From Limibacter armeniacum (GTDB taxonomy: Bacteria > Bacteroidota > Bacteroidia > Cytophagales > Flammeovirgaceae): a stretch of DNA of 64,000 bases. Positions 1 through 64,000 of this stretch are shown in pieces (positions within the stretch are counted from its first letter, which is position 1; every line of letters begins with the position of its first letter). The stretch is from assembly GCF_036880985.1 (NCBI RefSeq), contig NZ_JBAJNO010000006.1:1-64000 (forward strand), written 5' to 3'. Below the pieces are notes generated by a model. That model saw only the letters and a program-made list of their open reading frames with translations, searched no databases and was not told where the DNA came from. Made by a program: the position numbers and the translations under genes.

Positions 1-1643
1 TCAGGAACATCAAGGATGGGGATGTGGTAGAGATCAGTAGCAAAAGAGGAACGGTAAGGGTACATGCCCAGTTGACAGACAAGATCAAGGAAGGAGTGGT
101 TTTTTTACCGATGCATTGGGGTAAAATACTGCAACATGATCTGGCAAGAACCAATAACCTTACAGACAGACTTCTGGATCCCATATCGAAAGAGCCTGAT
201 TTCAAGTATTCAGCTGTTGAGGTTGTTCGCTACAAGAAGCAACCTCAGCGTGTAATTGTGATAGGGGCTGGCGCAGCAGCTCACCGTTTCCTGATGACGT
301 ACCGGTCACTTAATCAGGAGGATGAAATCCTTGTTTTCTCTAAAGAAGAAATTCCTTTTTATGACAGGGTATTGTTACCGGAGTATGTCAATGAAACTTT
401 GACATTTGAGGAATTGCTCAAGTTTAGGAAAGGGGAGTTTGAAGCGCTTAATGCCTCCATTTATGTGAGTACGACTATTGAGCGCATAGAAAGAAGCATG
501 AAATTGGTTACTGATGACAGGGGACAGACCTATGCCTACGACAAACTGGTGATTGCTACAGGAAGTCGGGCGTTTTTACCTCCTGATACACCTATTCATT
601 TACCATGTGTATTCACCATGCGAAGTAAGGCACATGCGGATGCACTGAAGAAATATATCAATGGAAAAGGACATGTCGTGATTGTTGGAGGAGGTCTGTT
701 GGGATTGGAGTTGGCTTCAGCATTGAGGGAAATGGAAGTAGAGGTTTCTATCATCCAGTTGGCTTCCAGACTGATGGAACGGCAACTGGATACCATGGCA
801 AGTAACCTGCTAAGGGAACATGTGGAAGACTTGGGCATACAGGTTTATACCAATGATCAGGTACAGGAAGTAGCCTATGACAATATTTCCAAAACAGCGA
901 CAGCGCACCTGAAAAGTGGTAAGTCATTGACTTGTGATGCCGTGGTTTATGCCATTGGTACAAGACCCAATGTAGAAATAGGAAAAGAGGCAGGGTTGAC
1001 GACAGGCAGAGGACTGGTGGTAAATCCTTACTTGCAAACCTCTGATCCGAATATATTTGCTGTAGGTGAAGTAGCGGAGTTTGAACAGAAGCTGAATGGA
1101 ACGACGGCTGCTGCCGAAGAGATGGCAGATATTATGGCACGTTTTATTGCAGGAGATCGTCTGAGCCTGTACAGTGGAACTGTTCCGATGAACATCCTTA
1201 AATTCTCTACATTTGACTTGTGTTCATTAGGGATAACTGAAATACCAGCCAAGGCTATAGGCTATGATGAGGTCATCTTACTGGATAAGTCCAAGCGATA
1301 TTACAAGAAATGTATTATCTATAAAGACAGGTTGGTAGGGGCCGTTTTGATGGGAGACAAGGCGGAATTTGCTGAGTTTAAGAAACTGATTGGTGGTAGA
1401 ACAGAGCTGGCAGAGAAAAGGGAACAACTGCTGCGGGCATTTGGAGAGCAGCAACCTGTAAAAGGGGAATTGGTGTGTAGCTGTGGAAATGTAGGGAAAG
1501 GCAATATTGAAGAAGCCATCCAAGGAGGGTGTACCGACTATAAGAAGTTGTGTGAGCAAACGGGTGCAGGACTGGGTTGTGGAAGTTGTAAGCCCGAAGT
1601 GAAGGATATATTGGATGCCTTTATGGTGGCAATACAACCATAA
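1..1643 (+). CDS. Assimilatory nitrate reductase with fused NirB-like flavoprotein and [2Fe-2S] domain (5' partial)
   Basis: The reading frame is already open at base 3, so the gene begins upstream of the window; the GTG at 24 is not the real start. The first ~60 visible residues match the end of a molybdopterin-dinucleotide-binding domain (DGDVVEISSKRG, then FLPMHWG), as in NasA/NarB nitrate reductases. A complete pyridine-nucleotide-disulphide oxidoreductase module follows, with an FAD loop (VIVIGAGAAA), an NAD(P)H loop (VVIVGGGLLGLELA) and a second FAD motif (IFAVGEVAEF). The C-terminus is a BFD-like [2Fe-2S] domain with CSCG near 1476 and CGSC near 1578. The inferred role is cytoplasmic NAD(P)H-driven reduction of nitrate to nitrite in one polypeptide. 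The NirB siroheme domain is absent. The next gene follows after 34 bp and is probably in the same operon. Confidence 0.85.
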   Translation, partial: RNIKDGDVVEISSKRGTVRVHAQLTDKIKEGVVFLPMHWGKILQHDLARTNNLTDRLLDPISKEPDFKYSAVEVVRYKKQPQRVIVIGAGAAAHRFLMTYRSLNQEDEILVFSKEEIPFYDRVLLPEYVNETLTFEELLKFRKGEFEALNASIYVSTTIERIERSMKLVTDDRGQTYAYDKLVIATGSRAFLPPDTPIHLPCVFTMRSKAHADALKKYINGKGHVVIVGGGLLGLELASALREMEVEVSIIQLASRLMERQLDTMASNLLREHVEDLGIQVYTNDQVQEVAYDNISKTATAHLKSGKSLTCDAVVYAIGTRPNVEIGKEAGLTTGRGLVVNPYLQTSDPNIFAVGEVAEFEQKLNGTTAAAEEMADIMARFIAGDRLSLYSGTVPMNILKFSTFDLCSLGITEIPAKAIGYDEVILLDKSKRYYKKCIIYKDRLVGAVLMGDKAEFAEFKKLIGGRTELAEKREQLLRAFGEQQPVKGELVCSCGNVGKGNIEEAIQGGCTDYKKLCEQTGAGLGCGSCKPEVKDILDAFMVAIQP

Positions 1644-1677
1644 TTTTTTGATGAAAAAGCAAAAATGACAGCTAAAT

Positions 1678-3120
1678 ATGGGCAATCAAATTCAAAAAAG
1701 AGACCTGATTAGGGTATTTGTAAAAGGAGGAATCATCTCTCCAGGTGACTTGCTTAAGATCGTACTGACAGCAGAAGAGTTGGGAGCAAGTCATGTACAT
1801 TTCGGCTCCCGTCAGGATATCCTATTTCCGGTTGCAGAGAAGAAAAGGGATACACTGGAAACCACATTCCGTTCCATTCAAACCCAATATGACAGTGAGG
1901 AAGAAGGCTTTCAGAATGTCGTTAGCTCCTATACGGCACTGGATGTGATGGCATCTACCTCGTGGCTGGCACCCCATATGTACCATTATATTCTGGATAC
2001 TTTTGAATACCAACCCTCTATCAAAATCAATATTGTTGACCCTGCTCAGTCAATGGTACCCCTTTTTACAGGGCAGGTAAACTTTGTGGCATCTGAAAAT
2101 GAAAATTACTGGTATTGCTATATCAGGAGGTCAGATCAGGACAATGGATTGTGGAAATGCCCAAAGCTGATTTACAGTTATGACTTGGTCAAGTTGGCGC
2201 ATTATATTGAGCAACAGCAATTATTGGATTGCGCTGACAACTGGGACATTCTTTGGGAAAAAATTGAGGCAACAGTTCAGTTAAATACGATTCGTATTAC
2301 ACATGATTTGAAAATGCCTTCTGATCCTTTTCCTTATTATGAAGGGATGAACAGGATGAATGATGGAAAATATTGGTTGGGGCTTTACTGGCGTAACAAT
2401 CGCTACGATATCTCATTTCTGAAAGTCATGTGCCTGCTATGTCAGGAAACCAAAATTGGGAAAATTAGCCTTACACCTTGGAAGTCATTCCTGATCAAAG
2501 GTATTGACCGAAGTGAACGTATCACATGGGAAAAACTGCTTGGTAAATTTGGGTTGAATGTTCGTCACTCATCTCTGGAGCTGAACTGGCATTTGCCCGT
2601 CTTGAATGAGGATGCCTTGTCGCTGAAAAACTTCCTTGTTAGGGCATTGGACAAGCAAGATATCAGTACATATGGGTTGACTTTTACTGTGAAGTCAGGT
2701 CCTCAAATTCTCTTTACAACAGTGGTGATCGAGCGAAACGAGCAGGATGAAAACTGGATGAATGATACTTACAATATCCTGTATGCAAAGGACTTTAACC
2801 CTAATAATGCAGAGTACTTGTACTACGCCAAGGATGTAAGGAAAGAGATACTTCCCGCCTTGATGATTGAGGTAAGCCGTATGTACTATGAGCAGATGGA
2901 TACCAGTGGTGCCATTTTTAATAAGGACAATGCTGATGAGAAAAAGGTAAAACTCATTTACCAATGTCCTAACTGCCTGACGGTATATGATGAGCAGTTT
3001 GGTGATCCAGAGCAGCAAGTCAAGAAAGGAACGCTATTTATGATGTTGCCTGATGACTATTCCTGTAGTGTATGTGGTAGTCCTAAGAGTACTTTTATAG
3101 AGAGGGCAGGAGAAAATTGA
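1678..3120 (+). CDS. Nitrite/sulfite-reductase-like protein lacking cofactor cysteines, with C-terminal rubredoxin domain
   Basis: 480 residues. Residues ~5-55 and ~235-290 resemble the two ferredoxin-like half-domains of NirA/CysI reductases (LIRVFVKGGIISPGDL, and KIGKISLTPWKSFLIKGI). The middle (~80-140) aligns by eye with the part of NirA that normally carries cysteines, but the expected cysteines are replaced (NVVSSYTALDVM; INIVDPAQSMVP), so siroheme and [4Fe-4S] binding looks impossible. Residues ~425-480 form a normal rubredoxin: C430-P-N-C433 and C463-S-V-C466, with a GDPEQQ stretch and PDDYSC. Position directly after nitrate reductase suggests an electron-transfer or scaffold role in nitrate assimilation rather than catalysis; this is inference. 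A bidirectional terminator follows the stop codon. Confidence 0.75.
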   Translation: MGNQIQKRDLIRVFVKGGIISPGDLLKIVLTAEELGASHVHFGSRQDILFPVAEKKRDTLETTFRSIQTQYDSEEEGFQNVVSSYTALDVMASTSWLAPHMYHYILDTFEYQPSIKINIVDPAQSMVPLFTGQVNFVASENENYWYCYIRRSDQDNGLWKCPKLIYSYDLVKLAHYIEQQQLLDCADNWDILWEKIEATVQLNTIRITHDLKMPSDPFPYYEGMNRMNDGKYWLGLYWRNNRYDISFLKVMCLLCQETKIGKISLTPWKSFLIKGIDRSERITWEKLLGKFGLNVRHSSLELNWHLPVLNEDALSLKNFLVRALDKQDISTYGLTFTVKSGPQILFTTVVIERNEQDENWMNDTYNILYAKDFNPNNAEYLYYAKDVRKEILPALMIEVSRMYYEQMDTSGAIFNKDNADEKKVKLIYQCPNCLTVYDEQFGDPEQQVKKGTLFMMLPDDYSCSVCGSPKSTFIERAGEN

Positions 3121-3128
3121 AATTAAAA

Positions 3129-3169
3129 ACATGAGTCACAACCGAAATACGATTCAGAATGACTCATGT
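3129..3169. terminator. Bidirectional terminator between convergent genes
   Basis: Perfect inverted repeat ACATGAGTCA (3129-3138) / TGACTCATGT (3160-3169), with A-rich sequence on the left and a T-run on the right. It lies between the converging nitrate operon and the minus-strand hydrolase, and could end transcription both ways. Confidence 0.85.
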
Positions 3170-3184
3170 TTTTTATTTTGCAGA

Positions 3185-4114
3185 CTACCCTTTCAAAAAT
3201 GCTTTCACTGCATTACTCCATGCATCTTGGTATTGAATGAGGTAATTCTCATGTCCGGCAAGTGGGAATGTAACCAATTCTTTATTGCCCTTGAGGTTTG
3301 AATAGATAGCATCGATCTCCGGTCTGCTCACCTTTACATCCTTTTCACCATACATCAGCAGAGTCGGACAGTTGATACTGTTGGCGTATTCTACAGGGTT
3401 ATGTCCAAATGCCCAAAAGCCATTCTGAACGCCACCCCAAAACATCAAAAAGCTTGCAAGAGGTACTTCAGGGATTTTTACAGTTCTGAACCTTGCACAC
3501 ACTGTCTCATACATTGTTCCGAATGGGCATTCTATCATAATACCTTTAGGAGCAATATCGTAGTCATGGATCGCTTTCATAATAGCAACTGCGCCCATGG
3601 AAGTCCCAAAAAGATAGATGTCCTCTTCACCTTGCAGCTGAAGATAGTCCATACATGATTTCACCTGAAAGGCTTCCTTGTAACCGATGGTAGTTTGGTT
3701 GCCCTCAGAGCCTCCCGAACCCATAAAATCTACAAGGAAGACACTGTACCCTTGGTTCAGGAAGATGGTAGCTTTATCAAGCATCTGTGATTTGCTTCCT
3801 CCAAACCCATGAAAAATGGCCACTGTACCTTTAGGGTTTTCAGCCTTGATTAGCCAGCATTCCAAATCCTTGTTGCTGGAAATGATCACTTCTTCAAAAG
3901 GTTGGGTGGGTAATACATCACTTACAGGTCTTGGGTTGTCAAAACCAATAAAGATGGTTTTAAGTTTTTCAGCAAAGGTCAATCCTTTAAATGAGGTAAC
4001 CTGTTTGGCATCACTGCTAGCATAGTGGGTAAACTTATACGATTGTGCGATTGCCAGAATATTGATAAGGACAAATAATCCAATCAGAGAGTAAAAGATT
4101 TTTTTGAAGTTCAT
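3185..4114 (-). CDS. Alpha/beta hydrolase (S33-like), membrane anchored
   Basis: 309 residues. An N-terminal hydrophobic segment (residues ~5-24, IFYSLIGLFVLINILAIAQ) looks like a signal anchor or uncleaved signal. The body is a standard alpha/beta hydrolase: oxyanion-loop HGFGGS, nucleophile elbow GTSMGA with the serine, an aspartate in LMYGEKD, and a late histidine in AGHENYL. These features fit the serine aminopeptidase/acyl-hydrolase (Hydrolase_4) group; the substrate cannot be read from the sequence. It stands alone, convergent with the nitrate operon, with about 310 bp of upstream non-coding DNA. Confidence 0.8.
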   Translation of the reverse strand: MNFKKIFYSLIGLFVLINILAIAQSYKFTHYASSDAKQVTSFKGLTFAEKLKTIFIGFDNPRPVSDVLPTQPFEEVIISSNKDLECWLIKAENPKGTVAIFHGFGGSKSQMLDKATIFLNQGYSVFLVDFMGSGGSEGNQTTIGYKEAFQVKSCMDYLQLQGEEDIYLFGTSMGAVAIMKAIHDYDIAPKGIMIECPFGTMYETVCARFRTVKIPEVPLASFLMFWGGVQNGFWAFGHNPVEYANSINCPTLLMYGEKDVKVSRPEIDAIYSNLKGNKELVTFPLAGHENYLIQYQDAWSNAVKAFLKG

Positions 4115-4428
4115 TTTTTAGTCAGTCACGATTTATTTTTAGCCTGAGACAGGCATTGAAAAAGTAAATTTTTAAAAAGTCGATATAAATAATAAGTCTG
4201 GCAATTTAGTGATTTAGATCTAACCTTATATTATCAAAATGGGTATTGGGTGATAAAATCAACTGAAACCTGACCAGATAGGTAGTGATAATTTTTTGTG
4301 AATATAATCAGGCGTTTGAGAATTGTGTAGACAAATTTTAGGAATGCACTTTTGAGTTGTGAAGCTAGATGGCATGATTAGTGAAGTATGGGAAGTGATG
4401 GTATTTTTAGTTTAACAGCAAGCCAAGT
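4115..4428. other. Divergent intergenic region
   Basis: 314 bp of AT-rich DNA between the divergently transcribed hydrolase and the DUF4272 gene. It must carry both promoters. I see no convincing -7 element, open frame or structured RNA. Confidence 0.5.
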
Positions 4429-5193
4429 ATGAGAAAGTTTTTATTTGCTAACTTTTTTTGGGTAATCGCCTGTACTTCAGTGTTTTCACAAAATGAAGAT
4501 ACGTCTACAGAAAAAGAGCGTGTGATTGAAGAAAAAGAATTTTCAGATGAAACTGCTAATCAGGTAGATAGGAAACAAAAGTCTTTGGACTATTGCAAAC
4601 AGCATGGTATTCCTACAGCTGATCATCTAAAGAAGATAAAAGAAGAAGATCAAGTAGTACTTAGAACGAAAGAGGAAATAGTGAATAGAGCTTTGGCTTT
4701 ATGTTATATTGGACTTAAGAGTGAAGGTATAGAAGACTCTTATTTGACCACATTCGAAAGTAAATATAACCTCTTGCCGTATCTGACACCTGTGGAGACG
4801 ACGTTTGTGGAGAGTGAAAGCCCAAGCGTGCAGCAGGTCGAGAATGCCAACTGGCGATATGAGAGCCTACATTTATTACTCTGGACATTAGGTTATATCG
4901 ATACACTTTCTTTCCCTGAAGAAAAGAGCGATGTATCTGCTAACGTAAAGATTGTTTTTGAAAAGACGAGAGAGGAGCTTATTCAACAAGCAAAGTTGAG
5001 AACAAAAGAAGAAATTCTGGATCAGGCTGATCTTTATTACCGAGTTCATTGGGCATGTGTGGATGCTGGAGTGAAAAATCAACCAGTGCCAGCCAATCTG
5101 AATGCCAATGTGGTTTATGAAAGACATTATAGCCTTAATTGGTTGATCAGATATATGGAACTTGATTGGGATAACGATTTGACGGATATCTAA
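4429..5193 (+). CDS. DUF4272 domain protein with signal peptide
   Basis: 254 residues. It begins with a typical signal peptide (MRKFLFANFFWVIACTSVFS) followed by an acidic, low-complexity linker (~22-50). From residue ~55 the protein matches the pattern I know for DUF4272: a C-x2-HGIP start, a VVLRTKEEIVNRALAL helix, the ANWRYESLHLLLWTLGY stretch, the segment LRTKEEILDQADLYYRVHW, and the terminal block VVYERHYSLNWLIRY...DWD. The function of DUF4272 is unknown. Most members I recall appear cytosolic, so an exported version is notable. It is monocistronic: there is a gap on both sides and a strong terminator 24 bp after the stop. Confidence 0.8.
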   Translation: MRKFLFANFFWVIACTSVFSQNEDTSTEKERVIEEKEFSDETANQVDRKQKSLDYCKQHGIPTADHLKKIKEEDQVVLRTKEEIVNRALALCYIGLKSEGIEDSYLTTFESKYNLLPYLTPVETTFVESESPSVQQVENANWRYESLHLLLWTLGYIDTLSFPEEKSDVSANVKIVFEKTREELIQQAKLRTKEEILDQADLYYRVHWACVDAGVKNQPVPANLNANVVYERHYSLNWLIRYMELDWDNDLTDI

Positions 5194-5216
5194 AAATATG
5201 TTGATCTTAAATAATT

Positions 5217-5250
5217 AAAAGCAGTTTCTTAACTAGAAACTGCTTTTTTT
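5217..5250 (+). terminator. Rho-independent terminator after DUF4272 gene
   Basis: Perfect 11-bp stem AAGCAGTTTCT (5219-5229) / AGAAACTGCTT (5235-5245), a 5-nt loop, and seven T's. Confidence 0.9.
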
Positions 5251-5315
5251 ATTTGAAAATTAAATAGCTTGTGATTAGCTACATTATTTTTATAAAATCT
5301 TAATCTCTCAGTAAG

Positions 5316-5693
5316 ATGGAAGATCAAAAGAACATAATTGAAAGGTATATACAAGCTTATAATAAGTTTGATATAAATGGAATGATACAGTTCTTGCATA
5401 CCGATATTGAGTTTGAAAATATATCGGGAGGGGAAACCGATACAGCAACAAAAGGAATAGCAGCTTTTAAGGAATTGGCAGAGGCTTCAAAGCAATATTT
5501 TGTTGAGAGACATCAATCTGTTACATCATGGAAGTTTGAAGAGGATAAGGTGACAGTTCAAATAGATTATCACGGAATATTGGCAATGGACCTGCCTAGC
5601 GGTGCAAAAAAGGGGGATGCGATCACAATGATAGGTCAGTCTGTATTTACCTTTAAGGATGGATTGATTGTGAAAATTCAAGACATAAGCTAA
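5316..5693 (+). CDS. NTF2-like (SnoaL-type) protein
   Basis: 125 residues with no signal peptide. The layout is that of the SnoaL/NTF2-like cone fold: an N-terminal helix (IIERYIQAYNKFDINGMIQF), an early strand with HTDIEFENISGG, a central helix (GIAAFKELAEASKQYF), and a C-terminal run of strands ending FTFKDGLIVKIQDIS. Members of this fold include small-molecule isomerases, hydratases and non-catalytic binders, so no reaction can be assigned. It appears to be a single-gene unit. Confidence 0.75.
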   Translation: MEDQKNIIERYIQAYNKFDINGMIQFLHTDIEFENISGGETDTATKGIAAFKELAEASKQYFVERHQSVTSWKFEEDKVTVQIDYHGILAMDLPSGAKKGDAITMIGQSVFTFKDGLIVKIQDIS

Positions 5694-6024
5694 AAAACAC
5701 ACGCACATAACACAAAAGGGAACATAAGACTCTCTTTTTGATGTATTCCCTCTAAAAACCAAAATAATAATACTATCAGTAGGCTATTTGGTTTTATTTT
5801 GTGTTAAAATAATTTAATTTAACGCCGGAATAATTATACCTATCAAGTTGTTGGCTACCGGTAATATTTTGGTTGGTCATTTACTTGCTTAACTTCTTTT
5901 TTCAGGGTGGGGAAAGATTGAAGTTCCATATCAAATGGTACTGATGGGGCAGCACGCTGAAATACTTTCAACTAATCATGTTTATTTTTAATCTTATACA
6001 CTCCATGTATAAGGGCATTTTGAT
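5694..6024. other. Intergenic region with weak hairpin
   Basis: 331 bp without a gene. An inverted repeat AAAACCAAA (5755-5763) / TTTGGTTTT (5787-5795) may weakly terminate the NTF2-like gene. The remainder should hold the promoter of the DUF6377 regulator. No confident -7 box or RNA was recognised. Confidence 0.4.
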
Positions 6025-7638
6025 ATGAGGGATATGTCTTGGCGATTAGGTTTGGTGCATATATTCGGCTTTTTGTGTCTTTTTAGTTTTGCACAAGCTG
6101 AATCGGGAATTGAGCAGCTCGATGAAATTTTGTCTAAAAAAGAATTTTACGAGCAGCAAAAACTGGAAAGAATTAAAAAACTTAAGAGACAACTTTCTGT
6201 CAATCAAGGAGCGTCATTAAGAGCAAAATTTGACCTGAACAACAAGCTGTATCAGGAGTATAAAAGCTTTGTTTTTGATTCAGCTTTCCAGTACAGCAAT
6301 AGGCTGATTGATATCAGTTACCAATTAAATGATGAGTCACTTATTGGTTACGCAAAAATAAACCTCGGTTTTACCCTACTTTCTTCAGGGATGTTTAAGG
6401 AAGCCTTTGATACCTTAAACTCTGTGCAGGTAAATGCACTTCCCGATACGACCAAGATCGATTATTATGCCTTGATGGCTCGTATGCTCTACGATATTTC
6501 TGATTACAATCAGGACCAGCATTACTCACCTGAGTATATCAAAAAGGCAGATGTATATGTTGATTTTGCGACCAATCTGGCTGACCCTGACTCTTATCAT
6601 TATCTATACCTTACTGGACTTAGAGACCTGAGAGAGGGGCGTACCGATGATGCTATTCGGATACTGAACAGGTTATTGGAATCGAATCCAAATTTGGGTG
6701 GACAGAAATTTGCAATTACGGCTGCTACCTTGAGTTTCCTTTACCTAAAAATGGATGATACAGCAAAGGCGATAGCACTTTTGGAACAGGCATCCGTTTC
6801 AGATATCAAGCATGCAATTAAGGAAACATCTGCGATGACGAGTTTGGCTCAGCTGCTTTACAAGACAGGTGATATAGAGAAAGCATACGAGTATATCAAT
6901 GAGTCAATGGAGGATGCCAAATACTACGGGGCAAAGCAACGTATGAGTGAGGTGGGTAAGATATTTCCTGTTATTTCTTCCTCAAAATTGAACAGTGAAG
7001 AGGCACGTAGTAGGGATTTGCTGCATTTTTCAATCATTGTAGGTGTACTGACTTTGATTATTTTGTGCTTTGCGATCATTACGGTTTTTCAAAAGAGAAG
7101 GATCAGCCAAAGAGAAGTAACGATCAAGGAAAACAATAGCATGCTGAGAAAAACCAATGAGCAGCTTTTTGAGGCAAATACCATCAAGGATGAGTACTTG
7201 GGCTTTTATCTGGAGTTGCCATTTCAGTATTTGGGTAAGCTTGACCACATCAAGGATTCAATCGAAACCAAACTGACAGGTCCACAGTATAAGGAGATTC
7301 GCTATATTCTCAGCAAGGTTGATCAGGTGAAAGAAAAGCAGAAACTGTTGCAGAACTTCGATAAGTCATTTATTAAAATCTTCCCGAATTTCATTGAGCA
7401 ATTTAACCAACTGTTTGATGAAGACCACCAGTTTGTACCTCATAAGGATGAAATACTTTGTACTGAAATCAGACTCTTTGCTTTGATCCGAATCGGGATA
7501 AAGGACAGTGACAGGTTAGCCAATATATTGGGTTACTCGGTAAACACGATATATGCCTACAAGAATAGAATCAAGAACCAATCCTATATTCCCAACAATG
7601 AATTTGAGGCACATGTAATGGAGATAAATGCCAATTGA
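6025..7638 (+). CDS. SusR-like membrane regulator: TPR sensor with DUF6377 / HTH C-terminus
   Basis: 537 residues. There is a signal peptide (~1-27), a helical TPR-like region (~80-310; tandem helix pairs, e.g. GQKFAITAATLSFLYLKMDD), one transmembrane helix (~336-355, FSIIVGVLTLIILCFAIITV), a short coiled coil, then a conserved C-terminal domain. That domain (EYLGFYLELPFQY; FIKIFPNFIEQFNQLF; TEIRLFALIRIGIKDS; LGYSVNTIYAYKNRIKN) matches DUF6377, which ends in a LuxR-like helix-turn-helix. SusR, the starch regulator of Bacteroides thetaiotaomicron, is as far as I recall about the same length and plan. Together with the starch locus beginning at 9.6 kb, a maltose/glucan-responsive activator role is a reasonable inference, though two unrelated genes intervene. 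Confidence 0.75.
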   Translation: MRDMSWRLGLVHIFGFLCLFSFAQAESGIEQLDEILSKKEFYEQQKLERIKKLKRQLSVNQGASLRAKFDLNNKLYQEYKSFVFDSAFQYSNRLIDISYQLNDESLIGYAKINLGFTLLSSGMFKEAFDTLNSVQVNALPDTTKIDYYALMARMLYDISDYNQDQHYSPEYIKKADVYVDFATNLADPDSYHYLYLTGLRDLREGRTDDAIRILNRLLESNPNLGGQKFAITAATLSFLYLKMDDTAKAIALLEQASVSDIKHAIKETSAMTSLAQLLYKTGDIEKAYEYINESMEDAKYYGAKQRMSEVGKIFPVISSSKLNSEEARSRDLLHFSIIVGVLTLIILCFAIITVFQKRRISQREVTIKENNSMLRKTNEQLFEANTIKDEYLGFYLELPFQYLGKLDHIKDSIETKLTGPQYKEIRYILSKVDQVKEKQKLLQNFDKSFIKIFPNFIEQFNQLFDEDHQFVPHKDEILCTEIRLFALIRIGIKDSDRLANILGYSVNTIYAYKNRIKNQSYIPNNEFEAHVMEINAN

Positions 7639-7666
7639 TGCAGTAATCAAAAGAAGTTTTTTGCCT

Positions 7667-7706
7667 AAAAATCCGTTTTAGTGTCCTTGCTGAAACGGAT
7701 TTTTTT
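7667..7706 (+). terminator. Terminator after DUF6377 regulator
   Basis: Stem AAATCCGTTT (7669-7678) / AAACGGATTT (7693-7702), a 14-nt loop, and a T-run through 7706. Confidence 0.9.
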
Positions 7707-7776
7707 ATGCTGGTAATCATCAGATAGTGAGTGAAATATGACTTTTAATATTCCACTCCTTTCTGTTCTTCCAAAA

Positions 7777-7784
7777 TATATTTA
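7777..7784 (+). promoter_or_regulatory. Candidate -7 element for the hydrolase/tetR operon
   Basis: TATATTTA resembles the Bacteroidota -7 consensus TAnnTTTG (one mismatch). It sits ~90 bp before the start codon and just upstream of the operator repeats, so a bound repressor would cover the transcription start region. Confidence 0.35.
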
Positions 7785-7805
7785 CGCATTTTTATTTGTA
7801 AATTA

Positions 7806-7854
7806 TATAGATCGGTCTATATATTTATGGAAAATTATAACAATCGGTCTACAT
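7806..7854 (+). promoter_or_regulatory. Two TetR-type operator repeats
   Basis: Site 1 is the near-palindrome TATAGATCGGTCTATA (7806-7821, one mismatched pair). Site 2 repeats ATCGGTCTA (7843-7851), with its CGGTCTA offset by exactly 32 bp, about three helical turns, on the same face. The AGACC/GGTCT half-site is typical of operators of NemR/LmrA-like TetR proteins (known for those families). The TetR gene encoded two genes on is the expected ligand-responsive repressor (inference). Confidence 0.65.
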
Positions 7855-7868
7855 AAAACCCTAAAACA

Positions 7869-8531
7869 ATGAGAGAAATAGCTCGTGACGTATACCAAAT
7901 CAGTTTGTTCCCCAGACATGGCATAAACGCCTACCTAATAGGAGATGTATTGATTGATTCTGGATCAAGGCAATCGTTTCCTAAAATTGTAAAAGCACTG
8001 AAAAACAAGAAGCTATCCGCACATGCACTGACACATGCCCATCCTGATCATCAGGGGTCGAGCAAAGAGGTATGTGAGGTTTACAATGTGCCACTTTGGT
8101 GTGGAGGTAAGGATGCAGAGGCAATGGAAACAGGGGATTATACCGACATGATACCGAAGAACAATATCAGCAGTTTTGTGGACAAGCAATTTAGAGGCCC
8201 GGCACATCCGGTAGATAAGCAATTGCAAGAAGGCGATGAGGTAGCAGGTTTTACCGTGCTTGATGTACCGGGACATTCCCCAGGTCATGTGGCGTATTGG
8301 CGGGAAAAGGATGGCGTTTTGATTTTGGGAGATGTGCTTCGAAATATGAACTATGCGACTACCTTATCAAAGCTTGCAGAGCCTCCTAAGGTATTTACGC
8401 CTGATCCGGAGCAAAACCGAAAATCTATTTTGAAAATTGCTGAGCTCAAACCCAAACTCATTACTTTTGGGCATGGTGCGCCTCTCACCGACATGGACAA
8501 ATTATACAAATTGGTAGACAGCATTTCCTAA
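7869..8531 (+). CDS. Metallo-beta-lactamase-fold hydrolase (glyoxalase II-like)
   Basis: 220 residues, cytosolic. It carries the metal-binding motif THAHPDHQG near residue 57, a second histidine in DVPGHSPGHVAYW, the metal-bridging aspartate in LILGDVLRN, and a last histidine in ITFGHGAPL. These are all metal ligands of the metallo-beta-lactamase superfamily, in the arrangement of glyoxalase II-like hydrolases. No lactamase role is implied. It probably acts on a thioester, lactone or reactive electrophile adduct, given that it lies behind operator-like repeats and in front of a TetR gene of the LmrA/YxaF type. The start ATG follows ACCCTAAAACA, with no Shine-Dalgarno. Confidence 0.85.
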   Translation: MREIARDVYQISLFPRHGINAYLIGDVLIDSGSRQSFPKIVKALKNKKLSAHALTHAHPDHQGSSKEVCEVYNVPLWCGGKDAEAMETGDYTDMIPKNNISSFVDKQFRGPAHPVDKQLQEGDEVAGFTVLDVPGHSPGHVAYWREKDGVLILGDVLRNMNYATTLSKLAEPPKVFTPDPEQNRKSILKIAELKPKLITFGHGAPLTDMDKLYKLVDSIS

Positions 8532-8566
8532 TGCTGCCATTAGAGGTTTTGTAAAGGATAAACCAT

Positions 8567-8625
8567 ATCACGAAAAGCATTGTAAGTGAAAAGGATTCGA
8601 AAAATTCACATTACAAAATCGTGAT
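8567..8625 (+). repeat. Nested stem-loop between hydrolase and tetR
   Basis: Outer arms ATCACG (8567-8572) / CGTGAT (8620-8625) enclose TTGTAA / TTACAA and TGAA / TTCA pairs. The structure ends 15 nt before the tetR start and could influence its relative translation or mRNA stability. Confidence 0.5.
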
Positions 8626-8640
8626 TAACATAAATGCGTG

Positions 8641-9204
8641 ATGGTAAAAAAGCAATCCAAGCAGGCTTTATTGCAGGCTACTGTAGATTTGATAAGTGAA
8701 AAGGGATATTTTGGAACAGGTTTAAATGAAGTTTTAAGTTTAAGCAATGCCCCCAAAGGCTCTTTGTATTATTATTTTCCAAATGGCAAAAATCAGCTTA
8801 TGGTGGAAGCCATTACCTTGGCAGGAGAACAAGTATCGGAAGTTCTTAGGCAAACGTTTATTCCTGAAAATGATTTAAAAACAGCCTTTGAACAGGTATT
8901 TCATTTTTTTGTGCAACAGCTGGAAGCTTCCAACTTTAAAAAATCCTGTCCGGTGGCAACCGTCGCTTCTGAAAGTGCGGCACTTGACGAGGAAGTACGA
9001 GTAGCCTGCAAACAGGTTTATACGGCTTGGAATCAACTTATTAAGGCATTCTTGTTACAAAAAGGTATACCTGAGGAAACAGCACAAAAACAGGCTCAGT
9101 TTGCCCTCAACCTGATTGAGGGGAACCTGTTGATGAGTCGGGTTTTTCAAAATACGGAACATCTAAAGCTGGGACTTGTAACTTTATTGGAAACTATAAA
9201 ATAA
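8641..9204 (+). CDS. TetR-family repressor (LmrA/YxaF-like)
   Basis: 187 residues from the ATG at 8641; a GTG three bases earlier is also in frame. The N-terminal helix-turn-helix is typical (LISEKGYFGTGLNEVLSLSN, then GSLYYYFPNGKNQL). The C-terminal ligand domain contains CPVATVASESAALDEEV and a YTAWNQL helix, which match the YxaF/LmrA-like C-terminal domain. It follows the hydrolase by ~110 bp and probably shares its promoter, giving autoregulation through the two repeats upstream of the hydrolase. The inducer is unknown. Confidence 0.85.
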   Translation: MVKKQSKQALLQATVDLISEKGYFGTGLNEVLSLSNAPKGSLYYYFPNGKNQLMVEAITLAGEQVSEVLRQTFIPENDLKTAFEQVFHFFVQQLEASNFKKSCPVATVASESAALDEEVRVACKQVYTAWNQLIKAFLLQKGIPEETAQKQAQFALNLIEGNLLMSRVFQNTEHLKLGLVTLLETIK

Positions 9205-9353
9205 TGGCTGGAGTATTTTGGCTTATTCAATACACTGTGATGGAAATCATTGGAAACCGAAATGTATGCACAGGGTGAGGAAAGGCTGTTTTTATACTTC
9301 AATGTTACTTTAGTGTTCTTAATACACTAAAATGGTTTCTATATTTAATCTGT

Positions 9354-9400
9354 ATCGACTCAATTTCAATTAATTGAAATTGAGTCGATTGTGTGTTTTT
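9354..9400 (+). terminator. 36-bp perfect palindrome, probable tetR terminator
   Basis: ATCGACTCAATTTCAATT (9354-9371) is followed immediately by its exact reverse complement (9372-9389), then a T-rich tail (GTGTGTTTTTTG). As RNA it would form a ~16-bp stem with a tiny loop. A second short hairpin, TAGTGT/ACACTA (9311-9316 / 9324-9329), precedes it. The rest of the 396-bp gap (9205-9600) has no gene. Confidence 0.65.
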
Positions 9401-9549
9401 TGACTTATATTATTCTATATCTGAATTTTGTTTTTTGTGATTAGTACGCATTAAAGTTTGCTTTACAGAATGTTTCAAGGGAGGAAAACTTCTTTCAAAT
9501 ATTCTGTTGATTGTAACAATCTGTAATGCTGCTGTTATACAATAAATAG

Positions 9550-9565
9550 ATCAAGATAGCTTGAT
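9550..9565 (+). promoter_or_regulatory. Palindromic site upstream of the amylase
   Basis: ATCAAG-ATAG-CTTGAT is a perfect 6-4-6 dyad 35 bp before the amylase start. It could be an operator or a small leader hairpin. A second dyad, GATTG-TAA-CAATC, lies a little upstream. No factor can be assigned. Confidence 0.35.
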
Positions 9566-9600
9566 AGAATTTTCCTCTCATAATTCACAAATCATCTATT

Positions 9601-12600
9601 ATGAGAAAGAAAATACTACTCGGTATAGCATTCTTTTTATGCATACCTGTAATCCAAGGACTATGTACTGACGTTAAGTTTAACGTCAATATGGACTATC
9701 AAATTAAGCAAGGCTTTTTTGACCCTGCTGCAGACCAAGTGGAAGTGACCGGCAGTGGCTGGAGTGGTGCACTAGCGATGACCGATACAGATGGCGACCA
9801 TATTTATTCTGCTGTTGTATCTTCGTTAGCTGCTGATACGGAAATCACATATGCTTTTCGTGTGAATGCAAGTAACACGGAAAACACTTCCCGAACCTAC
9901 CTTATTCAGACTTCGCAAAACAACTTGTACGATTGGTTTAACAATGTGGAGTCACCATACCCTTTTGCAGACTTCTACTGTTCAACCACTACACCGATCC
10001 CTGGAGAGGCTGTACGGTTTTTTGAGTATTCGGATGGGGGAGCTGCTACCTCATGGAACTGGACTTTTGAAGGCGGATATCCTGCTACTTCTACTGAAAA
10101 GGAGCCGATTGTCAGTTATGCCACAGCAGGTACTTATAGTGTGACGCTGACAGCCACCAACAGTGCAGGCCAGACAACCGTAACCAAATCATCTCACATT
10201 GAGGTAAAGGCGACAGATCAGGTATTGGGCTGGTGGAACGATGCGGTTTTCTATCAGGTTTACCCACTTTCTTTCAAGGACAGTGATTGTGATGGAAATG
10301 GAGATTTTCAAGGACTTATCGAGAAGCTTGATTACCTGAATGACGGCAACCCCAATACAACTTCTGACCTTGGGGTGGATGCTTTATACCTAATGCCAAT
10401 TCATGAGGTAACCAATACAAATTATGGAGGTTATGAAGTGACCGACTACAAAAGTATCTGGAGCGAGTATGGCAGTTACAGTGACCTCTCCCAACTGTTG
10501 AATGAGGCACATAACAGAGGAATGAAAGTGATCCTGGATATGGTTTTTAACCATACAAGTAAGGAACACCCTTGGTTTTTGCAATCGCAACAAGGTAATA
10601 ACCCAAGAGATGATTTTTACCATTGGCGTGCAGATGATGCAGGGTGGTCTTGGTGGAGTAACCCCGGTTCAGGTTATCCCTCAGATATGGCATTTTACTG
10701 GTCAAGATTTGCCAATGGGGCTACACCTGACCTGAATTATGATAATCCTGAGGTCAGAAATGCGGTAATGGACATTACACAATATTGGTTGGATCAGCAT
10801 ATTGATGGATTCAGGCTGGATGTTCCTTACATGCTATATCAGACAGGTGATGCCACATTGGATGAGGAGTGGCACAACTTGCCGGAAACCTATGCCTTTT
10901 GGAGGGAATGGAGAAAACTGGTGAAAAATGACAATCCTGACAATTTTACGGTAGGCGAAACATGGGTACGTTATTGGGATAATCCTTATGCATTGGAGGA
11001 CTTGAAGCATGCAGCGAAGTATGTATATGAAGGGTTTGATGTTGGCTTTCAGTTTGATATTGCCTTGGGAATAGAGGATGCCTTGAACTCAGAAAACAAG
11101 GCGGATATCCAACAACCAATGGAAGATGTAATGGCTTATTATCCGTTTCTGCAGTTTGGGGTTTTCAATTCAAACCATGACCTGTTTCCAAGAGGAAATG
11201 GCTACACAGCTCAAAGGATCAAGGACCGATTGTCAAACAATAAGGATGCAAAAGCAAAAGTAGCGGGCGTACTGACATTGACAGCTCCGGGTGTTCCTTT
11301 TGTTTATTATGGAGAGGAAATTGGTGCAGCAGGAGGCAATGCCCGTTTGCCAATGCAGTGGAGTAATGGCAACAATGCAGGCTTTTCTGATTGTGGATCA
11401 TGGACTTCTATTGGCAGTGATTATCAGCAGTACAATGTCGCAAACGAGACCAACGACCCTAACTCATTCTTAAGCTTATATCGAAACCTGATTCAGGTTC
11501 GTAAGTCAGAGATGGCATTGAAGCGTGGAGACTATCAAACAGTGAACACTTCAAGCAACAGTATTTATTCTTTTATGAGAAAGTATAATGATGAGGTAAT
11601 CATTGTAATGCTCAACCTTTCAGCCAATCAGCAGGACAATGTGTCTTTCAGTATTTCAGGAACTCAAATTCCTGATGAAAACTATGTGATGACCGACCTG
11701 TTGGGGCAAGGGAATGTGAATGTCAATGTAAGTGGAGGAGATATCAATGGCTGGGTTCCTTTCTCTTCCATTGCAGGAAACAGCTTTTACATTCTGAAAC
11801 TGAATACAGGCTCTTTAACAAACAATGCACCATCGGTAGATCAGTTAGCATCGCAGACGATCAATCTGGAAAGTGGAGCAACACAGGTTCAACTGACAGG
11901 TATCAGCGATGGTAATTTCTGTACACAAAGTCTTTCAGCATCAGCAACAATTCAAAACACGTCAGTGGCACAGGTGGCTGTTAATGGTATCACTTGTGGA
12001 AGTACTGGAAACTTGACAATTACGCCAGTGTCAGCAGGAACTACCACTGTGACCGTCACGCTACAGGATGATGGCGGAACAGCTGATGGAGGTGTTGACC
12101 AAACATCAATGAGTTTTACTGTAAATGTAATTGGATATCCTGCTGCGCCAACTGATTTGCAGGTAACCGAATTGTCTAAAACATCTCTTAACCTTCATTG
12201 GACAGACAACTCAGCGATTGAAACAGGGTATGCGATTTACCAATCTACAGATGGCAACAAACCAACGAACCCGGTTGTGACCTTAGCGGCCAATACCACC
12301 ACTTTTGCGGTAGAGAACCTAAGCAGGTTTGTCGACTACCACTTCTGGGTGGAGGCAGTAAACGGACAAGGAACAAGTGCAGATATGCAAGTGGCATATA
12401 CGATTGAGTCCTCGAATGTGGCATTGAATAAAACTGCAACGGCTTCGGACGAAGAAACTTATTCAGGTACAGATTTCCTTGCTTCTTTGGCAGTAGATGG
12501 GATCAATGGTGATTTCTGGAACAGGTGGTCTTCGGCAGGGAGTACAGACTTTAATCAGGAAGAGTGGATTAAGGTAGATTTGGGAGCAGTATATGAGTTG

Positions 12601-14583
12601 GACAAGGTTGTGGTTAGTTGGGAAAATGCCAATGCTGAAAACTATTATATCATGGCTTCCAACAGCAATATTGTACCTGATCCTGATAATAGTTCGTGGC
12701 AGAAAATCTATATGGAAGGAATGCCTAATGAAGGAAGAACGGATGAAGTGACCTCTAATCTTACAGGGCGCTATATCGCCATTTACTGTAGCCAAAAAGC
12801 ACATGAATATGGCTATTCAATCTATGAATTAGAGGCATATGGTGTGCCGGTAACGGATGGTGGAACAACAAACAATGCTCCAGTCGTATTTGCAGGAAAT
12901 AACCAAACATTGGGATATACACAGACCAGCACTCAGCTTGAAGGTACAGGTTCAGACCCTGATGGGGATACTGTCAGTTACCTGTGGAGTCAGTTGTCAG
13001 GGGCTGTGGTATCTATTTCTGATTTACAGTCACCTACTCCTACAATCAGTGGAATGGTGGCAGGAAACACCTATACATTCCGTCTTACGGTGAGTGATGG
13101 TACCCTTCAGTCTTCAGATGATGTGACCATTGTGGTGGATACTGCTCCAGCAACTCAGTCGCCATATGGAGGTATTGCAGCGACAATCCCTGGGATAATT
13201 GAAGCCGAAGCATATGATGAAGGCGGGCAAGGGATCGCCTATCAGGATAATGACACCGGTAATAATGGTGGGGCATTCAGAACGAATGAGGATGTAGACA
13301 TAGAGTCACCTACAAGTGGTGTGTATAACGTGGGTTGGACGCAAGCAGGCGAGTGGCTAGAATACTCTGTAAATGTTACCACTACAGGTCAATATCATAT
13401 CATCTCGACAGTGGCGACTGCGACATCCAGTGCTTTCCATGTGGAGATTGACGGTACGAATGTGACTGGAACAATTGCCGTATCCAATACGGGCGGATGG
13501 AGTAATTTCAGTACAGTACAGAGTACAGACTTTAACCTAAGTGCAGGAGCGCATATTGTTAGGATTGCTATGGAGTCCATAGATTTGAACCTTGACAAGG
13601 TTGAGTTTGTATGGGTGCCTGATTGTACCACTCCAACACTCAATGCACAGCATCAGGTGAATGGTGGCAACTGGATTGCTGGTACTGCTGTATCTGCTGA
13701 CCAAGGAGATGACTTGGTTCTGAATGTACAGGCAAGTACTACAGGAACGTGGAACTGGACAGGACCAAATGGGTTTACTGCCAGTACAGCCCAAGTTACT
13801 TTGGCAGATGTCACAATATCTGATGCGGGCAATTATACAGTCACTTTTTCAGATGATACAGGCTGTACCAATAGCTTAACTTTTACATTGTCAGTAGAAA
13901 GTGCTTCAGTAGCAGATACTTATTATATCAAAAACAGATGGCAGGAGACTTACCTTTATGATGGAGGTAATGATGTGAATTATGGCACCTTCAGCAGTAA
14001 TGCTACTTACCAATGGAAACTGATAGAAATGGATGGTTATCAATTGATTCAAAATGTTGGAACAGGTGATTATATGAATATCGAAAACCTGCAAGGTAAA
14101 GTAGAATCTACAAACGTTGAAAGTGGATTCTACAGTGCACATTGGTCGCTGGAGGATATTGACATTGATTATAAAAGAATTCGAAACAGATGGCAGGCAA
14201 GTGATTATTTGCATGTGGAAAACACCAATGGAACTGTTGAGTACAGTAATATTTGGAGTGGTTCTTATTCGAGCCATTGGATTCTTGAACCTGTTTCTTC
14301 ATCTGCAAGAATGGCTTCCAACTTTGAAAATGAATGGAAGAAAGAAAATAAAATTCAAATATATCCTAACCCAACCAATGGGGTAACGACTGTTCAGTTT
14401 AATACCAATGAAGTAAGAAGCATTAGGCTACTCTCATCAACTGGAATTGAATTGAATCATCAGCAATTGGAGGATGGAATGCCAAGCATTCAAATTGATC
14501 TTTCAAACTACCCTGTAGGAGTATACTTCATTCAGTTGGAAACATCAGAAGGGGTAAAGGTCTACCAAGTAGTAAAAAACTGA
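9601..14583 (+). CDS. Giant multidomain secreted GH13 alpha-amylase with T9SS sorting domain
   Basis: 1660 residues. Order: signal peptide (~1-22); starch-binding-like beta domain (~23-110); PKD domain (~115-200); GH13 catalytic domain (~210-735) with nucleophile D407 (DGFRLDVPY), acid/base E453 (TVGETW) and transition-state D527 (NSNHD), plus DMVFNHTS; Ig/cadherin-like region (~740-845); fibronectin type III (~847-932); F5/8 discoidin-like domain (~939-1085); PKD/REJ-like domain (~1088-1180); CBM6-like domain (~1195-1340); Ig-like repeat (~1345-1435); two ricin/fascin-like repeats beginning YYIKNRW and RIRNRW (~1440-1575); and the type IX sorting domain (~1582-1660, IQIYPNPTNG...GVYFIQLE). 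The inferred role is surface or secreted endo-hydrolysis of starch or glycogen, feeding SusCDE. It opens the glucan locus and has its own strong terminator. Confidence 0.9.
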   Translation: MRKKILLGIAFFLCIPVIQGLCTDVKFNVNMDYQIKQGFFDPAADQVEVTGSGWSGALAMTDTDGDHIYSAVVSSLAADTEITYAFRVNASNTENTSRTYLIQTSQNNLYDWFNNVESPYPFADFYCSTTTPIPGEAVRFFEYSDGGAATSWNWTFEGGYPATSTEKEPIVSYATAGTYSVTLTATNSAGQTTVTKSSHIEVKATDQVLGWWNDAVFYQVYPLSFKDSDCDGNGDFQGLIEKLDYLNDGNPNTTSDLGVDALYLMPIHEVTNTNYGGYEVTDYKSIWSEYGSYSDLSQLLNEAHNRGMKVILDMVFNHTSKEHPWFLQSQQGNNPRDDFYHWRADDAGWSWWSNPGSGYPSDMAFYWSRFANGATPDLNYDNPEVRNAVMDITQYWLDQHIDGFRLDVPYMLYQTGDATLDEEWHNLPETYAFWREWRKLVKNDNPDNFTVGETWVRYWDNPYALEDLKHAAKYVYEGFDVGFQFDIALGIEDALNSENKADIQQPMEDVMAYYPFLQFGVFNSNHDLFPRGNGYTAQRIKDRLSNNKDAKAKVAGVLTLTAPGVPFVYYGEEIGAAGGNARLPMQWSNGNNAGFSDCGSWTSIGSDYQQYNVANETNDPNSFLSLYRNLIQVRKSEMALKRGDYQTVNTSSNSIYSFMRKYNDEVIIVMLNLSANQQDNVSFSISGTQIPDENYVMTDLLGQGNVNVNVSGGDINGWVPFSSIAGNSFYILKLNTGSLTNNAPSVDQLASQTINLESGATQVQLTGISDGNFCTQSLSASATIQNTSVAQVAVNGITCGSTGNLTITPVSAGTTTVTVTLQDDGGTADGGVDQTSMSFTVNVIGYPAAPTDLQVTELSKTSLNLHWTDNSAIETGYAIYQSTDGNKPTNPVVTLAANTTTFAVENLSRFVDYHFWVEAVNGQGTSADMQVAYTIESSNVALNKTATASDEETYSGTDFLASLAVDGINGDFWNRWSSAGSTDFNQEEWIKVDLGAVYELDKVVVSWENANAENYYIMASNSNIVPDPDNSSWQKIYMEGMPNEGRTDEVTSNLTGRYIAIYCSQKAHEYGYSIYELEAYGVPVTDGGTTNNAPVVFAGNNQTLGYTQTSTQLEGTGSDPDGDTVSYLWSQLSGAVVSISDLQSPTPTISGMVAGNTYTFRLTVSDGTLQSSDDVTIVVDTAPATQSPYGGIAATIPGIIEAEAYDEGGQGIAYQDNDTGNNGGAFRTNEDVDIESPTSGVYNVGWTQAGEWLEYSVNVTTTGQYHIISTVATATSSAFHVEIDGTNVTGTIAVSNTGGWSNFSTVQSTDFNLSAGAHIVRIAMESIDLNLDKVEFVWVPDCTTPTLNAQHQVNGGNWIAGTAVSADQGDDLVLNVQASTTGTWNWTGPNGFTASTAQVTLADVTISDAGNYTVTFSDDTGCTNSLTFTLSVESASVADTYYIKNRWQETYLYDGGNDVNYGTFSSNATYQWKLIEMDGYQLIQNVGTGDYMNIENLQGKVESTNVESGFYSAHWSLEDIDIDYKRIRNRWQASDYLHVENTNGTVEYSNIWSGSYSSHWILEPVSSSARMASNFENEWKKENKIQIYPNPTNGVTTVQFNTNEVRSIRLLSSTGIELNHQQLEDGMPSIQIDLSNYPVGVYFIQLETSEGVKVYQVVKN

Positions 14584-14648
14584 GGTAGCTAATGACCTAA
14601 AATACCTAGATGAAAATCTAGTGTACTTTTGACATGGAATTCTTCCAT

Positions 14649-14684
14649 AAGCACCTTGAGCGTAACGCTTAAGGTGCTTTTTTT
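14649..14684 (+). terminator. Strong terminator after the giant amylase
   Basis: AAGCACCTTGAGCGT (14649-14663) pairs with ACGCTTAAGGTGCTT (one mismatch), followed by seven T's. It separates the amylase transcript from the downstream GH97-susCDE set. The remaining non-coding DNA to 14905 should hold that promoter, but no clear -7 box was seen. Confidence 0.9.
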
Positions 14685-14905
14685 GCGCTTAAATAGCGTA
14701 AAAAATACCCTTATATCAATTATATACTCTCTATATAGGTGTAAATGTAATAGGCATGTAATCAGTGTGTTGTGATTTATTTTGCCCTATATTTTCTATA
14801 CTCAGAATATGTTTTTTGTTAAAGCATTTGAATTCAGACTGTTTTGTACCACACGATCAGGAAAAGATCAATCAGATAGTGTAGTGTATAAATTAACGGT
14901 TGGAT

Positions 14906-16906
14906 ATGCGAAGAATATTGGGAATAGTGGCAGTGATATGCCTATCATTTATAATGTCTTCCTGTACGGAAAAGCATACAGTATTATCACCCAATGGTAA
15001 ATTGGAATTAACTGTATTGAATAGGGACGGTAAAGTTTTCTATGAATTGAGAAAAGAAGGAAAACTGATCCTTTCAGAAAGCAGACTTGGACTTTTATTG
15101 AAAGATCAGGGAGACCTTAGTGAAAACTTTATCATTCAGAATACGGATGAGTTTACTTTCAGAAATACGTGGTCTCAACCGTGGGGAGAAGTAAAAAACA
15201 TTGAAGAGTATTACAATGGACTGACTGTATCATTATTGCAGAAATCAAATGAGAAGGAGCGTCAGTTGAACATTACCTTCAAACTTTTTGATGATGGGTT
15301 AGGCTTCAGATACGAATTCCCTGAGCAGGAAAACCTAAAGAAATTTGTGATTACAGATGAGTTGACACAGTTCAATTTTACACATGATTTCAATACTTGG
15401 TGGATTCCTGCCTACAGCGATCAAATTGATTACGAAGAGTTATATACTGAAACGAAGCTGTCTGCTTTGGAAAAGACAATGCACACTCCTGTGACAATGG
15501 AGTCTGGAGATAGTCTTTTTGTTAGTATTCACGAAGCAGCTTTGGTGGATTATGCTGCCATGACCTTGAAGCCCGTTGAAGGGGCCCTTAGTTTGGAGTG
15601 TGACCTTGTACCTCTCTCGACAGGTGAAAAAGTAATGACAGAAGCGCCTTCTGTATCTCCTTGGAGAACAATTCAGGTAGGCAATTCTGCTGGTGATTTG
15701 ATCACTTCTTACCTGATCTTAAACCTGAATGAGCCTAGCAAGATTGAGGATACTTCTTGGATATCGACAGGTAAGTATGCAGGTATCTGGTGGGGGATGC
15801 ACGTAAAAACCCAAACTTGGAATCAAGGACCTATCCACGGAGCCAAGACGGAGAATGTAAAGGAATTAATTGATTTTGCTGCCGAAAATAACCTGAAAGG
15901 TGTATTGGTAGAAGGCTGGAACAAAGGCTGGGAAAAAGACTGGTCTTTGGGAAGGTTCAGGTTCGCAGAGCCATATGATGATTTCGATATCGAGTTCTTG
16001 AGCAAGTATGCAAGCGAAAAAGGTGTAAGCCTTATCGGACATCATGAAACAGGTGGAAATATCCTCAATTACGAGACACAACTGAAGGAAGCTTTTGAGT
16101 TCCTGAAGAAATACAAGATACCAGCTGTGAAAACGGGCTACGTAGCCAACCTGATCAATCAGAAGGAATTTCATCAGAGTCAGTTTGCAGTAAACCATTA
16201 CAACTATGTAACAGCGTTTGCGGCCGAAAACAAGATTATGCTGGACATTCACGAGCCAGTGAAAGCAACAGGTTTGAGACGAACTTACCCGAACCTGATG
16301 ACAAGAGAAGGAGCGAGAGGAACAGAGTATGAGGCGTGGAGCGAAGGGAATCCTCCTGAGCATACGGTTATTTTGCCTTTTACCAGATGTCTAGCTGGAC
16401 CTTTGGATTATACACCGGGCATTTTTGATATCAATATCAAAACCAGATCTGATAACAAAGTCCATACGACATTGGCTAAACAATTGGCTTTGTATGTAAC
16501 CATTTACAGCCCTTGGCAGATGGCAGCTGACTTACCTGAGAACTATACAGGACAACCAGCCTTTCAGTTTATCAGGGATGTTCCAACCAATTGGGAGGAT
16601 ACAAAAGTGCTGAATGCCAAAATTGGGGACTATATCACTGTGGTGAGAAAGGACCGAGACAGTGATGACTGGTACTTGGGAAGTGTGACAGATGAACACG
16701 AGAGAGAATTTGAAATTTCTTTGGACTTTTTGATGCCAGAGAAGAAATACAAGGCATATGTCTATGCCGATCAGGAAGATACCGACCTAATGAATAACCC
16801 AACAGCAATTGAGATCAGTGAGACTGAAGTGACCTCTGATCAAAAATTGAATATATCTCTGGCAGCAGGGGGCGGACAGGCCATCCGTTTCAAGCTGCTC
16901 AACTAA
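14906..16906 (+). CDS. GH97 alpha-glucosidase, inverting type, lipoprotein
   Basis: 666 residues from the ATG at 14906; an in-frame TTG lies 6 bp earlier but gives a poorer signal sequence. The signal ends in the lipobox IMSSC, so it is predicted to be membrane-anchored. The N-terminal beta-sandwich begins SPNGKLELTV, followed by a TIM barrel. Three glutamates of inverting GH97 enzymes (SusB type) are present: E381 (GHHETGG), E450 (DIHEPVKATG) and E474 (ARGTEYEAW), with TYPNLMTREG and DYTPGIFD blocks. The expected reaction is exo-release of glucose from maltooligosaccharides. It is a paralogue of the gene at 24772, with AGA-rich arginine codons, unlike that copy. Confidence 0.9.
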   Translation: MRRILGIVAVICLSFIMSSCTEKHTVLSPNGKLELTVLNRDGKVFYELRKEGKLILSESRLGLLLKDQGDLSENFIIQNTDEFTFRNTWSQPWGEVKNIEEYYNGLTVSLLQKSNEKERQLNITFKLFDDGLGFRYEFPEQENLKKFVITDELTQFNFTHDFNTWWIPAYSDQIDYEELYTETKLSALEKTMHTPVTMESGDSLFVSIHEAALVDYAAMTLKPVEGALSLECDLVPLSTGEKVMTEAPSVSPWRTIQVGNSAGDLITSYLILNLNEPSKIEDTSWISTGKYAGIWWGMHVKTQTWNQGPIHGAKTENVKELIDFAAENNLKGVLVEGWNKGWEKDWSLGRFRFAEPYDDFDIEFLSKYASEKGVSLIGHHETGGNILNYETQLKEAFEFLKKYKIPAVKTGYVANLINQKEFHQSQFAVNHYNYVTAFAAENKIMLDIHEPVKATGLRRTYPNLMTREGARGTEYEAWSEGNPPEHTVILPFTRCLAGPLDYTPGIFDINIKTRSDNKVHTTLAKQLALYVTIYSPWQMAADLPENYTGQPAFQFIRDVPTNWEDTKVLNAKIGDYITVVRKDRDSDDWYLGSVTDEHEREFEISLDFLMPEKKYKAYVYADQEDTDLMNNPTAIEISETEVTSDQKLNISLAAGGGQAIRFKLLN

Positions 16907-16951
16907 AAAGTAAGTATGTATAAATGAATGTTTAATGATAGTGAGTGACCT

Positions 16952-17009
16952 GTTACCCTATAGGTTCAATGTTTCAGCCTCGGTTGAAACACGATACCAG
17001 TGGGGTAAC
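16952..17009 (+). promoter_or_regulatory. Structured leader before susC
   Basis: Two nested inverted repeats precede susC: GTTACCC (16952-16958) / GGGTAAC (17003-17009) outside, and GTTTCA (16971-16976) / TGAAAC (16985-16990) inside. It ends 26 bp before the susC start. It may be an mRNA processing or stability element between GH97 and susC, or a leader of a separate transcript. Confidence 0.45.
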
Positions 17010-17035
17010 TGAGAGCTTGCTAAAACCAAGAACAC

Positions 17036-19969
17036 ATGAAAAAGAGAATATACTTTATTCTTTATCTTTTTCTGGTATTGTGTGGGGTGAATAACCTGTA
17101 CGGACAACAGGCAGACCATATTATATCAGGAAAAGTATCAGACGAAAATGGCTATCCGGTTCCCGGAGTAACTGTAATGGTACTAGGAACGACCAAAGGC
17201 AGTGCGACAGATATCAATGGCGAGTTTAAGCTTAGTATATCAAATAGCGATGAGGTGCTGACTGTTAGCTATATCGGCTACAAGACACAGCAAATTCAGA
17301 TTGGAACAGCGACACACTTTGACATTTCCTTGGAAGTAGATACAGAGCAACTGGAGGAAGTGGTGGTCATTGGTTACGGTACTGTCCAAAAGGATGATGC
17401 AACCGGTGCGTTGGAAGTGATCGACTCCAAGCAGTTCAATAAAGGAGCTATTAATTCTCCTGCTCAGTTGATCACTGGTAAGGTGGCGGGTGTTGCCGTT
17501 ACGTCCAATAGTGGAGCTCCCGGTAATTCGTCAACGATTCGTATCAGGGGAGGTGCTTCCTTGAGTGCGAGCAATGACCCTTTGATAGTGATTGACAACG
17601 TTCCTTTGGATAATACAGCAGTAGGAGGAGCGCCAAATATCTTGTCTACGCTTAACCCGAATGATATTGAAACATTTACTGTACTGAAAGATGCTTCAGC
17701 TACAGCGATTTATGGTTCAAGAGCTTCCAATGGTGTAATCCTGATTACTACCAAGCGAGGAGCAAAAGGCTTTAAGGTGGATTATAGCTTTACAGGATCT
17801 GTATATACAACTCCTAACAGGTTGGATGTTTACAGTGGAGATGAGTACCGTGCTTTAGTGCAGGAAAGGTATCCAGAGTCACCAGAAGTAACAGGTCTTC
17901 TGGGCGATGCAAATACTGACTGGCAGGATGAAATCTATCAGGTAGCCTTTGGTCAGGATCACAATATCACTGTTTCTGGCGGTAAGAATAAAACGAATTA
18001 TAGAGCCTCTTTGGGCTACAACAATACAGATGGTGTACTGAAGACCTACAACTTTGAGAGAATGACCCTTTCAGTAGGATTGGACCAGAAGCTGTTCAAT
18101 GACAGGTTGGTGCTTCAGGTAAATGCCAAAGGGATGTTGAACAACAATAACTTCGCAGACCAAGGTGCCATCGGAAATGCAGTCAGCTATGACCCGACAC
18201 AACCTGTTGTAAATGGCAATACGAGATGGAGAGGTTATACAACATGGACGAAAGGTGGAATTGATGGGGAAGCGATCAACTTGGCAACTGCTAACCCTGT
18301 AGCGCAATTGGCATTGACTAACAATACTTCAGAGGTAAAACGCATGATTTCCAACTTCAAGGCAGATTATAAAATCCTTGAAAACCTGAATGCCAGTATC
18401 AACGTGGGGCATGATTATACCTTGTCTGAAGGACAAAACAATGTGTTGGATAGCACACAGTGGATTTCTACACCTGTTGTAAATGGTGGTAGATACAACC
18501 CATACAAGGTGGAGAGAGAGAACAAGTTGCTGGATTTTTACCTGAACTATAACAAGGAGTTTAACAACCTGAAGCTGGATGCGATGTTGGGATACTCTTG
18601 GGCTCATTTCTATAGAGGTAGCTCAAGCCAGGTATTGGATTACAAGCAGGAAGTAGAGAATCAGCCTGTTGTTAATGCATCAGAAAACTATCTGGTTTCA
18701 TTCTTCGGAAGGGTAAATGCCAATTTGTATGACCGTTATTTGCTGACTTTCTCCCTCAGAAAGGATGGAACTTCAAGGTTTAGTGAGGACAACAAATGGG
18801 GTACATTCCCAGCAGCAGCATTTGCATGGCACATTGCAAACGAACAATTCCTGACGAATAGCGATGTGGTTTCTGACCTGAAACTAAGGTTGGGATATGG
18901 TGAAACAGGGCAGCAGGACATCGGTAATGATTATCCGCATTTGGCAACCTATACTCGAAGTGACAATGCTTCAAGGTATCCGTTTGGACCTAACTATATC
19001 AATACATTGAGACCGAATGGTTACGATGCCAATATCAAATGGGAGAGTTCCACTACATACAATGCAGGGGTTGATTTTGGCTTGTTCGAAAACCGTCTGA
19101 CAGGTAGTGTGGATGTGTATTACAAGGAAACCTATAACCTGTTGGGACAGGTAGATCCACCTGCAGGTACAAACTTCACTTCAAAGCTACTGACCAATGT
19201 CAGCAGCATGAACAACAAGGGGGTAGAAGTAAACCTTAACTGGATTGCCATTACCAATGAGGACTGGAACTGGAAGCTGAATGCAAACATGACCTACAAC
19301 AAGAATGAGATTACTAAACTGAACCTAACTGATGACGATGACTACTCAGTATATGTGGGTAACATTGGCAGTACAACAGATGGTACTATTCAGGTGCACA
19401 AGGTAGGTTATCCGGCATACTCATTCCTGGCTTATCAGCAAGTGTACAATGCAGATGGTTCACCGGTTCAAGGTGCTTATGTAGACAGAAACAATGATGG
19501 CATCATCAATGACAACGACAAGTATGTATTCCAAAAGCCTGTGCCAGACGTTACGCTTGGTTTCAACACATGGCTTACATACAAGAATTTTGAATTGTCA
19601 GTGAATACAAGAGCGAGCTTGAACAACTACGTCTATAACAACATTCAGGCGCTTAATAACCTGACATCTCTTTATGATTCAAAAGAGTTTTTGAGAAACA
19701 TGCCAAAGACGGACTTCGAACTGAACAGCAGGTTCTCAGATCACTTTATTGAAGACGCTTCATTCTTCAGAATTGATAATATCAATCTTGCTTACAATTT
19801 GGGAGAAGTATTCCAGGGACTAGCGAAACTGCAAGTTTCGGGAGGTATCAACAATGTATTGGTGATCACCAACTACAGCGGTCTGGACCCTGAAATCAGT
19901 GGTGGATTGGACAATAGCTTCTATCCTCGTACAAGGTCTTACTTATTGGGATTGAGAGCTTCATTTTAA
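17036..19969 (+). CDS. SusC-like TonB-dependent outer-membrane transporter (glucan locus)
   Basis: 977 residues. Signal peptide ~1-24, then a carboxypeptidase-D-regulatory-like domain (ISGKVSDENGYPVPGVTVMV, ~30-105), a TonB-box/plug region (EEVVVIGYGTVQKDDATGAL; SASNDPLIVIDNVPL; LKDASATAIYGSRASNGV), and a long C-terminal beta-barrel ending in an aromatic residue (RASF). This is the SusC/RagA family, which forms the outer-membrane pore for oligosaccharides, capped by its SusD partner and energised by TonB-ExbBD. Neighbouring amylases and GH97 enzymes indicate maltodextrin as cargo. The susD gene follows after 14 bp. Confidence 0.95.
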   Translation: MKKRIYFILYLFLVLCGVNNLYGQQADHIISGKVSDENGYPVPGVTVMVLGTTKGSATDINGEFKLSISNSDEVLTVSYIGYKTQQIQIGTATHFDISLEVDTEQLEEVVVIGYGTVQKDDATGALEVIDSKQFNKGAINSPAQLITGKVAGVAVTSNSGAPGNSSTIRIRGGASLSASNDPLIVIDNVPLDNTAVGGAPNILSTLNPNDIETFTVLKDASATAIYGSRASNGVILITTKRGAKGFKVDYSFTGSVYTTPNRLDVYSGDEYRALVQERYPESPEVTGLLGDANTDWQDEIYQVAFGQDHNITVSGGKNKTNYRASLGYNNTDGVLKTYNFERMTLSVGLDQKLFNDRLVLQVNAKGMLNNNNFADQGAIGNAVSYDPTQPVVNGNTRWRGYTTWTKGGIDGEAINLATANPVAQLALTNNTSEVKRMISNFKADYKILENLNASINVGHDYTLSEGQNNVLDSTQWISTPVVNGGRYNPYKVERENKLLDFYLNYNKEFNNLKLDAMLGYSWAHFYRGSSSQVLDYKQEVENQPVVNASENYLVSFFGRVNANLYDRYLLTFSLRKDGTSRFSEDNKWGTFPAAAFAWHIANEQFLTNSDVVSDLKLRLGYGETGQQDIGNDYPHLATYTRSDNASRYPFGPNYINTLRPNGYDANIKWESSTTYNAGVDFGLFENRLTGSVDVYYKETYNLLGQVDPPAGTNFTSKLLTNVSSMNNKGVEVNLNWIAITNEDWNWKLNANMTYNKNEITKLNLTDDDDYSVYVGNIGSTTDGTIQVHKVGYPAYSFLAYQQVYNADGSPVQGAYVDRNNDGIINDNDKYVFQKPVPDVTLGFNTWLTYKNFELSVNTRASLNNYVYNNIQALNNLTSLYDSKEFLRNMPKTDFELNSRFSDHFIEDASFFRIDNINLAYNLGEVFQGLAKLQVSGGINNVLVITNYSGLDPEISGGLDNSFYPRTRSYLLGLRASF

Positions 19970-19983
19970 TCAGTAAATAGAGC

Positions 19984-21585
19984 ATGATCATGAAAAATAT
20001 ATTGAAAACATTGGCGCTAGGACTAGGCATTATGCTGGTCACAACGTCATGTGTAGATGACTTAAATACAGAACCCTTAAATGAACAGGACATCAATGCA
20101 GCCAATGCATTTGATACTGAAGAAGGATACAGTCAGTTTTTGGCAAAGCTCTACGGAAGCTTAACCCTGACTGGACAGCAAGGAGAATATGGTAAGCCTG
20201 AGATTCCTGCTGAAGATGAAGGGACTACTTCTTTCCTGCGAATGTATTGGAGTGCGCAGGAAGTGTCAACAGATGAGGCTGTAACAGGATGGAATGATCC
20301 AGGGCTTTCAGACTATCAGGAACATACTTGGTCAGATAACAACGGTTACTTGCAACTGCTTTATCAGAGAATCTTTATCAATATCGCTTACTGCAATGAG
20401 TTTTTGAGAGCAGTGGACAACAATATTGGTGAGATGGATGAAGACTTCAAGGCGGAGGTGACAGTATACAGAGCAGAGGCTCAGTTGCTAAGAGCGATGT
20501 TCTATTACTTTGCCATGGATCTTTGGGGGAACGTACCATTTGTTTTACCTGAAGACGGAGTTGGTGCATTTCAACCAGAGATGATTCAGAGAGAAGCCCT
20601 TTTTGATCATATCGAAGCAGAGATTCTGGAAGCGTTGCCTAACCTGAAAGATCCAAGACAGAACGTGTATGCGAGGGCAGACAAGGCAGTTGCTTGGACA
20701 CTACTGGCAAAAATGTACTTGAATGCGGAAGTATATAGAGGAGAGAACAGGTACAATGACTGTATCAAGTATTGCGATGAAATCATCAATTCAGGACAAT
20801 ATAACCTGATTGACAACTACAGAAACCTATTTCTGGCGGACAACCACCAATACAGAAGTGAGATCATCTTCCCGATTGCGGAGGATGGTAACAATACCAG
20901 AAACTATGGGGGAATGACCTTCATTATTCATGCGCAAGTAGGAGGTACCATGGATGCGGATAACGATTATGGTATTCCGTCAGGAGGTTGGTCAGGTAAC
21001 AGACCATCTACCAGCTTTGTAGAAAGGTCGTTTGAGGATGTGACAGGTGCTACGGATAAGAGAGCGATCTTCCATACCAGTGGACAGAGTAGCCTGGAAA
21101 TCACAGATCCATTTATGTTTAACCAAGGGTACCTGACAGGCAAGTTTAAGAATGTATCATCAAAAGGGATCAAAGGCAAGAACGGAACATTTGTGGATAC
21201 TGACTTCCCTATGTTCAGGTTGGCAGATATTTACCTGATGTATGCAGAGGCAACATTGAGAGGTGGTGCAGGAGATAGAGGCAGAGCCCTTCAGTATGTA
21301 AATGAAATCAGGTCTCGTGCTTATGAGGATGCTTCAGGAAACATTTCGGATGCAGAGCTGACTTTGGACTTTCTTCTGGATGAAAGAGGCAGGGAATTGT
21401 ATTGGGAGTGTCACAGAAGAACAGACTTGGTAAGGTTCGGTGAGTTTACAGATGGTAAGCTTGTGTGGGACTGGAAAGGCGGTATTCAAGAAGGAATTCC
21501 GACTGCATCATTCAGGGATATTTTCCCGATTCCTGCATTTGACTTAGGACTGAACCCTAACCTGAAGCAAAATCCAAACTACTAA
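19984..21585 (+). CDS. SusD-like glycan-binding lipoprotein (glucan locus)
   Basis: 533 residues, with two close starts (ATG at 19984 and at 19990). The signal ends in a lipobox (LVTTSC), giving a surface lipoprotein. RagB/SusD family features include the N-terminal helix DDLNTEPLNEQDINAANAF, TPR-like helices (AEAQLLRAMFYYFAMDLWGN), MYAEATLR and the conserved DERGRELYWECHRRTDLVRF near the C-terminus. It binds glucan chains and forms the lid on SusC. It lies between susC and susE with short gaps, consistent with one operon. Confidence 0.95.
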   Translation: MIMKNILKTLALGLGIMLVTTSCVDDLNTEPLNEQDINAANAFDTEEGYSQFLAKLYGSLTLTGQQGEYGKPEIPAEDEGTTSFLRMYWSAQEVSTDEAVTGWNDPGLSDYQEHTWSDNNGYLQLLYQRIFINIAYCNEFLRAVDNNIGEMDEDFKAEVTVYRAEAQLLRAMFYYFAMDLWGNVPFVLPEDGVGAFQPEMIQREALFDHIEAEILEALPNLKDPRQNVYARADKAVAWTLLAKMYLNAEVYRGENRYNDCIKYCDEIINSGQYNLIDNYRNLFLADNHQYRSEIIFPIAEDGNNTRNYGGMTFIIHAQVGGTMDADNDYGIPSGGWSGNRPSTSFVERSFEDVTGATDKRAIFHTSGQSSLEITDPFMFNQGYLTGKFKNVSSKGIKGKNGTFVDTDFPMFRLADIYLMYAEATLRGGAGDRGRALQYVNEIRSRAYEDASGNISDAELTLDFLLDERGRELYWECHRRTDLVRFGEFTDGKLVWDWKGGIQEGIPTASFRDIFPIPAFDLGLNPNLKQNPNY

Positions 21586-21612
21586 TCTGACAACTAATTA
21601 AACGACACAATC

Positions 21613-23010
21613 ATGAAATCATATAAACTTTTAATTGTCTCCCTGTTTTGCCTGTTGCAGGCTTGTGTGGAAAGAGAAAATATCATCGTAAATGAGGAAC
21701 TGGTATCGCCTGCAATGGTGACCCCTGAAGGCGGTACAACCATCAGCATTGATGAGAACAACTTGGGCTCTGAGCTGACAGTTACTTGGAATGAAGCGGA
21801 TTATGGGGTGGATTTGGCTGTTACTTATATTGTGCAGCTTGATTTTGTAGATAACTTGTTTGCGACTCCAGCGATCTTGGCGGCAACACAAGAAGCTTCT
21901 ATTACAGTCTCTTACTCAGAACTGAATGATATGGTGATCGGTACATTGGGTCAAAACCCTAATGAAACAGCCAAAGTGGAATTGAGAGTTGTAGCACAAT
22001 CAGAAGGGTTCAATGACCTAAACTCTGAGTTGGTTACGCTTTCTGTTGGAACTTATGCTTCAGCAGGTGAGCCTCCAGTAATTACTTCAGAACTGGCTAC
22101 AACGATCACGGCAGAGAATATTGGAGATGCGTATACAATCGAATGGGATGCCGCAGATTTTGGTTCAACTTCAGATGTGGTATATACTGTGGAAATGGAT
22201 GTAGAAGGTAACGATTTTGCGAATGCAATTACATTGGGTAAAGTGACAGAAACTTCTTTGACAGTTACAAATGAGGCATTGAATTTCTACCTGATGGGTA
22301 ACCTGATGCAAGAAGGAAATACAGCCGTAAATGTAGCATTTAGAGTAGTTGCCACTTCTGCTACCAACGAGTTGGCTTCAGAGACTGGTAATGGTGTCAT
22401 CACGACATTGGATATAGCAGCTCCTGCCATGCTTTGGACTCCAGGAGGTTACCAAGGTTGGAAGCCAGAAGAGTCGGCTACACTGATCCAGACAGGTGAC
22501 AATATATTTGACGGTTACGTTTACCTGAATGCTGAAACTGACCTTAAACTGACTAGCCACCCTGATTACAACCATACCAATTATGGTTTTATAGCAGACG
22601 GTACTTTGTCTACTGACGATGCTGCTGAGCAGGTTACATTTGCTGCCGGATTCTATAGAATTCAGCCAAAACTTGCAGAAATGACTTATGAGTCGGCATT
22701 GGTGGAGTCATTTGGTCTGATTGGTACAGCCACTTCAGGAGGTTGGGAAAATTCTACGCCAATGACATACGATGCGGAGACGGATACTTGGAGAGTTACA
22801 ACTGACCTGATAGTAGGTGCCTTGAAATTTAGGGCTAACAATGATTGGGGTATTAACTATGGTGTTGGAAATATTACCTCTAAACGTGGTCAACTCTACT
22901 TTGATGGTGCATCTTATGATGTAAAAGAAGAAGGTAATTACACAGTGATTTTGAGCTTTAATACACAAAAGGCTCCGTACCAGTTCAACTATGAGATTAT
23001 CAAAAACTGA
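21613..23010 (+). CDS. SusE-like surface starch-binding lipoprotein
   Basis: 465 residues. Lipoprotein signal (LFCLLQAC). The first half holds two repeats of the SusE N-terminal beta domain (LTVTWNEADYGVDLAVTYIV near residue 55 and YTIEWDAADFGSTSDVVYTV near 175). The second half has two SusE/SusF-type starch-binding modules (LWTPGGYQGWKPEESATL and FGLIGTATSGGWENSTPM). SusE/SusF proteins are non-catalytic outer-membrane glucan binders. Position after susD fits the canonical order. It ends 205 bp before the GH13 lipoprotein gene. Confidence 0.9.
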   Translation: MKSYKLLIVSLFCLLQACVERENIIVNEELVSPAMVTPEGGTTISIDENNLGSELTVTWNEADYGVDLAVTYIVQLDFVDNLFATPAILAATQEASITVSYSELNDMVIGTLGQNPNETAKVELRVVAQSEGFNDLNSELVTLSVGTYASAGEPPVITSELATTITAENIGDAYTIEWDAADFGSTSDVVYTVEMDVEGNDFANAITLGKVTETSLTVTNEALNFYLMGNLMQEGNTAVNVAFRVVATSATNELASETGNGVITTLDIAAPAMLWTPGGYQGWKPEESATLIQTGDNIFDGYVYLNAETDLKLTSHPDYNHTNYGFIADGTLSTDDAAEQVTFAAGFYRIQPKLAEMTYESALVESFGLIGTATSGGWENSTPMTYDAETDTWRVTTDLIVGALKFRANNDWGINYGVGNITSKRGQLYFDGASYDVKEEGNYTVILSFNTQKAPYQFNYEIIKN

Positions 23011-23043
23011 TATAAAAGAATATAGGATAAACAGTTGAAGTGA

Positions 23044-23068
23044 TGTATAAGGCTGTTCGTCTTATACA
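23044..23068 (+). promoter_or_regulatory. Hairpin in the susE-amylase gap
   Basis: Perfect 8-bp stem TGTATAAG (23044-23051) / CTTATACA (23061-23068) with a 9-nt loop. It has no T-run, so it is more likely a processing or stability element than a terminator. A further G/C-rich stretch (23075-23150) also looks able to fold. Confidence 0.4.
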
Positions 23069-23214
23069 CTAGAGTTGGTCTGGGAACCAGTTGTCTGAGG
23101 TGATGAACACTGTCTTGGGCGGCTGTTCCCGGTGCCAGCTCTTTCTGGCTTTATTGATATCCCGACAAAAAAGACTTGTTTGTAGATGTTTCTAACTTTT
23201 TGAAGTGTATGACA

Positions 23215-24582
23215 ATGAAAAAAATGTATTGGCTCCTGTTGTGTTGGGCTATGTTGTTTTCATGTTCCTCTGAAGACAACCTGACCAGTCCAAGTGGTAA
23301 AGATGATGAAAAACAAAACCATACGGTCAACCCGTTTGATAATGTGCCCTCACTAAATGAGATGGTAGTTTATGAAGTAAACCTGAAATCGTTCAGCAAT
23401 GCAGGTACACTGGATGGTATAAAAAACAACCTTGACCATATTGAGAGCCTTGGTGCTAATGTGATATGGCTGATGCCTATATACCCTATCGGTATTGAAA
23501 AAGGAGTAGGTTCGCCTTATGCTGTAAGGAATTATAAGGAAGTTAATTCAGAATTTGGTTCGCTTAATGACCTGATCGATCTAGTGAATGAAGCACATGA
23601 GCGGGACATGGCTGTGATATTGGATTGGGTAGCGAACCATACCGCTTGGGACAACCCTTGGATCAGTAACAAAAGCTGGTATGCACAGGATGGCAGTGGC
23701 AATATCATTTCACCCCCAAATACTGGTTGGGCTGATGTGGCAGAGTTGAACTATGACAGTCAGGACATGCGTGATGAGATGATAGCTTCGATGAAGTATT
23801 GGGTCGACAGTGCAGGGATCGACGGTTTCAGATGTGATGCTGTGGACTTTGTACCTGAAGATTTTTGGTCGCAAGCAATTGGGGCAGTGAACAATACTTC
23901 AAGCAAAGACCTGATTTGGCTCGCTGAGGGTGGTGCTACTCACAATTTTGATGCTGGCTTTGAGTTCAATTACTCTTGGGACTTCTATAACCAGATCAAG
24001 AAAGTATACCATGAGAATTCATCTGCATCTAGCCTGTTTGTAACCAGTGAACAGGAGTGGTCAGCAGTTCCGGCAGGGAAGACCAAGCTGCGATATATCA
24101 CAAACCATGACGTATACGCTTGGGACGAATCACCTGTTGATATTTTTGGTAAGCAGGGGAGTGTAGGGGCTTTTGTGGCAACCGCATTTATGGATGGGAT
24201 TCCATTGATCTATTCGGGACAGGAAGTAGCAAGACCTGAACTGATTTCATTTTTCACCAAAGATGTCATTGACTGGAGTGAAAATCCGGACATTCTTTCA
24301 CAGTACAAACAAGTCATGGAAGTCAGGTCAGAAGTGATAGATCTTTTGGATAAAGAGCTGACTACATATACCCATAAAGACGTTTTGATTTATCAAAGAC
24401 ATAGTGGGCAAGATGCCTTATTGGTTATGGTCAATACTAGAAATAATGGGGTGAATTTGACGCTCCCTTCAACGCTTCAAAATACGACTTGGACAGATAT
24501 GATTTCAGGAGAAACTGTAGAGCTTGGAGATAATTACTCATTAGATGTTAATGCATATAAGATTCTGAGAATAGGGGGTTAA
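23215..24582 (+). CDS. GH13 alpha-amylase lipoprotein (SusG-like)
   Basis: 455 residues from the ATG at 23215; an upstream in-frame TTG (23176) would spoil the signal sequence. The lipobox is WAMLFSC. The GH13 motifs are complete: region I DWVANHT, nucleophile D208 in GFRCDAVDF, acid/base E238 in IWLAEGG, and D299 in ITNHDVYAWD. It is compact, without extra binding modules, in contrast with the 1660-residue enzyme. The role is probably the cell-surface or periplasmic amylase of the locus, acting on long maltooligosaccharides. It shares orientation with susCDE. Confidence 0.9.
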   Translation: MKKMYWLLLCWAMLFSCSSEDNLTSPSGKDDEKQNHTVNPFDNVPSLNEMVVYEVNLKSFSNAGTLDGIKNNLDHIESLGANVIWLMPIYPIGIEKGVGSPYAVRNYKEVNSEFGSLNDLIDLVNEAHERDMAVILDWVANHTAWDNPWISNKSWYAQDGSGNIISPPNTGWADVAELNYDSQDMRDEMIASMKYWVDSAGIDGFRCDAVDFVPEDFWSQAIGAVNNTSSKDLIWLAEGGATHNFDAGFEFNYSWDFYNQIKKVYHENSSASSLFVTSEQEWSAVPAGKTKLRYITNHDVYAWDESPVDIFGKQGSVGAFVATAFMDGIPLIYSGQEVARPELISFFTKDVIDWSENPDILSQYKQVMEVRSEVIDLLDKELTTYTHKDVLIYQRHSGQDALLVMVNTRNNGVNLTLPSTLQNTTWTDMISGETVELGDNYSLDVNAYKILRIGG

Positions 24583-24674
24583 TATTTCTAAATATTTGGT
24601 GTTTTTTTTTTCAGTTACTGATTTCGTAACCGGTTTCGGGAAATTCGAAATTAGAATTGGCTCATAAACTCTTA

Positions 24675-24682
24675 TATCTTTG
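24675..24682 (+). promoter_or_regulatory. Candidate -7 element for the periplasmic GH97 gene
   Basis: TATCTTTG matches TAnnTTTG exactly, ~90 bp before the GH97 start. A TTGG lies 14 bp upstream, which is short for a -33 box. It suggests the last GH97 gene has its own promoter in addition to readthrough. A dyad GTTAC/GTAAC (24614-24618 / 24626-24630) lies just upstream. Confidence 0.45.
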
Positions 24683-24750
24683 TGGAAATATAGTTACCTC
24701 ATGGTCACTGTAAAATCTGTAACGACCAATATTTAATTGGACAAGCTTAG

Positions 24751-26976
<2,226 letters not shown>

Positions 26977-27002
26977 TTCAATCAAGTACCCTATATAAAG
27001 TT

Positions 27003-27038
27003 GACCTCTCAGGTGATTTGCCTGAGGGGTCTTTTTTT
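27003..27038 (+). terminator. Terminator ending the glucan locus
   Basis: GACCTCTCAGG (27003-27013) / CCTGAGGGGTC (27021-27031) with one wobble pair, then seven T's. The gap up to 27334 contains a possible -7 box (TATATTTA, 27161-27168) for the next gene and nothing else recognised. Confidence 0.9.
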
Positions 27039-27334
27039 GTTTTACGTAGTCATCATACTTACAGGTATTTATAAGTATATCAGCTCAATCATTTCTATTG
27101 AACAGTCAGTCAATTACCTTTTCTGATTCAAAATATAGTTTTTCAGCTTTGGAAAGTTTGTATATTTACGGGAACTGAACAGTCTGTAACATTGAACGAG
27201 AAACATAAATTGCATAAAACCAGCAAGAAACTATTTTAAAAGTGACTCCTGTAATCAGCATAAGCCCTTGTTGGGAGCAGAACAGATGTTCATAACTAAA
27301 CTTTACAAAGAGCAACAGCTTTAACTAGGATCTA

Positions 27335-27850
27335 ATGAAAAGAATTTTTTTAGCAATCAGCTTACTACCAGTATTATGGGCATTTTCGCCAAGTCAAAAT
27401 GTACAGGTTGCCATCTTTGAGCAATTGTCAATTGATGTTCCATCAACGTTTAGCCAACTTGATCCTGAAGTACTAGATGAAAAGTACCATGACCAACCTT
27501 TTCATCCGGTATTGGAGCTGCATCAGGAGCAGGATTCTATAACCCTGATACTGTCAGATAACTTGAATCCACTTTCAGAAGGGGAGGTAGATAACCTAAG
27601 GGAGTTTTATGAAAACCATTTTAAGGGAATGTACCCAAATGCAGTTTGGTTGGATACCAAAACAGTAGATATCAACTCACTGCCTGTAGCCTATCTTGAA
27701 ACATCCAATCAGGGTGAGTACTACTTGGTTTTCTTTACAGCTGTGGATGGCAGACAAATTCACATAGCCATTTCTGCAAAGAGTGAAAACCTTGACAGGG
27801 TAAGGGAAACATCTAGAGGTATTATGGAGTCATTAAAGAAAAGAGGCTAA
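27335..27850 (+). CDS. Small exported protein of unknown function
   Basis: 171 residues. A short signal peptide (MKRIFLAISLLPVLWAFS) is followed by a compact alpha/beta domain: LSIDVPSTFSQLDPEVLDEKY, a strand with DSITLILSD, a helix EGEVDNLREFYENHF, and a final strand-helix pair ending RGIMESLKKRG. The layout (strand, long helix, paired strands such as YYLVFFTAVDGRQIHIAIS) recalls the Mog1/PsbP/DcrB-like fold, but I cannot confirm this. It is monocistronic and convergent with the phosphoesterase gene. Confidence 0.7.
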   Translation: MKRIFLAISLLPVLWAFSPSQNVQVAIFEQLSIDVPSTFSQLDPEVLDEKYHDQPFHPVLELHQEQDSITLILSDNLNPLSEGEVDNLREFYENHFKGMYPNAVWLDTKTVDINSLPVAYLETSNQGEYYLVFFTAVDGRQIHIAISAKSENLDRVRETSRGIMESLKKRG

Positions 27851-27901
27851 GACCCAATAGGCTATTTTATTCTAAAAGCTATATATGATATAGATATAAT
27901 A

Positions 27902-27941
27902 AAAGAGCGTCATTCCAACCTGATTTGGGATGACGCTCTTT
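27902..27941. terminator. Bidirectional terminator
   Basis: AAAGAGCGTCAT (27902-27913) / ATGACGCTCTTT (27930-27941), extended inward by CCAA/TTGG with a wobble, between two convergent genes and flanked by A- and T-rich sequence. Confidence 0.9.
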
Positions 27942-27972
27942 GCTTTTAGCACTTATAGCTATAATTTTCAGG

Positions 27973-28890
27973 TTACTTTTTGGCTAACGAAAACTTGTGA
28001 GAAGTACTTCTCTTGTAGCCATTTATAACCAACCCATTTTGATCAATTTCTACAATGGCAAAACTGTTGTTATCAAGCCCATCATGATCTACCATCCCCA
28101 ATTGTGTAATGTAATGAATCCCATTGATGGTCTGGAAATCTTCTTGGTGTACATGTCCCTGAAGTACAGCCAATACCTTTCCTGATTTTTCCATCAGCTT
28201 TTGAGCCCTTTCAAAATCTGTCACATAAAATGGGTCATTGTCTCGAGTAAAATTATATAAAGTAAAATGGCAGAATACGACCGTTGGCAAAGTTGTTTTC
28301 TCAAGGTCTTGCTCAAACCATTTCCACTGACCTTCCGGAATAATCGCTTCAGACCATTTAAAATCACCATGGTTATGATGGCTTCCATCAGGATGATAAT
28401 TAGGGTCAAGTACTATAAAATGAAATCCATTCAGGTCAAAAGAATAATGTCCTTGATCTTTTGGGATACCTGTGTTTTCGACACCTTCAAGAAACTGCTT
28501 TTTTGAAATGCTATCAACATCATGGTTTCCAATACAGTGATATCTTGGTCCGTTAAACTTGGCAAATGCACCTTCTATTTCAGACAAGTAACGCAATGTA
28601 TCCACTTCTTGCTTTTGTTCGTCCTGATCTTTTAAATCACCCAAATGAATCGCAAAATCCACTTTCTCTTTATTCAAAACTTCAACACAAGCTTCCAGCT
28701 TTTCTATTGACTGACGGTAAAATCTTGTCCCTGATTCAGGGCGATTGGCATAGTGGCTGTCCGTCAGTACTCCAAAGCGGATACTAGGTTGTTTACTTTG
28801 TGAAAACAAGCTTTTAGGAGCGAGAAATATTGCTCCAGTCAGGACTGATGAAGAAAGTAAAAAACGTCTGCGTGAAATGGTCCAGCTCAT
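27973..28890 (-). CDS. Tat-exported calcineurin-like metallophosphoesterase
   Basis: 305 residues. The N-terminus has a twin-arginine motif (SRRRFLLSSS) and a hydrophobic core, so folded export through Tat is predicted. All metallophosphoesterase blocks are present: LTDSHY (DxH), HLGDLKD (GDxxD), CIGNHDVD (GNHD), FCHFTLYN and LQGHVHQED (GHxH). Such enzymes need a di-metal centre and hydrolyse phosphomono- or diesters; the substrate is unknown. The IS110 element lies 56 bp upstream of its start and may have replaced or altered its promoter. Confidence 0.85.
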   Translation of the reverse strand: MSWTISRRRFLLSSSVLTGAIFLAPKSLFSQSKQPSIRFGVLTDSHYANRPESGTRFYRQSIEKLEACVEVLNKEKVDFAIHLGDLKDQDEQKQEVDTLRYLSEIEGAFAKFNGPRYHCIGNHDVDSISKKQFLEGVENTGIPKDQGHYSFDLNGFHFIVLDPNYHPDGSHHNHGDFKWSEAIIPEGQWKWFEQDLEKTTLPTVVFCHFTLYNFTRDNDPFYVTDFERAQKLMEKSGKVLAVLQGHVHQEDFQTINGIHYITQLGMVDHDGLDNNSFAIVEIDQNGLVINGYKRSTSHKFSLAKK

Positions 28891-28946
28891 AGTGGTATCG
28901 ACTTAGAATGATAAAGTACATTAGAGATTATCACGATTTCTATAAT

Positions 28947-29954
28947 CTAAACAAGTGCATTAATATAAGAATAATCATATTCTCTATTTGCACTCACACA
29001 GGCAAATACTCGGTGTATAATCTTATTTCTAACAGCGTTAATGATTGACATCTTGTGTTTGCCTTGTTTTACTTTTCTGTGAAAGTAATCATAGAGTTCT
29101 CCTTTTCCCTTACCAATACTTGCTACTGCAGCCATATGCAATAACTTTTTCATGTCTTTGTTAGCCATATTGGATACTTTTGCTCTTCCTTTGATACTAA
29201 TGCCTGAGGTATAGGCAAATGGAGCTACACCACTGTAGCAGGCGAACTTCCGTCCATCTCGGAGATCCTTGAATTCATTGGTCACAACCAGTAGTTTCCA
29301 ACAAACAATTTCTCCCACACCAGGTACGGAGGTGACAATTTTGGTCAGTTGTTTGAGTTTTTCATCTTCCTGAATCAGTTGACGGATCTGTAGCTGTACT
29401 TTTTTCAGTTGCTTATCCAGCTGATTCAACAACGGCTGGAAATGTTTGCGTGCCAGCCCTGTAAGTTGACGGTCTTCAAAACCTTCAGCCTGTTTCAAAC
29501 TCATGGTAAGTTGCTTATTGGTTTCCATAAGCTTTTCCCTGATGGTATATAGCTTTTTGAGTTTGACCAGCTATTTACGTTCAGGTTCCCATAACTAAGT
29601 CTTATCCTGGTTCCTGAAGGCAAAATCGGCGATGCGATAGGCATCCACCTTGTCATTTTTACCCCGTACCATCCCGATGGACCGCTTGATATTAATGGGG
29701 TTTTCCACCCAAATGGGATCGCCCTTTGCATAGAACTGTTCTAGGCTATGGCTAGTATAGACACCTGAATGCTCCATGCACACTAAGCTATGTTTTGCTG
29801 TGACGCCTTGTTTGCTGAGAAGCACAATCAGCTTATGGAGTGCTTTGGGAGTGTTCTCAATCCCATACTCGACCAATGTTGATTGCAGGCCTTTGACCAA
29901 GACAGCCATTGTGCTTTTTCCGATATCTAGACCGATGAAATACTGGTACGCCAT
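28947..29954 (-). pseudogene. IS110-family transposase interrupted by two in-frame TAG codons
   Basis: A 336-codon frame that matches the whole IS110 (DEDD) transposase: YFIGLDIGKST, CMEHSGVY and KNDKVDAYRIADF for the RuvC-like half, then SVPGVGEIVCWKLL, CYSGVAPFAYTSG and MKKLLHMAAVASI for the C-terminal serine-containing domain. Two amber codons (29595-29597 and 29571-29573) split it into 119- and 193-residue pieces in the same frame. At both positions a glutamine is plausible (DKT-x-LWEPERK-x-LVKLKK), so each may be a CAG-to-TAG transition. It is most likely an inactivated element. Readthrough cannot be excluded but has no support here. Confidence 0.85.
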
Positions 29955-29966
29955 TTTCTCTTGTTG

Positions 29967-30140
29967 ATTTAGTGAAATACAAATCTGGTAAACACAATCA
30001 AAACCTTAATAATGGGTCGTTAACCCTAACTTCTATCTGAGGCTTGTTTATCAGGAAAGAAAGAGGTCCAAATCGTGATCAAGGTACCAAGCCTAGAATA
30101 ACAAAAGGTTTACCTCTTTCTCTTTTTCAACTTACCAAGT
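29967..30140 (-). ncRNA. Possible IS110 bridge-RNA region
   Basis: Non-coding DNA just upstream of the transposase start, where IS110-group elements encode a bridge RNA that specifies donor and target (established for IS621). A stem AGAAAGAGGT (30058-30067) / ACCTCTTTCT (30112-30121) closes a ~44-nt internal segment, and a small hairpin GGGT/ACCC lies at 30014-30026. No boundaries or loops could be proven. Confidence 0.3.
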
Positions 30141-30209
30141 ATTCTTTATTTTATCCTATCGATCTAATCTAAAGGAACTTCTATAGATATATAATATTAT
30201 GTATAATTC

Positions 30210-30233
30210 AGGTACTTGTATTGACAAGTACCT
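30210..30233. repeat. Perfect 10-bp palindromic hairpin at the IS110 / toxin boundary
   Basis: AGGTACTTGT (30210-30219), ATTG loop, ACAAGTACCT (30224-30233). It marks the place where the toxin fragment starts to be recognisable. It may be the original insertion target, or an old terminator. Confidence 0.55.
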
Positions 30234-31287
30234 GGTGCCAAGATCTAAAATCTCCAATTGACTACTTTAAAACGCCAGATGAGTTGGGGGGATTCTATCC
30301 CACCTCTTTTCCAGCTATACTGAAATTCAAGAGAAACTTAATTCAAAGGAGAAGTTTGTCAGGACATTTCAAACGGCAGCTGAGGAGTGGACTGAGATTG
30401 ACGCGGAACAGATTACTCCTTATACTTGGAAGTGGGTCAAGCTATCTGTACAAAAGCCTGATGGTAATGCTGCTATTGTTAGTTTTAGAAGACCTAACTG
30501 GTGGCTAAAACAACAGAAAGCAGACAAGTTGGGAAATCAGGTTCCCTTAAGTATGCCGGAGTTAGGGATTGATGGAATGGCTACTGTACTGAAGTTCATT
30601 CCGAATCAGTTAGATACAAGGCTGATTAAAGAAAATACGGGCTCTCTATTTGTAAACAGACCTATAACTGGTAAATTTATACATGCGGCAACCGCTATAA
30701 TTGCTTATCCTTTTGAGGATAGTCTAGGGAACAAAGAAGTCATTAACGCTTCACCGACCCACCCATTTTATTCGTTAGACAGACGTGATTGGGTACCAGT
30801 AGGAGAACTTAAAGTACAAGAAGCAGTTTGTGGACGGCATACTAAACTTAAGTTAAAATCCTTTAAGGAAGTTCCAGCTAATACAGTATATAATCTTGAA
30901 GTTTATAGGGAGCATACTTATCTAGTAGGAAAAAATGAAATTTTAGTACATAATAGTTGTGTCCCTTTTAAAAAAGTATTAAGAGATCCTAAGCATTCAG
31001 TCGTCCATTTTTATGGGAAAAATAAATTTAACCCTGGTTGAAGAGGGACAAGCGAGATGTTTAAAGATGGAATGACTATTGAAGGTGTAATGGCTGAAGC
31101 ACTTGATATAATTGAGAATGATCCTTCCAGAATACTAAAGACTGGTACGTCAGCAAGGGGAGCTCCTGAAATGATATTAGATTTTGGTCGAAAAATTAAT
31201 GAAACAGGTACAACAAACGAAGTCAGAATGTGGCTAGAAAAAGGAGTTTTACGATCAATTCATCCTCTCGTAAATAAAATAAAATAA
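30221..31287 (+). pseudogene. 5'-truncated polymorphic-toxin C-terminus: Hint domain plus toxin tip, with frameshift and stop
   Basis: Three pieces belong together. Up to a G6 run (30286-30291) the frame reads SPIDYFKTPDELGG; the frame then shifts, giving an upstream helical part (FQTAAEEWTEIDAEQITPYT), then a Hint-type pretoxin domain (SMPELGIDGMATVLKF; ASPTHPFYSLDRRDWVPVGE; NTVYNLEVYREHTYLVGKN; LVHNSC). After the Hint end comes a C-terminal tip interrupted by TGA at 31039-31041 (NPG-stop-RGTSEMF), probably TGG originally. The tip continues to 31287 and ends TNEVRMWLEKGVLRSIHP, reminiscent of BECR-fold RNase toxins (weak inference). The start is missing and IS110 lies upstream. The last 76 codons could still be translated from the ATG at 31057, which has AGAGGG before it. 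Confidence 0.7.
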
Positions 31288-31301
31288 ATTTAAAGAAGGA
31301 A

Positions 31302-31928
31302 TTGCCAAACTTAGGCTTATATAGGTCTTCATTTAATTCTCCATTTGATGTATGGGGATTTGCGGATTTTAAATATAATGGAGTAGGATTATTAGATATT
31401 CTACAGTATGACGAATCAGAAGACTCATCTTATTATGAAGATGATGATATTAGAATATATATACCTTATAGTCCAATTGAAACGCCTGCTACATGTCCTA
31501 TAGGGATTATACTTAAAGAAGTTCTCTATGCAAGTAAAAATGAGTTTAATTTTTATATTAGCACAAAAGTTATAAATGATAATATGTCATTTACTTGCTT
31601 TAAGTTTGAAAATACTTATAATAAAGAAGAGTATCTAGGTTATATTTTAACCCCCTTTCATTACGAAGAAATTTTCAATATTGCAAAAATGGAGAGGGAA
31701 AAAGCTATTATTTGGTTTAATAAAATTCATCCTTTAATTTTTGAAAAATACAAAAACGAAATTGATGAAAATAGAATTGATATAATGTTAGGTCAATTTG
31801 ATACTTATAGAGACATAGTTGTGAGAAGTATAAATCGAGAAAATATATATATTATATTTTATGAATTAATTAAGGAATATATTAATAATATAAATTGGTT
31901 TAAAAGATCATTCGGTGTTGTTGGTTAA
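31302..31928 (+). CDS. Candidate immunity protein for the Hint-associated toxin
   Basis: 208 residues starting at TTG (31302), with a good Shine-Dalgarno (AAGAAGGA) directly before it, unusual for this window and deciding the start. It begins 14 bp after the toxin tip. The base composition is much more AT-rich than the flanks. No family is recognised; it has no signal or membrane helix, is rich in acidic and aromatic residues (YDESEDSSYYEDDDIRIYIP), and has a helical C-terminal half. Gene order toxin then small cytosolic ORF is the usual arrangement for immunity genes; the role is inferred from this alone. Confidence 0.55.
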   Translation: MPNLGLYRSSFNSPFDVWGFADFKYNGVGLLDILQYDESEDSSYYEDDDIRIYIPYSPIETPATCPIGIILKEVLYASKNEFNFYISTKVINDNMSFTCFKFENTYNKEEYLGYILTPFHYEEIFNIAKMEREKAIIWFNKIHPLIFEKYKNEIDENRIDIMLGQFDTYRDIVVRSINRENIYIIFYELIKEYINNINWFKRSFGVVG

Positions 31929-31987
31929 TACAATTATACCAATTTGATAAATGGGTGCATAGCTAGACAGTACTCGGTCTGACCTGG

Positions 31988-32046
31988 TAACCAACCACTC
32001 GAAACAACAATATTATTTTGTTGTTTCGAGTGGTTGGTTATTTTTG
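31988..32046 (+). terminator. Very strong terminator after the immunity gene
   Basis: A 23-bp perfect stem (31988-32010 with 32018-32040), 7-nt loop, followed by TTTTTG. Sequence 32047-32342 downstream holds no convincing gene. Confidence 0.9.
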
Positions 32047-32342
32047 TATCGCTTAAATCCAATTATCACTTTTTGTCAAACCACTTTTACAGTAAAGATG
32101 TCAACCCAAAACGCTACAAACCCAAACAATACGCTCGCAGGCGGGCTTTAGGCACTGCTATCAGTATCAGGCGATCCATACTGTTTATTCTAAAACATCA
32201 GACAAATATCTCGTGGCTTTATAGAAATGGGAGGTCAATCCCTTGTTCTTTATAAAGTAGATTGAAGTTCCCCCAAAAATTCTATCATACCCTAAGAAAA
32301 CTGGACCATAAGCTTAATTGAAAAAAACAGTAACTTACGCTT

Positions 32343-32767
32343 ATGTCAAACGCAAAAAGATCTCGCAGAAAGTTTACGGCCACCTTCAAAGCAGAAGTAG
32401 CGATCGAGGCTATAAAGGAAATCAAAACGGTAGTCGAGTAATCTCAGCAATACAAGTTACAACCAGCCCAGATCAATGCCTGGAAACGGGAATTTCTCGC
32501 TGGTGCTGCACAGGTATTTGCCAAGAAAAATCAGTTAGACAAACAACAGCAGGATGCCGAAATTGAGAAAGAACAACTCTATGCCAAAATAGGACAATTG
32601 CAGGTTCAGGTAGATTTTTTAAAGAAGGCCTGACCGTCTTTGAGAGACGTTTGCTCATCGATGAGGCCAATGAAAAGCTGAGCATCCTGCAACCGTGCGT
32701 GTTGCTTTCCATCAGTCTTTCAGGGTATTACTATACTCCAAGAAGAGAAAGTGCGCTCAGAAATTGA
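32343..32767 (+). pseudogene. IS3-family transposase remnant (OrfA and start of OrfB)
   Basis: OrfA (32343-32633) reads MSNAKRSRRKFTATFKAEVA...INAWKREFLAGAAQVF...KIGQLQVQVDFLKKA, the standard IS3 helix-turn-helix plus leucine-zipper protein, but a TAA interrupts it (TVVE-stop-SQQYKL), probably from TTA. OrfB survives only as ~44 residues (FERRLLIDEANEKLSIL; SLSGYYYTPRRESA), lacking the DDE domain. No terminal repeats were identified. It is a dead fragment. Confidence 0.75.
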
Positions 32768-33097
32768 GAGAAAAAGAGAAAATATAAGTTCACCCTTTTA
32801 GCTGTCTAAAGAATGGGTGGAACCTCATGAAATACCCTAGAGTGATTTTTCTTTATTATTATGATTTAACAATCCACGAAATAAACAAATGAGGTATAAA
32901 CACTTAAACTTCTATAAAGATCCTTATTACTGATATTTATAATTATATTGTTTAACGTAACACGAAAACAACCTTTCAAGGTTGTTAAACAGAACTACCA
33001 AAGGAGATGATTTCTTTATTAAAGCATAATTCTTTTTTATATATAATTATTTCGTTTCCCTTATTGTTAAATTATGATATTCTCGATATAGTGACTC
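32768..33097. other. Intergenic region with nested hairpin
   Basis: 330 bp without a supported gene. It contains a nested inverted repeat at 32949-32991: outer TGTTTAAC / GTTAAACA and inner AACAACCTT / AAGGTTGTT (9-bp perfect stem, 2-nt loop). Role unknown; possibly an old element end. Confidence 0.4.
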
Positions 33098-33130
33098 AAA
33101 AAAAGGGAGCATCAGATTTTGACACTCCCT
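33098..33130 (-). terminator. Terminator of the EEISWGQR membrane protein gene
   Basis: On the minus strand AGGGAGTGTCA pairs with TGATGCTCCCT (two wobble pairs) and is followed by seven T's. Confidence 0.9.
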
Positions 33131-33156
33131 CTATTAACATCATCACTTGTGAAATT

Positions 33157-33843
33157 CTATCTACTTGTATTCCTTCCGACAATTTCATCAAACTGTTCAT
33201 TTTGCTGATAAAGCAAAGTAGTAAATAGGAAGACTGAAAAAGTGAACTCTTGAAGTTCCCAAAGCTTGCCATCTTGAATGATGGAAACTAGTAGAAAGAA
33301 AGAAAGGTAAATAAGGCCTTGAGACAATCTTGGTACTGGTATAAATAAAAATGCAAAATCTCTTACCTTATTACTGAATTGATATAGCATTGGAATAACA
33401 ATCAAGTAAGTGAAAATTCCACTATACATGATTGCACTGAATATTAGTTTATTGAACTTCACATCACCCACTTTGATATTGTGGAGGTTAAGTTCAGCCT
33501 GTGTATTGATTGCCTTCAAGTTTTCTGGAGTATTTAAGCCAAAAATACGCTGCCCCCATGAAATTTCTTCTCCAGCACCAAAAATAAAAACCATCCCAGC
33601 CATGAACAGCAGAAAACGCCATTGCTTATTCTTATTTCTAAAAGCTGCCTCTATAAAGAAGGCTGCTGAAAAAAGGAGCATAACTGCTGTCATATTTTCA
33701 ATATATCCATCTTCTATTACATAGAGATCAAAAATACCCTTGTCAAAAAAGAAGGTTAGTACTCCAACAATCAGGTGCAGAAATACAAGCGAGAAAATTA
33801 CTTTCTCGCTTTTTGTAAGTCTATTGTCTATCATAGTGGTCAT
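33157..33843 (-). CDS. Multi-pass membrane protein with GAGEEISWGQR motif
   Basis: 228 residues, about six hydrophobic segments: ~15-32, ~50-65, ~75-90, ~130-152, ~165-182 and ~190-212. Between the third and fourth is a conserved-looking block FGAGEEISWGQRIFGLNTP followed by AELNLHN. I have seen this motif in uncharacterised membrane proteins of several phyla but know no function. Paired glutamates plus arginine recall, but do not match, the EExxxR of CPBP intramembrane proteases. It stands alone, with its own terminator. Confidence 0.7.
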   Translation of the reverse strand: MTTMIDNRLTKSEKVIFSLVFLHLIVGVLTFFFDKGIFDLYVIEDGYIENMTAVMLLFSAAFFIEAAFRNKNKQWRFLLFMAGMVFIFGAGEEISWGQRIFGLNTPENLKAINTQAELNLHNIKVGDVKFNKLIFSAIMYSGIFTYLIVIPMLYQFSNKVRDFAFLFIPVPRLSQGLIYLSFFLLVSIIQDGKLWELQEFTFSVFLFTTLLYQQNEQFDEIVGRNTSR

Positions 33844-33943
33844 ATAAGGTCAATTCGGTAGTATATGTTTATTATATCAACTTTTTTGTTGTCCTATCCT
33901 TTCTTAAAAAGAGTCAGAACTTATTGGTTAAGTGCCTATATCT

Positions 33944-34561
33944 TTATTGGAAAACCAGGTTACGGTTTCCTAGTAACTCTTCTACTACTGGCCATACATC
34001 AATCTTTCTCTGATTGACAATTCCGGCAGTATGCAGCATCACAAGGTGCTTAAATGATTCATGAGATTGGGCTGTATTTGACAGACATTTTTCTACAAAC
34101 AGTTCAAAGGTCATTTCATGTGTCTTGATAAATGTGTGGATATCCAAACATTCAATCAGGTACCCCTTGTCCTTTGCATCCTCTAGCAAACAATAATAGA
34201 TACTGGACACCTGCTCCTTTATAATATCCTGAAGGTCCAGAATACTGTCATAGTTGGTTGCCTTCTTAACCAAAAACTCAGGATTGAACCGCTGCAAATA
34301 GTCATACCTTAAAAGTTCAAATGCTAATAGTCGAGACACAGGGTCTTTCTTTCCTTGCAGTATGGTATCTAAAGATGCCCCCCACTCTTCAATAACCTGC
34401 TCTAGTAATGAATACACCAATGCTTCTTTGCTTTCAAAGTGCTTGTACAATGTTTTTTTGGATATCGTCAATTCACGGGCAAGGCAATCCATGTTGACTG
34501 CTTGTGTTCCGTGTTTGGAAAAAAGTTCCAAAGCTTTTTGCTGAATGATTTCAGGTTCCAT
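33944..34561 (-). CDS. TetR-family regulator at the end of the efflux operon
   Basis: 205 residues. N-terminal helix-turn-helix: FSKHGTQAVNMDCLARELTI, then KKTLYKHFESKEALVYSLLE. The C-terminal ligand-binding half shows no known subfamily signature. It lies 72 bp after the RND gene on the same strand, with an inverted repeat between, so it may be cotranscribed or separate. A local role in efflux control is plausible, but the operator-like sites cluster around the other TetR gene. Confidence 0.8.
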   Translation of the reverse strand: MEPEIIQQKALELFSKHGTQAVNMDCLARELTISKKTLYKHFESKEALVYSLLEQVIEEWGASLDTILQGKKDPVSRLLAFELLRYDYLQRFNPEFLVKKATNYDSILDLQDIIKEQVSSIYYCLLEDAKDKGYLIECLDIHTFIKTHEMTFELFVEKCLSNTAQSHESFKHLVMLHTAGIVNQRKIDVWPVVEELLGNRNLVFQ

Positions 34562-34579
34562 TTTATTTCAATTACAAGA

Positions 34580-34611
34580 GGAAGCCCTGCACCAAAATGG
34601 GCAGGACTTCC
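34580..34611 (-). terminator. Inverted repeat after the RND gene
   Basis: GGAAGCCCTGC (34580-34590) / GCAGGACTTCC (34601-34611), one mismatch, 10-nt loop. The T-tail is weak, so termination may be partial, attenuating expression of the downstream TetR gene. Confidence 0.55.
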
Positions 34612-34633
34612 AAAAACTAACTAAAACCAAAAA

Positions 34634-37600
34634 TTAAGCATTACTGAGAGCCAGCTCAGTTTTTTCTGTTTCGTCTGAACGTTTCTTCTGCCATTTGACA
34701 ACACGTCTCTTTATGGTCATATATACTGATGGCACCAATACCAATGTCAGGATCAATGAACTGATCAGACCTCCAATAATGGCCCACGCCAGTCCGTTTC
34801 TTGTCTCTGCACCTGCACCTGAAGCCATCGCAATTGGAAGCATACCAAATACCATTGCCAGTGTGGTCATCAGGATAGGTCTAAGCCTTTCTCTACCTGC
34901 TTCTACCAATGCTTCTTTCATTTCCATCCCCTGCTCAAGCAGGTGGTTGGCAAAGTCTACCAATAGAATTGCGTTCTTGGCTACCAATCCCATCAACATG
35001 ATCAGACCAATGATAGAGAAGATACTCAAGCTACTCATTGTCAGTGCCAGAGCCAACAATGCACCTATCAGGGCTACTGGTAATGAGAACAGTACAATAA
35101 ATGGATCTATAAAGTTGTCATACAGGGCTGCCATGATCAGGTACACCAAAATAATCGCCATCAACATTGCCAAACCAAGGCTACCAAAGGCATCACTCTG
35201 CTGCTCCAGCTGTCCTCCATAGGCAACCTCTAAGCTTTCAGGAATATTTTGCTGCGCTACAGCTGCCTGAATCTCCGCACCCACTGTACCAACAGGTCTA
35301 CCTACAACCTGTGCATTGACTGTAATGGATGACTGGCGGTCTTTACGCTCCAACTTACTTGCACCCAGTTCCTGACGAACATCCGCAAATTGACTCAGTG
35401 GAATTACCTGTCCTTGGCTATTGACAAAACTCAGGTTGTTTACATCCTGAAGACTGCTACGGTTAAACCCATCCAGTCTTACCATAATGTCATACTCATA
35501 AGGGTTTTCACTGAATCGGGAATCGTCATTTCCACTAAACGCTGTACGAAGTGTACTACCTACTGTTCCAACATTCAAGCCCAGATTTGCCATCTTATCA
35601 CGGTCAACCTGCACCTGAATCTCAGGTTTTGGATCTTCAATAGAAAACTCTACATCTGATGTACCAGCAGTATTGGCAACAATCCCTTTGATCATCTCAG
35701 CAGTTTCCCTGATTTGATCCATGTCAGTACCTTTCACTGAAATCTGGATTGGGGCGTCTCCTGCTCCACCTACGATGGAAGTCGGAGCCGCCTTAGCTTT
35801 GATACCCGGAATTCTCATGATTTCCTTCTGCATGGTAATACCGAAGTCTGTCGTGCTAAAGTTCCTATGTTTTTTGTCTACCAAGGTGACTGTCAGCTGT
35901 GACTTATAGTTGGTAGAAGCACCGCCAATAGTACTACCTCCGTAACCAATGTTACTCATTACCTTTTCCACTTCTGGGCGTGCCAGCAATAGTTTTTCAA
36001 CCTGAGTGGTCTTCTGGTTATTTTGGTAGATTGTTACTTCAGGGTCATACTCCAAGGTAATTACCATCTCTCCACGGTCAGCCTGTGGTGTAAACTCAGC
36101 ACCAATAAATCCGGCTGGCACCAATGCCAATGAAGCCACAAACAGCGCCACTGTACTCAGGTAAACTACCCATCTTTTTCCATTCAATACCCAGCTGAGC
36201 ATTGCACTGTAGGTATCTTTTAGCCCATCAAAACCTGACTCAAAACCGATTAGGATTCTGCTCCACATACCTCCTTTTGGATCCAAATGTGTCAGCTTAC
36301 CAAATCTGGAAGCCAACAATGGCGTAATGGTAAAAGATACCACCAAACTCATCAGTGTAGAGAATACTACCACTAATGAAAACTCTCTTACGATATTACC
36401 AACAAGACCACTTACCAATGACATCGGTACGAATACCACAACGTCCACCAACGTAATAGCCATCGCTGTAAAACCAATCTCATTTCTACCTTCCAATGCG
36501 GCAATACGCTTGTGCTTGCCCATCTCCATATGGCGGTAAATGTTCTCCAATACTACAATGGAGTCATCCACCAGGATACCTACTACCAGTGATAGTGCCA
36601 GCAACGTCATCAGGTTCAGTGAGAAACCGAACAGGTACATCAGGATAAATGTCGATACAATAGAAGTTGGCAACGCTACCAGTACAATCAGTGAGTTTCT
36701 CATACTGTGCAGGAAGAACAACATCACCACTGCCACAATCACTACTGCCAGTACAAGGTCAAACATTACAGCGTCTGCTGAAGCAAGCGTGTATACTGAG
36801 CTGTCATTGGCAATTGTGAAATGCAGGTTTTCAGCTGCATAAGTGCTCTCAATTTCAGTCAGCTTTTTACGTACCATTTCACTTACTGCTACAGCATTGG
36901 CATCTGCCTGTTTCTGGATTACCACACCGATACTGGTACGCCCATTAACACGGTTGATGGTCGTTTGCTCTGCAATACCGTCATTCACTTCGGCTACATC
37001 ATCCACTCTTACCTGAGCACCATCCGCAGTCGTTGTGATAATCAGGTTTCTGATCTGGTTCAGGTTGCTGAACTTAGCCGCCATTCTCAAGCTGTACTGT
37101 GAGTTCTGTGTTTCAATCTTTCCTGTAGGGAAATCCTGATTGGCTGCTGTAATTGCCTGACTTACCTGACCGATAGTCAGTTTATAGGCTTTCAGTTTTG
37201 CAGGGTCTACATTGACCTGAATCTCACGTTGCTCCCCTCCTACCAGACTGATCTGACCTACGCCTTCAATCTTGGCAAGTTGTGGCTTGATACGGTCATC
37301 CATCAGCTGATAAAAAGCTGTTGGGGCAAGATCAGCCGTCACGCCAAGTTGCAATACAGGTAAGTCAGCTGTAGAGAATTTACTGATGCTTGAAGCGTCT
37401 ACATCTTCAGGCAACTCTGACTGGATTGCATCAATCTTACGTTGAGCATCCTGCACTGCCTGATCAATATCTGCATTCTGATACAGACGAACCACTACCA
37501 AAGAGATTCCTTCCTGAGAAGTTGACTCCAGCTTATCAAGGTTCTCCAATGATGAAAGAGCATCCTCTATTTCCTTGGTCACAGAGGTCTCAACCTCGCT

Positions 37601-37768
37601 GGCTGCTGCACCCGGATAGACTGTAGCAATTGTCATTACCGGAGCATCAAAGTCCGGAAGCAAGTTATAGTTAAGCTGCTGATAGCTCAACATGCCCAAA
37701 AGTCCCAGCACGGTGAATACTACAATCACCAGTGCCGGACGTTTAATGGCTATTTCTGTAACTGTCAT
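34634..37768 (-). CDS. RND multidrug efflux transporter (HAE-1/AcrB-like)
   Basis: 1044 residues, normal for the family. The N-terminal helix (IKRPALVIVVFTVLGLLGML) is followed by a periplasmic porter domain, the proton-relay helix with adjacent aspartates (VVGILVDDSIVVLENIYRHM) and the second half with GLVAKNAILLVDFANHLLE and GRERLRPILMTTLAM. It acts as the inner-membrane proton antiporter of a tripartite pump with the adaptor and TolC-like proteins encoded just upstream (19-bp and 21-bp gaps). Substrates are unknown; hydrophobic drugs, bile-like compounds or dyes are usual. Confidence 0.95.
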   Translation of the reverse strand: MTVTEIAIKRPALVIVVFTVLGLLGMLSYQQLNYNLLPDFDAPVMTIATVYPGAAASEVETSVTKEIEDALSSLENLDKLESTSQEGISLVVVRLYQNADIDQAVQDAQRKIDAIQSELPEDVDASSISKFSTADLPVLQLGVTADLAPTAFYQLMDDRIKPQLAKIEGVGQISLVGGEQREIQVNVDPAKLKAYKLTIGQVSQAITAANQDFPTGKIETQNSQYSLRMAAKFSNLNQIRNLIITTTADGAQVRVDDVAEVNDGIAEQTTINRVNGRTSIGVVIQKQADANAVAVSEMVRKKLTEIESTYAAENLHFTIANDSSVYTLASADAVMFDLVLAVVIVAVVMLFFLHSMRNSLIVLVALPTSIVSTFILMYLFGFSLNLMTLLALSLVVGILVDDSIVVLENIYRHMEMGKHKRIAALEGRNEIGFTAMAITLVDVVVFVPMSLVSGLVGNIVREFSLVVVFSTLMSLVVSFTITPLLASRFGKLTHLDPKGGMWSRILIGFESGFDGLKDTYSAMLSWVLNGKRWVVYLSTVALFVASLALVPAGFIGAEFTPQADRGEMVITLEYDPEVTIYQNNQKTTQVEKLLLARPEVEKVMSNIGYGGSTIGGASTNYKSQLTVTLVDKKHRNFSTTDFGITMQKEIMRIPGIKAKAAPTSIVGGAGDAPIQISVKGTDMDQIRETAEMIKGIVANTAGTSDVEFSIEDPKPEIQVQVDRDKMANLGLNVGTVGSTLRTAFSGNDDSRFSENPYEYDIMVRLDGFNRSSLQDVNNLSFVNSQGQVIPLSQFADVRQELGASKLERKDRQSSITVNAQVVGRPVGTVGAEIQAAVAQQNIPESLEVAYGGQLEQQSDAFGSLGLAMLMAIILVYLIMAALYDNFIDPFIVLFSLPVALIGALLALALTMSSLSIFSIIGLIMLMGLVAKNAILLVDFANHLLEQGMEMKEALVEAGRERLRPILMTTLAMVFGMLPIAMASGAGAETRNGLAWAIIGGLISSLILTLVLVPSVYMTIKRRVVKWQKKRSDETEKTELALSNA

Positions 37769-37787
37769 AATTCGCTATCCTTATTTA

Positions 37788-38843
37788 TTAGTTGATTACT
37801 TCTACCTTGGTTTTGTCAGACAGGTTGATCTGTCCTGTCACCACTACTTCATCGCCCGCTTGCAAGCCATTTACCACTTCCAGGTATTCACCGTTATCAC
37901 GACCTACAGTAATGTCTTTCAGGTAAGCTACACCATCTTTCACTAGGTATGTCTTAGCACTTTGGATACTACCAATCAGTGCAGAACGAGGGATTTGCAA
38001 TACCTCAACACCACTAGCAATGCTGAACTGAACATTCACATAAGTACCCGCTTTCAAAGTATTGGTAGCCTTATTATCGAAGGCAATTTCAACTGGATAG
38101 TTGTGTGCATCATCCCCTTGAGGGCTGATGAATGTAATTTCACCTGCATAAGTAACACCCGGGAATACCGATGTAGAAATTGTTACCTGATCCCCTTTCT
38201 TCAAGTTGTAAACATCCTTTTCAGCTACACTTAGCTCTACTTTCAGGTGTTTTACGTCAATCAGTCTGGCAACTGATCCCCCAATATTTACATAGGCACC
38301 TTCATCAATGCTCTTTTTGGTAATCACACCGCTGAACGGTGCCGTCACTACAGACTTGTCCAGTTGTCTTTTTGCTTCAGCGTACTGGTTTTGTGCATTT
38401 TCATAAGACAGTTTGAACTGATCGTACTGCGCCTGTGTGGCTGCGCCACCTTCAAATAGGTTTTTGTAACGTTCGTAGTTTTGCTTGGCATCGTCCAGTC
38501 TTTGTTTGGCATTGGAAGCTGCAATGCTCAAAAGCCTGTTGTCAATGCGAGCGACTACCGCACCTCTTTTCAGCTCATCACCCAAATCGATGTAAATTTT
38601 CTCCACTTTTCCTGCTGTTTCAGCCTTGATGTCTACAGCCTGGTCAGGAGCTACAGTACCCAGCAATGAGAAACTGTTTGTACTTGTACCTTTTTTGACT
38701 TTTGAAGTGTTGACTGCGACAGTAACGTCACCTTTGTCCGCCACTTTATTATTTGCATTGATTTCCTTTTTGTTGCTATAGAGTTTGAATCCTATAAAGG
38801 AAATGAGCACTATGGTTAAAGTTATGCTAATGATCTTTTTCAT
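37788..38843 (-). CDS. RND periplasmic adaptor (membrane-fusion) protein
   Basis: 351 residues. N-terminal signal or anchor helix (IISITLTIVLISFIGFKLY); lipoyl/barrel-sandwich halves (VDIKAETAGKVEKIYIDLGD and VTAPFSGVITKKSIDEGAYV); an alpha-helical hairpin between (~95-160); and a beta-barrel with LKVELSVAEKDVYNLKKGD. The ordering is that of HlyD/AcrA-family adaptors. It bridges the RND pump and the outer-membrane channel. It is cotranscribed with both. Confidence 0.95.
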   Translation of the reverse strand: MKKIISITLTIVLISFIGFKLYSNKKEINANNKVADKGDVTVAVNTSKVKKGTSTNSFSLLGTVAPDQAVDIKAETAGKVEKIYIDLGDELKRGAVVARIDNRLLSIAASNAKQRLDDAKQNYERYKNLFEGGAATQAQYDQFKLSYENAQNQYAEAKRQLDKSVVTAPFSGVITKKSIDEGAYVNIGGSVARLIDVKHLKVELSVAEKDVYNLKKGDQVTISTSVFPGVTYAGEITFISPQGDDAHNYPVEIAFDNKATNTLKAGTYVNVQFSIASGVEVLQIPRSALIGSIQSAKTYLVKDGVAYLKDITVGRDNGEYLEVVNGLQAGDEVVVTGQINLSDKTKVEVIN

Positions 38844-38864
38844 ATATATTCCAGATTGTCGTTT

Positions 38865-40235
38865 CTACTGATTTATTACTAAATAGTCCATGATGGTACC
38901 CTTGGCATTCTCAAGCTCCAACCTTGCAGTGTACAGGTCCAAAAGGGTTGTGATATAAGTGTTTTGTGCTTCCGTAAGTGCTGTTTCCGCGTTGACAACA
39001 TCTGTAGAAGTACTTACCCCTTCTCTGAATTCGAGCTTTGTTATATCCAATACACTTTGCGCCAACTCCACATTTTCTTTCTCAGAATCAATGCGCTCCA
39101 ATGTATTCTTGTACTTTATTTCTGCATTGGTAACCTCCAGCTTGATCGTTTCTTTTTTATTGGAGATTTGCTCTTCTATCTTGTAGCGTTTCAGTTTGGA
39201 CTGCTGTATTCTTGCATCACGTTGCAAACCTTGGAATACTGGTATTCTCAGTCTCAAGCCAATGCTTGCCGTACTGAAATCCAGCCATCCATTACTGTCA
39301 GTAGGAAGGACTCCAAACTCAGCACCCTGAGCCTGATAAGCGTAGTTGGCGAATGCTGTAAGCGTAGGCAGGTAACTTGCAGAATTTCTTTTCTGATCAA
39401 GGTATTGCAGTTCCATATTAGTTTCCAGCAACTGATAGTCTAACCTGTTCTTCGGTTCAGCTTGCACATTTTCTGATGCCAACTTCAGCTCCTCTTCATT
39501 CATTTCAATTTCCTTGATATCCAACGGTTGCTCCAATGGCATTCCCATCTGATATTTCAGTTGGCTTACCACTTGCTGAAGTGTCAATGTACTCTGATCA
39601 ATTCTGGAACGAAGTGTATTCACATTCACTCTTAATCGGCTAACATCCACAGCTTTTGCCAAACCATTCTTAAACTGTAGCTCCGTCTGTTTCAGGGTTT
39701 CTTCAGCATTTCTCAGGTTACTTTGCAGCAGGTCCAATTGCTTCTTAACCACAATCACCTGATAGTAAGCGACGGCAACCCCATAAGCCGTTTGCTCTTC
39801 CGAAAAAGCTGTCTGCTGCTTATACATGCTACGGGTTGTTTTGGCAGCCTTCAAAGCAACACCAAATGTAGGGTCATATATCATTTGGGTAGCCTCTGCC
39901 GAGACAGATGTATTGTATTGGTAACCCATGGTGATACCACCACCGTCTTCACCACCAAAGCCAGGTACTACAAGGAGTGGAAGTTTTAACTTGTCCTCAT
40001 AGCTGGCATTAATATTTACCTGAGGCAAACCTGTACCTCTGGCCTCCCTTATCTGTTGTTCACCAATCTGCTCATCAATTCGCGCACTTCGAATCTGAGT
40101 CTGATTGGCTTTCGCATACTCAATGCAATCCAATATCCCCATTGTCGGAGATTGTCCACTTTCCTGTGCAAACACCGGCACTCTCAAGAGGATTAGTAGC
40201 AATAAGCCTGTTAAAAGTTTCTTTTGAATACTCAT
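38865..40235 (-). CDS. TolC-like outer-membrane efflux protein
   Basis: 456 residues with a signal peptide (LLTGLLLLILLRVPVFAQ). Two internally repeated OEP halves are visible, each a long helical hairpin (AYYQVIVVKKQLDLLQSNLR with KQTELQFKNGLAKAVDVSRL; and TKLEFREGVSTSTDVVNAET). It forms the outer-membrane/periplasmic tunnel of the pump. It is the first gene of the efflux operon and lies 201 bp downstream of the tetR gene, separated by two operator-like palindromes. Confidence 0.95.
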   Translation of the reverse strand: MSIQKKLLTGLLLLILLRVPVFAQESGQSPTMGILDCIEYAKANQTQIRSARIDEQIGEQQIREARGTGLPQVNINASYEDKLKLPLLVVPGFGGEDGGGITMGYQYNTSVSAEATQMIYDPTFGVALKAAKTTRSMYKQQTAFSEEQTAYGVAVAYYQVIVVKKQLDLLQSNLRNAEETLKQTELQFKNGLAKAVDVSRLRVNVNTLRSRIDQSTLTLQQVVSQLKYQMGMPLEQPLDIKEIEMNEEELKLASENVQAEPKNRLDYQLLETNMELQYLDQKRNSASYLPTLTAFANYAYQAQGAEFGVLPTDSNGWLDFSTASIGLRLRIPVFQGLQRDARIQQSKLKRYKIEEQISNKKETIKLEVTNAEIKYKNTLERIDSEKENVELAQSVLDITKLEFREGVSTSTDVVNAETALTEAQNTYITTLLDLYTARLELENAKGTIMDYLVINQ

Positions 40236-40249
40236 TTTAAAATAATGAT

Positions 40250-40265
40250 TTAAACGTTTGTTTAA
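40250..40265 (-). promoter_or_regulatory. Operator-like palindrome, copy A
   Basis: TTAAAC-GTTT-GTTTAA, 15 bp before the TolC-like start. It is one of three copies of TTAAAC-N4-GTTTAA around the tetR gene and is placed to block the efflux operon. Confidence 0.65.
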
Positions 40266-40333
40266 CCGAAGGGTAAAAAAAATTTATGATTTTAAATAGC
40301 TGATAATCAAAATAAACACCACTTACACCTTCT

Positions 40334-40341
40334 GACGGCAA
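40334..40341 (-). promoter_or_regulatory. Candidate -7 element for the efflux operon
   Basis: On the minus strand GACCTTTG differs from TAnnTTTG at one position, between operator copies A and B. No clear -33 partner was seen. Confidence 0.3.
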
Positions 40342-40389
40342 AGGTCATATGATTATGAAAATCTTAAAAGAACATTTTAAATTTATGAT

Positions 40390-40405
40390 TTAAACTATTG
40401 TTTAA
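40390..40405 (-). promoter_or_regulatory. Operator-like palindrome, copy B
   Basis: TTAAAC-TATT-GTTTAA, between the tetR stop codon and the efflux genes. Its flanks (ATGATT before; AGGGGTAAAAAA after) are shared with copy A. Confidence 0.65.
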
Positions 40406-40436
40406 TTAAGGGGTAAAAAATTTTAAAAGTGAAAAA

Positions 40437-41060
40437 TCATGACTTCAAGTAACTGATAATCATATCTGTAATAATTTCTTTTCTTTGTTCCATCAGGTTA
40501 TGGTATTCCGCTTCATCCAGGTCATGTACTTTCATCATGATAACCTTGGATACCAAAGGAAATACTATCAGGCTGGAAATACTGGCTTCTAGCTGGATAA
40601 CATCTATATTAGACAACTTTTCAGGGCTTATTTCATCCTTATGCCTTGTCAAAAGAGATTGTGCGATACGGGTACAGTCCATGCGTTTCTTGTCAAGAAA
40701 CAGTTCTGGATTCTGATGCATCTCCTGCAAGATAAACATTGGCAATTGAGGATTCTGTACCAGTTGGTCCATTACCGTAGAGACATATCTTTTGATTCGC
40801 TCTTCCAATGTAAGTCCCTCGCTTTGAACAATATCCTGAATCAACAGAAAGTATTCTTTCGTGTTTTCTTCAAAAATAGCCTTGAAAAGCTTTTCTTTGC
40901 TACGAAAATAATAGTTGACAAGAGCAATATTGACATCAGCCTTTTTAGCTACATCACGCACAGTTGTGCCTTTGAAGCCTTTGGCAGTAAACAATTCTTT
41001 TGCTGCCAGTCTGATTTTCAATTCAGTATTATCTTTCTCTATATCCTTTTGCCCTTTCAT
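40437..41060 (-). CDS. TetR-family repressor of the RND efflux operon
   Basis: 207 residues. The N-terminal DNA-binding domain is clear (AKELFTAKGFKGTTVRDVAK; NIALVNYYFRSKEKLFKAIF). The body contains a CerR/FadR-like helical ligand domain (VSTVMDQLVQNPQLPMFILQ; EMHQNPELF), similar in layout to TetR regulators placed in front of RND pumps. It is the first gene of the efflux cluster, flanked upstream by operator copy C and downstream by copies A and B, so it probably represses itself and the pump. Confidence 0.85.
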   Translation of the reverse strand: MKGQKDIEKDNTELKIRLAAKELFTAKGFKGTTVRDVAKKADVNIALVNYYFRSKEKLFKAIFEENTKEYFLLIQDIVQSEGLTLEERIKRYVSTVMDQLVQNPQLPMFILQEMHQNPELFLDKKRMDCTRIAQSLLTRHKDEISPEKLSNIDVIQLEASISSLIVFPLVSKVIMMKVHDLDEAEYHNLMEQRKEIITDMIISYLKS

Positions 41061-41087
41061 GCTGCAATTATATTTTAAATATAAGTT

Positions 41088-41103
41088 TTAAACAAGTGTT
41101 TAA
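41088..41103 (-). promoter_or_regulatory. Operator-like palindrome, copy C
   Basis: TTAAAC-AAGT-GTTTAA, 28 bp upstream of the tetR start, positioned for autorepression. Confidence 0.65.
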
Positions 41104-41219
41104 CTGCAAAATTTCTTCCATTCTTCTTTCCTAACTATTTCCCTGCGTTTCTGTTCTCTCCTACTCTACACATAAAACCCCATTTCTATGCCATAGCAGC
41201 AGTTCCTTATTAAAAACAT

Positions 41220-41261
41220 AAGGCCGAAAAGAAACAGATGATTCCATTTCTTTCCGACCTT
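41220..41261 (-). terminator. Terminator after the sodium:solute symporter gene
   Basis: AAGGCCGAAAAGAAA / TTTCTTTCCGACCTT with two mismatches, about 20 bp past the symporter stop; on the minus strand it is followed by ATGTTTTTAAT. Confidence 0.6.
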
Positions 41262-41283
41262 AAATATTGCACAACCCTATTTA

Positions 41284-42942
41284 CTACCAGAAAATCAGGT
41301 ACAGAACGGACAAGATTCCACAAATACCCATTGAGGCAATGTTGAAAGTCATTCCTGTGTTGAACATACCTTTCTCAATTTTGATACTTTTTTCCTTGTC
41401 TTCTTTTCCAAACAGGGAAATTACCACCGCTATGGCTGCCAGTACCAGCATCACTATAAACATTCTATCCAAGAATGGCATTTCTTCCAAGAGGATTTTC
41501 ATACCCCAAGACAATGGGAAAGTAAGCAATGCTACTGCAAAAGCGGCATTGGCTGTTGCACGTTTCCAGAAAAGTCCCAATGTAAAGATGACCAATACAC
41601 CCGGTGTTACAAGTCCTGTAAACTCCTGAATAAACTGGAACGCCTGATCCAGTTCTCCCAACATCGGAGCGACCAATACGGCAATAAACAGTGCAATTAC
41701 TGAAACCATTCTACCCATGTTTACCAAAGACTTGTTCGAGGCATTCTGATTGAAATGGCTCTTATAGATGTCCATTGTAAAGATAGTCGACGTACTGTTG
41801 ATCATGGATGCCAATGAAGAAACAATCGCTGCTGCCAATGCGGCAAATGCCAAACCTTTCAAACCTGTTGGAACGAAGGTATTCAGCAACCAAGGGTAAG
41901 CTTCATCTGATTTGGTGATCGTACCTACCGCCATGTCAGAAACAGTACCGGCAATGCTCTCCCCTACATTGTATGCCAATGGATCTTTACTAATGGTGAA
42001 CGCTACAATACCTGGCAACACAACGATCAAAGGCATCAGGATCTTCAGGTAACCTGCAAACACAACCCCGTTCTGCGCTTCCTTCAGGTTTTTACCTGCC
42101 AAGGTACGCTGAATAATGTACTGGTTAAGTCCCCAGTAAGCCAGGTTTACAATCCAGATACCACCAAACAAAGCACCGATACCTGGCAACATTTCATAGG
42201 CATCTACAAATCCACCTTTACCATCAGGAATCATGGTCCCTCTATCGATAATCATCTTAAACTTTTCTGGTGCTTGCTCGAATGCAATCTGCAAACCTGA
42301 CAGCATACCTTCTCCACCAGACAGTGCATTGAATGACAGATAAGTAGTAACTAAACCTCCAATAACCAATACAACTACCTGTACAACGTCTGTCCAAGCC
42401 ACAGCTGAAAGTCCTCCGTAAATCGAGTAAACTGCAGCAAAGAGCGCCAGACCAATTATGCCGTACAAGATCGGCACACCCATGATAATCTCAAGACTCA
42501 ACGCGCCCATATACAGTACTGAAGTCAGGTTCACAAACACATACACCAGCAACCAGAATACGGAAAGGCTCATACTAACACGCCCATCAAACCTGTCTTT
42601 CAAGAACTGAGGCATTGTAAAGATGCCTTTCTTGATAAAGATCGGCAGGTAATATTTACCCACTATAATCAGCGAAGCTGCTGCAATCCACTCGTAACAA
42701 GAAATCGCCAACCCGATGGCAAACCCAGAACCTGACATCCCGATAAATTGCTCTGCCGAGATGTTAGAAGCGATGAGCGAGGCTCCAATTGCCCACCAAG
42801 GCAATGACTTTGACGCCAAGAAATAATCCTCTGCCGACTTGGTTTCTCCTTTTTTGTCTCGGGAAACCCAGAGTCCCATAAACAAGATCAGTACGGCATA
42901 TCCGATAAAGACTGCATAGTCCAGAAATGAAAAACTTCCCAT
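41284..42942 (-). CDS. Sodium:solute symporter (SSS family, SGLT-like)
   Basis: 552 residues, strongly hydrophobic, with about 14 helices. SSS hallmarks include ASLIASNISAEQFIGMSGSG in the first helices, the GGLSAVAWTDVVQ block, and IYGGLS. Proteins with this pattern include Na+/sugar cotransporters such as vSGLT. As the last gene of the arabinan cluster (after GH51) it probably imports L-arabinose released in the periplasm (context inference). It is separated from GH51 by 83 bp containing a stem-loop. Confidence 0.9.
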   Translation of the reverse strand: MGSFSFLDYAVFIGYAVLILFMGLWVSRDKKGETKSAEDYFLASKSLPWWAIGASLIASNISAEQFIGMSGSGFAIGLAISCYEWIAAASLIIVGKYYLPIFIKKGIFTMPQFLKDRFDGRVSMSLSVFWLLVYVFVNLTSVLYMGALSLEIIMGVPILYGIIGLALFAAVYSIYGGLSAVAWTDVVQVVVLVIGGLVTTYLSFNALSGGEGMLSGLQIAFEQAPEKFKMIIDRGTMIPDGKGGFVDAYEMLPGIGALFGGIWIVNLAYWGLNQYIIQRTLAGKNLKEAQNGVVFAGYLKILMPLIVVLPGIVAFTISKDPLAYNVGESIAGTVSDMAVGTITKSDEAYPWLLNTFVPTGLKGLAFAALAAAIVSSLASMINSTSTIFTMDIYKSHFNQNASNKSLVNMGRMVSVIALFIAVLVAPMLGELDQAFQFIQEFTGLVTPGVLVIFTLGLFWKRATANAAFAVALLTFPLSWGMKILLEEMPFLDRMFIVMLVLAAIAVVISLFGKEDKEKSIKIEKGMFNTGMTFNIASMGICGILSVLYLIFW

Positions 42943-42965
42943 TGTTATTTAGTTTATATTTTCAC

Positions 42966-43016
42966 CTATGCCCATGCTCCCCTACAGTTCTGAATCGTAG
43001 GAAAGCCAAGGCATAG
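42966..43016 (-). repeat. Intercistronic stem-loop between GH51 and the symporter
   Basis: Outer CTATGCC (42966-42972) / GGCATAG (43010-43016), with an inner CCTAC / GTAGG. There is no T-run, so it is more likely an mRNA processing or stability element than a terminator. Confidence 0.45.
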
Positions 43017-43025
43017 TCCTATTTG

Positions 43026-45017
43026 TTATAAATTGCTTTCCTTAAGGTTGATTTTAACTACAGTCAAAGAGTAAGCAGGCAGGTTGATAGTCAGCTTTTT
43101 GCCTCTAAAGTTTGCTTCTTCTGTAGTTGGGTGAATATTCTCAGGATTATCAAAGCTGTTCACTCTACCCAACGCTTCACTCTTCAGTACTGTGATGCTT
43201 CCTTTTCCTGTTGTTTTGGTGTCACCTTCCAGTCTTACTGTCTTGGTAGCATCCTTTGAAGAGCTATTGACAATCTTCAGAATCAGCTGGTTGTTTTTCT
43301 CATCCAATACTGCTGAGGCATACAATTCTTCCTGACCCGTAACTGGCTCGTTGGAAGCGTAGCCTATCTCCACTACTTGTGTTCCCTTATTGGTTGAAAA
43401 CAGTTGCTGAACATAGTAATTAGGGGTAGCATAAGAATTCAGGTTGTCAAACCAGATCAGGTCTGGAGTCCATTGCCAACCTTCAGCGTGTGCAAAAAGT
43501 GGCGCATATGAAGACAGGTGAACCACATCTGCATTTCTTTCCAGTCCTGTCATAAATGCTGCCTCAGACAGGGCACACTGCCAATTGTTTTTGTTGTCAG
43601 GGCTTGCAATTGCCACACTTTGTGCCGCATATTCCCCTGCAAATATTTTTGGTCCTGAACGGTCATAGTTATCGTACCGGTCAGCATTCTCCAGAAACCA
43701 TTCAGGGTTTCTATAGTAATGCTCGTCTACAATCTCCGCATCCAGTTTCTTCAGCTCTTCTGCTGCATAGTCAAACTCTTTTCCGTCAGGGAAAGGCCCT
43801 GTTCCGGATACAATAATGATCTCAGGGTATTTTTCCTTGATTGCTTTGGCAAATACCTTGTAACGCTCAATGTACTGAGGTCCCCATTGCTCATTTCCTA
43901 CACCGATATACTTTAGGTCAAATGGCGCTGGATGTCCCATTTCTTTTCTGAGTTTACCCCAAGGAGTTGATACATCACCATTGGCAAACTCAATCAGGTC
44001 CAAAGCATCCTGAATGTATGGGTCAAGCTGATCCATTGGTACAAGTTCTCCTGTATTGAACTGACACGCCATACCACAACTCAGGATAGGCAGCGGCTCA
44101 GCATTCAGGTCTTCTGATAACTGGAAATACTCAAAGAATCCAACACCAAAGCTTTGGAAATAGTCATGGGTTGGACGGTGATCAAACTCTGTATTCCAAC
44201 GGTTGATCTGTACCTTTCTGTCCTCGAGGTTACCTACTGTTTTTTTCCATTGATAACGGGTGGCTAATTCTCTACCTTCTACGATACATCCACCTGGAAA
44301 ACGTAGGAACCCAGGGTTCAGGTCTGCCAATTTTTGGATCAAATCTGCTCTTAATCCATTTGGACGGTTTTTCCATGTATCTGAAGGGAACATCGATACC
44401 ATATCGATATCTACAGTAGATTTTCCTTCAAAGCTAAGTCTCAACTTTCCTTTTGGGTCAGTAACAGTTGATTTCAAGCTTGCTGTAAACTTGTCCCAAT
44501 GAGGGCTGTCCAGCTTTAGAGAGGTTTTTCCTACTACTTTATTGTCATGAGAAAGCAACTCAATATGCAGTGTTACCGGAGCACCTTTTAACGTTCTGGC
44601 ATTTAGGGAAAAACTGTAGCTCAAGCCTTCCTTGAGTCCCATTCCTCTGAAGCCTTCATTGGTCAAGGTAAATGCCTCTTTTTCGGCATCCAGCTTAATT
44701 TGAGCATATCTAGGGTTTGCTGAATCCTTTGATGAGCGGTTCATCACAGTAATGTAAGAAGCATTGTCCTCACTTTTCTTTTCCTCCCAACCCATCAATG
44801 GTGTATAAAATTCAAAGGAGCGGTTTTTCACCAATTCAGCATAGATACCCCCATCAGCTGCAAAGTTGATATCCTCAAAGAATATCCCCCACATGGTAGG
44901 CTGAATCTCTGCCTTTACATGGTCCGTCTGGACTGTAAAGTCTTTGTAGTTTTGCCCCATTGCATTCCCTGTAAATAAGGAACCAGCAATCAGGGCACTG
45001 CCAATAATTTTTTTCAT
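43026..45017 (-). CDS. GH51 alpha-L-arabinofuranosidase
   Basis: 663 residues from the ATG at 45017, which gives the clean signal peptide MKKIIGSALIAGSLFTGNAMGQ; a second in-frame ATG is seven codons earlier (45038). A CBM4-like or carbohydrate-binding region (~100-215) precedes the barrel. Catalytic acid/base glutamate is in GVGNEQWGPQYI (codon at 43890-43892) and the nucleophile in FAGEYAAQS (43632-43634), the GH51 pair. RFPGGCIVEG is also typical. It removes terminal alpha-L-arabinofuranosyl residues from arabinan or arabinoxylan oligosaccharides, predicted in the periplasm. Confidence 0.95.
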   Translation of the reverse strand: MKKIIGSALIAGSLFTGNAMGQNYKDFTVQTDHVKAEIQPTMWGIFFEDINFAADGGIYAELVKNRSFEFYTPLMGWEEKKSEDNASYITVMNRSSKDSANPRYAQIKLDAEKEAFTLTNEGFRGMGLKEGLSYSFSLNARTLKGAPVTLHIELLSHDNKVVGKTSLKLDSPHWDKFTASLKSTVTDPKGKLRLSFEGKSTVDIDMVSMFPSDTWKNRPNGLRADLIQKLADLNPGFLRFPGGCIVEGRELATRYQWKKTVGNLEDRKVQINRWNTEFDHRPTHDYFQSFGVGFFEYFQLSEDLNAEPLPILSCGMACQFNTGELVPMDQLDPYIQDALDLIEFANGDVSTPWGKLRKEMGHPAPFDLKYIGVGNEQWGPQYIERYKVFAKAIKEKYPEIIIVSGTGPFPDGKEFDYAAEELKKLDAEIVDEHYYRNPEWFLENADRYDNYDRSGPKIFAGEYAAQSVAIASPDNKNNWQCALSEAAFMTGLERNADVVHLSSYAPLFAHAEGWQWTPDLIWFDNLNSYATPNYYVQQLFSTNKGTQVVEIGYASNEPVTGQEELYASAVLDEKNNQLILKIVNSSSKDATKTVRLEGDTKTTGKGSITVLKSEALGRVNSFDNPENIHPTTEEANFRGKKLTINLPAYSLTVVKINLKESNL

Positions 45018-45115
45018 TGTTTTATCCATCTTATCCATCTGTCAGGTATTTTTTGGCTGTAAAAGTCAACCCCAAGACTATGCTTGAGTATATATTTCAG
45101 AGCTGTTAAGTAGGA

Positions 45116-45162
45116 GAGAACGGAGCATAATTTTCCCAGTCGGAGTCCTATGCTCCGTTCTC
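45116..45162 (-). repeat. Perfect 14-bp stem-loop between GH43 and GH51
   Basis: GAGAACGGAGCATA (45116-45129) / TATGCTCCGTTCTC (45149-45162), 19-nt loop. It has no uridine tract in the direction of transcription, suggesting an RNA-stability or processing element rather than a terminator. Confidence 0.6.
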
Positions 45163-45217
45163 AATAACTCAGTTAAAAAAAAGGAATTCTTGTGTTGGTA
45201 TGTTGCCTATTCCTGCA

Positions 45218-46714
45218 CTACTCTACTGGTCTCTTCTTAAACCAAATAGACAAACCACCTCCGTTAAATCCTGTCATTACAACAGTAGAGGAAATCTTAC
45301 GCTCCCAGTCTCTTTCACGGGAAACGTGCATTTTATCGATAAATGCTCCATTTGCCCATTTTAACTCTAACCAAGGTGCATTATACTCCCAAGTGTTATT
45401 TGGGTCACCATTGATCGTACCATCTGCCAGCAGGTTAGAGATAAAAGATCCGTTGATGCCTGGATCTGTCTGCTCGTTGCCATAACCAGGTACCGTTGTG
45501 TAAAGGTTAAGCAGCTGGTCATAGCTACCTACCAATTCTTCTTTAGTAACCGGATCGTTTGGTACGTTGGCATAACGCTCAGGAGAAACCATCGGCCATC
45601 CTTCTTCTGTCCACATTACCTTACGTACGTGCATTACCATTGCAGCAGGGTCTACCACAGGTCTACCCTGATTTGCCATAAAGTATTCTCCATCAACCCC
45701 TTCAAATACACTACAGTGTGCTGTTCCTTGCCATCCTGCATGCCCTTCAAAAGCGTACGGAGCCAAGATCATCGGTGCATTGTTGTCATGTGGCTCATCA
45801 GCCGGTACACCATCCCAGTCAAGGAATGGACCTTCAGGACTGTCTGCTCTGAAAACACGCACATTGTATTTGGTAGCCAACCAGTCATATGCCACAAACA
45901 GGTAATACTTATCATGTTCTTTGTTATAGATGATCTCTGGTCCTTCCAAATTACCATTGTACATGCCATCTGTCTGACCTCTTCTTACAATCAGCTTGCC
46001 TTTGTCTCCAGCAGTTGCAGCCAAACCTGTAGCAGGATCTAGTTGTACAACAAATAGTCCATCCCAAGCAGAACCATAATACATATAATGATCTCCAGCA
46101 GGAGTAACCACTACTGTAGGGTCAATGGCATTTGTACCTGGTCCATCCGTCTCTGACACTACTGCCAAACCTTTTTCTACCCAAGGTCCTTCCGGCGAAG
46201 AAGCGGTCAACAAACCAATTGCACTTACTCTAAACCCATCAGAGGCTAACGAATAGTACAACCTGTATTCTCCCCCTACTTTCATAATATAAGGAGCCCA
46301 GATACCTTCATTCGCTGTAGCACCTTTTCCTTCGATATAGTCTACTGCTTGTTGTGGCAAACCATCAATTGCTTGTCCTACAAACTTCCAGTCAACAAGG
46401 TCCTGAGATTTTCGAACCATAATACCCGGACGAATTGACTGTCCGTAAGCTACATCTGTACTATAGCAATAGTACCACCCGTCATCCCCCTTGACGATTG
46501 AAGGGTCATGCAAATTGTAGGGTCCCCATTGGAAGGAGAATTGCCAAGAAGCAATACCTCCATACGTATCGCTATAATTGTCAATATCAAATGGCTTAGG
46601 CTCAAAAACAGCCGGGTCTATTTCCGTTAGATATTCTTCTGGCTGCTCCACACAACCACTCAAGCTCAAGAGCCCCGCAAGACCCAAAAACGCAATCTTT
46701 GATATATATTTCAT
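45218..46714 (-). CDS. GH43 arabinanase/arabinofuranosidase lipoprotein
   Basis: 498 residues from the ATG at 46714, which yields a lipoprotein signal (LAGLLSLSGC); the frame is open 63 bp further upstream but with no signal. The five-bladed propeller of GH43 is evident: general-base aspartate in LHDPSIVKGDDGWYY, the pKa-modulating aspartate in NAIDPTVVVTP, and the acid glutamate in GNLEGPEIIYN, plus EGIWAPYIMKV. A C-terminal beta domain follows (~440-498). It is likely a surface endo- or exo-arabinanase, acting before SusCD uptake. Confidence 0.9.
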   Translation of the reverse strand: MKYISKIAFLGLAGLLSLSGCVEQPEEYLTEIDPAVFEPKPFDIDNYSDTYGGIASWQFSFQWGPYNLHDPSIVKGDDGWYYCYSTDVAYGQSIRPGIMVRKSQDLVDWKFVGQAIDGLPQQAVDYIEGKGATANEGIWAPYIMKVGGEYRLYYSLASDGFRVSAIGLLTASSPEGPWVEKGLAVVSETDGPGTNAIDPTVVVTPAGDHYMYYGSAWDGLFVVQLDPATGLAATAGDKGKLIVRRGQTDGMYNGNLEGPEIIYNKEHDKYYLFVAYDWLATKYNVRVFRADSPEGPFLDWDGVPADEPHDNNAPMILAPYAFEGHAGWQGTAHCSVFEGVDGEYFMANQGRPVVDPAAMVMHVRKVMWTEEGWPMVSPERYANVPNDPVTKEELVGSYDQLLNLYTTVPGYGNEQTDPGINGSFISNLLADGTINGDPNNTWEYNAPWLELKWANGAFIDKMHVSRERDWERKISSTVVMTGFNGGGLSIWFKKRPVE

Positions 46715-46808
46715 GGTCATCGTTGTCATTAGTTGTTGAGAGAGAATCAGGAATCCACCCTTACCGGAGGTAGCCATGAATTCCCAATTCTAAATTCCTA
46801 ATCCCCTA

Positions 46809-48365
46809 TTAGTTTGCTGAATTAGGAGAGAGGTTTTTGTTGTTGTTCAGCTCAGACTGAGGAATAGGCAAGTATTCTTTACCTGCTACCCAAGTGTTAA
46901 AGTCACTGTCATGCTCTTTAAGAAGGGAGAGCTTTTCAGGCTTGTACAACCATCCCCAACGAATGATATCATGGATACGGTTTCCTTCGATGGCAAACTC
47001 CAACGCTCTTTCATGGGCTATCTGATCTCTCATCTGCTCCTGTGTCATATCAGGTTTGGTAGTCGCCAAATCAGGAAGTTTTACCCTGTCCCTTACTTGC
47101 TGGATATATTGGTAAGCCCCTGCTGTATTTCCCAACTCATTCAACGTCTCTGCATAAAGCATCAGGATATCTGCATAGCGAAGTACTCTATAGTTGATAC
47201 CCCCAGTAGCTTCCATTGCAAGGTCTGTAGATGCACCCAAACCATCATTGGTGTATTTTCTTGGGTAGATGGCATCTGTAGCAAATGGCCAAGGCTCACC
47301 ATAAGCCAATACAGAGTTGGCTTCCGGCTCATAGGAAGCGATGGTTGTCAGCAAACGAGGGTCTAGCTCTCCATCCACTGTACGCTCTTGCTTATATTCA
47401 TTGTAAATCCAACGGGTAGGCAAGTAATCTGCCCAACCTTTGCCATCCATGGCATAGCTAACACCCAAGCCATTGATCTGTTTCCAGTTAGAGTTAGGCT
47501 CTCCTGTCCAGTTCCAAATAGAACCTGTTGTTGTTGAGAATTGTACCTCAAATAAAGACTCTGAGTTATTCTCGTTTACTTCCGAGAAGTTGTCACGGTA
47601 ATTGGCAACCAAAGAGTAAGTACCAGCCAAATCACCTGAGATCAACTTTTCAAACTCTACCTTTGCATCTTCCCACTGTTGTCTGTAGACATACGCTTTT
47701 CCTAACAAGCCAATTGCTGCACCTTTCGTTGCTCTACCAACCTGTCCTTGATCCGCACCTGATACATTTTTATAAGACACCGGCAATAAATCCTGCGCCA
47801 TGCTCAAGTCGCTGTAGATCTGGTTCCACAATACTTCCTCTGAAGCTGTTTCAGGGTAGTAATCGTTATCATCCTTAGGAAGCTCAGTGATCACTGGCAC
47901 TTGCTTAAACGTAATCGCCAGGTTATAATAAGCTAGTCCTCTCAGGAAGTAAGCCTGTCCCAGTAAACGGTTTTTCAAGTCTGGATCCAATACCTCCTCA
48001 CCCATTTCAGAAACATAAGTAAGTACCTGATTCGAACGGAATACCAAAATGTAATGGTCTCTCCAAATCCATTGCACTTCACCAGCTGTTTCCGGAATAG
48101 TGAACTGTCCACCTAGCTCAAGATAGACAGCAGGGCTATCCCCTTGGAAATCATCCCCTCTGTTATCAGAAAAAGCCGGGAATGTTCTCATATAGGCTCC
48201 ATCGGTAATTAAACCATTGTAAATTGCTGTCACCCCTGCAAACGCTTGTTCTTGTGTTTGCCAGTGAGATGCTAATGTTGGTACATTGGGGTTGACCTGC
48301 TCCAGTTGGTTATCACAGCTAAACAATGTCGCTGCTGCCATAACCGCATATAGTAATTTTTTCAT
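46809..48365 (-). CDS. SusD-like glycan-binding lipoprotein (arabinan locus)
   Basis: 518 residues. Lipobox ATLFSC. RagB/SusD pattern: DNQLEQVNPNVPTLASHWQT at the N-terminus, QAYFLRGLAYYNLAITFKQV (TPR-like helix), RYADILMLYAETLNELGN, and HERALEFAIEGNRIHDIIRW near the end. It is the partner of the SusC encoded 47 bp upstream and binds arabinan-derived chains on the cell surface (context). Confidence 0.95.
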   Translation of the reverse strand: MKKLLYAVMAAATLFSCDNQLEQVNPNVPTLASHWQTQEQAFAGVTAIYNGLITDGAYMRTFPAFSDNRGDDFQGDSPAVYLELGGQFTIPETAGEVQWIWRDHYILVFRSNQVLTYVSEMGEEVLDPDLKNRLLGQAYFLRGLAYYNLAITFKQVPVITELPKDDNDYYPETASEEVLWNQIYSDLSMAQDLLPVSYKNVSGADQGQVGRATKGAAIGLLGKAYVYRQQWEDAKVEFEKLISGDLAGTYSLVANYRDNFSEVNENNSESLFEVQFSTTTGSIWNWTGEPNSNWKQINGLGVSYAMDGKGWADYLPTRWIYNEYKQERTVDGELDPRLLTTIASYEPEANSVLAYGEPWPFATDAIYPRKYTNDGLGASTDLAMEATGGINYRVLRYADILMLYAETLNELGNTAGAYQYIQQVRDRVKLPDLATTKPDMTQEQMRDQIAHERALEFAIEGNRIHDIIRWGWLYKPEKLSLLKEHDSDFNTWVAGKEYLPIPQSELNNNKNLSPNSAN

Positions 48366-48412
48366 GTTCTAATATGCTTATGTGATGTCTGATGATTTAG
48401 GTGCAGCCATTC

Positions 48413-51400
48413 TTAGAATCCTAGCTGCACACCTAGCATAATCGTTCTTGGTTTAGGATAAGAACCTGCATCAAATCCTGGGTTCCAAACACCTGATGTA
48501 AAGTCTGGGTTATAGCCTTTATAGGTTTGGAAAGTATATAGGTTCTGAGCCGTCATGTATACTCTTGCCTTAGACAGCCATTCTACTTTCTCAGTAGGTA
48601 CATTGTAACCCAATGAGATTGTACTGATACGCAAGTGTGTACCATCCTGCAACCATCCCTCACGATCTGAATCTCTACCGTTTCCGTTAGGGTCAGACCA
48701 TACCAAACGAGGGATATTTGTATCTGTATTCGTTGATGTCCAACGGTCCAGCATATCCAAGTGGTAGTTGTCATCACCACCTGTATGCATCAATTGACGA
48801 TACAAGGCATTGTTGATCAGGTATTTTCCAGCACCACTTGCAAACATTGTAAAGTCAAAGTTTTTGTACTCTGCTGAGAACGAAAGACCATAAGTAAATT
48901 TTGGAAGTGCGCTTCCAAGATCTGTACGGTCATAAGCATCAATTACGCCATCAGGTGTACCATCAGGACCGCTCAAGTCCACAAACTTGATATCACCAAC
49001 AGACGTTCCTGCTTCCTGGTATGCGTGGTTATCAATTTCCTCTTGCGTCTGGAAGATGCCGTCTGTCTTAAAACCATAGTGTCTACCAATTTCAGAACCG
49101 ACTGTTGTGATTGAACCAGCACCCAATACTTCATTTACATTCTCACCCAATGCCAATACCTTGTTGCGGTTTGAAGAGATGTTAGCTCCTATATCCCACT
49201 GGAAGTCTCCTGTAATTCTACGGTAGTTCACCGCTACTTCTACCCCTCTGTTTCTCAAAGTACCTGCATTCACGATAGGTGCAGCATTCAGTGAACCAAC
49301 CGAAGCAGGGATTGGCACCCCTACCAAGATATCTCTACTGACACTGTTGTAGTACTCTCCTGACAACAATACCTGTCCATCGAAAAGCTCTACATCCAAA
49401 CCTATGTTTGTTGTTTCTTTCTCTTCCCACTTCAATGTTTCAGAAACTACATTTGTCTGAATCGCTCCCGTCAATCTTTGCTCGTTGCCACTCTCATCTG
49501 TAAATGTATACACCACGTTCGGGTTGATTAGTGGAGAGTAAGCATAGTTACCAATGTTCTCATTACCCAGGATACCCCAGCTGGCACGTAGCTTCAAGCT
49601 TGAAACCTGAGATGGCATAAACTCCATGAAGTCTTCGTTCAACAGTTTCCAACCAATGGCTAACGATGGGAAATAACCGAATTTGTTTGAGGGAGAGAAT
49701 TTCGATGAACCATCTCTTCTCAAAGTTGCAGTCAATAAATAACGATCATCAAAACTATAGTTCACTCTGCTTAGGTAAGAAGACAATACACTCTTATCCT
49801 GATAAGCTCCAGAGCTTTTCTCTTGTCCATTCTCCAATGTCGGGAAGTAAGGTTCTTCATAACCAGATGCTCCTGCATAACGAATGAATGTTTCATTACT
49901 CTGATACATCTGACCTACCAATACATTCAGGTTATGCTTGCCTGAAGAGAAATCATAGGTTAACGTATTCTCAACCAAACCTGCTGTATATTCTCTGCTG
50001 TTGTCCGTAACTCTAGCCAAGTCATTCTTATGGAAATATCCCAAATCAAACTCAGGAATAAATACATAGTCACGTGCCATGGTCTTGTCAACACTGACAT
50101 TGACCTTGTACTTCAAGCTATGTTTCTTTTTATTGAATAGCTCCAACTCTCCATAACCACTTGCAAAGATACGGTCAACATCTGTTGTAGATGTAATCAA
50201 GCTATTGTAACCAATACCATTCACAGAGATAGCATCCTCACGATCTGACAGCGTACCGCCATATCCTCCAAGTTTTGTATCATCATAAAGCCTCATTGTT
50301 GGAATCGCTGTTACGAGGTAGTTCACCAATGGAATCTGTGCACCTGCCAATACACCTGCTCCACTTACCAAAGCATCCTCATTAGATTTTGCATAGAAGA
50401 ATGACTGTCCCATTCTGAAGCGTCCTTTTTCCTGAGTCGTGTTTACACGAGCTGTATAACGCTGATAGTTGGGTCCATTACCCTCGTAAGTGCCCTGATT
50501 TTCAAAGTAATCCAAAGAGACATTATATGTGCTTGATGAACTACCTCCTGAGAAGGAAAGGTTATGGTTCTGACGCATGCCTTGCTTTAGGCCTTCTGCC
50601 TGCCAGTCTGTATCCACATCATCAATGTACTTCACAGACTCTGGGTTGTTAGCAGGAGCCAATAGCTTTCCGTCATTGTAGCGTGCCTCATTGTTAAGTG
50701 TTTGATAGTTCGCACGGCTCGTTACAGGCATTGTTTGCCATACCTCATCGACACCATAGTAGCTGTTATACTCTACTTTCAAAGGGCTTTCTCTCTTACC
50801 TTTTTTGGTTGTAATGATGATGACACCATTCGCCGCTCTTGAACCGTAGATCGCACCAGCAGAAGCATCTTTCAACACCTGCATAGTCTCAATATCATTC
50901 GGGTTGAAATCTCTTGGAACACCGCTGATCGGCACACCATCGATTACATACAATGGATCTGAGTTACCAAATGTACCGATACCCCTGATACGCACTTGAG
51001 GAAAAGCACCTGCCTGTCCGTCACTGTTTACTTGAACACCTGGCGTACGTCCTTGAAGCATCTGGCCTACATCATTGGTAGAAACTGTCTTCAGGTCATC
51101 TACTTTCAGGACTGCTACAGCACCCGTCACATCAGACTTCTTCTGAACACCATACCCCACTACTACAATCTCTTCCAACTGCTGTACATCTTCAGCCAAT
51201 ACCACTGTAATATTAGACTGATCTCTAACCTCCACTTCTTGTGTTATAAACCCAATAGCTGAAATTTGAAGTACTACTACTTCAGTGGGGTTTAGCTCTT
51301 TAATCATAATGGAAAAATTACCATCAAAATCTGTTACGGTACTTTCCATAGTGCCTTTCACCACAATGTGAACACCTGGAATACCCATATCATTCTCTCC

Positions 51401-51565
51401 TGAGGTTACTTTTCCTGATATCTTCCGCTCGTCACTCACCCTCTTCACCGTCTCCGTCAATACAGGCTCTGCGGCATAAAGTCCTGAAGCCGGAAGCATC
51501 AAAACGCAAACCCCACAGAAGACATATTTTATATGTCTCCATGATTTTTGTAAGGATAATTTCAT
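48413..51565 (-). CDS. SusC-like TonB-dependent outer-membrane transporter (arabinan locus)
   Basis: 1050 residues. Signal peptide followed by a carboxypeptidase-D regulatory-like domain (ISGKVTSGENDMGIPGVHIV), TonB plug (EIVVVGYGVQKKSDVTGAVA; DPLYVIDGVPISGVP; LKDASAGAIYGSRAANGVII) and the beta-barrel ending VQLGF. It is the outer-membrane importer for arabino-oligosaccharides, first gene of the SusCD-GH43-GH51-symporter string. A G/C-rich hairpin lies 41 bp upstream of its start. Confidence 0.95.
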   Translation of the reverse strand: MKLSLQKSWRHIKYVFCGVCVLMLPASGLYAAEPVLTETVKRVSDERKISGKVTSGENDMGIPGVHIVVKGTMESTVTDFDGNFSIMIKELNPTEVVVLQISAIGFITQEVEVRDQSNITVVLAEDVQQLEEIVVVGYGVQKKSDVTGAVAVLKVDDLKTVSTNDVGQMLQGRTPGVQVNSDGQAGAFPQVRIRGIGTFGNSDPLYVIDGVPISGVPRDFNPNDIETMQVLKDASAGAIYGSRAANGVIIITTKKGKRESPLKVEYNSYYGVDEVWQTMPVTSRANYQTLNNEARYNDGKLLAPANNPESVKYIDDVDTDWQAEGLKQGMRQNHNLSFSGGSSSSTYNVSLDYFENQGTYEGNGPNYQRYTARVNTTQEKGRFRMGQSFFYAKSNEDALVSGAGVLAGAQIPLVNYLVTAIPTMRLYDDTKLGGYGGTLSDREDAISVNGIGYNSLITSTTDVDRIFASGYGELELFNKKKHSLKYKVNVSVDKTMARDYVFIPEFDLGYFHKNDLARVTDNSREYTAGLVENTLTYDFSSGKHNLNVLVGQMYQSNETFIRYAGASGYEEPYFPTLENGQEKSSGAYQDKSVLSSYLSRVNYSFDDRYLLTATLRRDGSSKFSPSNKFGYFPSLAIGWKLLNEDFMEFMPSQVSSLKLRASWGILGNENIGNYAYSPLINPNVVYTFTDESGNEQRLTGAIQTNVVSETLKWEEKETTNIGLDVELFDGQVLLSGEYYNSVSRDILVGVPIPASVGSLNAAPIVNAGTLRNRGVEVAVNYRRITGDFQWDIGANISSNRNKVLALGENVNEVLGAGSITTVGSEIGRHYGFKTDGIFQTQEEIDNHAYQEAGTSVGDIKFVDLSGPDGTPDGVIDAYDRTDLGSALPKFTYGLSFSAEYKNFDFTMFASGAGKYLINNALYRQLMHTGGDDNYHLDMLDRWTSTNTDTNIPRLVWSDPNGNGRDSDREGWLQDGTHLRISTISLGYNVPTEKVEWLSKARVYMTAQNLYTFQTYKGYNPDFTSGVWNPGFDAGSYPKPRTIMLGVQLGF

Positions 51566-51605
51566 AACTTTAAAGTGCTTTTAATAAAAACTTATAAAAG
51601 TAATT

Positions 51606-51634
51606 GGGGCTCCCAAACTGCCATTTGGGGGCTC
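51606..51634 (-). promoter_or_regulatory. Hairpin in the susC leader
   Basis: GGGGCTCCCAAA (51606-51617) with TTTGGGGGCTC (51624-51634), two wobble pairs, in the ~240-bp gap before the arabinan susC. It could be an attenuator or a terminator for the small upstream gene; no uridine tract follows closely. Confidence 0.5.
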
Positions 51635-51806
51635 TTTCTGTCTCTGAAGCTTCTTATTCAACTGAAAATGAATACTTCAGAAATGGGCGAATTAGTATAA
51701 TTGAAAGTATTTTAACTTCCTTTTCTACCATTCTGACTAACCATTAGGTATAGTTTATTTTCATTTTCTTTACTGTCAGCTGCGCTAGTCCACGACTTTT
51801 GGTCAC

Positions 51807-51989
51807 TCACTTTTTGCTATGCTTTTTTTGCTCTTCCAAAAGCACTTTTTTTAATTGGTCAAACTCCTCCTGAGGCATTTCATGCTGTCTTCTTTGCCTA
51901 AAAAACATTTTAACGGCTGTCAGTATGTCGTCATTATTTTTGTCTAAAGGCTGACTTTTTGGTGCCTCAAATGATGTCTTCTCTTCCAT
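51807..51989 (-). CDS. Small charged protein, 60 residues
   Basis: No family recognised. The sequence is highly charged, without signal or membrane segment: an acidic-proline N-terminus (SFEAPKSQPLDKNNDD) and a helical C-terminal half (PQEEFDQLKKVLLEEQKKHS). Amino-acid composition is that of a real cytosolic protein, but evidence is limited to an open frame between GH127 and susC. Confidence 0.4.
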   Translation of the reverse strand: MEEKTSFEAPKSQPLDKNNDDILTAVKMFFRQRRQHEMPQEEFDQLKKVLLEEQKKHSKK

Positions 51990-52070
51990 AGTAGTAAGTC
52001 AGAGTTTTGACTGGTTTATTTCTATCCGGTTCAAGAGGGCGAAAATTCTTATGATACACATTCCAATAAG

Positions 52071-54431
52071 TTACTGTTCCAGCATCTGCACTACAGTTGT
52101 CGTATCAGTGATTTCCATGAGGCGGCAGTCATAAAGTCCCCCTGCGATATTGGAAGGATAAGCCTGGAATTTCACTTCCACTTTCTCCTTATTTTTCAGC
52201 AGGTTATCAGGGATTATGTAATACTCATAGAAATACCTGTTTGGCAGTTCTCCGACCAGTTCTTTGGTTTTGATCACCACTCCTTCTACCATTATATCAA
52301 ATTTGCGTCCTCCGCTATCACTTCCCCAATACCTACAAGCAATGCCCAAGTTATTTGGTTTGCCTTCCGTTGCCAATTCAAATGAAAACCATCCTCCATC
52401 TTCTGCATGTCTCCACTTGTTTTCCAAACCTCCTGAAACCGTCTTTTCACCTTTCAGGTTATGGTCACGCTCCGGCTGCATCTCCCCTATTCTGATTCGG
52501 TCAACAGTATGTTCTTGTACATACTGTTTCTTTCTAAGCAATGTATTGGCTAGCTCCTGTTTGGCTTCCCATTGTTGTTCGTTCAACACATCCGTATACA
52601 GCATATAGCCTTGCTTGTTGAGCTGATTAAAAGGCCTGAATTTCAGATCGGTTGGTCTTCCTGTATTAGCAGTACTGAAGGTGAGTGTACTTACATCCTC
52701 CATTGCCAACAATGGCTCCTGATTGTCTGCGACAATACTCGGTGTATGATATTCTGAGATGTTTTGGTCTCCAAGGTCTGCAGCCAGTAGAAGTGGACCA
52801 TATAGGAATGCCTTCTTTGTTGTATCTCCAAGCAGTGATTCAGCATGGATATTCATCGGCATGGTATAAGTGATGCGGTCTCCATTTTTCCATGTACGGT
52901 TCAGTGTTACGAAACCATCTTTTCCAATTTCCACTTTTACCGCCTTTCCATTTACTTCCAATTCTGGTGAGGATGCCAACCAATCAGGTTTTCTTAGTTT
53001 GATCTCCAATTTTTTAGGAGAGTCCAAAGCCAGTGTCAGGCTTACCTCTTTCTCCTTAGGATACTCAGTTTCTAACGTAATGCTCGCATTTTGGTCTTTC
53101 CACTCCAGTACTGAAGGAATAAACAGGTTCACAAACAGCTTGTCATCCTTGTGGAAATAAATGGACTCACCATACTTCAAATGATTCTCCCAACCTGTTC
53201 CTACACAGCACCAGAAGTCATTGAATGGTGAACTAAATTTTTTCTTACCACCCGGTTGGTGATTCATATAGTAGCAAACCATTCCTGTCTCAGGGTTTTG
53301 GGATGCCAAAATATGGTTGTAAAGTGCACGCTCGTAGTAATCTCCCTTATCAGCTGATGGCTCCCACTTGAAAAGCATCTTGGTCAGCTTCAGCATATTG
53401 TAAGTATTGCAAGTCTCTGAGCTATAGATCGAAAGTCTTCCTTTCAGGTCGTCAGGCATCCCAAAATGCTCATGGTCACTATTTCCTCCATTGGCATAAG
53501 AGTGGTGCTGAACAACTGTATTCCAGAAAAATTCAGCAACACCCCTTTGCGTTGTGTCACCAGTCTGCTCGTACTGAGCAGCCACCCCTACTACCTTTGG
53601 AATCTGTGTATTGGCATGAAGACCAATAAGTTTGTCTTGACGAGCCAGCAATGGGTTAATAATTTGCTGATGGTTAAAGCGCAGTGAAAGTTGAAGGTAT
53701 TTCTTCTCTCCTGTAACCTCATAAAGGTAAGCCAACGTCTCATTCATACCTCCATGCTCACAGGCTAACATCTGCTGAAACTGTTCGTCTGTTAACTTAT
53801 CTGACAGGTCACACGCCCAATCGCTCAATTTGATCAGCACTGCCTTTGCCTCTTCATTGCCTGTAAATTTGTAGGCATCCGCCAAACCTGCAAACACCTT
53901 ATGTTGTGTATACCACGGCACCCAACCGCCATTCAAGTCAAAGCCTGATGAATAAATCTTGCCTGCAGCTATTTCACTAAAAATCCTATCCTGCTCAGGA
54001 ATTGCCCCTACATATCCATTCCCAAATTCCTGCTGACAACGAGCCAGTTCTGACACAATATATTGGCTTCTGCTGCGCATTTCCTTATCTCCATCTACAG
54101 CATAGGCCATTGAAACCGCAGACAGGTAATGTCCCAAAGAATGCCCTGAAATTCCTCTGCTTTCCCAACCTCCATAAATAGAGTCTTTTGGAGCCAATCC
54201 GGCATAGGCATGAAACCTGTGAAGCAAACGGTCTGGACTCAAGCTCAGCAACCATTCCTTACCTTTCTGAAATGCATGACTGAAAGGGCTTGGCAAAAGC
54301 TTTACTTCTGAAAGCGAAAAATCCTGTACCTCAACAGTGACATCTCCTGCATTTGGCTGCTGCATGTTTCGGCAACCTACCATTGATAGCGTACAAGTCA
54401 GAAAAAATAATATGGCTACTCTTTTTTGCAT
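52071..54431 (-). CDS. GH127 beta-L-arabinofuranosidase (DUF1680), lipoprotein
   Basis: 786 residues. Lipobox LSMVGC. The (alpha/alpha)6 barrel of GH127 shows WESRGISGHSLGHYLSA, GGMNETLAYLYEVTG, ETCNTYNMLKLTKML and FWCCVGTGWENH, the last containing the cysteine pair that carries the catalytic cysteine and zinc ligands in the family. A C-terminal beta domain of the DUF6805 type follows (~665-786; GGWFSFELA, RYFYEYYIIP). It would remove beta-L-arabinofuranose, as found in plant extensins and other glycoproteins, or related pentoses. Confidence 0.9.
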   Translation of the reverse strand: MQKRVAILFFLTCTLSMVGCRNMQQPNAGDVTVEVQDFSLSEVKLLPSPFSHAFQKGKEWLLSLSPDRLLHRFHAYAGLAPKDSIYGGWESRGISGHSLGHYLSAVSMAYAVDGDKEMRSRSQYIVSELARCQQEFGNGYVGAIPEQDRIFSEIAAGKIYSSGFDLNGGWVPWYTQHKVFAGLADAYKFTGNEEAKAVLIKLSDWACDLSDKLTDEQFQQMLACEHGGMNETLAYLYEVTGEKKYLQLSLRFNHQQIINPLLARQDKLIGLHANTQIPKVVGVAAQYEQTGDTTQRGVAEFFWNTVVQHHSYANGGNSDHEHFGMPDDLKGRLSIYSSETCNTYNMLKLTKMLFKWEPSADKGDYYERALYNHILASQNPETGMVCYYMNHQPGGKKKFSSPFNDFWCCVGTGWENHLKYGESIYFHKDDKLFVNLFIPSVLEWKDQNASITLETEYPKEKEVSLTLALDSPKKLEIKLRKPDWLASSPELEVNGKAVKVEIGKDGFVTLNRTWKNGDRITYTMPMNIHAESLLGDTTKKAFLYGPLLLAADLGDQNISEYHTPSIVADNQEPLLAMEDVSTLTFSTANTGRPTDLKFRPFNQLNKQGYMLYTDVLNEQQWEAKQELANTLLRKKQYVQEHTVDRIRIGEMQPERDHNLKGEKTVSGGLENKWRHAEDGGWFSFELATEGKPNNLGIACRYWGSDSGGRKFDIMVEGVVIKTKELVGELPNRYFYEYYIIPDNLLKNKEKVEVKFQAYPSNIAGGLYDCRLMEITDTTTVVQMLEQ

Positions 54432-54923
54432 ACCTGAGATTTAACAGTCTGTATTTAGTGTTCTTTATACATTAATAAAGAGATCAAATACCCCAAAATG
54501 CCCTCACCCAAATCTCAATTTTTCTTAAAAAATTTTCTTACCCGTAGAGATACAACACATAAGTGATTGATTACCTGATTTTTAAATTCATTTATTTTGT
54601 GTTGAAAAATATCAGTTCAGGAGGGTTAAACAATTGAAATTAATATAAGGATGTCAATTATAAATATAATTGTAAGTGTATTCGAAGCAATATAAAAAGA
54701 AATACGGACACGAAATATTCATGCCCGTATAAACAACTATTAACAGATAAGATTATGGATAAACATAGTTCCTGAAAGTCAGGAACCAGCTCCTAATCGT
54801 TTCTCTTTTGAAATCATCCAATTACAACTATTTACACCATTTTGTGCTACTAATGGGTACTTCTATTTGTTTGTCAGCTTTTACTAACCTATAAACATAA
54901 ACGACACATAATATTGAGGTAAA
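54432..54923. other. Intergenic region between GH97 and GH127
   Basis: 492 bp, strongly AT-rich. It contains a hairpin ATACGG (54702-54707) / CCGTAT (54725-54730), about 190 bp past the GH97 stop on the minus strand, which may terminate that transcript weakly. The GH127 promoter must lie near 54450-54650, but no clear -7 box was found. Confidence 0.5.
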
Positions 54924-56873
54924 TCAGAAGACCATCACAAAGCCTCCATTACCTCTCATAGACATTGCTACTTGATTATCTTCATTGGTATAAACCAGTT
55001 CCTTGCTGAAACTATTATTACTATCTCCATCTGTAATCAATACAGCTTCTTTCTTTTCAATAAAAGGCAAGTTCAATACAAATTGCTTCTCCTTATTTTC
55101 ACCATTGATTCCCCCTACGTACCACGTTTCTCCTTTTCTCCTTGCCATAATGACCTCCTTGCCCGGAGTTCCTTCTACCAGTTTTGTTTCATCCCAGCTT
55201 ACTGGAATTTCCCTCATAAAGTCCTGCACATAATCCGGTGTTGTTTGCATTCCTTGAGGTGTTTCTGCAAAGTGTTGTATGCCAGATTGGAACAGTACAG
55301 GAAGTGCTAGCTCAAAAGCATTGCTTGTTTTTCGTTCAAGTCCCGGTAACCCTGAAAAAGCAGTTGGAGTAAAATCCATCGGGTCCATCACATTGCGGGT
55401 AAATGGAATCATTGTACAATGACTCATCGCGCTGTCTGCTCCTTCCTGTGTAAAGGTGATAAATTCCATACCCCTAATGGCTTCTGCCGTTAGTAGGTGC
55501 GGATAAGTACGGTGCCAACCTCTCGGCAATGTACATCCGTGGAAATTGACCATCAGTTTGGCTTCGGCAGCATCTTCCAAGATATCGATATAGTAGTTGA
55601 TGACCGAGTTACCATCACCACCAAAGAAATCCACTTTCACTCCTTTCACACCCATTTCTGCAATGCGTTTGAACTCTTCCAAACGTGTATCTTTCTCCAA
55701 CATCATGTGCTTTGGCGTTTGGTGGGTATCATTCCAATCTCCTGATGAGTTATACCAAAGCAAGACACCAACTCCCTTGCTTTCAGCATATTTCACCAAT
55801 TCACCAATTTGCTCATAACCAATTTGTGTATCCCACAAACCATCAATCAGGCAATACTCCCAACCCATGTCAGCAGCATAGTCGATAAATTCTTTCTGTA
55901 CTTTATATACTGTAAAGTCATCTTTGAGCAATACCCAACTCCATGATGCTCTACCTGGCTTGATCCAATCCGTTGTTTCCAACTTGGAGCCTTGTGCCAA
56001 GTCTGTTCCTAACGTTGATTCCACAATAGTGGATAGTTCTCCTGTTACAATTACCCTCCACGGCGTTGCATATGGCAATGTAAACTGAGGCAATTTCTGT
56101 TTATCTTTTATCACTTCTGCATCCTGAGGGAAGGCTACCTGATAGTTCGTATGATCCTCTGTAAGTGAGTTATCCAATCGGGTACCACAGTAGCCCCTGT
56201 TTAACCCAACCTCTGTAATCATCACCCAATTGTCATTGTTTTTGAACAAGGTAGGGTAAGCCCATCCGGCAGCTATCGACGAAGTGGTACTCACTGGTAC
56301 ATCCTTCAGGAAATACTCTTCATAAGAAGGGTTTGACCTTGCCCAACCCGTTTTGGCTGCTGCCATAGGTTGGAGCCATGCTTTAGCACTTTCCGGAAAA
56401 TGAAAAGTCGTTCTTTCCTCTGTCACCTCCTGTTGGTCGGTTGAGGCATCGGGAAACTGGTAACGGAATGCAACGCCATCATTTGACACTTGGAATACTA
56501 CTTCCATCCTATGTCCATTGGCATTCGATAACTCCACTACTCTACGGTTTGCCTGATATTGGTAATGGCTTTTCTTGCCTTGCACTAAAGAATAACTATC
56601 TGTGACTACTTCTGGTGCTGAAAAAGCAGTCAGTTGAAGGTTTTTAGAAAAATCTTCAGCTTTCATTACCAATCCCAACTCCGAGTCCAACAATACACAG
56701 ACTGTATCACGAAATACATTGTAGACAAGCTTACCATCCTCTGACAAGCTTAAGTTGACTTTGATTTGACCGTTAGGACTTGAAATTTCCATATCATCTT
56801 GTCCTGATTCACAAGAAGATAACAGAAAGCCCATCAACCCAAACAAGAGCCACGATCCTATAATGTATTTCAT
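54924..56873 (-). CDS. GH97 glycosidase, retaining type (alpha-galactosidase-like)
   Basis: 649 residues. Lipobox LLSSC. It differs from the two starch-locus GH97 proteins: the HHE, HEA and GTEY glutamates are replaced, and instead an aspartate, D415, stands in VKGVKVDFFGGDG, the position of the nucleophile in the retaining GH97b enzyme of B. thetaiotaomicron (Asp415). MVNFHGCTLPRGWHRTYPHL and AIRGMEF follow. Retaining GH97 members are known as alpha-galactosidases, and some act on beta-L-arabinopyranosides; the arabinan context favours trimming of side-chain galactose or arabinopyranose. Confidence 0.9.
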   Translation of the reverse strand: MKYIIGSWLLFGLMGFLLSSCESGQDDMEISSPNGQIKVNLSLSEDGKLVYNVFRDTVCVLLDSELGLVMKAEDFSKNLQLTAFSAPEVVTDSYSLVQGKKSHYQYQANRRVVELSNANGHRMEVVFQVSNDGVAFRYQFPDASTDQQEVTEERTTFHFPESAKAWLQPMAAAKTGWARSNPSYEEYFLKDVPVSTTSSIAAGWAYPTLFKNNDNWVMITEVGLNRGYCGTRLDNSLTEDHTNYQVAFPQDAEVIKDKQKLPQFTLPYATPWRVIVTGELSTIVESTLGTDLAQGSKLETTDWIKPGRASWSWVLLKDDFTVYKVQKEFIDYAADMGWEYCLIDGLWDTQIGYEQIGELVKYAESKGVGVLLWYNSSGDWNDTHQTPKHMMLEKDTRLEEFKRIAEMGVKGVKVDFFGGDGNSVINYYIDILEDAAEAKLMVNFHGCTLPRGWHRTYPHLLTAEAIRGMEFITFTQEGADSAMSHCTMIPFTRNVMDPMDFTPTAFSGLPGLERKTSNAFELALPVLFQSGIQHFAETPQGMQTTPDYVQDFMREIPVSWDETKLVEGTPGKEVIMARRKGETWYVGGINGENKEKQFVLNLPFIEKKEAVLITDGDSNNSFSKELVYTNEDNQVAMSMRGNGGFVMVF

Positions 56874-56986
56874 TTCCGTATAGTGTTGATTTTACAATAA
56901 TTTATCTTGTTTTAATATAAGAGAGGGAAACAGGCTAAAAGCCCTCACCAATTTTAGATTTTTTTCAGATTATTTTAATCAAAGTA

Positions 56987-57017
56987 AAAGCCTTGGCAGA
57001 ATATCCACCAAGGCTTT
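56987..57017 (-). terminator. Terminator after araA
   Basis: AAAGCCTTGG (56987-56996) / CCAAGGCTTT (57008-57017), 11-nt loop, some T-rich sequence beyond on the minus strand. It ends the tal-tkt-araBDA transcript. Confidence 0.75.
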
Positions 57018-57075
57018 CCAATTATTATACACACTTAGTATTGCCAGAATACTTCCTCAGAAGTAACCTACAATC

Positions 57076-58587
57076 TTAGTATTCTTTATGAATCTGGTAA
57101 TAAAGGTCATTCAGACGCAATTGCTCCTTGAACTGACGGAGCTTCGTCTCCTTGTCAATTACTACCAGCTCGAGATCAAACATCTCAGCAAAATCTTCCA
57201 TATAGTCTGTTGTCAATGCTTGGCTATAAACCGTATGGTGTGCTCCACCTGCATAGATCCACGCTGAAAGTGCTGTTTCCATATCAGGCATGGTCTTCCA
57301 AAGTGTACGGGCTACCGGCAGGTTTGGCAACTCTTCTGTTGGTTCCACTGCTTCCACCTCGTTCACCAACAGACGGAATCTGTCGCCCATCGTGATCAGT
57401 GAGGCATTTATGGCAGGTCCAGCCTCACCGTTGAATACCAGACGTACAGGATCTTCCTTACCGCCAATACCCAGTGGGTGTACCTCACAGCTTGGTTTGT
57501 TTGCTGCAATCGATGGGCAAATTTCCAACATGTGTGAACCCAATACCAATGGATTCTCAGGGTTGAAGTGGTAAGTGTAGTCTTCCATAAATGAAGTACC
57601 ACCTTTCAGACCACCTGCCATCACTTTTGACGCTCTCAACATAGCTGCTGTTTTCCAGTCACCTTCACCACCGAATCCGTAACCGTCAGCCATCAGACGT
57701 TGCACAGCAATACCCGGCAACTGCTTCATGCCTGTCAGGTCTTCGAATGTATCTGTGAAACCTTTGAAGTTTCCTTCTGTCAGGAAGCTACGCAGACCCA
57801 ATTCGATCTGTGCTGCATCAAACAGGGACTGACGTTTTGCTCCGCCCATTTTCAGGCTTTCCATCAGGTTGTAAGCACTTTCGTATTCTTCCACCAATGC
57901 CAATATATCGCTGTCTTTCACCGCACTGATATGCTCAGTCAGATCGCTGATTCCGTAACCATTGACCGCAAAACCGAATTTGATTTCAGCCGAAACCTTA
58001 TCTCCTTCCGTTACGGCTACATTACGCATATTATCACCGATACGAGCAAAACGTGCACCTTGCAAGTCAGCTTTTGTCAGTGCTACTCTAGCCCAAACAT
58101 CAATCTGTTGGTGTACCTTGCTGTCTTGCCAGAAACCTGTTACCACCTTGCGGTTCAGGCGCAGACGTGTATTGATAAAACCGAACTCACGGTCACCGTG
58201 TGCTGACTGGTTCAGGTTCATGAAATCCATGTCAATCTTGTCCCAAGGAATATCACGGTTGAACTGTGTATGCAGGTGCAACATTGGCTTCTGCAAAGCT
58301 TTCAGTCCCGAAATCCACATTTTGGCAGGAGAGAAGGTGTGCATCCATGTAATGATACCGATACAGTTCTCATCGTCATTTGCCTGCTTGCAGATCGCAT
58401 AAATTTCCTCAGGAGTTTTTACAGTTGGCTTGTACACCACTGGAACAGAGATTTGGTTGCTTTCAGCCAAGCCTGCTGCAATCTGCTGCGAGTGATCGGC
58501 TACTTGACGTAAAGTCTCTTCCCCATACAGGTGTTGGCTACCTGTAACAAACCATATTTCTGGATTTTTTATATCTAATTTCATCAT
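57076..58587 (-). CDS. araA: L-arabinose isomerase
   Basis: 503 residues from the ATG at 58587; the frame extends 57 bp further but without family similarity. The start region reads [20 protein letters not shown], a hallmark of AraA. Other blocks include [48 protein letters not shown] and [12 protein letters not shown]. The active-site glutamates and histidines lie in these blocks. It converts L-arabinose to L-ribulose. The gene is the distal member of the tal-tkt-araB-araD-araA string, and is separated from araD by 227 bp with a large structured element. Confidence 0.97.
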
Positions 58588-58645
58588 TATGCTATTTAAA
58601 ATGTGTTGTTGTTTACTGTCTGATACCTGATCAAGGGAACTCACG

Positions 58646-58808
58646 TAGGGAAGCCCACAATGCTGTCAACGTAAAAAAAATTATAGGATCAGGGCTACAC
58701 CCTGTTCTTGTGAAACACGTACCCGTCCCGTGATACGATCGACCACTCCGCAGGCAGGATCCTACAGGGGTTTGATTTGTTAAGTTGACAACATTGGGTA
58801 TACCCCTA
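58646..58808. repeat. Structured ~160-bp element between araD and araA
   Basis: A long imperfect inverted repeat frames a G/C-rich core. CAATGCTGTCAAC (58658-58670) pairs with GTTGACAACATTG (58784-58796; one mismatch), and TAGGG (58646-58650) with CCCTA (58804-58808). Inside is CAGGG-CTACA-CCCTG (58690-58704). On the minus strand a run of eight T's lies after the inner hairpin. It could be a mobile palindromic element (MITE-like), a structured RNA, or a partial terminator reducing araA expression. Confidence 0.6.
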
Positions 58809-58814
58809 GACATT

Positions 58815-59513
58815 TTATTGTCCGTAATAAGCCCCTTTACCGTGCTTGCGGTAATAGTGTTTCTCTTTCAAAGATTGCTTCAGTTCAGGAGCATCAGGGT
58901 TGATGTCCAAGGTCAATTGCGCCATCTTGCAAAGCGCTTCCAGTACGGCACTGTTGTACACAGACTTTTCAGCATTTTTGCCCCAAGCAAATGGTCCGTG
59001 GTTCTTCACCAATACCATCTCTACCTCACTTGGCTCAAAACCTCTCTCCATAAAAGTATTGATGATCAGGTTACCTGTCTCATGCTCGTAGTCTCCCTGA
59101 ATCATATGGTCAGGCAGTATTTCTGTACAAGGAATATTCTGTGTCAGGTGGTCGGCATGCGTTGTTCCGAAAATCGGCACATCTCTTCCTGCCTGTGCCC
59201 AAGCCACTGCATAAGTGGAATGTGTATGGCAAATACCTCCTAGATCTTTCCAAGTCTTGTAAAGCAGCGCATGTGTCTTTGTATCAGAAGAAGGTCTCAT
59301 GGTTCCTTCTACAATGTTGTTATCAAAATCAACAATCACGATATCCTCTGGCTTCAGTACATCGTAAGGCACTCCACTCGGCTTGATGGCAAAAACACCC
59401 TCAGAGCGGTCAACTGCACTGACATTACCAAAAGTAAAGATCACCAAATCCAATTCAGGAAGGCGCATATTTGCCTCATAGCACTCCCTCTTCAACTCTA
59501 TGTACTTGCTCAT
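58815..59513 (-). CDS. araD: L-ribulose-5-phosphate 4-epimerase
   Basis: 232 residues, the usual length for the family. Class II aldolase/epimerase fold: ELDLVIFTFGNVSAVDRSEG near the N-terminus, GVFAIKPSGVPYD, the metal-binding HTHST (ICHTHSTYAVAWAQAG), GTTHADHL, and KNHGPFAWGKN. The zinc-ligand histidines are present. It interconverts L-ribulose-5-phosphate and D-xylulose-5-phosphate. Its start lies within the end of araB (38-bp overlap), so translation is coupled. Confidence 0.97.
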   Translation of the reverse strand: MSKYIELKRECYEANMRLPELDLVIFTFGNVSAVDRSEGVFAIKPSGVPYDVLKPEDIVIVDFDNNIVEGTMRPSSDTKTHALLYKTWKDLGGICHTHSTYAVAWAQAGRDVPIFGTTHADHLTQNIPCTEILPDHMIQGDYEHETGNLIINTFMERGFEPSEVEMVLVKNHGPFAWGKNAEKSVYNSAVLEALCKMAQLTLDINPDAPELKQSLKEKHYYRKHGKGAYYGQ

Positions 59514-61161
59514 TTTTTACAGTTTCTTGTTCTACAAATTGACCTAGTTGTGCGTACGATTCGTACAGCGACTGATAATGCGCCACGTGCTCAGCAATTG
59601 GCACATATACCTGCTCAAACCCACCTGACATATTTTGCATGGCATCCAGTACAGTTGGGTAAATACCTGCTACCACACTTGCGTAAATGGCTGCTCCCAA
59701 TGCAGGAGCCTGTTCTGATTTCACTACCTTGATTGGCTTGTTCAGTACATCGGAAAGGGTTTGCATCACCAGTCTTGATTTCTTGGCTACACCGCCCATC
59801 GCTACTACAGCATGAATCGGAACACCTTCCTGCTCAAAGCGATCTACGATAGCTTTTGAACCGAAACAGATTGCTTCTACCAATGCCTTGAAAATTCTTG
59901 GTGCATCTACTCCCATATTCAATCCCTTGATAGCACCTTTCAGTAACTGATTCGCATCCGGTGTACGTCTACCATTGATCCAGTCAAGGGCTACCACTGA
60001 TGATTCCGTAACCGGAATTCTTTCTGCCGCTTTTGAAAGCGCAGGAATCAAGTCATCTGAAATATTTTGCAATTCCTGTGGAGCCAGTTCCTTGGCAGGC
60101 CAGATCAAAAGGTTCTTGAACCAAGCCAATACATCACCAAAACCTGACTGTCCTGCTTCCAGACCAACCATACCAGGGATAATTGAGCCATCTACTTGTC
60201 CGCAAATACCTTTTACTAGGTTGTCACCAATCTCCTCTTCTGAACCTACCAGCATATCACAAGTAGAAGTACCCATTACTTTTACCAATGTATTTGGTGT
60301 GATCTCTCCTCCTACTGCGCCTGCGTGTGCATCAAAAGTGCCGACCGCAATCTTCACTTCTGTAGAAAGTCCCAGCTTCTCTGCCCACTCAGGTGATAGT
60401 GTACCTGCTACCTGATCTGCTGTATAAGTTTTATCATACAGACGGTCTCTCAGGCTTGCCAACTCAGGGTCAAGCAGTGTCAGGAACTCTTTTGGAGGAA
60501 GCCCTCCCCATGACTCATGCCACATGGCTTTATGTCCTGCTGCACAACGGCTTCTCTTGAAACCTTCCAATCCTTGCTCACCTGTCAGTACATAAGTGAC
60601 CCAATCGCAGTGTTCCATCCAAGAGTAAGCTGCTGCTGCCACTTCCTTGTCCTCACGGATTACATGCAGGATTTTTGCCCAGAACCATTCTGAAGAATAA
60701 ACACCGCCTTCAAATTTGGTGAAGTCCTCACCTCCCCAGCTTTTAGCCAGGTGATTGATTTCCTCTGCTTCCTCTACAGCCGTGTGGTCTTTCCAAAGCA
60801 AGAACATCGCATTTGGATTTTCCTCAAATCCTGCTGTCAAAGACAAAGGTTTGCCTTCTTTATTTACAGCCACTGGTGTTGAACCAGTTGTATCTACTGA
60901 GATGGCTTTAACCTGCTTGCTGTCTACTTCTGGTGCTTGCGCAAGTACTTTGGTGATGGTCGTTTCCACCCCTTCTAGATAATCCAAAGGGTGCTGTCTG
61001 AACTGATTCTTGTCAGCCTGACAATACAAAAGGTCTTTCCAACGGCGATAGTAATACACCGCCGATGTGATTTCTTTGCCGTTGGCTGCATCAACCAATA
61101 ATGCACGGCAAGAGTCTGATCCGTAATCGATGCCGATTACATAGTTTTTCACTTCCGTCAT
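59476..61161 (-). CDS. araB: L-ribulokinase
   Basis: 561 residues. FGGY kinase pattern: GIDYGSDSCRALLVDAANG at the N-terminus, DTTGSTPV, CDWVTYVLTG, and a C-terminal FGGY block with LDWINGRRTPDANQLLKGAI and VVAMGGVAKKSRLVMQTLSD; also GTFDAHAGAVGGE. It phosphorylates L-ribulose to L-ribulose-5-phosphate with ATP. It sits 12 bp after the transketolase gene and overlaps araD at its 3' end. Confidence 0.97.
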   Translation of the reverse strand: MTEVKNYVIGIDYGSDSCRALLVDAANGKEITSAVYYYRRWKDLLYCQADKNQFRQHPLDYLEGVETTITKVLAQAPEVDSKQVKAISVDTTGSTPVAVNKEGKPLSLTAGFEENPNAMFLLWKDHTAVEEAEEINHLAKSWGGEDFTKFEGGVYSSEWFWAKILHVIREDKEVAAAAYSWMEHCDWVTYVLTGEQGLEGFKRSRCAAGHKAMWHESWGGLPPKEFLTLLDPELASLRDRLYDKTYTADQVAGTLSPEWAEKLGLSTEVKIAVGTFDAHAGAVGGEITPNTLVKVMGTSTCDMLVGSEEEIGDNLVKGICGQVDGSIIPGMVGLEAGQSGFGDVLAWFKNLLIWPAKELAPQELQNISDDLIPALSKAAERIPVTESSVVALDWINGRRTPDANQLLKGAIKGLNMGVDAPRIFKALVEAICFGSKAIVDRFEQEGVPIHAVVAMGGVAKKSRLVMQTLSDVLNKPIKVVKSEQAPALGAAIYASVVAGIYPTVLDAMQNMSGGFEQVYVPIAEHVAHYQSLYESYAQLGQFVEQETVKNEQVHRVEEGVL

Positions 61162-61173
61162 CTGATTTACAGG

Positions 61174-63207
61174 TTATTTGTTTAAGAAATTAAGTATCTC
61201 ATCTGCTACCTTTTCAGGTGTAAACCCGAACTTATTGTCCAGTACTGATGCAGGTGCTGAGTAACCGAAGTGGTTCAGTCCGATTACTTTACCGTTTGCT
61301 ACAAGCCCTTGAAGCGTCACAGGCAAACCTGCTGTCAAGCCCATTTTTGGCAGACCTGATGGCAATACATTTTCCTGATAGTCAGATGACTGATCACGGA
61401 ACAAGCCTTCAGAAATAACAGATACCACATTGCAGTTCACCTTACCTTCCAGCAGTCTTACTGCCTGTACAAGGGTAGATACTTCAGAACCTGATGCCAC
61501 CAGCACCACTTCAGGGTTCTCATTTTCCACTACTGTATAAGCACCTTTTCTTGCTTCTTCAGCCAACGACTGTCCATCCTTAAGTGGCAGGCTTTCGATA
61601 TTCTGACGGGAAAGAATCAAACCTGAAGGTCTGTTGTTCTCCTTCATCATCATATCCCAAGCTACTGTTGTCTCATCTGCATCCGCAGGACGAAGTGCCA
61701 ACAAACTGCGCTTGCCTGAATGGTTATATAAATGTTCGAGTAATCTTAATTGTGCTTCCTGCTCAATTGGCTGATGCGTTGGTCCATCCTCTCCTACACG
61801 GAAAGAGTCGTGCGTCCACATAAACTTGACTGGTACTTTCATCAATGCAGCCATACGCAGTACAGGTTTCATATAGTCTGAGAAGACAAAGAAGGTTGCA
61901 CATACAGGTACCACACCACCGTGTAATCCCATACCTACTGCAATCGCTGCCATTGTCAGCTCTGACACACCTGCCTGCAGGAATCTGCCGGAGAAATCTC
62001 CTTTTACAAAAGCAGTAGTTCCTTTCAGGAAAGCTTCTGTCTTGTCTGAATCAGCCAAGTCAGCTGAAGCGACAATCATATTTTCTACCTGCTTCCCGAA
62101 TTGCTTAAGTACGTTGGCAGAGGCTGCACGCGTGGCTACTCCTTGCTGTTGTTCTACCAAACTCATATCAAAAGCAACCTCCTTGCTGAAGAATTGCTCC
62201 AGTTTTGCAGCTAGCTCAGGGCTTGCTTCTGCCCATTTTTGTTGTTCTGCATAACGGTCATTAGCATACGCCTTTTTATCTGCCAGTATCTTAGCGTAGT
62301 ATTCAGCTACTTCAGGGAAAATCTCAAAAGGGTTCTCAGGGTTTCCTCCTAGATTTTCTACCGTTTTATTAAATGATGCACCAGCATTGGACAATGGCTG
62401 ACCGTGTGTAGAACATTTGCTTTCAAAGCTATCTCCCTGCTCACTTACTGCACCTTTACCCATCACGGTTTTACCGATGATCAGCGTTGGTCTCTCCTGC
62501 TCATCCTGCGCCTCTCTCAGTGCTTCACGGATTGCTTCTGCGTTGTTACCTGCAATGGTTTTCACATTCCAACCCCAAGCCTTGTACTTGGCAGCTGTAT
62601 CTTCAGCCGTCACTTCCGCTACAGTTGTGGAAAGCTGAATATCGTTGGCATCATAGAACATGATCAGATTGTTCAGTCCCAAGAAGCCTGCAATTCTTCC
62701 GACACCTTGTGAAATCTCTTCCTGAATGCCCCCATCCGAGATGTAGATGTAAGTCTTGTGTGACATCCACTCTCCAAAGCGTTCAGCTAGAAAGCGCTCT
62801 GCAATGGCAGCACCCAATCCAAAGGCATGTCCTTGCCCCAATGGACCTGAAGTGTTTTCCACCATTCGCATGACATCCACCTCAGGGTGTCCAGAAGTTG
62901 GGCTATCCCACTGTCTGAACTGCGCCAGCTCTTCCATGCTGTACTTGCCACACATTGCCAATACTGAATACAACATTGGAGACATATGTCCAGGATCAAG
63001 GAAGAACCTGTCACGATTGATCCACTGTGGGTTTTCAGGGTCAAATCGAAGAAATTCTGTAAATAGGATATTTATAAAGTCCGCTCCTCCCATGGCTCCA
63101 CCAGGGTGACCTGATTTGGCTTTTTCGACCATAGCAGCCGAAAGGATACGAATATTGTTAGCGGCTTTGTTCGCCAATTCATTTTCAATATTTACTTCCA
63201 GTATCAT
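61174..63207 (-). CDS. tkt: Transketolase
   Basis: 677 residues, the full-length single-chain form. N-terminal thiamine-diphosphate region: EKAKSGHPGGAMGGADFINI, TSGHPEVDVMRMVENTSGPLGQG and DGGIQEEISQGVGRIAGFL. Then come the central domain (MWTHDSFRVGEDGPTHQPIE) and the C-terminal domain. It moves two-carbon units between xylulose-5-phosphate and aldoses. Placement between transaldolase and araB links arabinose directly to the non-oxidative pentose-phosphate pathway. Confidence 0.97.
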   Translation of the reverse strand: MILEVNIENELANKAANNIRILSAAMVEKAKSGHPGGAMGGADFINILFTEFLRFDPENPQWINRDRFFLDPGHMSPMLYSVLAMCGKYSMEELAQFRQWDSPTSGHPEVDVMRMVENTSGPLGQGHAFGLGAAIAERFLAERFGEWMSHKTYIYISDGGIQEEISQGVGRIAGFLGLNNLIMFYDANDIQLSTTVAEVTAEDTAAKYKAWGWNVKTIAGNNAEAIREALREAQDEQERPTLIIGKTVMGKGAVSEQGDSFESKCSTHGQPLSNAGASFNKTVENLGGNPENPFEIFPEVAEYYAKILADKKAYANDRYAEQQKWAEASPELAAKLEQFFSKEVAFDMSLVEQQQGVATRAASANVLKQFGKQVENMIVASADLADSDKTEAFLKGTTAFVKGDFSGRFLQAGVSELTMAAIAVGMGLHGGVVPVCATFFVFSDYMKPVLRMAALMKVPVKFMWTHDSFRVGEDGPTHQPIEQEAQLRLLEHLYNHSGKRSLLALRPADADETTVAWDMMMKENNRPSGLILSRQNIESLPLKDGQSLAEEARKGAYTVVENENPEVVLVASGSEVSTLVQAVRLLEGKVNCNVVSVISEGLFRDQSSDYQENVLPSGLPKMGLTAGLPVTLQGLVANGKVIGLNHFGYSAPASVLDNKFGFTPEKVADEILNFLNK

Positions 63208-63226
63208 TGGTTTAGCGATTGTTGTG

Positions 63227-63247
63227 AGGCAGTAGCACCTACTGCCT
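63227..63247 (-). repeat. Leader hairpin before transketolase
   Basis: Perfect 9-bp stem AGGCAGTAG / CTACTGCCT with a 3-nt loop, 19 bp upstream of the tkt start. It is probably an mRNA element; no T-run. Confidence 0.55.
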
Positions 63248-63307
63248 GCTTGTTGAACAGTAAGTAACGTGATATGAATGAAAATGTAATTCTTGTCGAA
63301 CTTTTCA

Positions 63308-63401
63308 CGATGGATTAAAATCCATCGCTATTATATCTTGACCTTTCAGGGCAAATGTCCCGAAGGGACTAAATATATTAGCGATGGGATGAATCCCATC
63401 G
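63308..63401. repeat. REP-like hairpin cluster between transaldolase and transketolase
   Basis: Three hairpins in 94 bp: CGATGGATT / AATCCATCG (63308-63316 / 63319-63327), GTCCC-GAA-GGGAC (63357-63369) and CGATGGGAT / ATCCCATCG (63382-63390 / 63393-63401). The first and third share CGATGG-type arms, and CCATCGCTA...TTAGCGATGG links them into a larger fold. The arrangement is that of a dispersed intergenic REP cluster. Confidence 0.6.
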
Positions 63402-63459
63402 ATTCGGTATATCCAAATTCAGCCAGCATTACAAATCCATAATTTACGTTACTATCAAT

Positions 63460-64000
63460 CTATGCCTGAACAGCTTGCAGCTCTTCCGCCTTGCGGTGGT
63501 CTTCTAGGAACTGAGCCAATCCTTTGTCCGTCAATGGGTGGTTTTTCAGAGAAGTGAACACCTTCAGTGGACAAGTCGCTACATCAGCACCGATCTTGGC
63601 ACATTCCAGCAAGTGAATGGTATGACGAACAGATGCACAAAGAATTTCTGTACCAAGGTTATAGTTCTCAAAAATGGTTTTGATCTCGCTGATCAGTTCC
63701 AAACCATTGAATGAAATGTCATCCAACCTTCCGATAAATGGAGAAACATAAGTAGCGCCTGCCTTAGCTGCCAACAAAGCTTGACCTGCTGAGAAAATCA
63801 GTGTACAGTTGGTACGGATACCTTTACCACTCAGGTACTTGATTGCCTTCACTCCATCTTCAATCATCGGAATCTTCACGACGATCTTGGGATCAATAGC
63901 TGCCAGCTCAAGCCCTTCTGCAATCATTTCCTCATAAGTGGTTGCTATCACTTCTGCACTTACGTTGTCCTCAACAATGTCACAGATAGCTTTATAATGT
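63460..64000 (-). CDS. Transaldolase / fructose-6-phosphate aldolase-like (TalC type), 5' partial
   Basis: The frame remains open to the window edge (upstream residues [20 protein letters not shown]), so the start is outside; about 180 of ~220 residues are visible. The class I aldolase barrel is clear: [20 protein letters not shown] with the Schiff-base lysine of the KIP motif, [31 protein letters not shown] and [18 protein letters not shown]. In the small transaldolase/FSA family it transfers dihydroxyacetone or cleaves fructose-6-phosphate; the neighbouring tkt makes transaldolase more likely. It is the first visible gene of the pentose operon. Confidence 0.9.

Follow-up and report, generated by a model that had tools for sequence, protein, structure and literature searches.

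A rubredoxin-tailed pseudo-NirA protein encoded behind fused nitrate reductases of Bacteroidota: a possible accessory subunit

In the Limibacter armeniacum DNA considered here (the window, a whole stretch of 64,000 nucleotides), a gene for a nitrite-reductase-like protein ending in a rubredoxin immediately follows one for a nitrate reductase that carries a fused FAD module. The locus raises the question of what a protein of the NirA type would do beside a nitrate reductase, and whether it could still be a reductase itself. A preliminary description had noted this adjacency, correctly, and had left the choice between a redox partner or chaperone dedicated to the fused nitrate reductase and an unknown step in nitrite handling.

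The reductase fold and its ligand positions

The reading frame is open throughout and encodes 480 amino acids, arranged as two NirA-type nitrite/sulfite-reductase halves followed by a C-terminal rubredoxin (Table 1). Both elements had been recognized beforehand and are borne out by Pfam, in which PF03460 scores 43.3 bits over the whole protein (cut-off 24) in two stretches, the best at residues 10-56, and PF00301 scores 51.9 bits (cut-off 23) at residues 428-473, where the four cysteines stand as first described. The curated cut-offs of more specific models are not reached, neither by the NirA equivalog NF007126 (NCBIfam; 15.3 bits against 523) nor by the CobG precorrin-3B synthase model TIGR02435 (16 bits against 234.8), whose weak matches cover residues 225-300 and 223-300, respectively, nor by the rubredoxin equivalog NF045768 (NCBIfam; 46.8 bits against 90). 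PF01077, the domain that bears the metal ligands of true reductases, is absent from the Pfam list of the protein to E 1, a search in which the HMMER filters drop weak matches, and scores 75.7 bits in NirB with the same library. Likewise, no match to PF09655 (NarM / Nitr_red_assoc) was found to E 1 with the Pfam profiles.

Modeling of the full-length protein with AlphaFold2 from an alignment of 28 sequences (mean pLDDT 84.9, pTM 0.69) placed residues 1-297 on Mycobacterium tuberculosis NirA (1zj8, residues 86-407) with Z 24.1 and rmsd 3.4 over 287 aligned residues at 14% identity. In Foldseek, nitrite or sulfite reductases fill the top 31 matches, with global TM-scores below 0.5 because domain placement in the model is different or less certain. 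A separate model of residues 205-420 (70 sequences, pLDDT 76.5, pTM 0.56) matched the second half of the nitrite reductase 3b0h with Z 11.0 and rmsd 4.0 over 200 aligned residues, the best non-reductase match being IspG at Z 7.8. Together, the two matches indicate that both reductase halves are present. The rubredoxin domain of the full-length model matched 1rdg with Z 9.4.

Table 1. Features of the pseudo-NirA-rubredoxin gene and of the adjoining nitrate reductase gene (window positions)
Feature	Position	Strand	Basis
Whole gene, pseudo-NirA body and rubredoxin	1678..3120	+	Open frame; family alignment, n=109
First ferredoxin-like half domain, PF03460, residues 10-56, with R12 and R45-Q46	1705..1845	+	Pfam; CysI alignment
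First NIR_SIR-like domain, residues about 57-204	1846..2289	+	Fold match of the model to NirA
NVVSSYTALDV, residues 80-90, first half	1915..1947	+	N80 aligned with CysI N154
INIVDPAQSMVP, residues 117-128, first half	2026..2061	+	Adjacent K116 aligned with CysI K217, plus or minus about one residue
Second ferredoxin-like half domain, residues about 225-300	2350..2577	+	Weak NirA/CobG matches; model of residues 205-420
Conserved CxxC, C252 and C255, in helix 245-257	2431..2442	+	Alignment, n=109; helix from predicted model
RHSSLELNWHLP, residues about 296-307, near CysI C434/C440, without Cys	2563..2598	+	hhalign, gaps here
TVKSGPQILF, residues 337-346, near CysI C479/C483, without Cys	2686..2715	+	hhalign, gaps here
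Rubredoxin domain PF00301, residues 428-473, ligands C430, C433, C463, C466	2959..3096	+	Pfam; fold match to 1rdg
Fused nitrate reductase, 3' part: molybdopterin-binding end, NADH/FAD, BFD [2Fe-2S]	3..1643	+	ORF and Pfam

Conservation was read from a family alignment of 109 sequences, comprising the window protein, 28 loci from a draw of the phylum and 80 from a scan of genome contigs with two patterns taken from the second half; the two sets partly overlap, and combined counts include some genomes twice. Twenty-two columns are identical in 109/109, which speaks against a chance occurrence. Profile alignment of the family (hhalign) with CysI and four NirA proteins gave a probability of 95.4 (E 2e-8, 388 columns) and, on repetition, 92.0 (E 6.7e-7). 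The CysI cysteines 434, 440, 479 and 483, the [4Fe-4S]/siroheme ligands, are common to the four NirA proteins and all lie in the second half. No cysteine was found at or beside the window positions aligned with them, positions that stand at or beside alignment gaps, and no conserved set of cysteines was found elsewhere in the body except a CxxC, with no other second-half cysteine column exceeding 35/109. On its sequence, then, the pseudo-NirA body is without the [4Fe-4S]/siroheme cysteines. This loss had been reported before from NVVSSYTALDV and INIVDPAQSMVP; both sit in the first half, whereas the NirA/CysI ligands belong to the second, so these were not the positions to inspect, although the conclusion holds. 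The accompanying term "cysteine-free" was too strong, as the CxxC shows.

That motif is the only strongly conserved cysteine pair outside the rubredoxin: C252 is found in 105/109 and C255 in 108/109 aligned sequences, and both in 104/109. It was considered as a strict metal or catalytic site, being identical in the first 28 sequences, but one cysteine is lost in 5/109 and therefore no mechanism was rested on it. In the rubredoxin, all four cysteines are kept in the 108/108 sequences that have the domain. Two of these (L055 and L060) have a shortened rubredoxin with cysteine knuckles 9 and 16 residues apart, against the usual distance of about 30, and retain little beyond the knuckles, which would equally suit a structural zinc site.

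Some reductase positions are kept. Those compared include R83, R117, R153, K215 and K217 of CysI, numbered from the alignments, which have functional roles in that enzyme. Arg or Lys occupies the positions of R12 (CysI R83; 108/109), R45 (R117; 109/109) and K116 (K217; 108/109, where the pairing may shift by one residue), and Asn that of N80 (N154; 109/109). Residue 114, aligned with K215, is Arg or Lys in 75/109 and Ser in the window protein, and Q79, aligned with R153, is Arg or Lys in 0/109. The idea that the ancestral active site was kept as a whole was rejected, since positions invariant in the family coincide with those invariant in CysI/NirA in 9 cases against 8.2 expected (P 0.44); another alignment run gave 9 against 6.5 (P 0.17). 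Only single points, such as R12, R45, N80 and K116, stand.

Gene neighborhood, replicon and distribution

On one strand, the cluster reads nirB (829 aa), nirD, a histidine kinase with a PilJ-type domain, a LuxR-type response regulator, the nitrate reductase and the pseudo-NirA-rubredoxin gene. Pfam domains of the fused nitrate reductase (NasA) are Molybdop_Fe4S4, molybdopterin domains, an NADH/FAD domain with Rubredoxin_C, and a BFD [2Fe-2S] domain, and its FAD/BFD module matches the NirB model at model positions 2-468 (E 3.7e-102). NirB of the cluster carries PF01077 and PF03460, with NirD on the same strand; because both lie in the cluster, no unknown step in nitrite handling needs to be invoked.

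The window starts inside the NasA gene. At its end (C6:183041-212502), the contig repeats its first 29,462 bases (window 1-29462) with zero mismatches, so that the missing part of NasA can be read at the contig end; the 1187-aa protein is complete at L031:6121-9684. The repeat probably arises from overlap between the two ends of a circular contig, a true long repeat being less likely. A second copy of the pseudo-NirA-rubredoxin gene was dismissed, as the two identical places on the contig fall inside this end repeat. Together with a Rep_3 initiator on the same contig (C6:119062), the repeat makes a circular plasmid of about 183 kb the probable carrier of the nitrate cluster. Rep_3 initiators are found on seven contigs of the genome (C1-C7), twice on C7 with the same score and about 30 kb apart, which suggests a genome rich in plasmids and perhaps a further circular contig left untrimmed. 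Elsewhere in the window (9601-14583), a 1660-aa ORF looks on inspection like a secreted, amylase-like enzyme of several domains.

The gene was found in 29/395 Bacteroidota genomes, its own included (E 1e-10), and the best 80 of at least 584 relatives confirmed in the contig scan come from Cyclobacteriaceae, Flammeovirga, Flavobacteriaceae, Balneolaceae, Fodinibius and others; by these matches it belongs to a large family spread through Bacteroidota. Of 108 homologous loci, 106 could be read upstream of the gene, and all 106 have fused NasA there; the other two (L059 and L174) start at a contig edge. No homologue with readable upstream sequence therefore lacked the fused enzyme. This linkage supports the earlier proposal of a partner dedicated to it, and the protein is probably such a partner. 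With start codons chosen by script, the 106 intervals between the two genes include 36 overlaps (18 of 4 bases, 9 of 1); 79 measure 100 bases or less, and 3 are longer than 400.

Among plasmid records, the gene was found in four from Bacteroidota, each of which also has fused NasA. In the two seen in detail, the gene is annotated "rubredoxin" and directly follows "nitrate reductase"; on the Hymenobacter plasmid, cobA lies directly 3' of it. Outside Bacteroidota, an Arthrobacter plasmid record, not among the four, matched 93% of fused NasA in two pieces (29% identity). A literature search found no paper naming the protein in its title or the opening of its abstract. Other ORFs can occur between NasA and the pseudo-NirA-rubredoxin gene: a PF09655 nitrate-reductase-associated protein in G091 (L058:9999-10499) and a 269-aa ORF without Pfam match (L060:7627-8433). 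NarM (PF09655) was rejected as a general companion, being present in 1/34 genomes only and having 0 matches in the genome of the window.

Co-occurrence was examined with the 1187-aa NasA as query (E 1e-150), which matched 41/395 genomes, 33 over the fused length (in G179, counted from residue 174) and 8 through stand-alone relatives only, at 42-45% identity. Of the 33, 28 also hold both NirB and the pseudo-NirA-rubredoxin gene, and a NirB search of all 395 genomes (E 1e-120) matched these 28 and no others; presence and absence of the gene track NirB exactly, an orphan in G126 excepted. This homologue (L059:267-1553) stands at the contig edge and ends before the rubredoxin; no rubredoxin cysteines were seen in any of the three forward frames just beyond it, and searches of the genome gave no fused NasA (E 1e-150) and no NirB (E 1e-120). 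In the remaining five fused-NasA genomes (G219, G050, G008, G155 and G179; loci L091-L095), no match to the pseudo-NirA-rubredoxin protein was found over whole genomes at E 1e-10, and no NirB; near NasA they carry NirA, with 62-100% identity to the query, the NirA of G155. They come from three families, and the NirA/NirB split may therefore reflect ancestry. In at least two of these loci (L092 and L094), an ORF between NasA and NirA was read by eye as flavodoxin-like, and in G179 (L095) NasA is split over two frames.

It was also considered whether the rubredoxin replaces a cluster missing from fused NasA, and counts of cluster cysteines did not support this. NasA keeps its [4Fe-4S] and BFD ligand cysteines in 26/28 genomes that have the gene, the frame of the other two (L039 and L048) having been misread by the script, and C1164 of the BFD region in 24/28. 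In genomes that lack it, the BFD cysteines are present in 5/5 and the N-terminal [4Fe-4S] cysteines in 4/5, the fifth being G179.

Divergence of the proteins was compared in 25 genomes of 27, two having been dropped for the misread NasA frame. Distances of the pseudo-NirA-rubredoxin protein correlate at 0.918 with those of NasA and 0.797 with those of NirB; the partial correlations are 0.785 with NasA given NirB and -0.337 with NirB given NasA. Among domains (98/109 sequences, those with NasA in one piece), the pseudo-NirA part has a partial correlation of 0.54 with the NasA FAD domain (bootstrap 0.43-0.66) and 0.17 with the molybdenum part (bootstrap 0.03-0.31). Linked inheritance of neighbors, or faster change of the FAD domain, can yield such correlations, which are therefore support for contact rather than proof of it.

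An accessory subunit and its alternatives

The pseudo-NirA-rubredoxin protein is tentatively proposed, as a possibility somewhat short of an even chance, to be a dedicated accessory or partner subunit of the NADH-dependent assimilatory fused NasA of Bacteroidota. Having lost the [4Fe-4S]/siroheme ligands, the pseudo-NirA body would not reduce nitrite. It may dock on the NirB-like C-terminal FAD/[2Fe-2S] module of NasA, by analogy with NirB, in which the reductase half and the FAD/[2Fe-2S] half lie side by side. Single electrons would be relayed or buffered by the tethered rubredoxin between the NasA module and the [4Fe-4S]-molybdenum half, and a rubredoxin so placed at NasA is most simply a one-electron relay. 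We infer physical docking, electron transfer and iron in the rubredoxin, where by sequence iron and zinc look alike. A relay fits the adjacent and overlapping genes, the strict keeping of the rubredoxin cysteines and the distance data, and the co-occurrence with fused NasA and NirB in 28 genomes also favors the proposed subunit. In the five gene-less genomes, fused NasA looks complete, so that in principle it could do without an additional carrier; these genomes, the exact tracking of NirB and the orphan in G126 are left unexplained by a subunit of NasA.

A wider interpretation, which is more doubtful, is that NasA and its NIR-type partner would form a NirB-like assembly throughout Bacteroidota, with the catalytic end exchanged so that catalysis is by molybdenum instead of siroheme, and with the rubredoxin as a new one-electron link; a NIR fold stripped of its metal centers would now complete a nitrate reductase. 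In the Bacteroidota examined, the NirB-type nitrate assimilation set always kept this third gene, named only "rubredoxin" where the annotation was seen. Should its product be a subunit for electron transfer or maturation, Bacteroidota models of NADH-driven nitrate assimilation are incomplete, and heterologous expression of these enzymes may be unsuccessful when the gene is left out. The protein would, in addition, be a case of a siroheme reductase fold maintained by strong selection although its catalytic metal ligands are gone.

The closest rival to an electron-relay subunit, though rather unlikely, is a maturation or stability factor for fused NasA, in which molybdenum cofactor, sulfur or immature enzyme would be bound by a basic conserved cleft and the CxxC, with the rubredoxin knuckles serving as a metal site or redox switch. 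The protein would then be like NarM or FdhD in action, while being neither. The gene slot directly behind NasA suits such a factor, and the PF09655 gene in this slot in G091, albeit in that one genome, indicates that the slot can hold nitrate reductase accessory genes; the CxxC is mostly complete, and at L038 ORFs that on inspection look like molybdenum cofactor genes are located downstream, on the other strand. However, a CxxC cysteine is dispensed with in five sequences, a strictly kept rubredoxin is not called for by a chaperone, and five genomes hold fused NasA without this protein.

Less probable again is an oxyanion- or siroheme-handling partner for NirBD, whose basic cleft would bind nitrite or siroheme and pass it to NirB. 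It would account for the restriction of NirB to genomes with the gene and for the gene-less genomes having NirA, not NirB, and it draws on the basic residues at the positions of CysI R83, R117 and K217 (the last to within one residue) and on cobA beside the gene on the Hymenobacter plasmid. Against this, the position of R153 is never basic, the overlap of invariant positions with CysI/NirA is at chance, and divergence tracks NasA, not NirB, when the other is held constant; moreover, the gene adjoins NasA, whereas NirB can be more than 10 kb off or on another contig. A real siroheme enzyme drawing its ligands from elsewhere, such as the CxxC, the sole strongly conserved candidate pair, is very improbable, as the CxxC lies in a helix of a ferredoxin-like half domain in the model, off the aligned ligand site, is incomplete in five sequences, and would serve a cell in which NirB with PF01077 is already present.

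Relation to known systems

With ferredoxin-nitrite reductase NirA and the sulfite reductase hemoprotein CysI, the window protein shares the fold and the two pseudo-symmetric halves; it differs in lacking the [4Fe-4S]/siroheme cysteines, in falling below the NirA cut-off and in its added rubredoxin tail. Like NarM (PF09655), encoded between NasA and the pseudo-NirA-rubredoxin gene in G091, it is the product of a gene associated with nitrate reductase, although it has no PF09655 match and PF09655 itself is confined to one of the 34 genomes. Joining of a rubredoxin to a larger redox protein is also seen in flavorubredoxin NorV, the class III hybrid cluster protein 7e0l and the alkane monooxygenase 8f6t, which are among the matches of the rubredoxin domain. 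The bodies of these three are catalysts with their own metal site, unlike the pseudo-NirA body, in which known ligands are missing.

A redox partner encoded with an assimilatory nitrate reductase has a parallel in Flp of Bradyrhizobium japonicum, where an flp mutant is reported to fail on nitrate but not on nitrite (PMC4724949). Flp is itself the FAD/NAD(P)H protein, a part that in Bacteroidota is already fused to NasA. A further likeness is to NirB, the large subunit of NADH-nitrite reductase, which the NasA FAD module and the pseudo-NirA-rubredoxin protein together resemble as if split in two; NirB keeps its siroheme half (PF01077), whereas the NIR-like half here is degenerate, doubled and separate.
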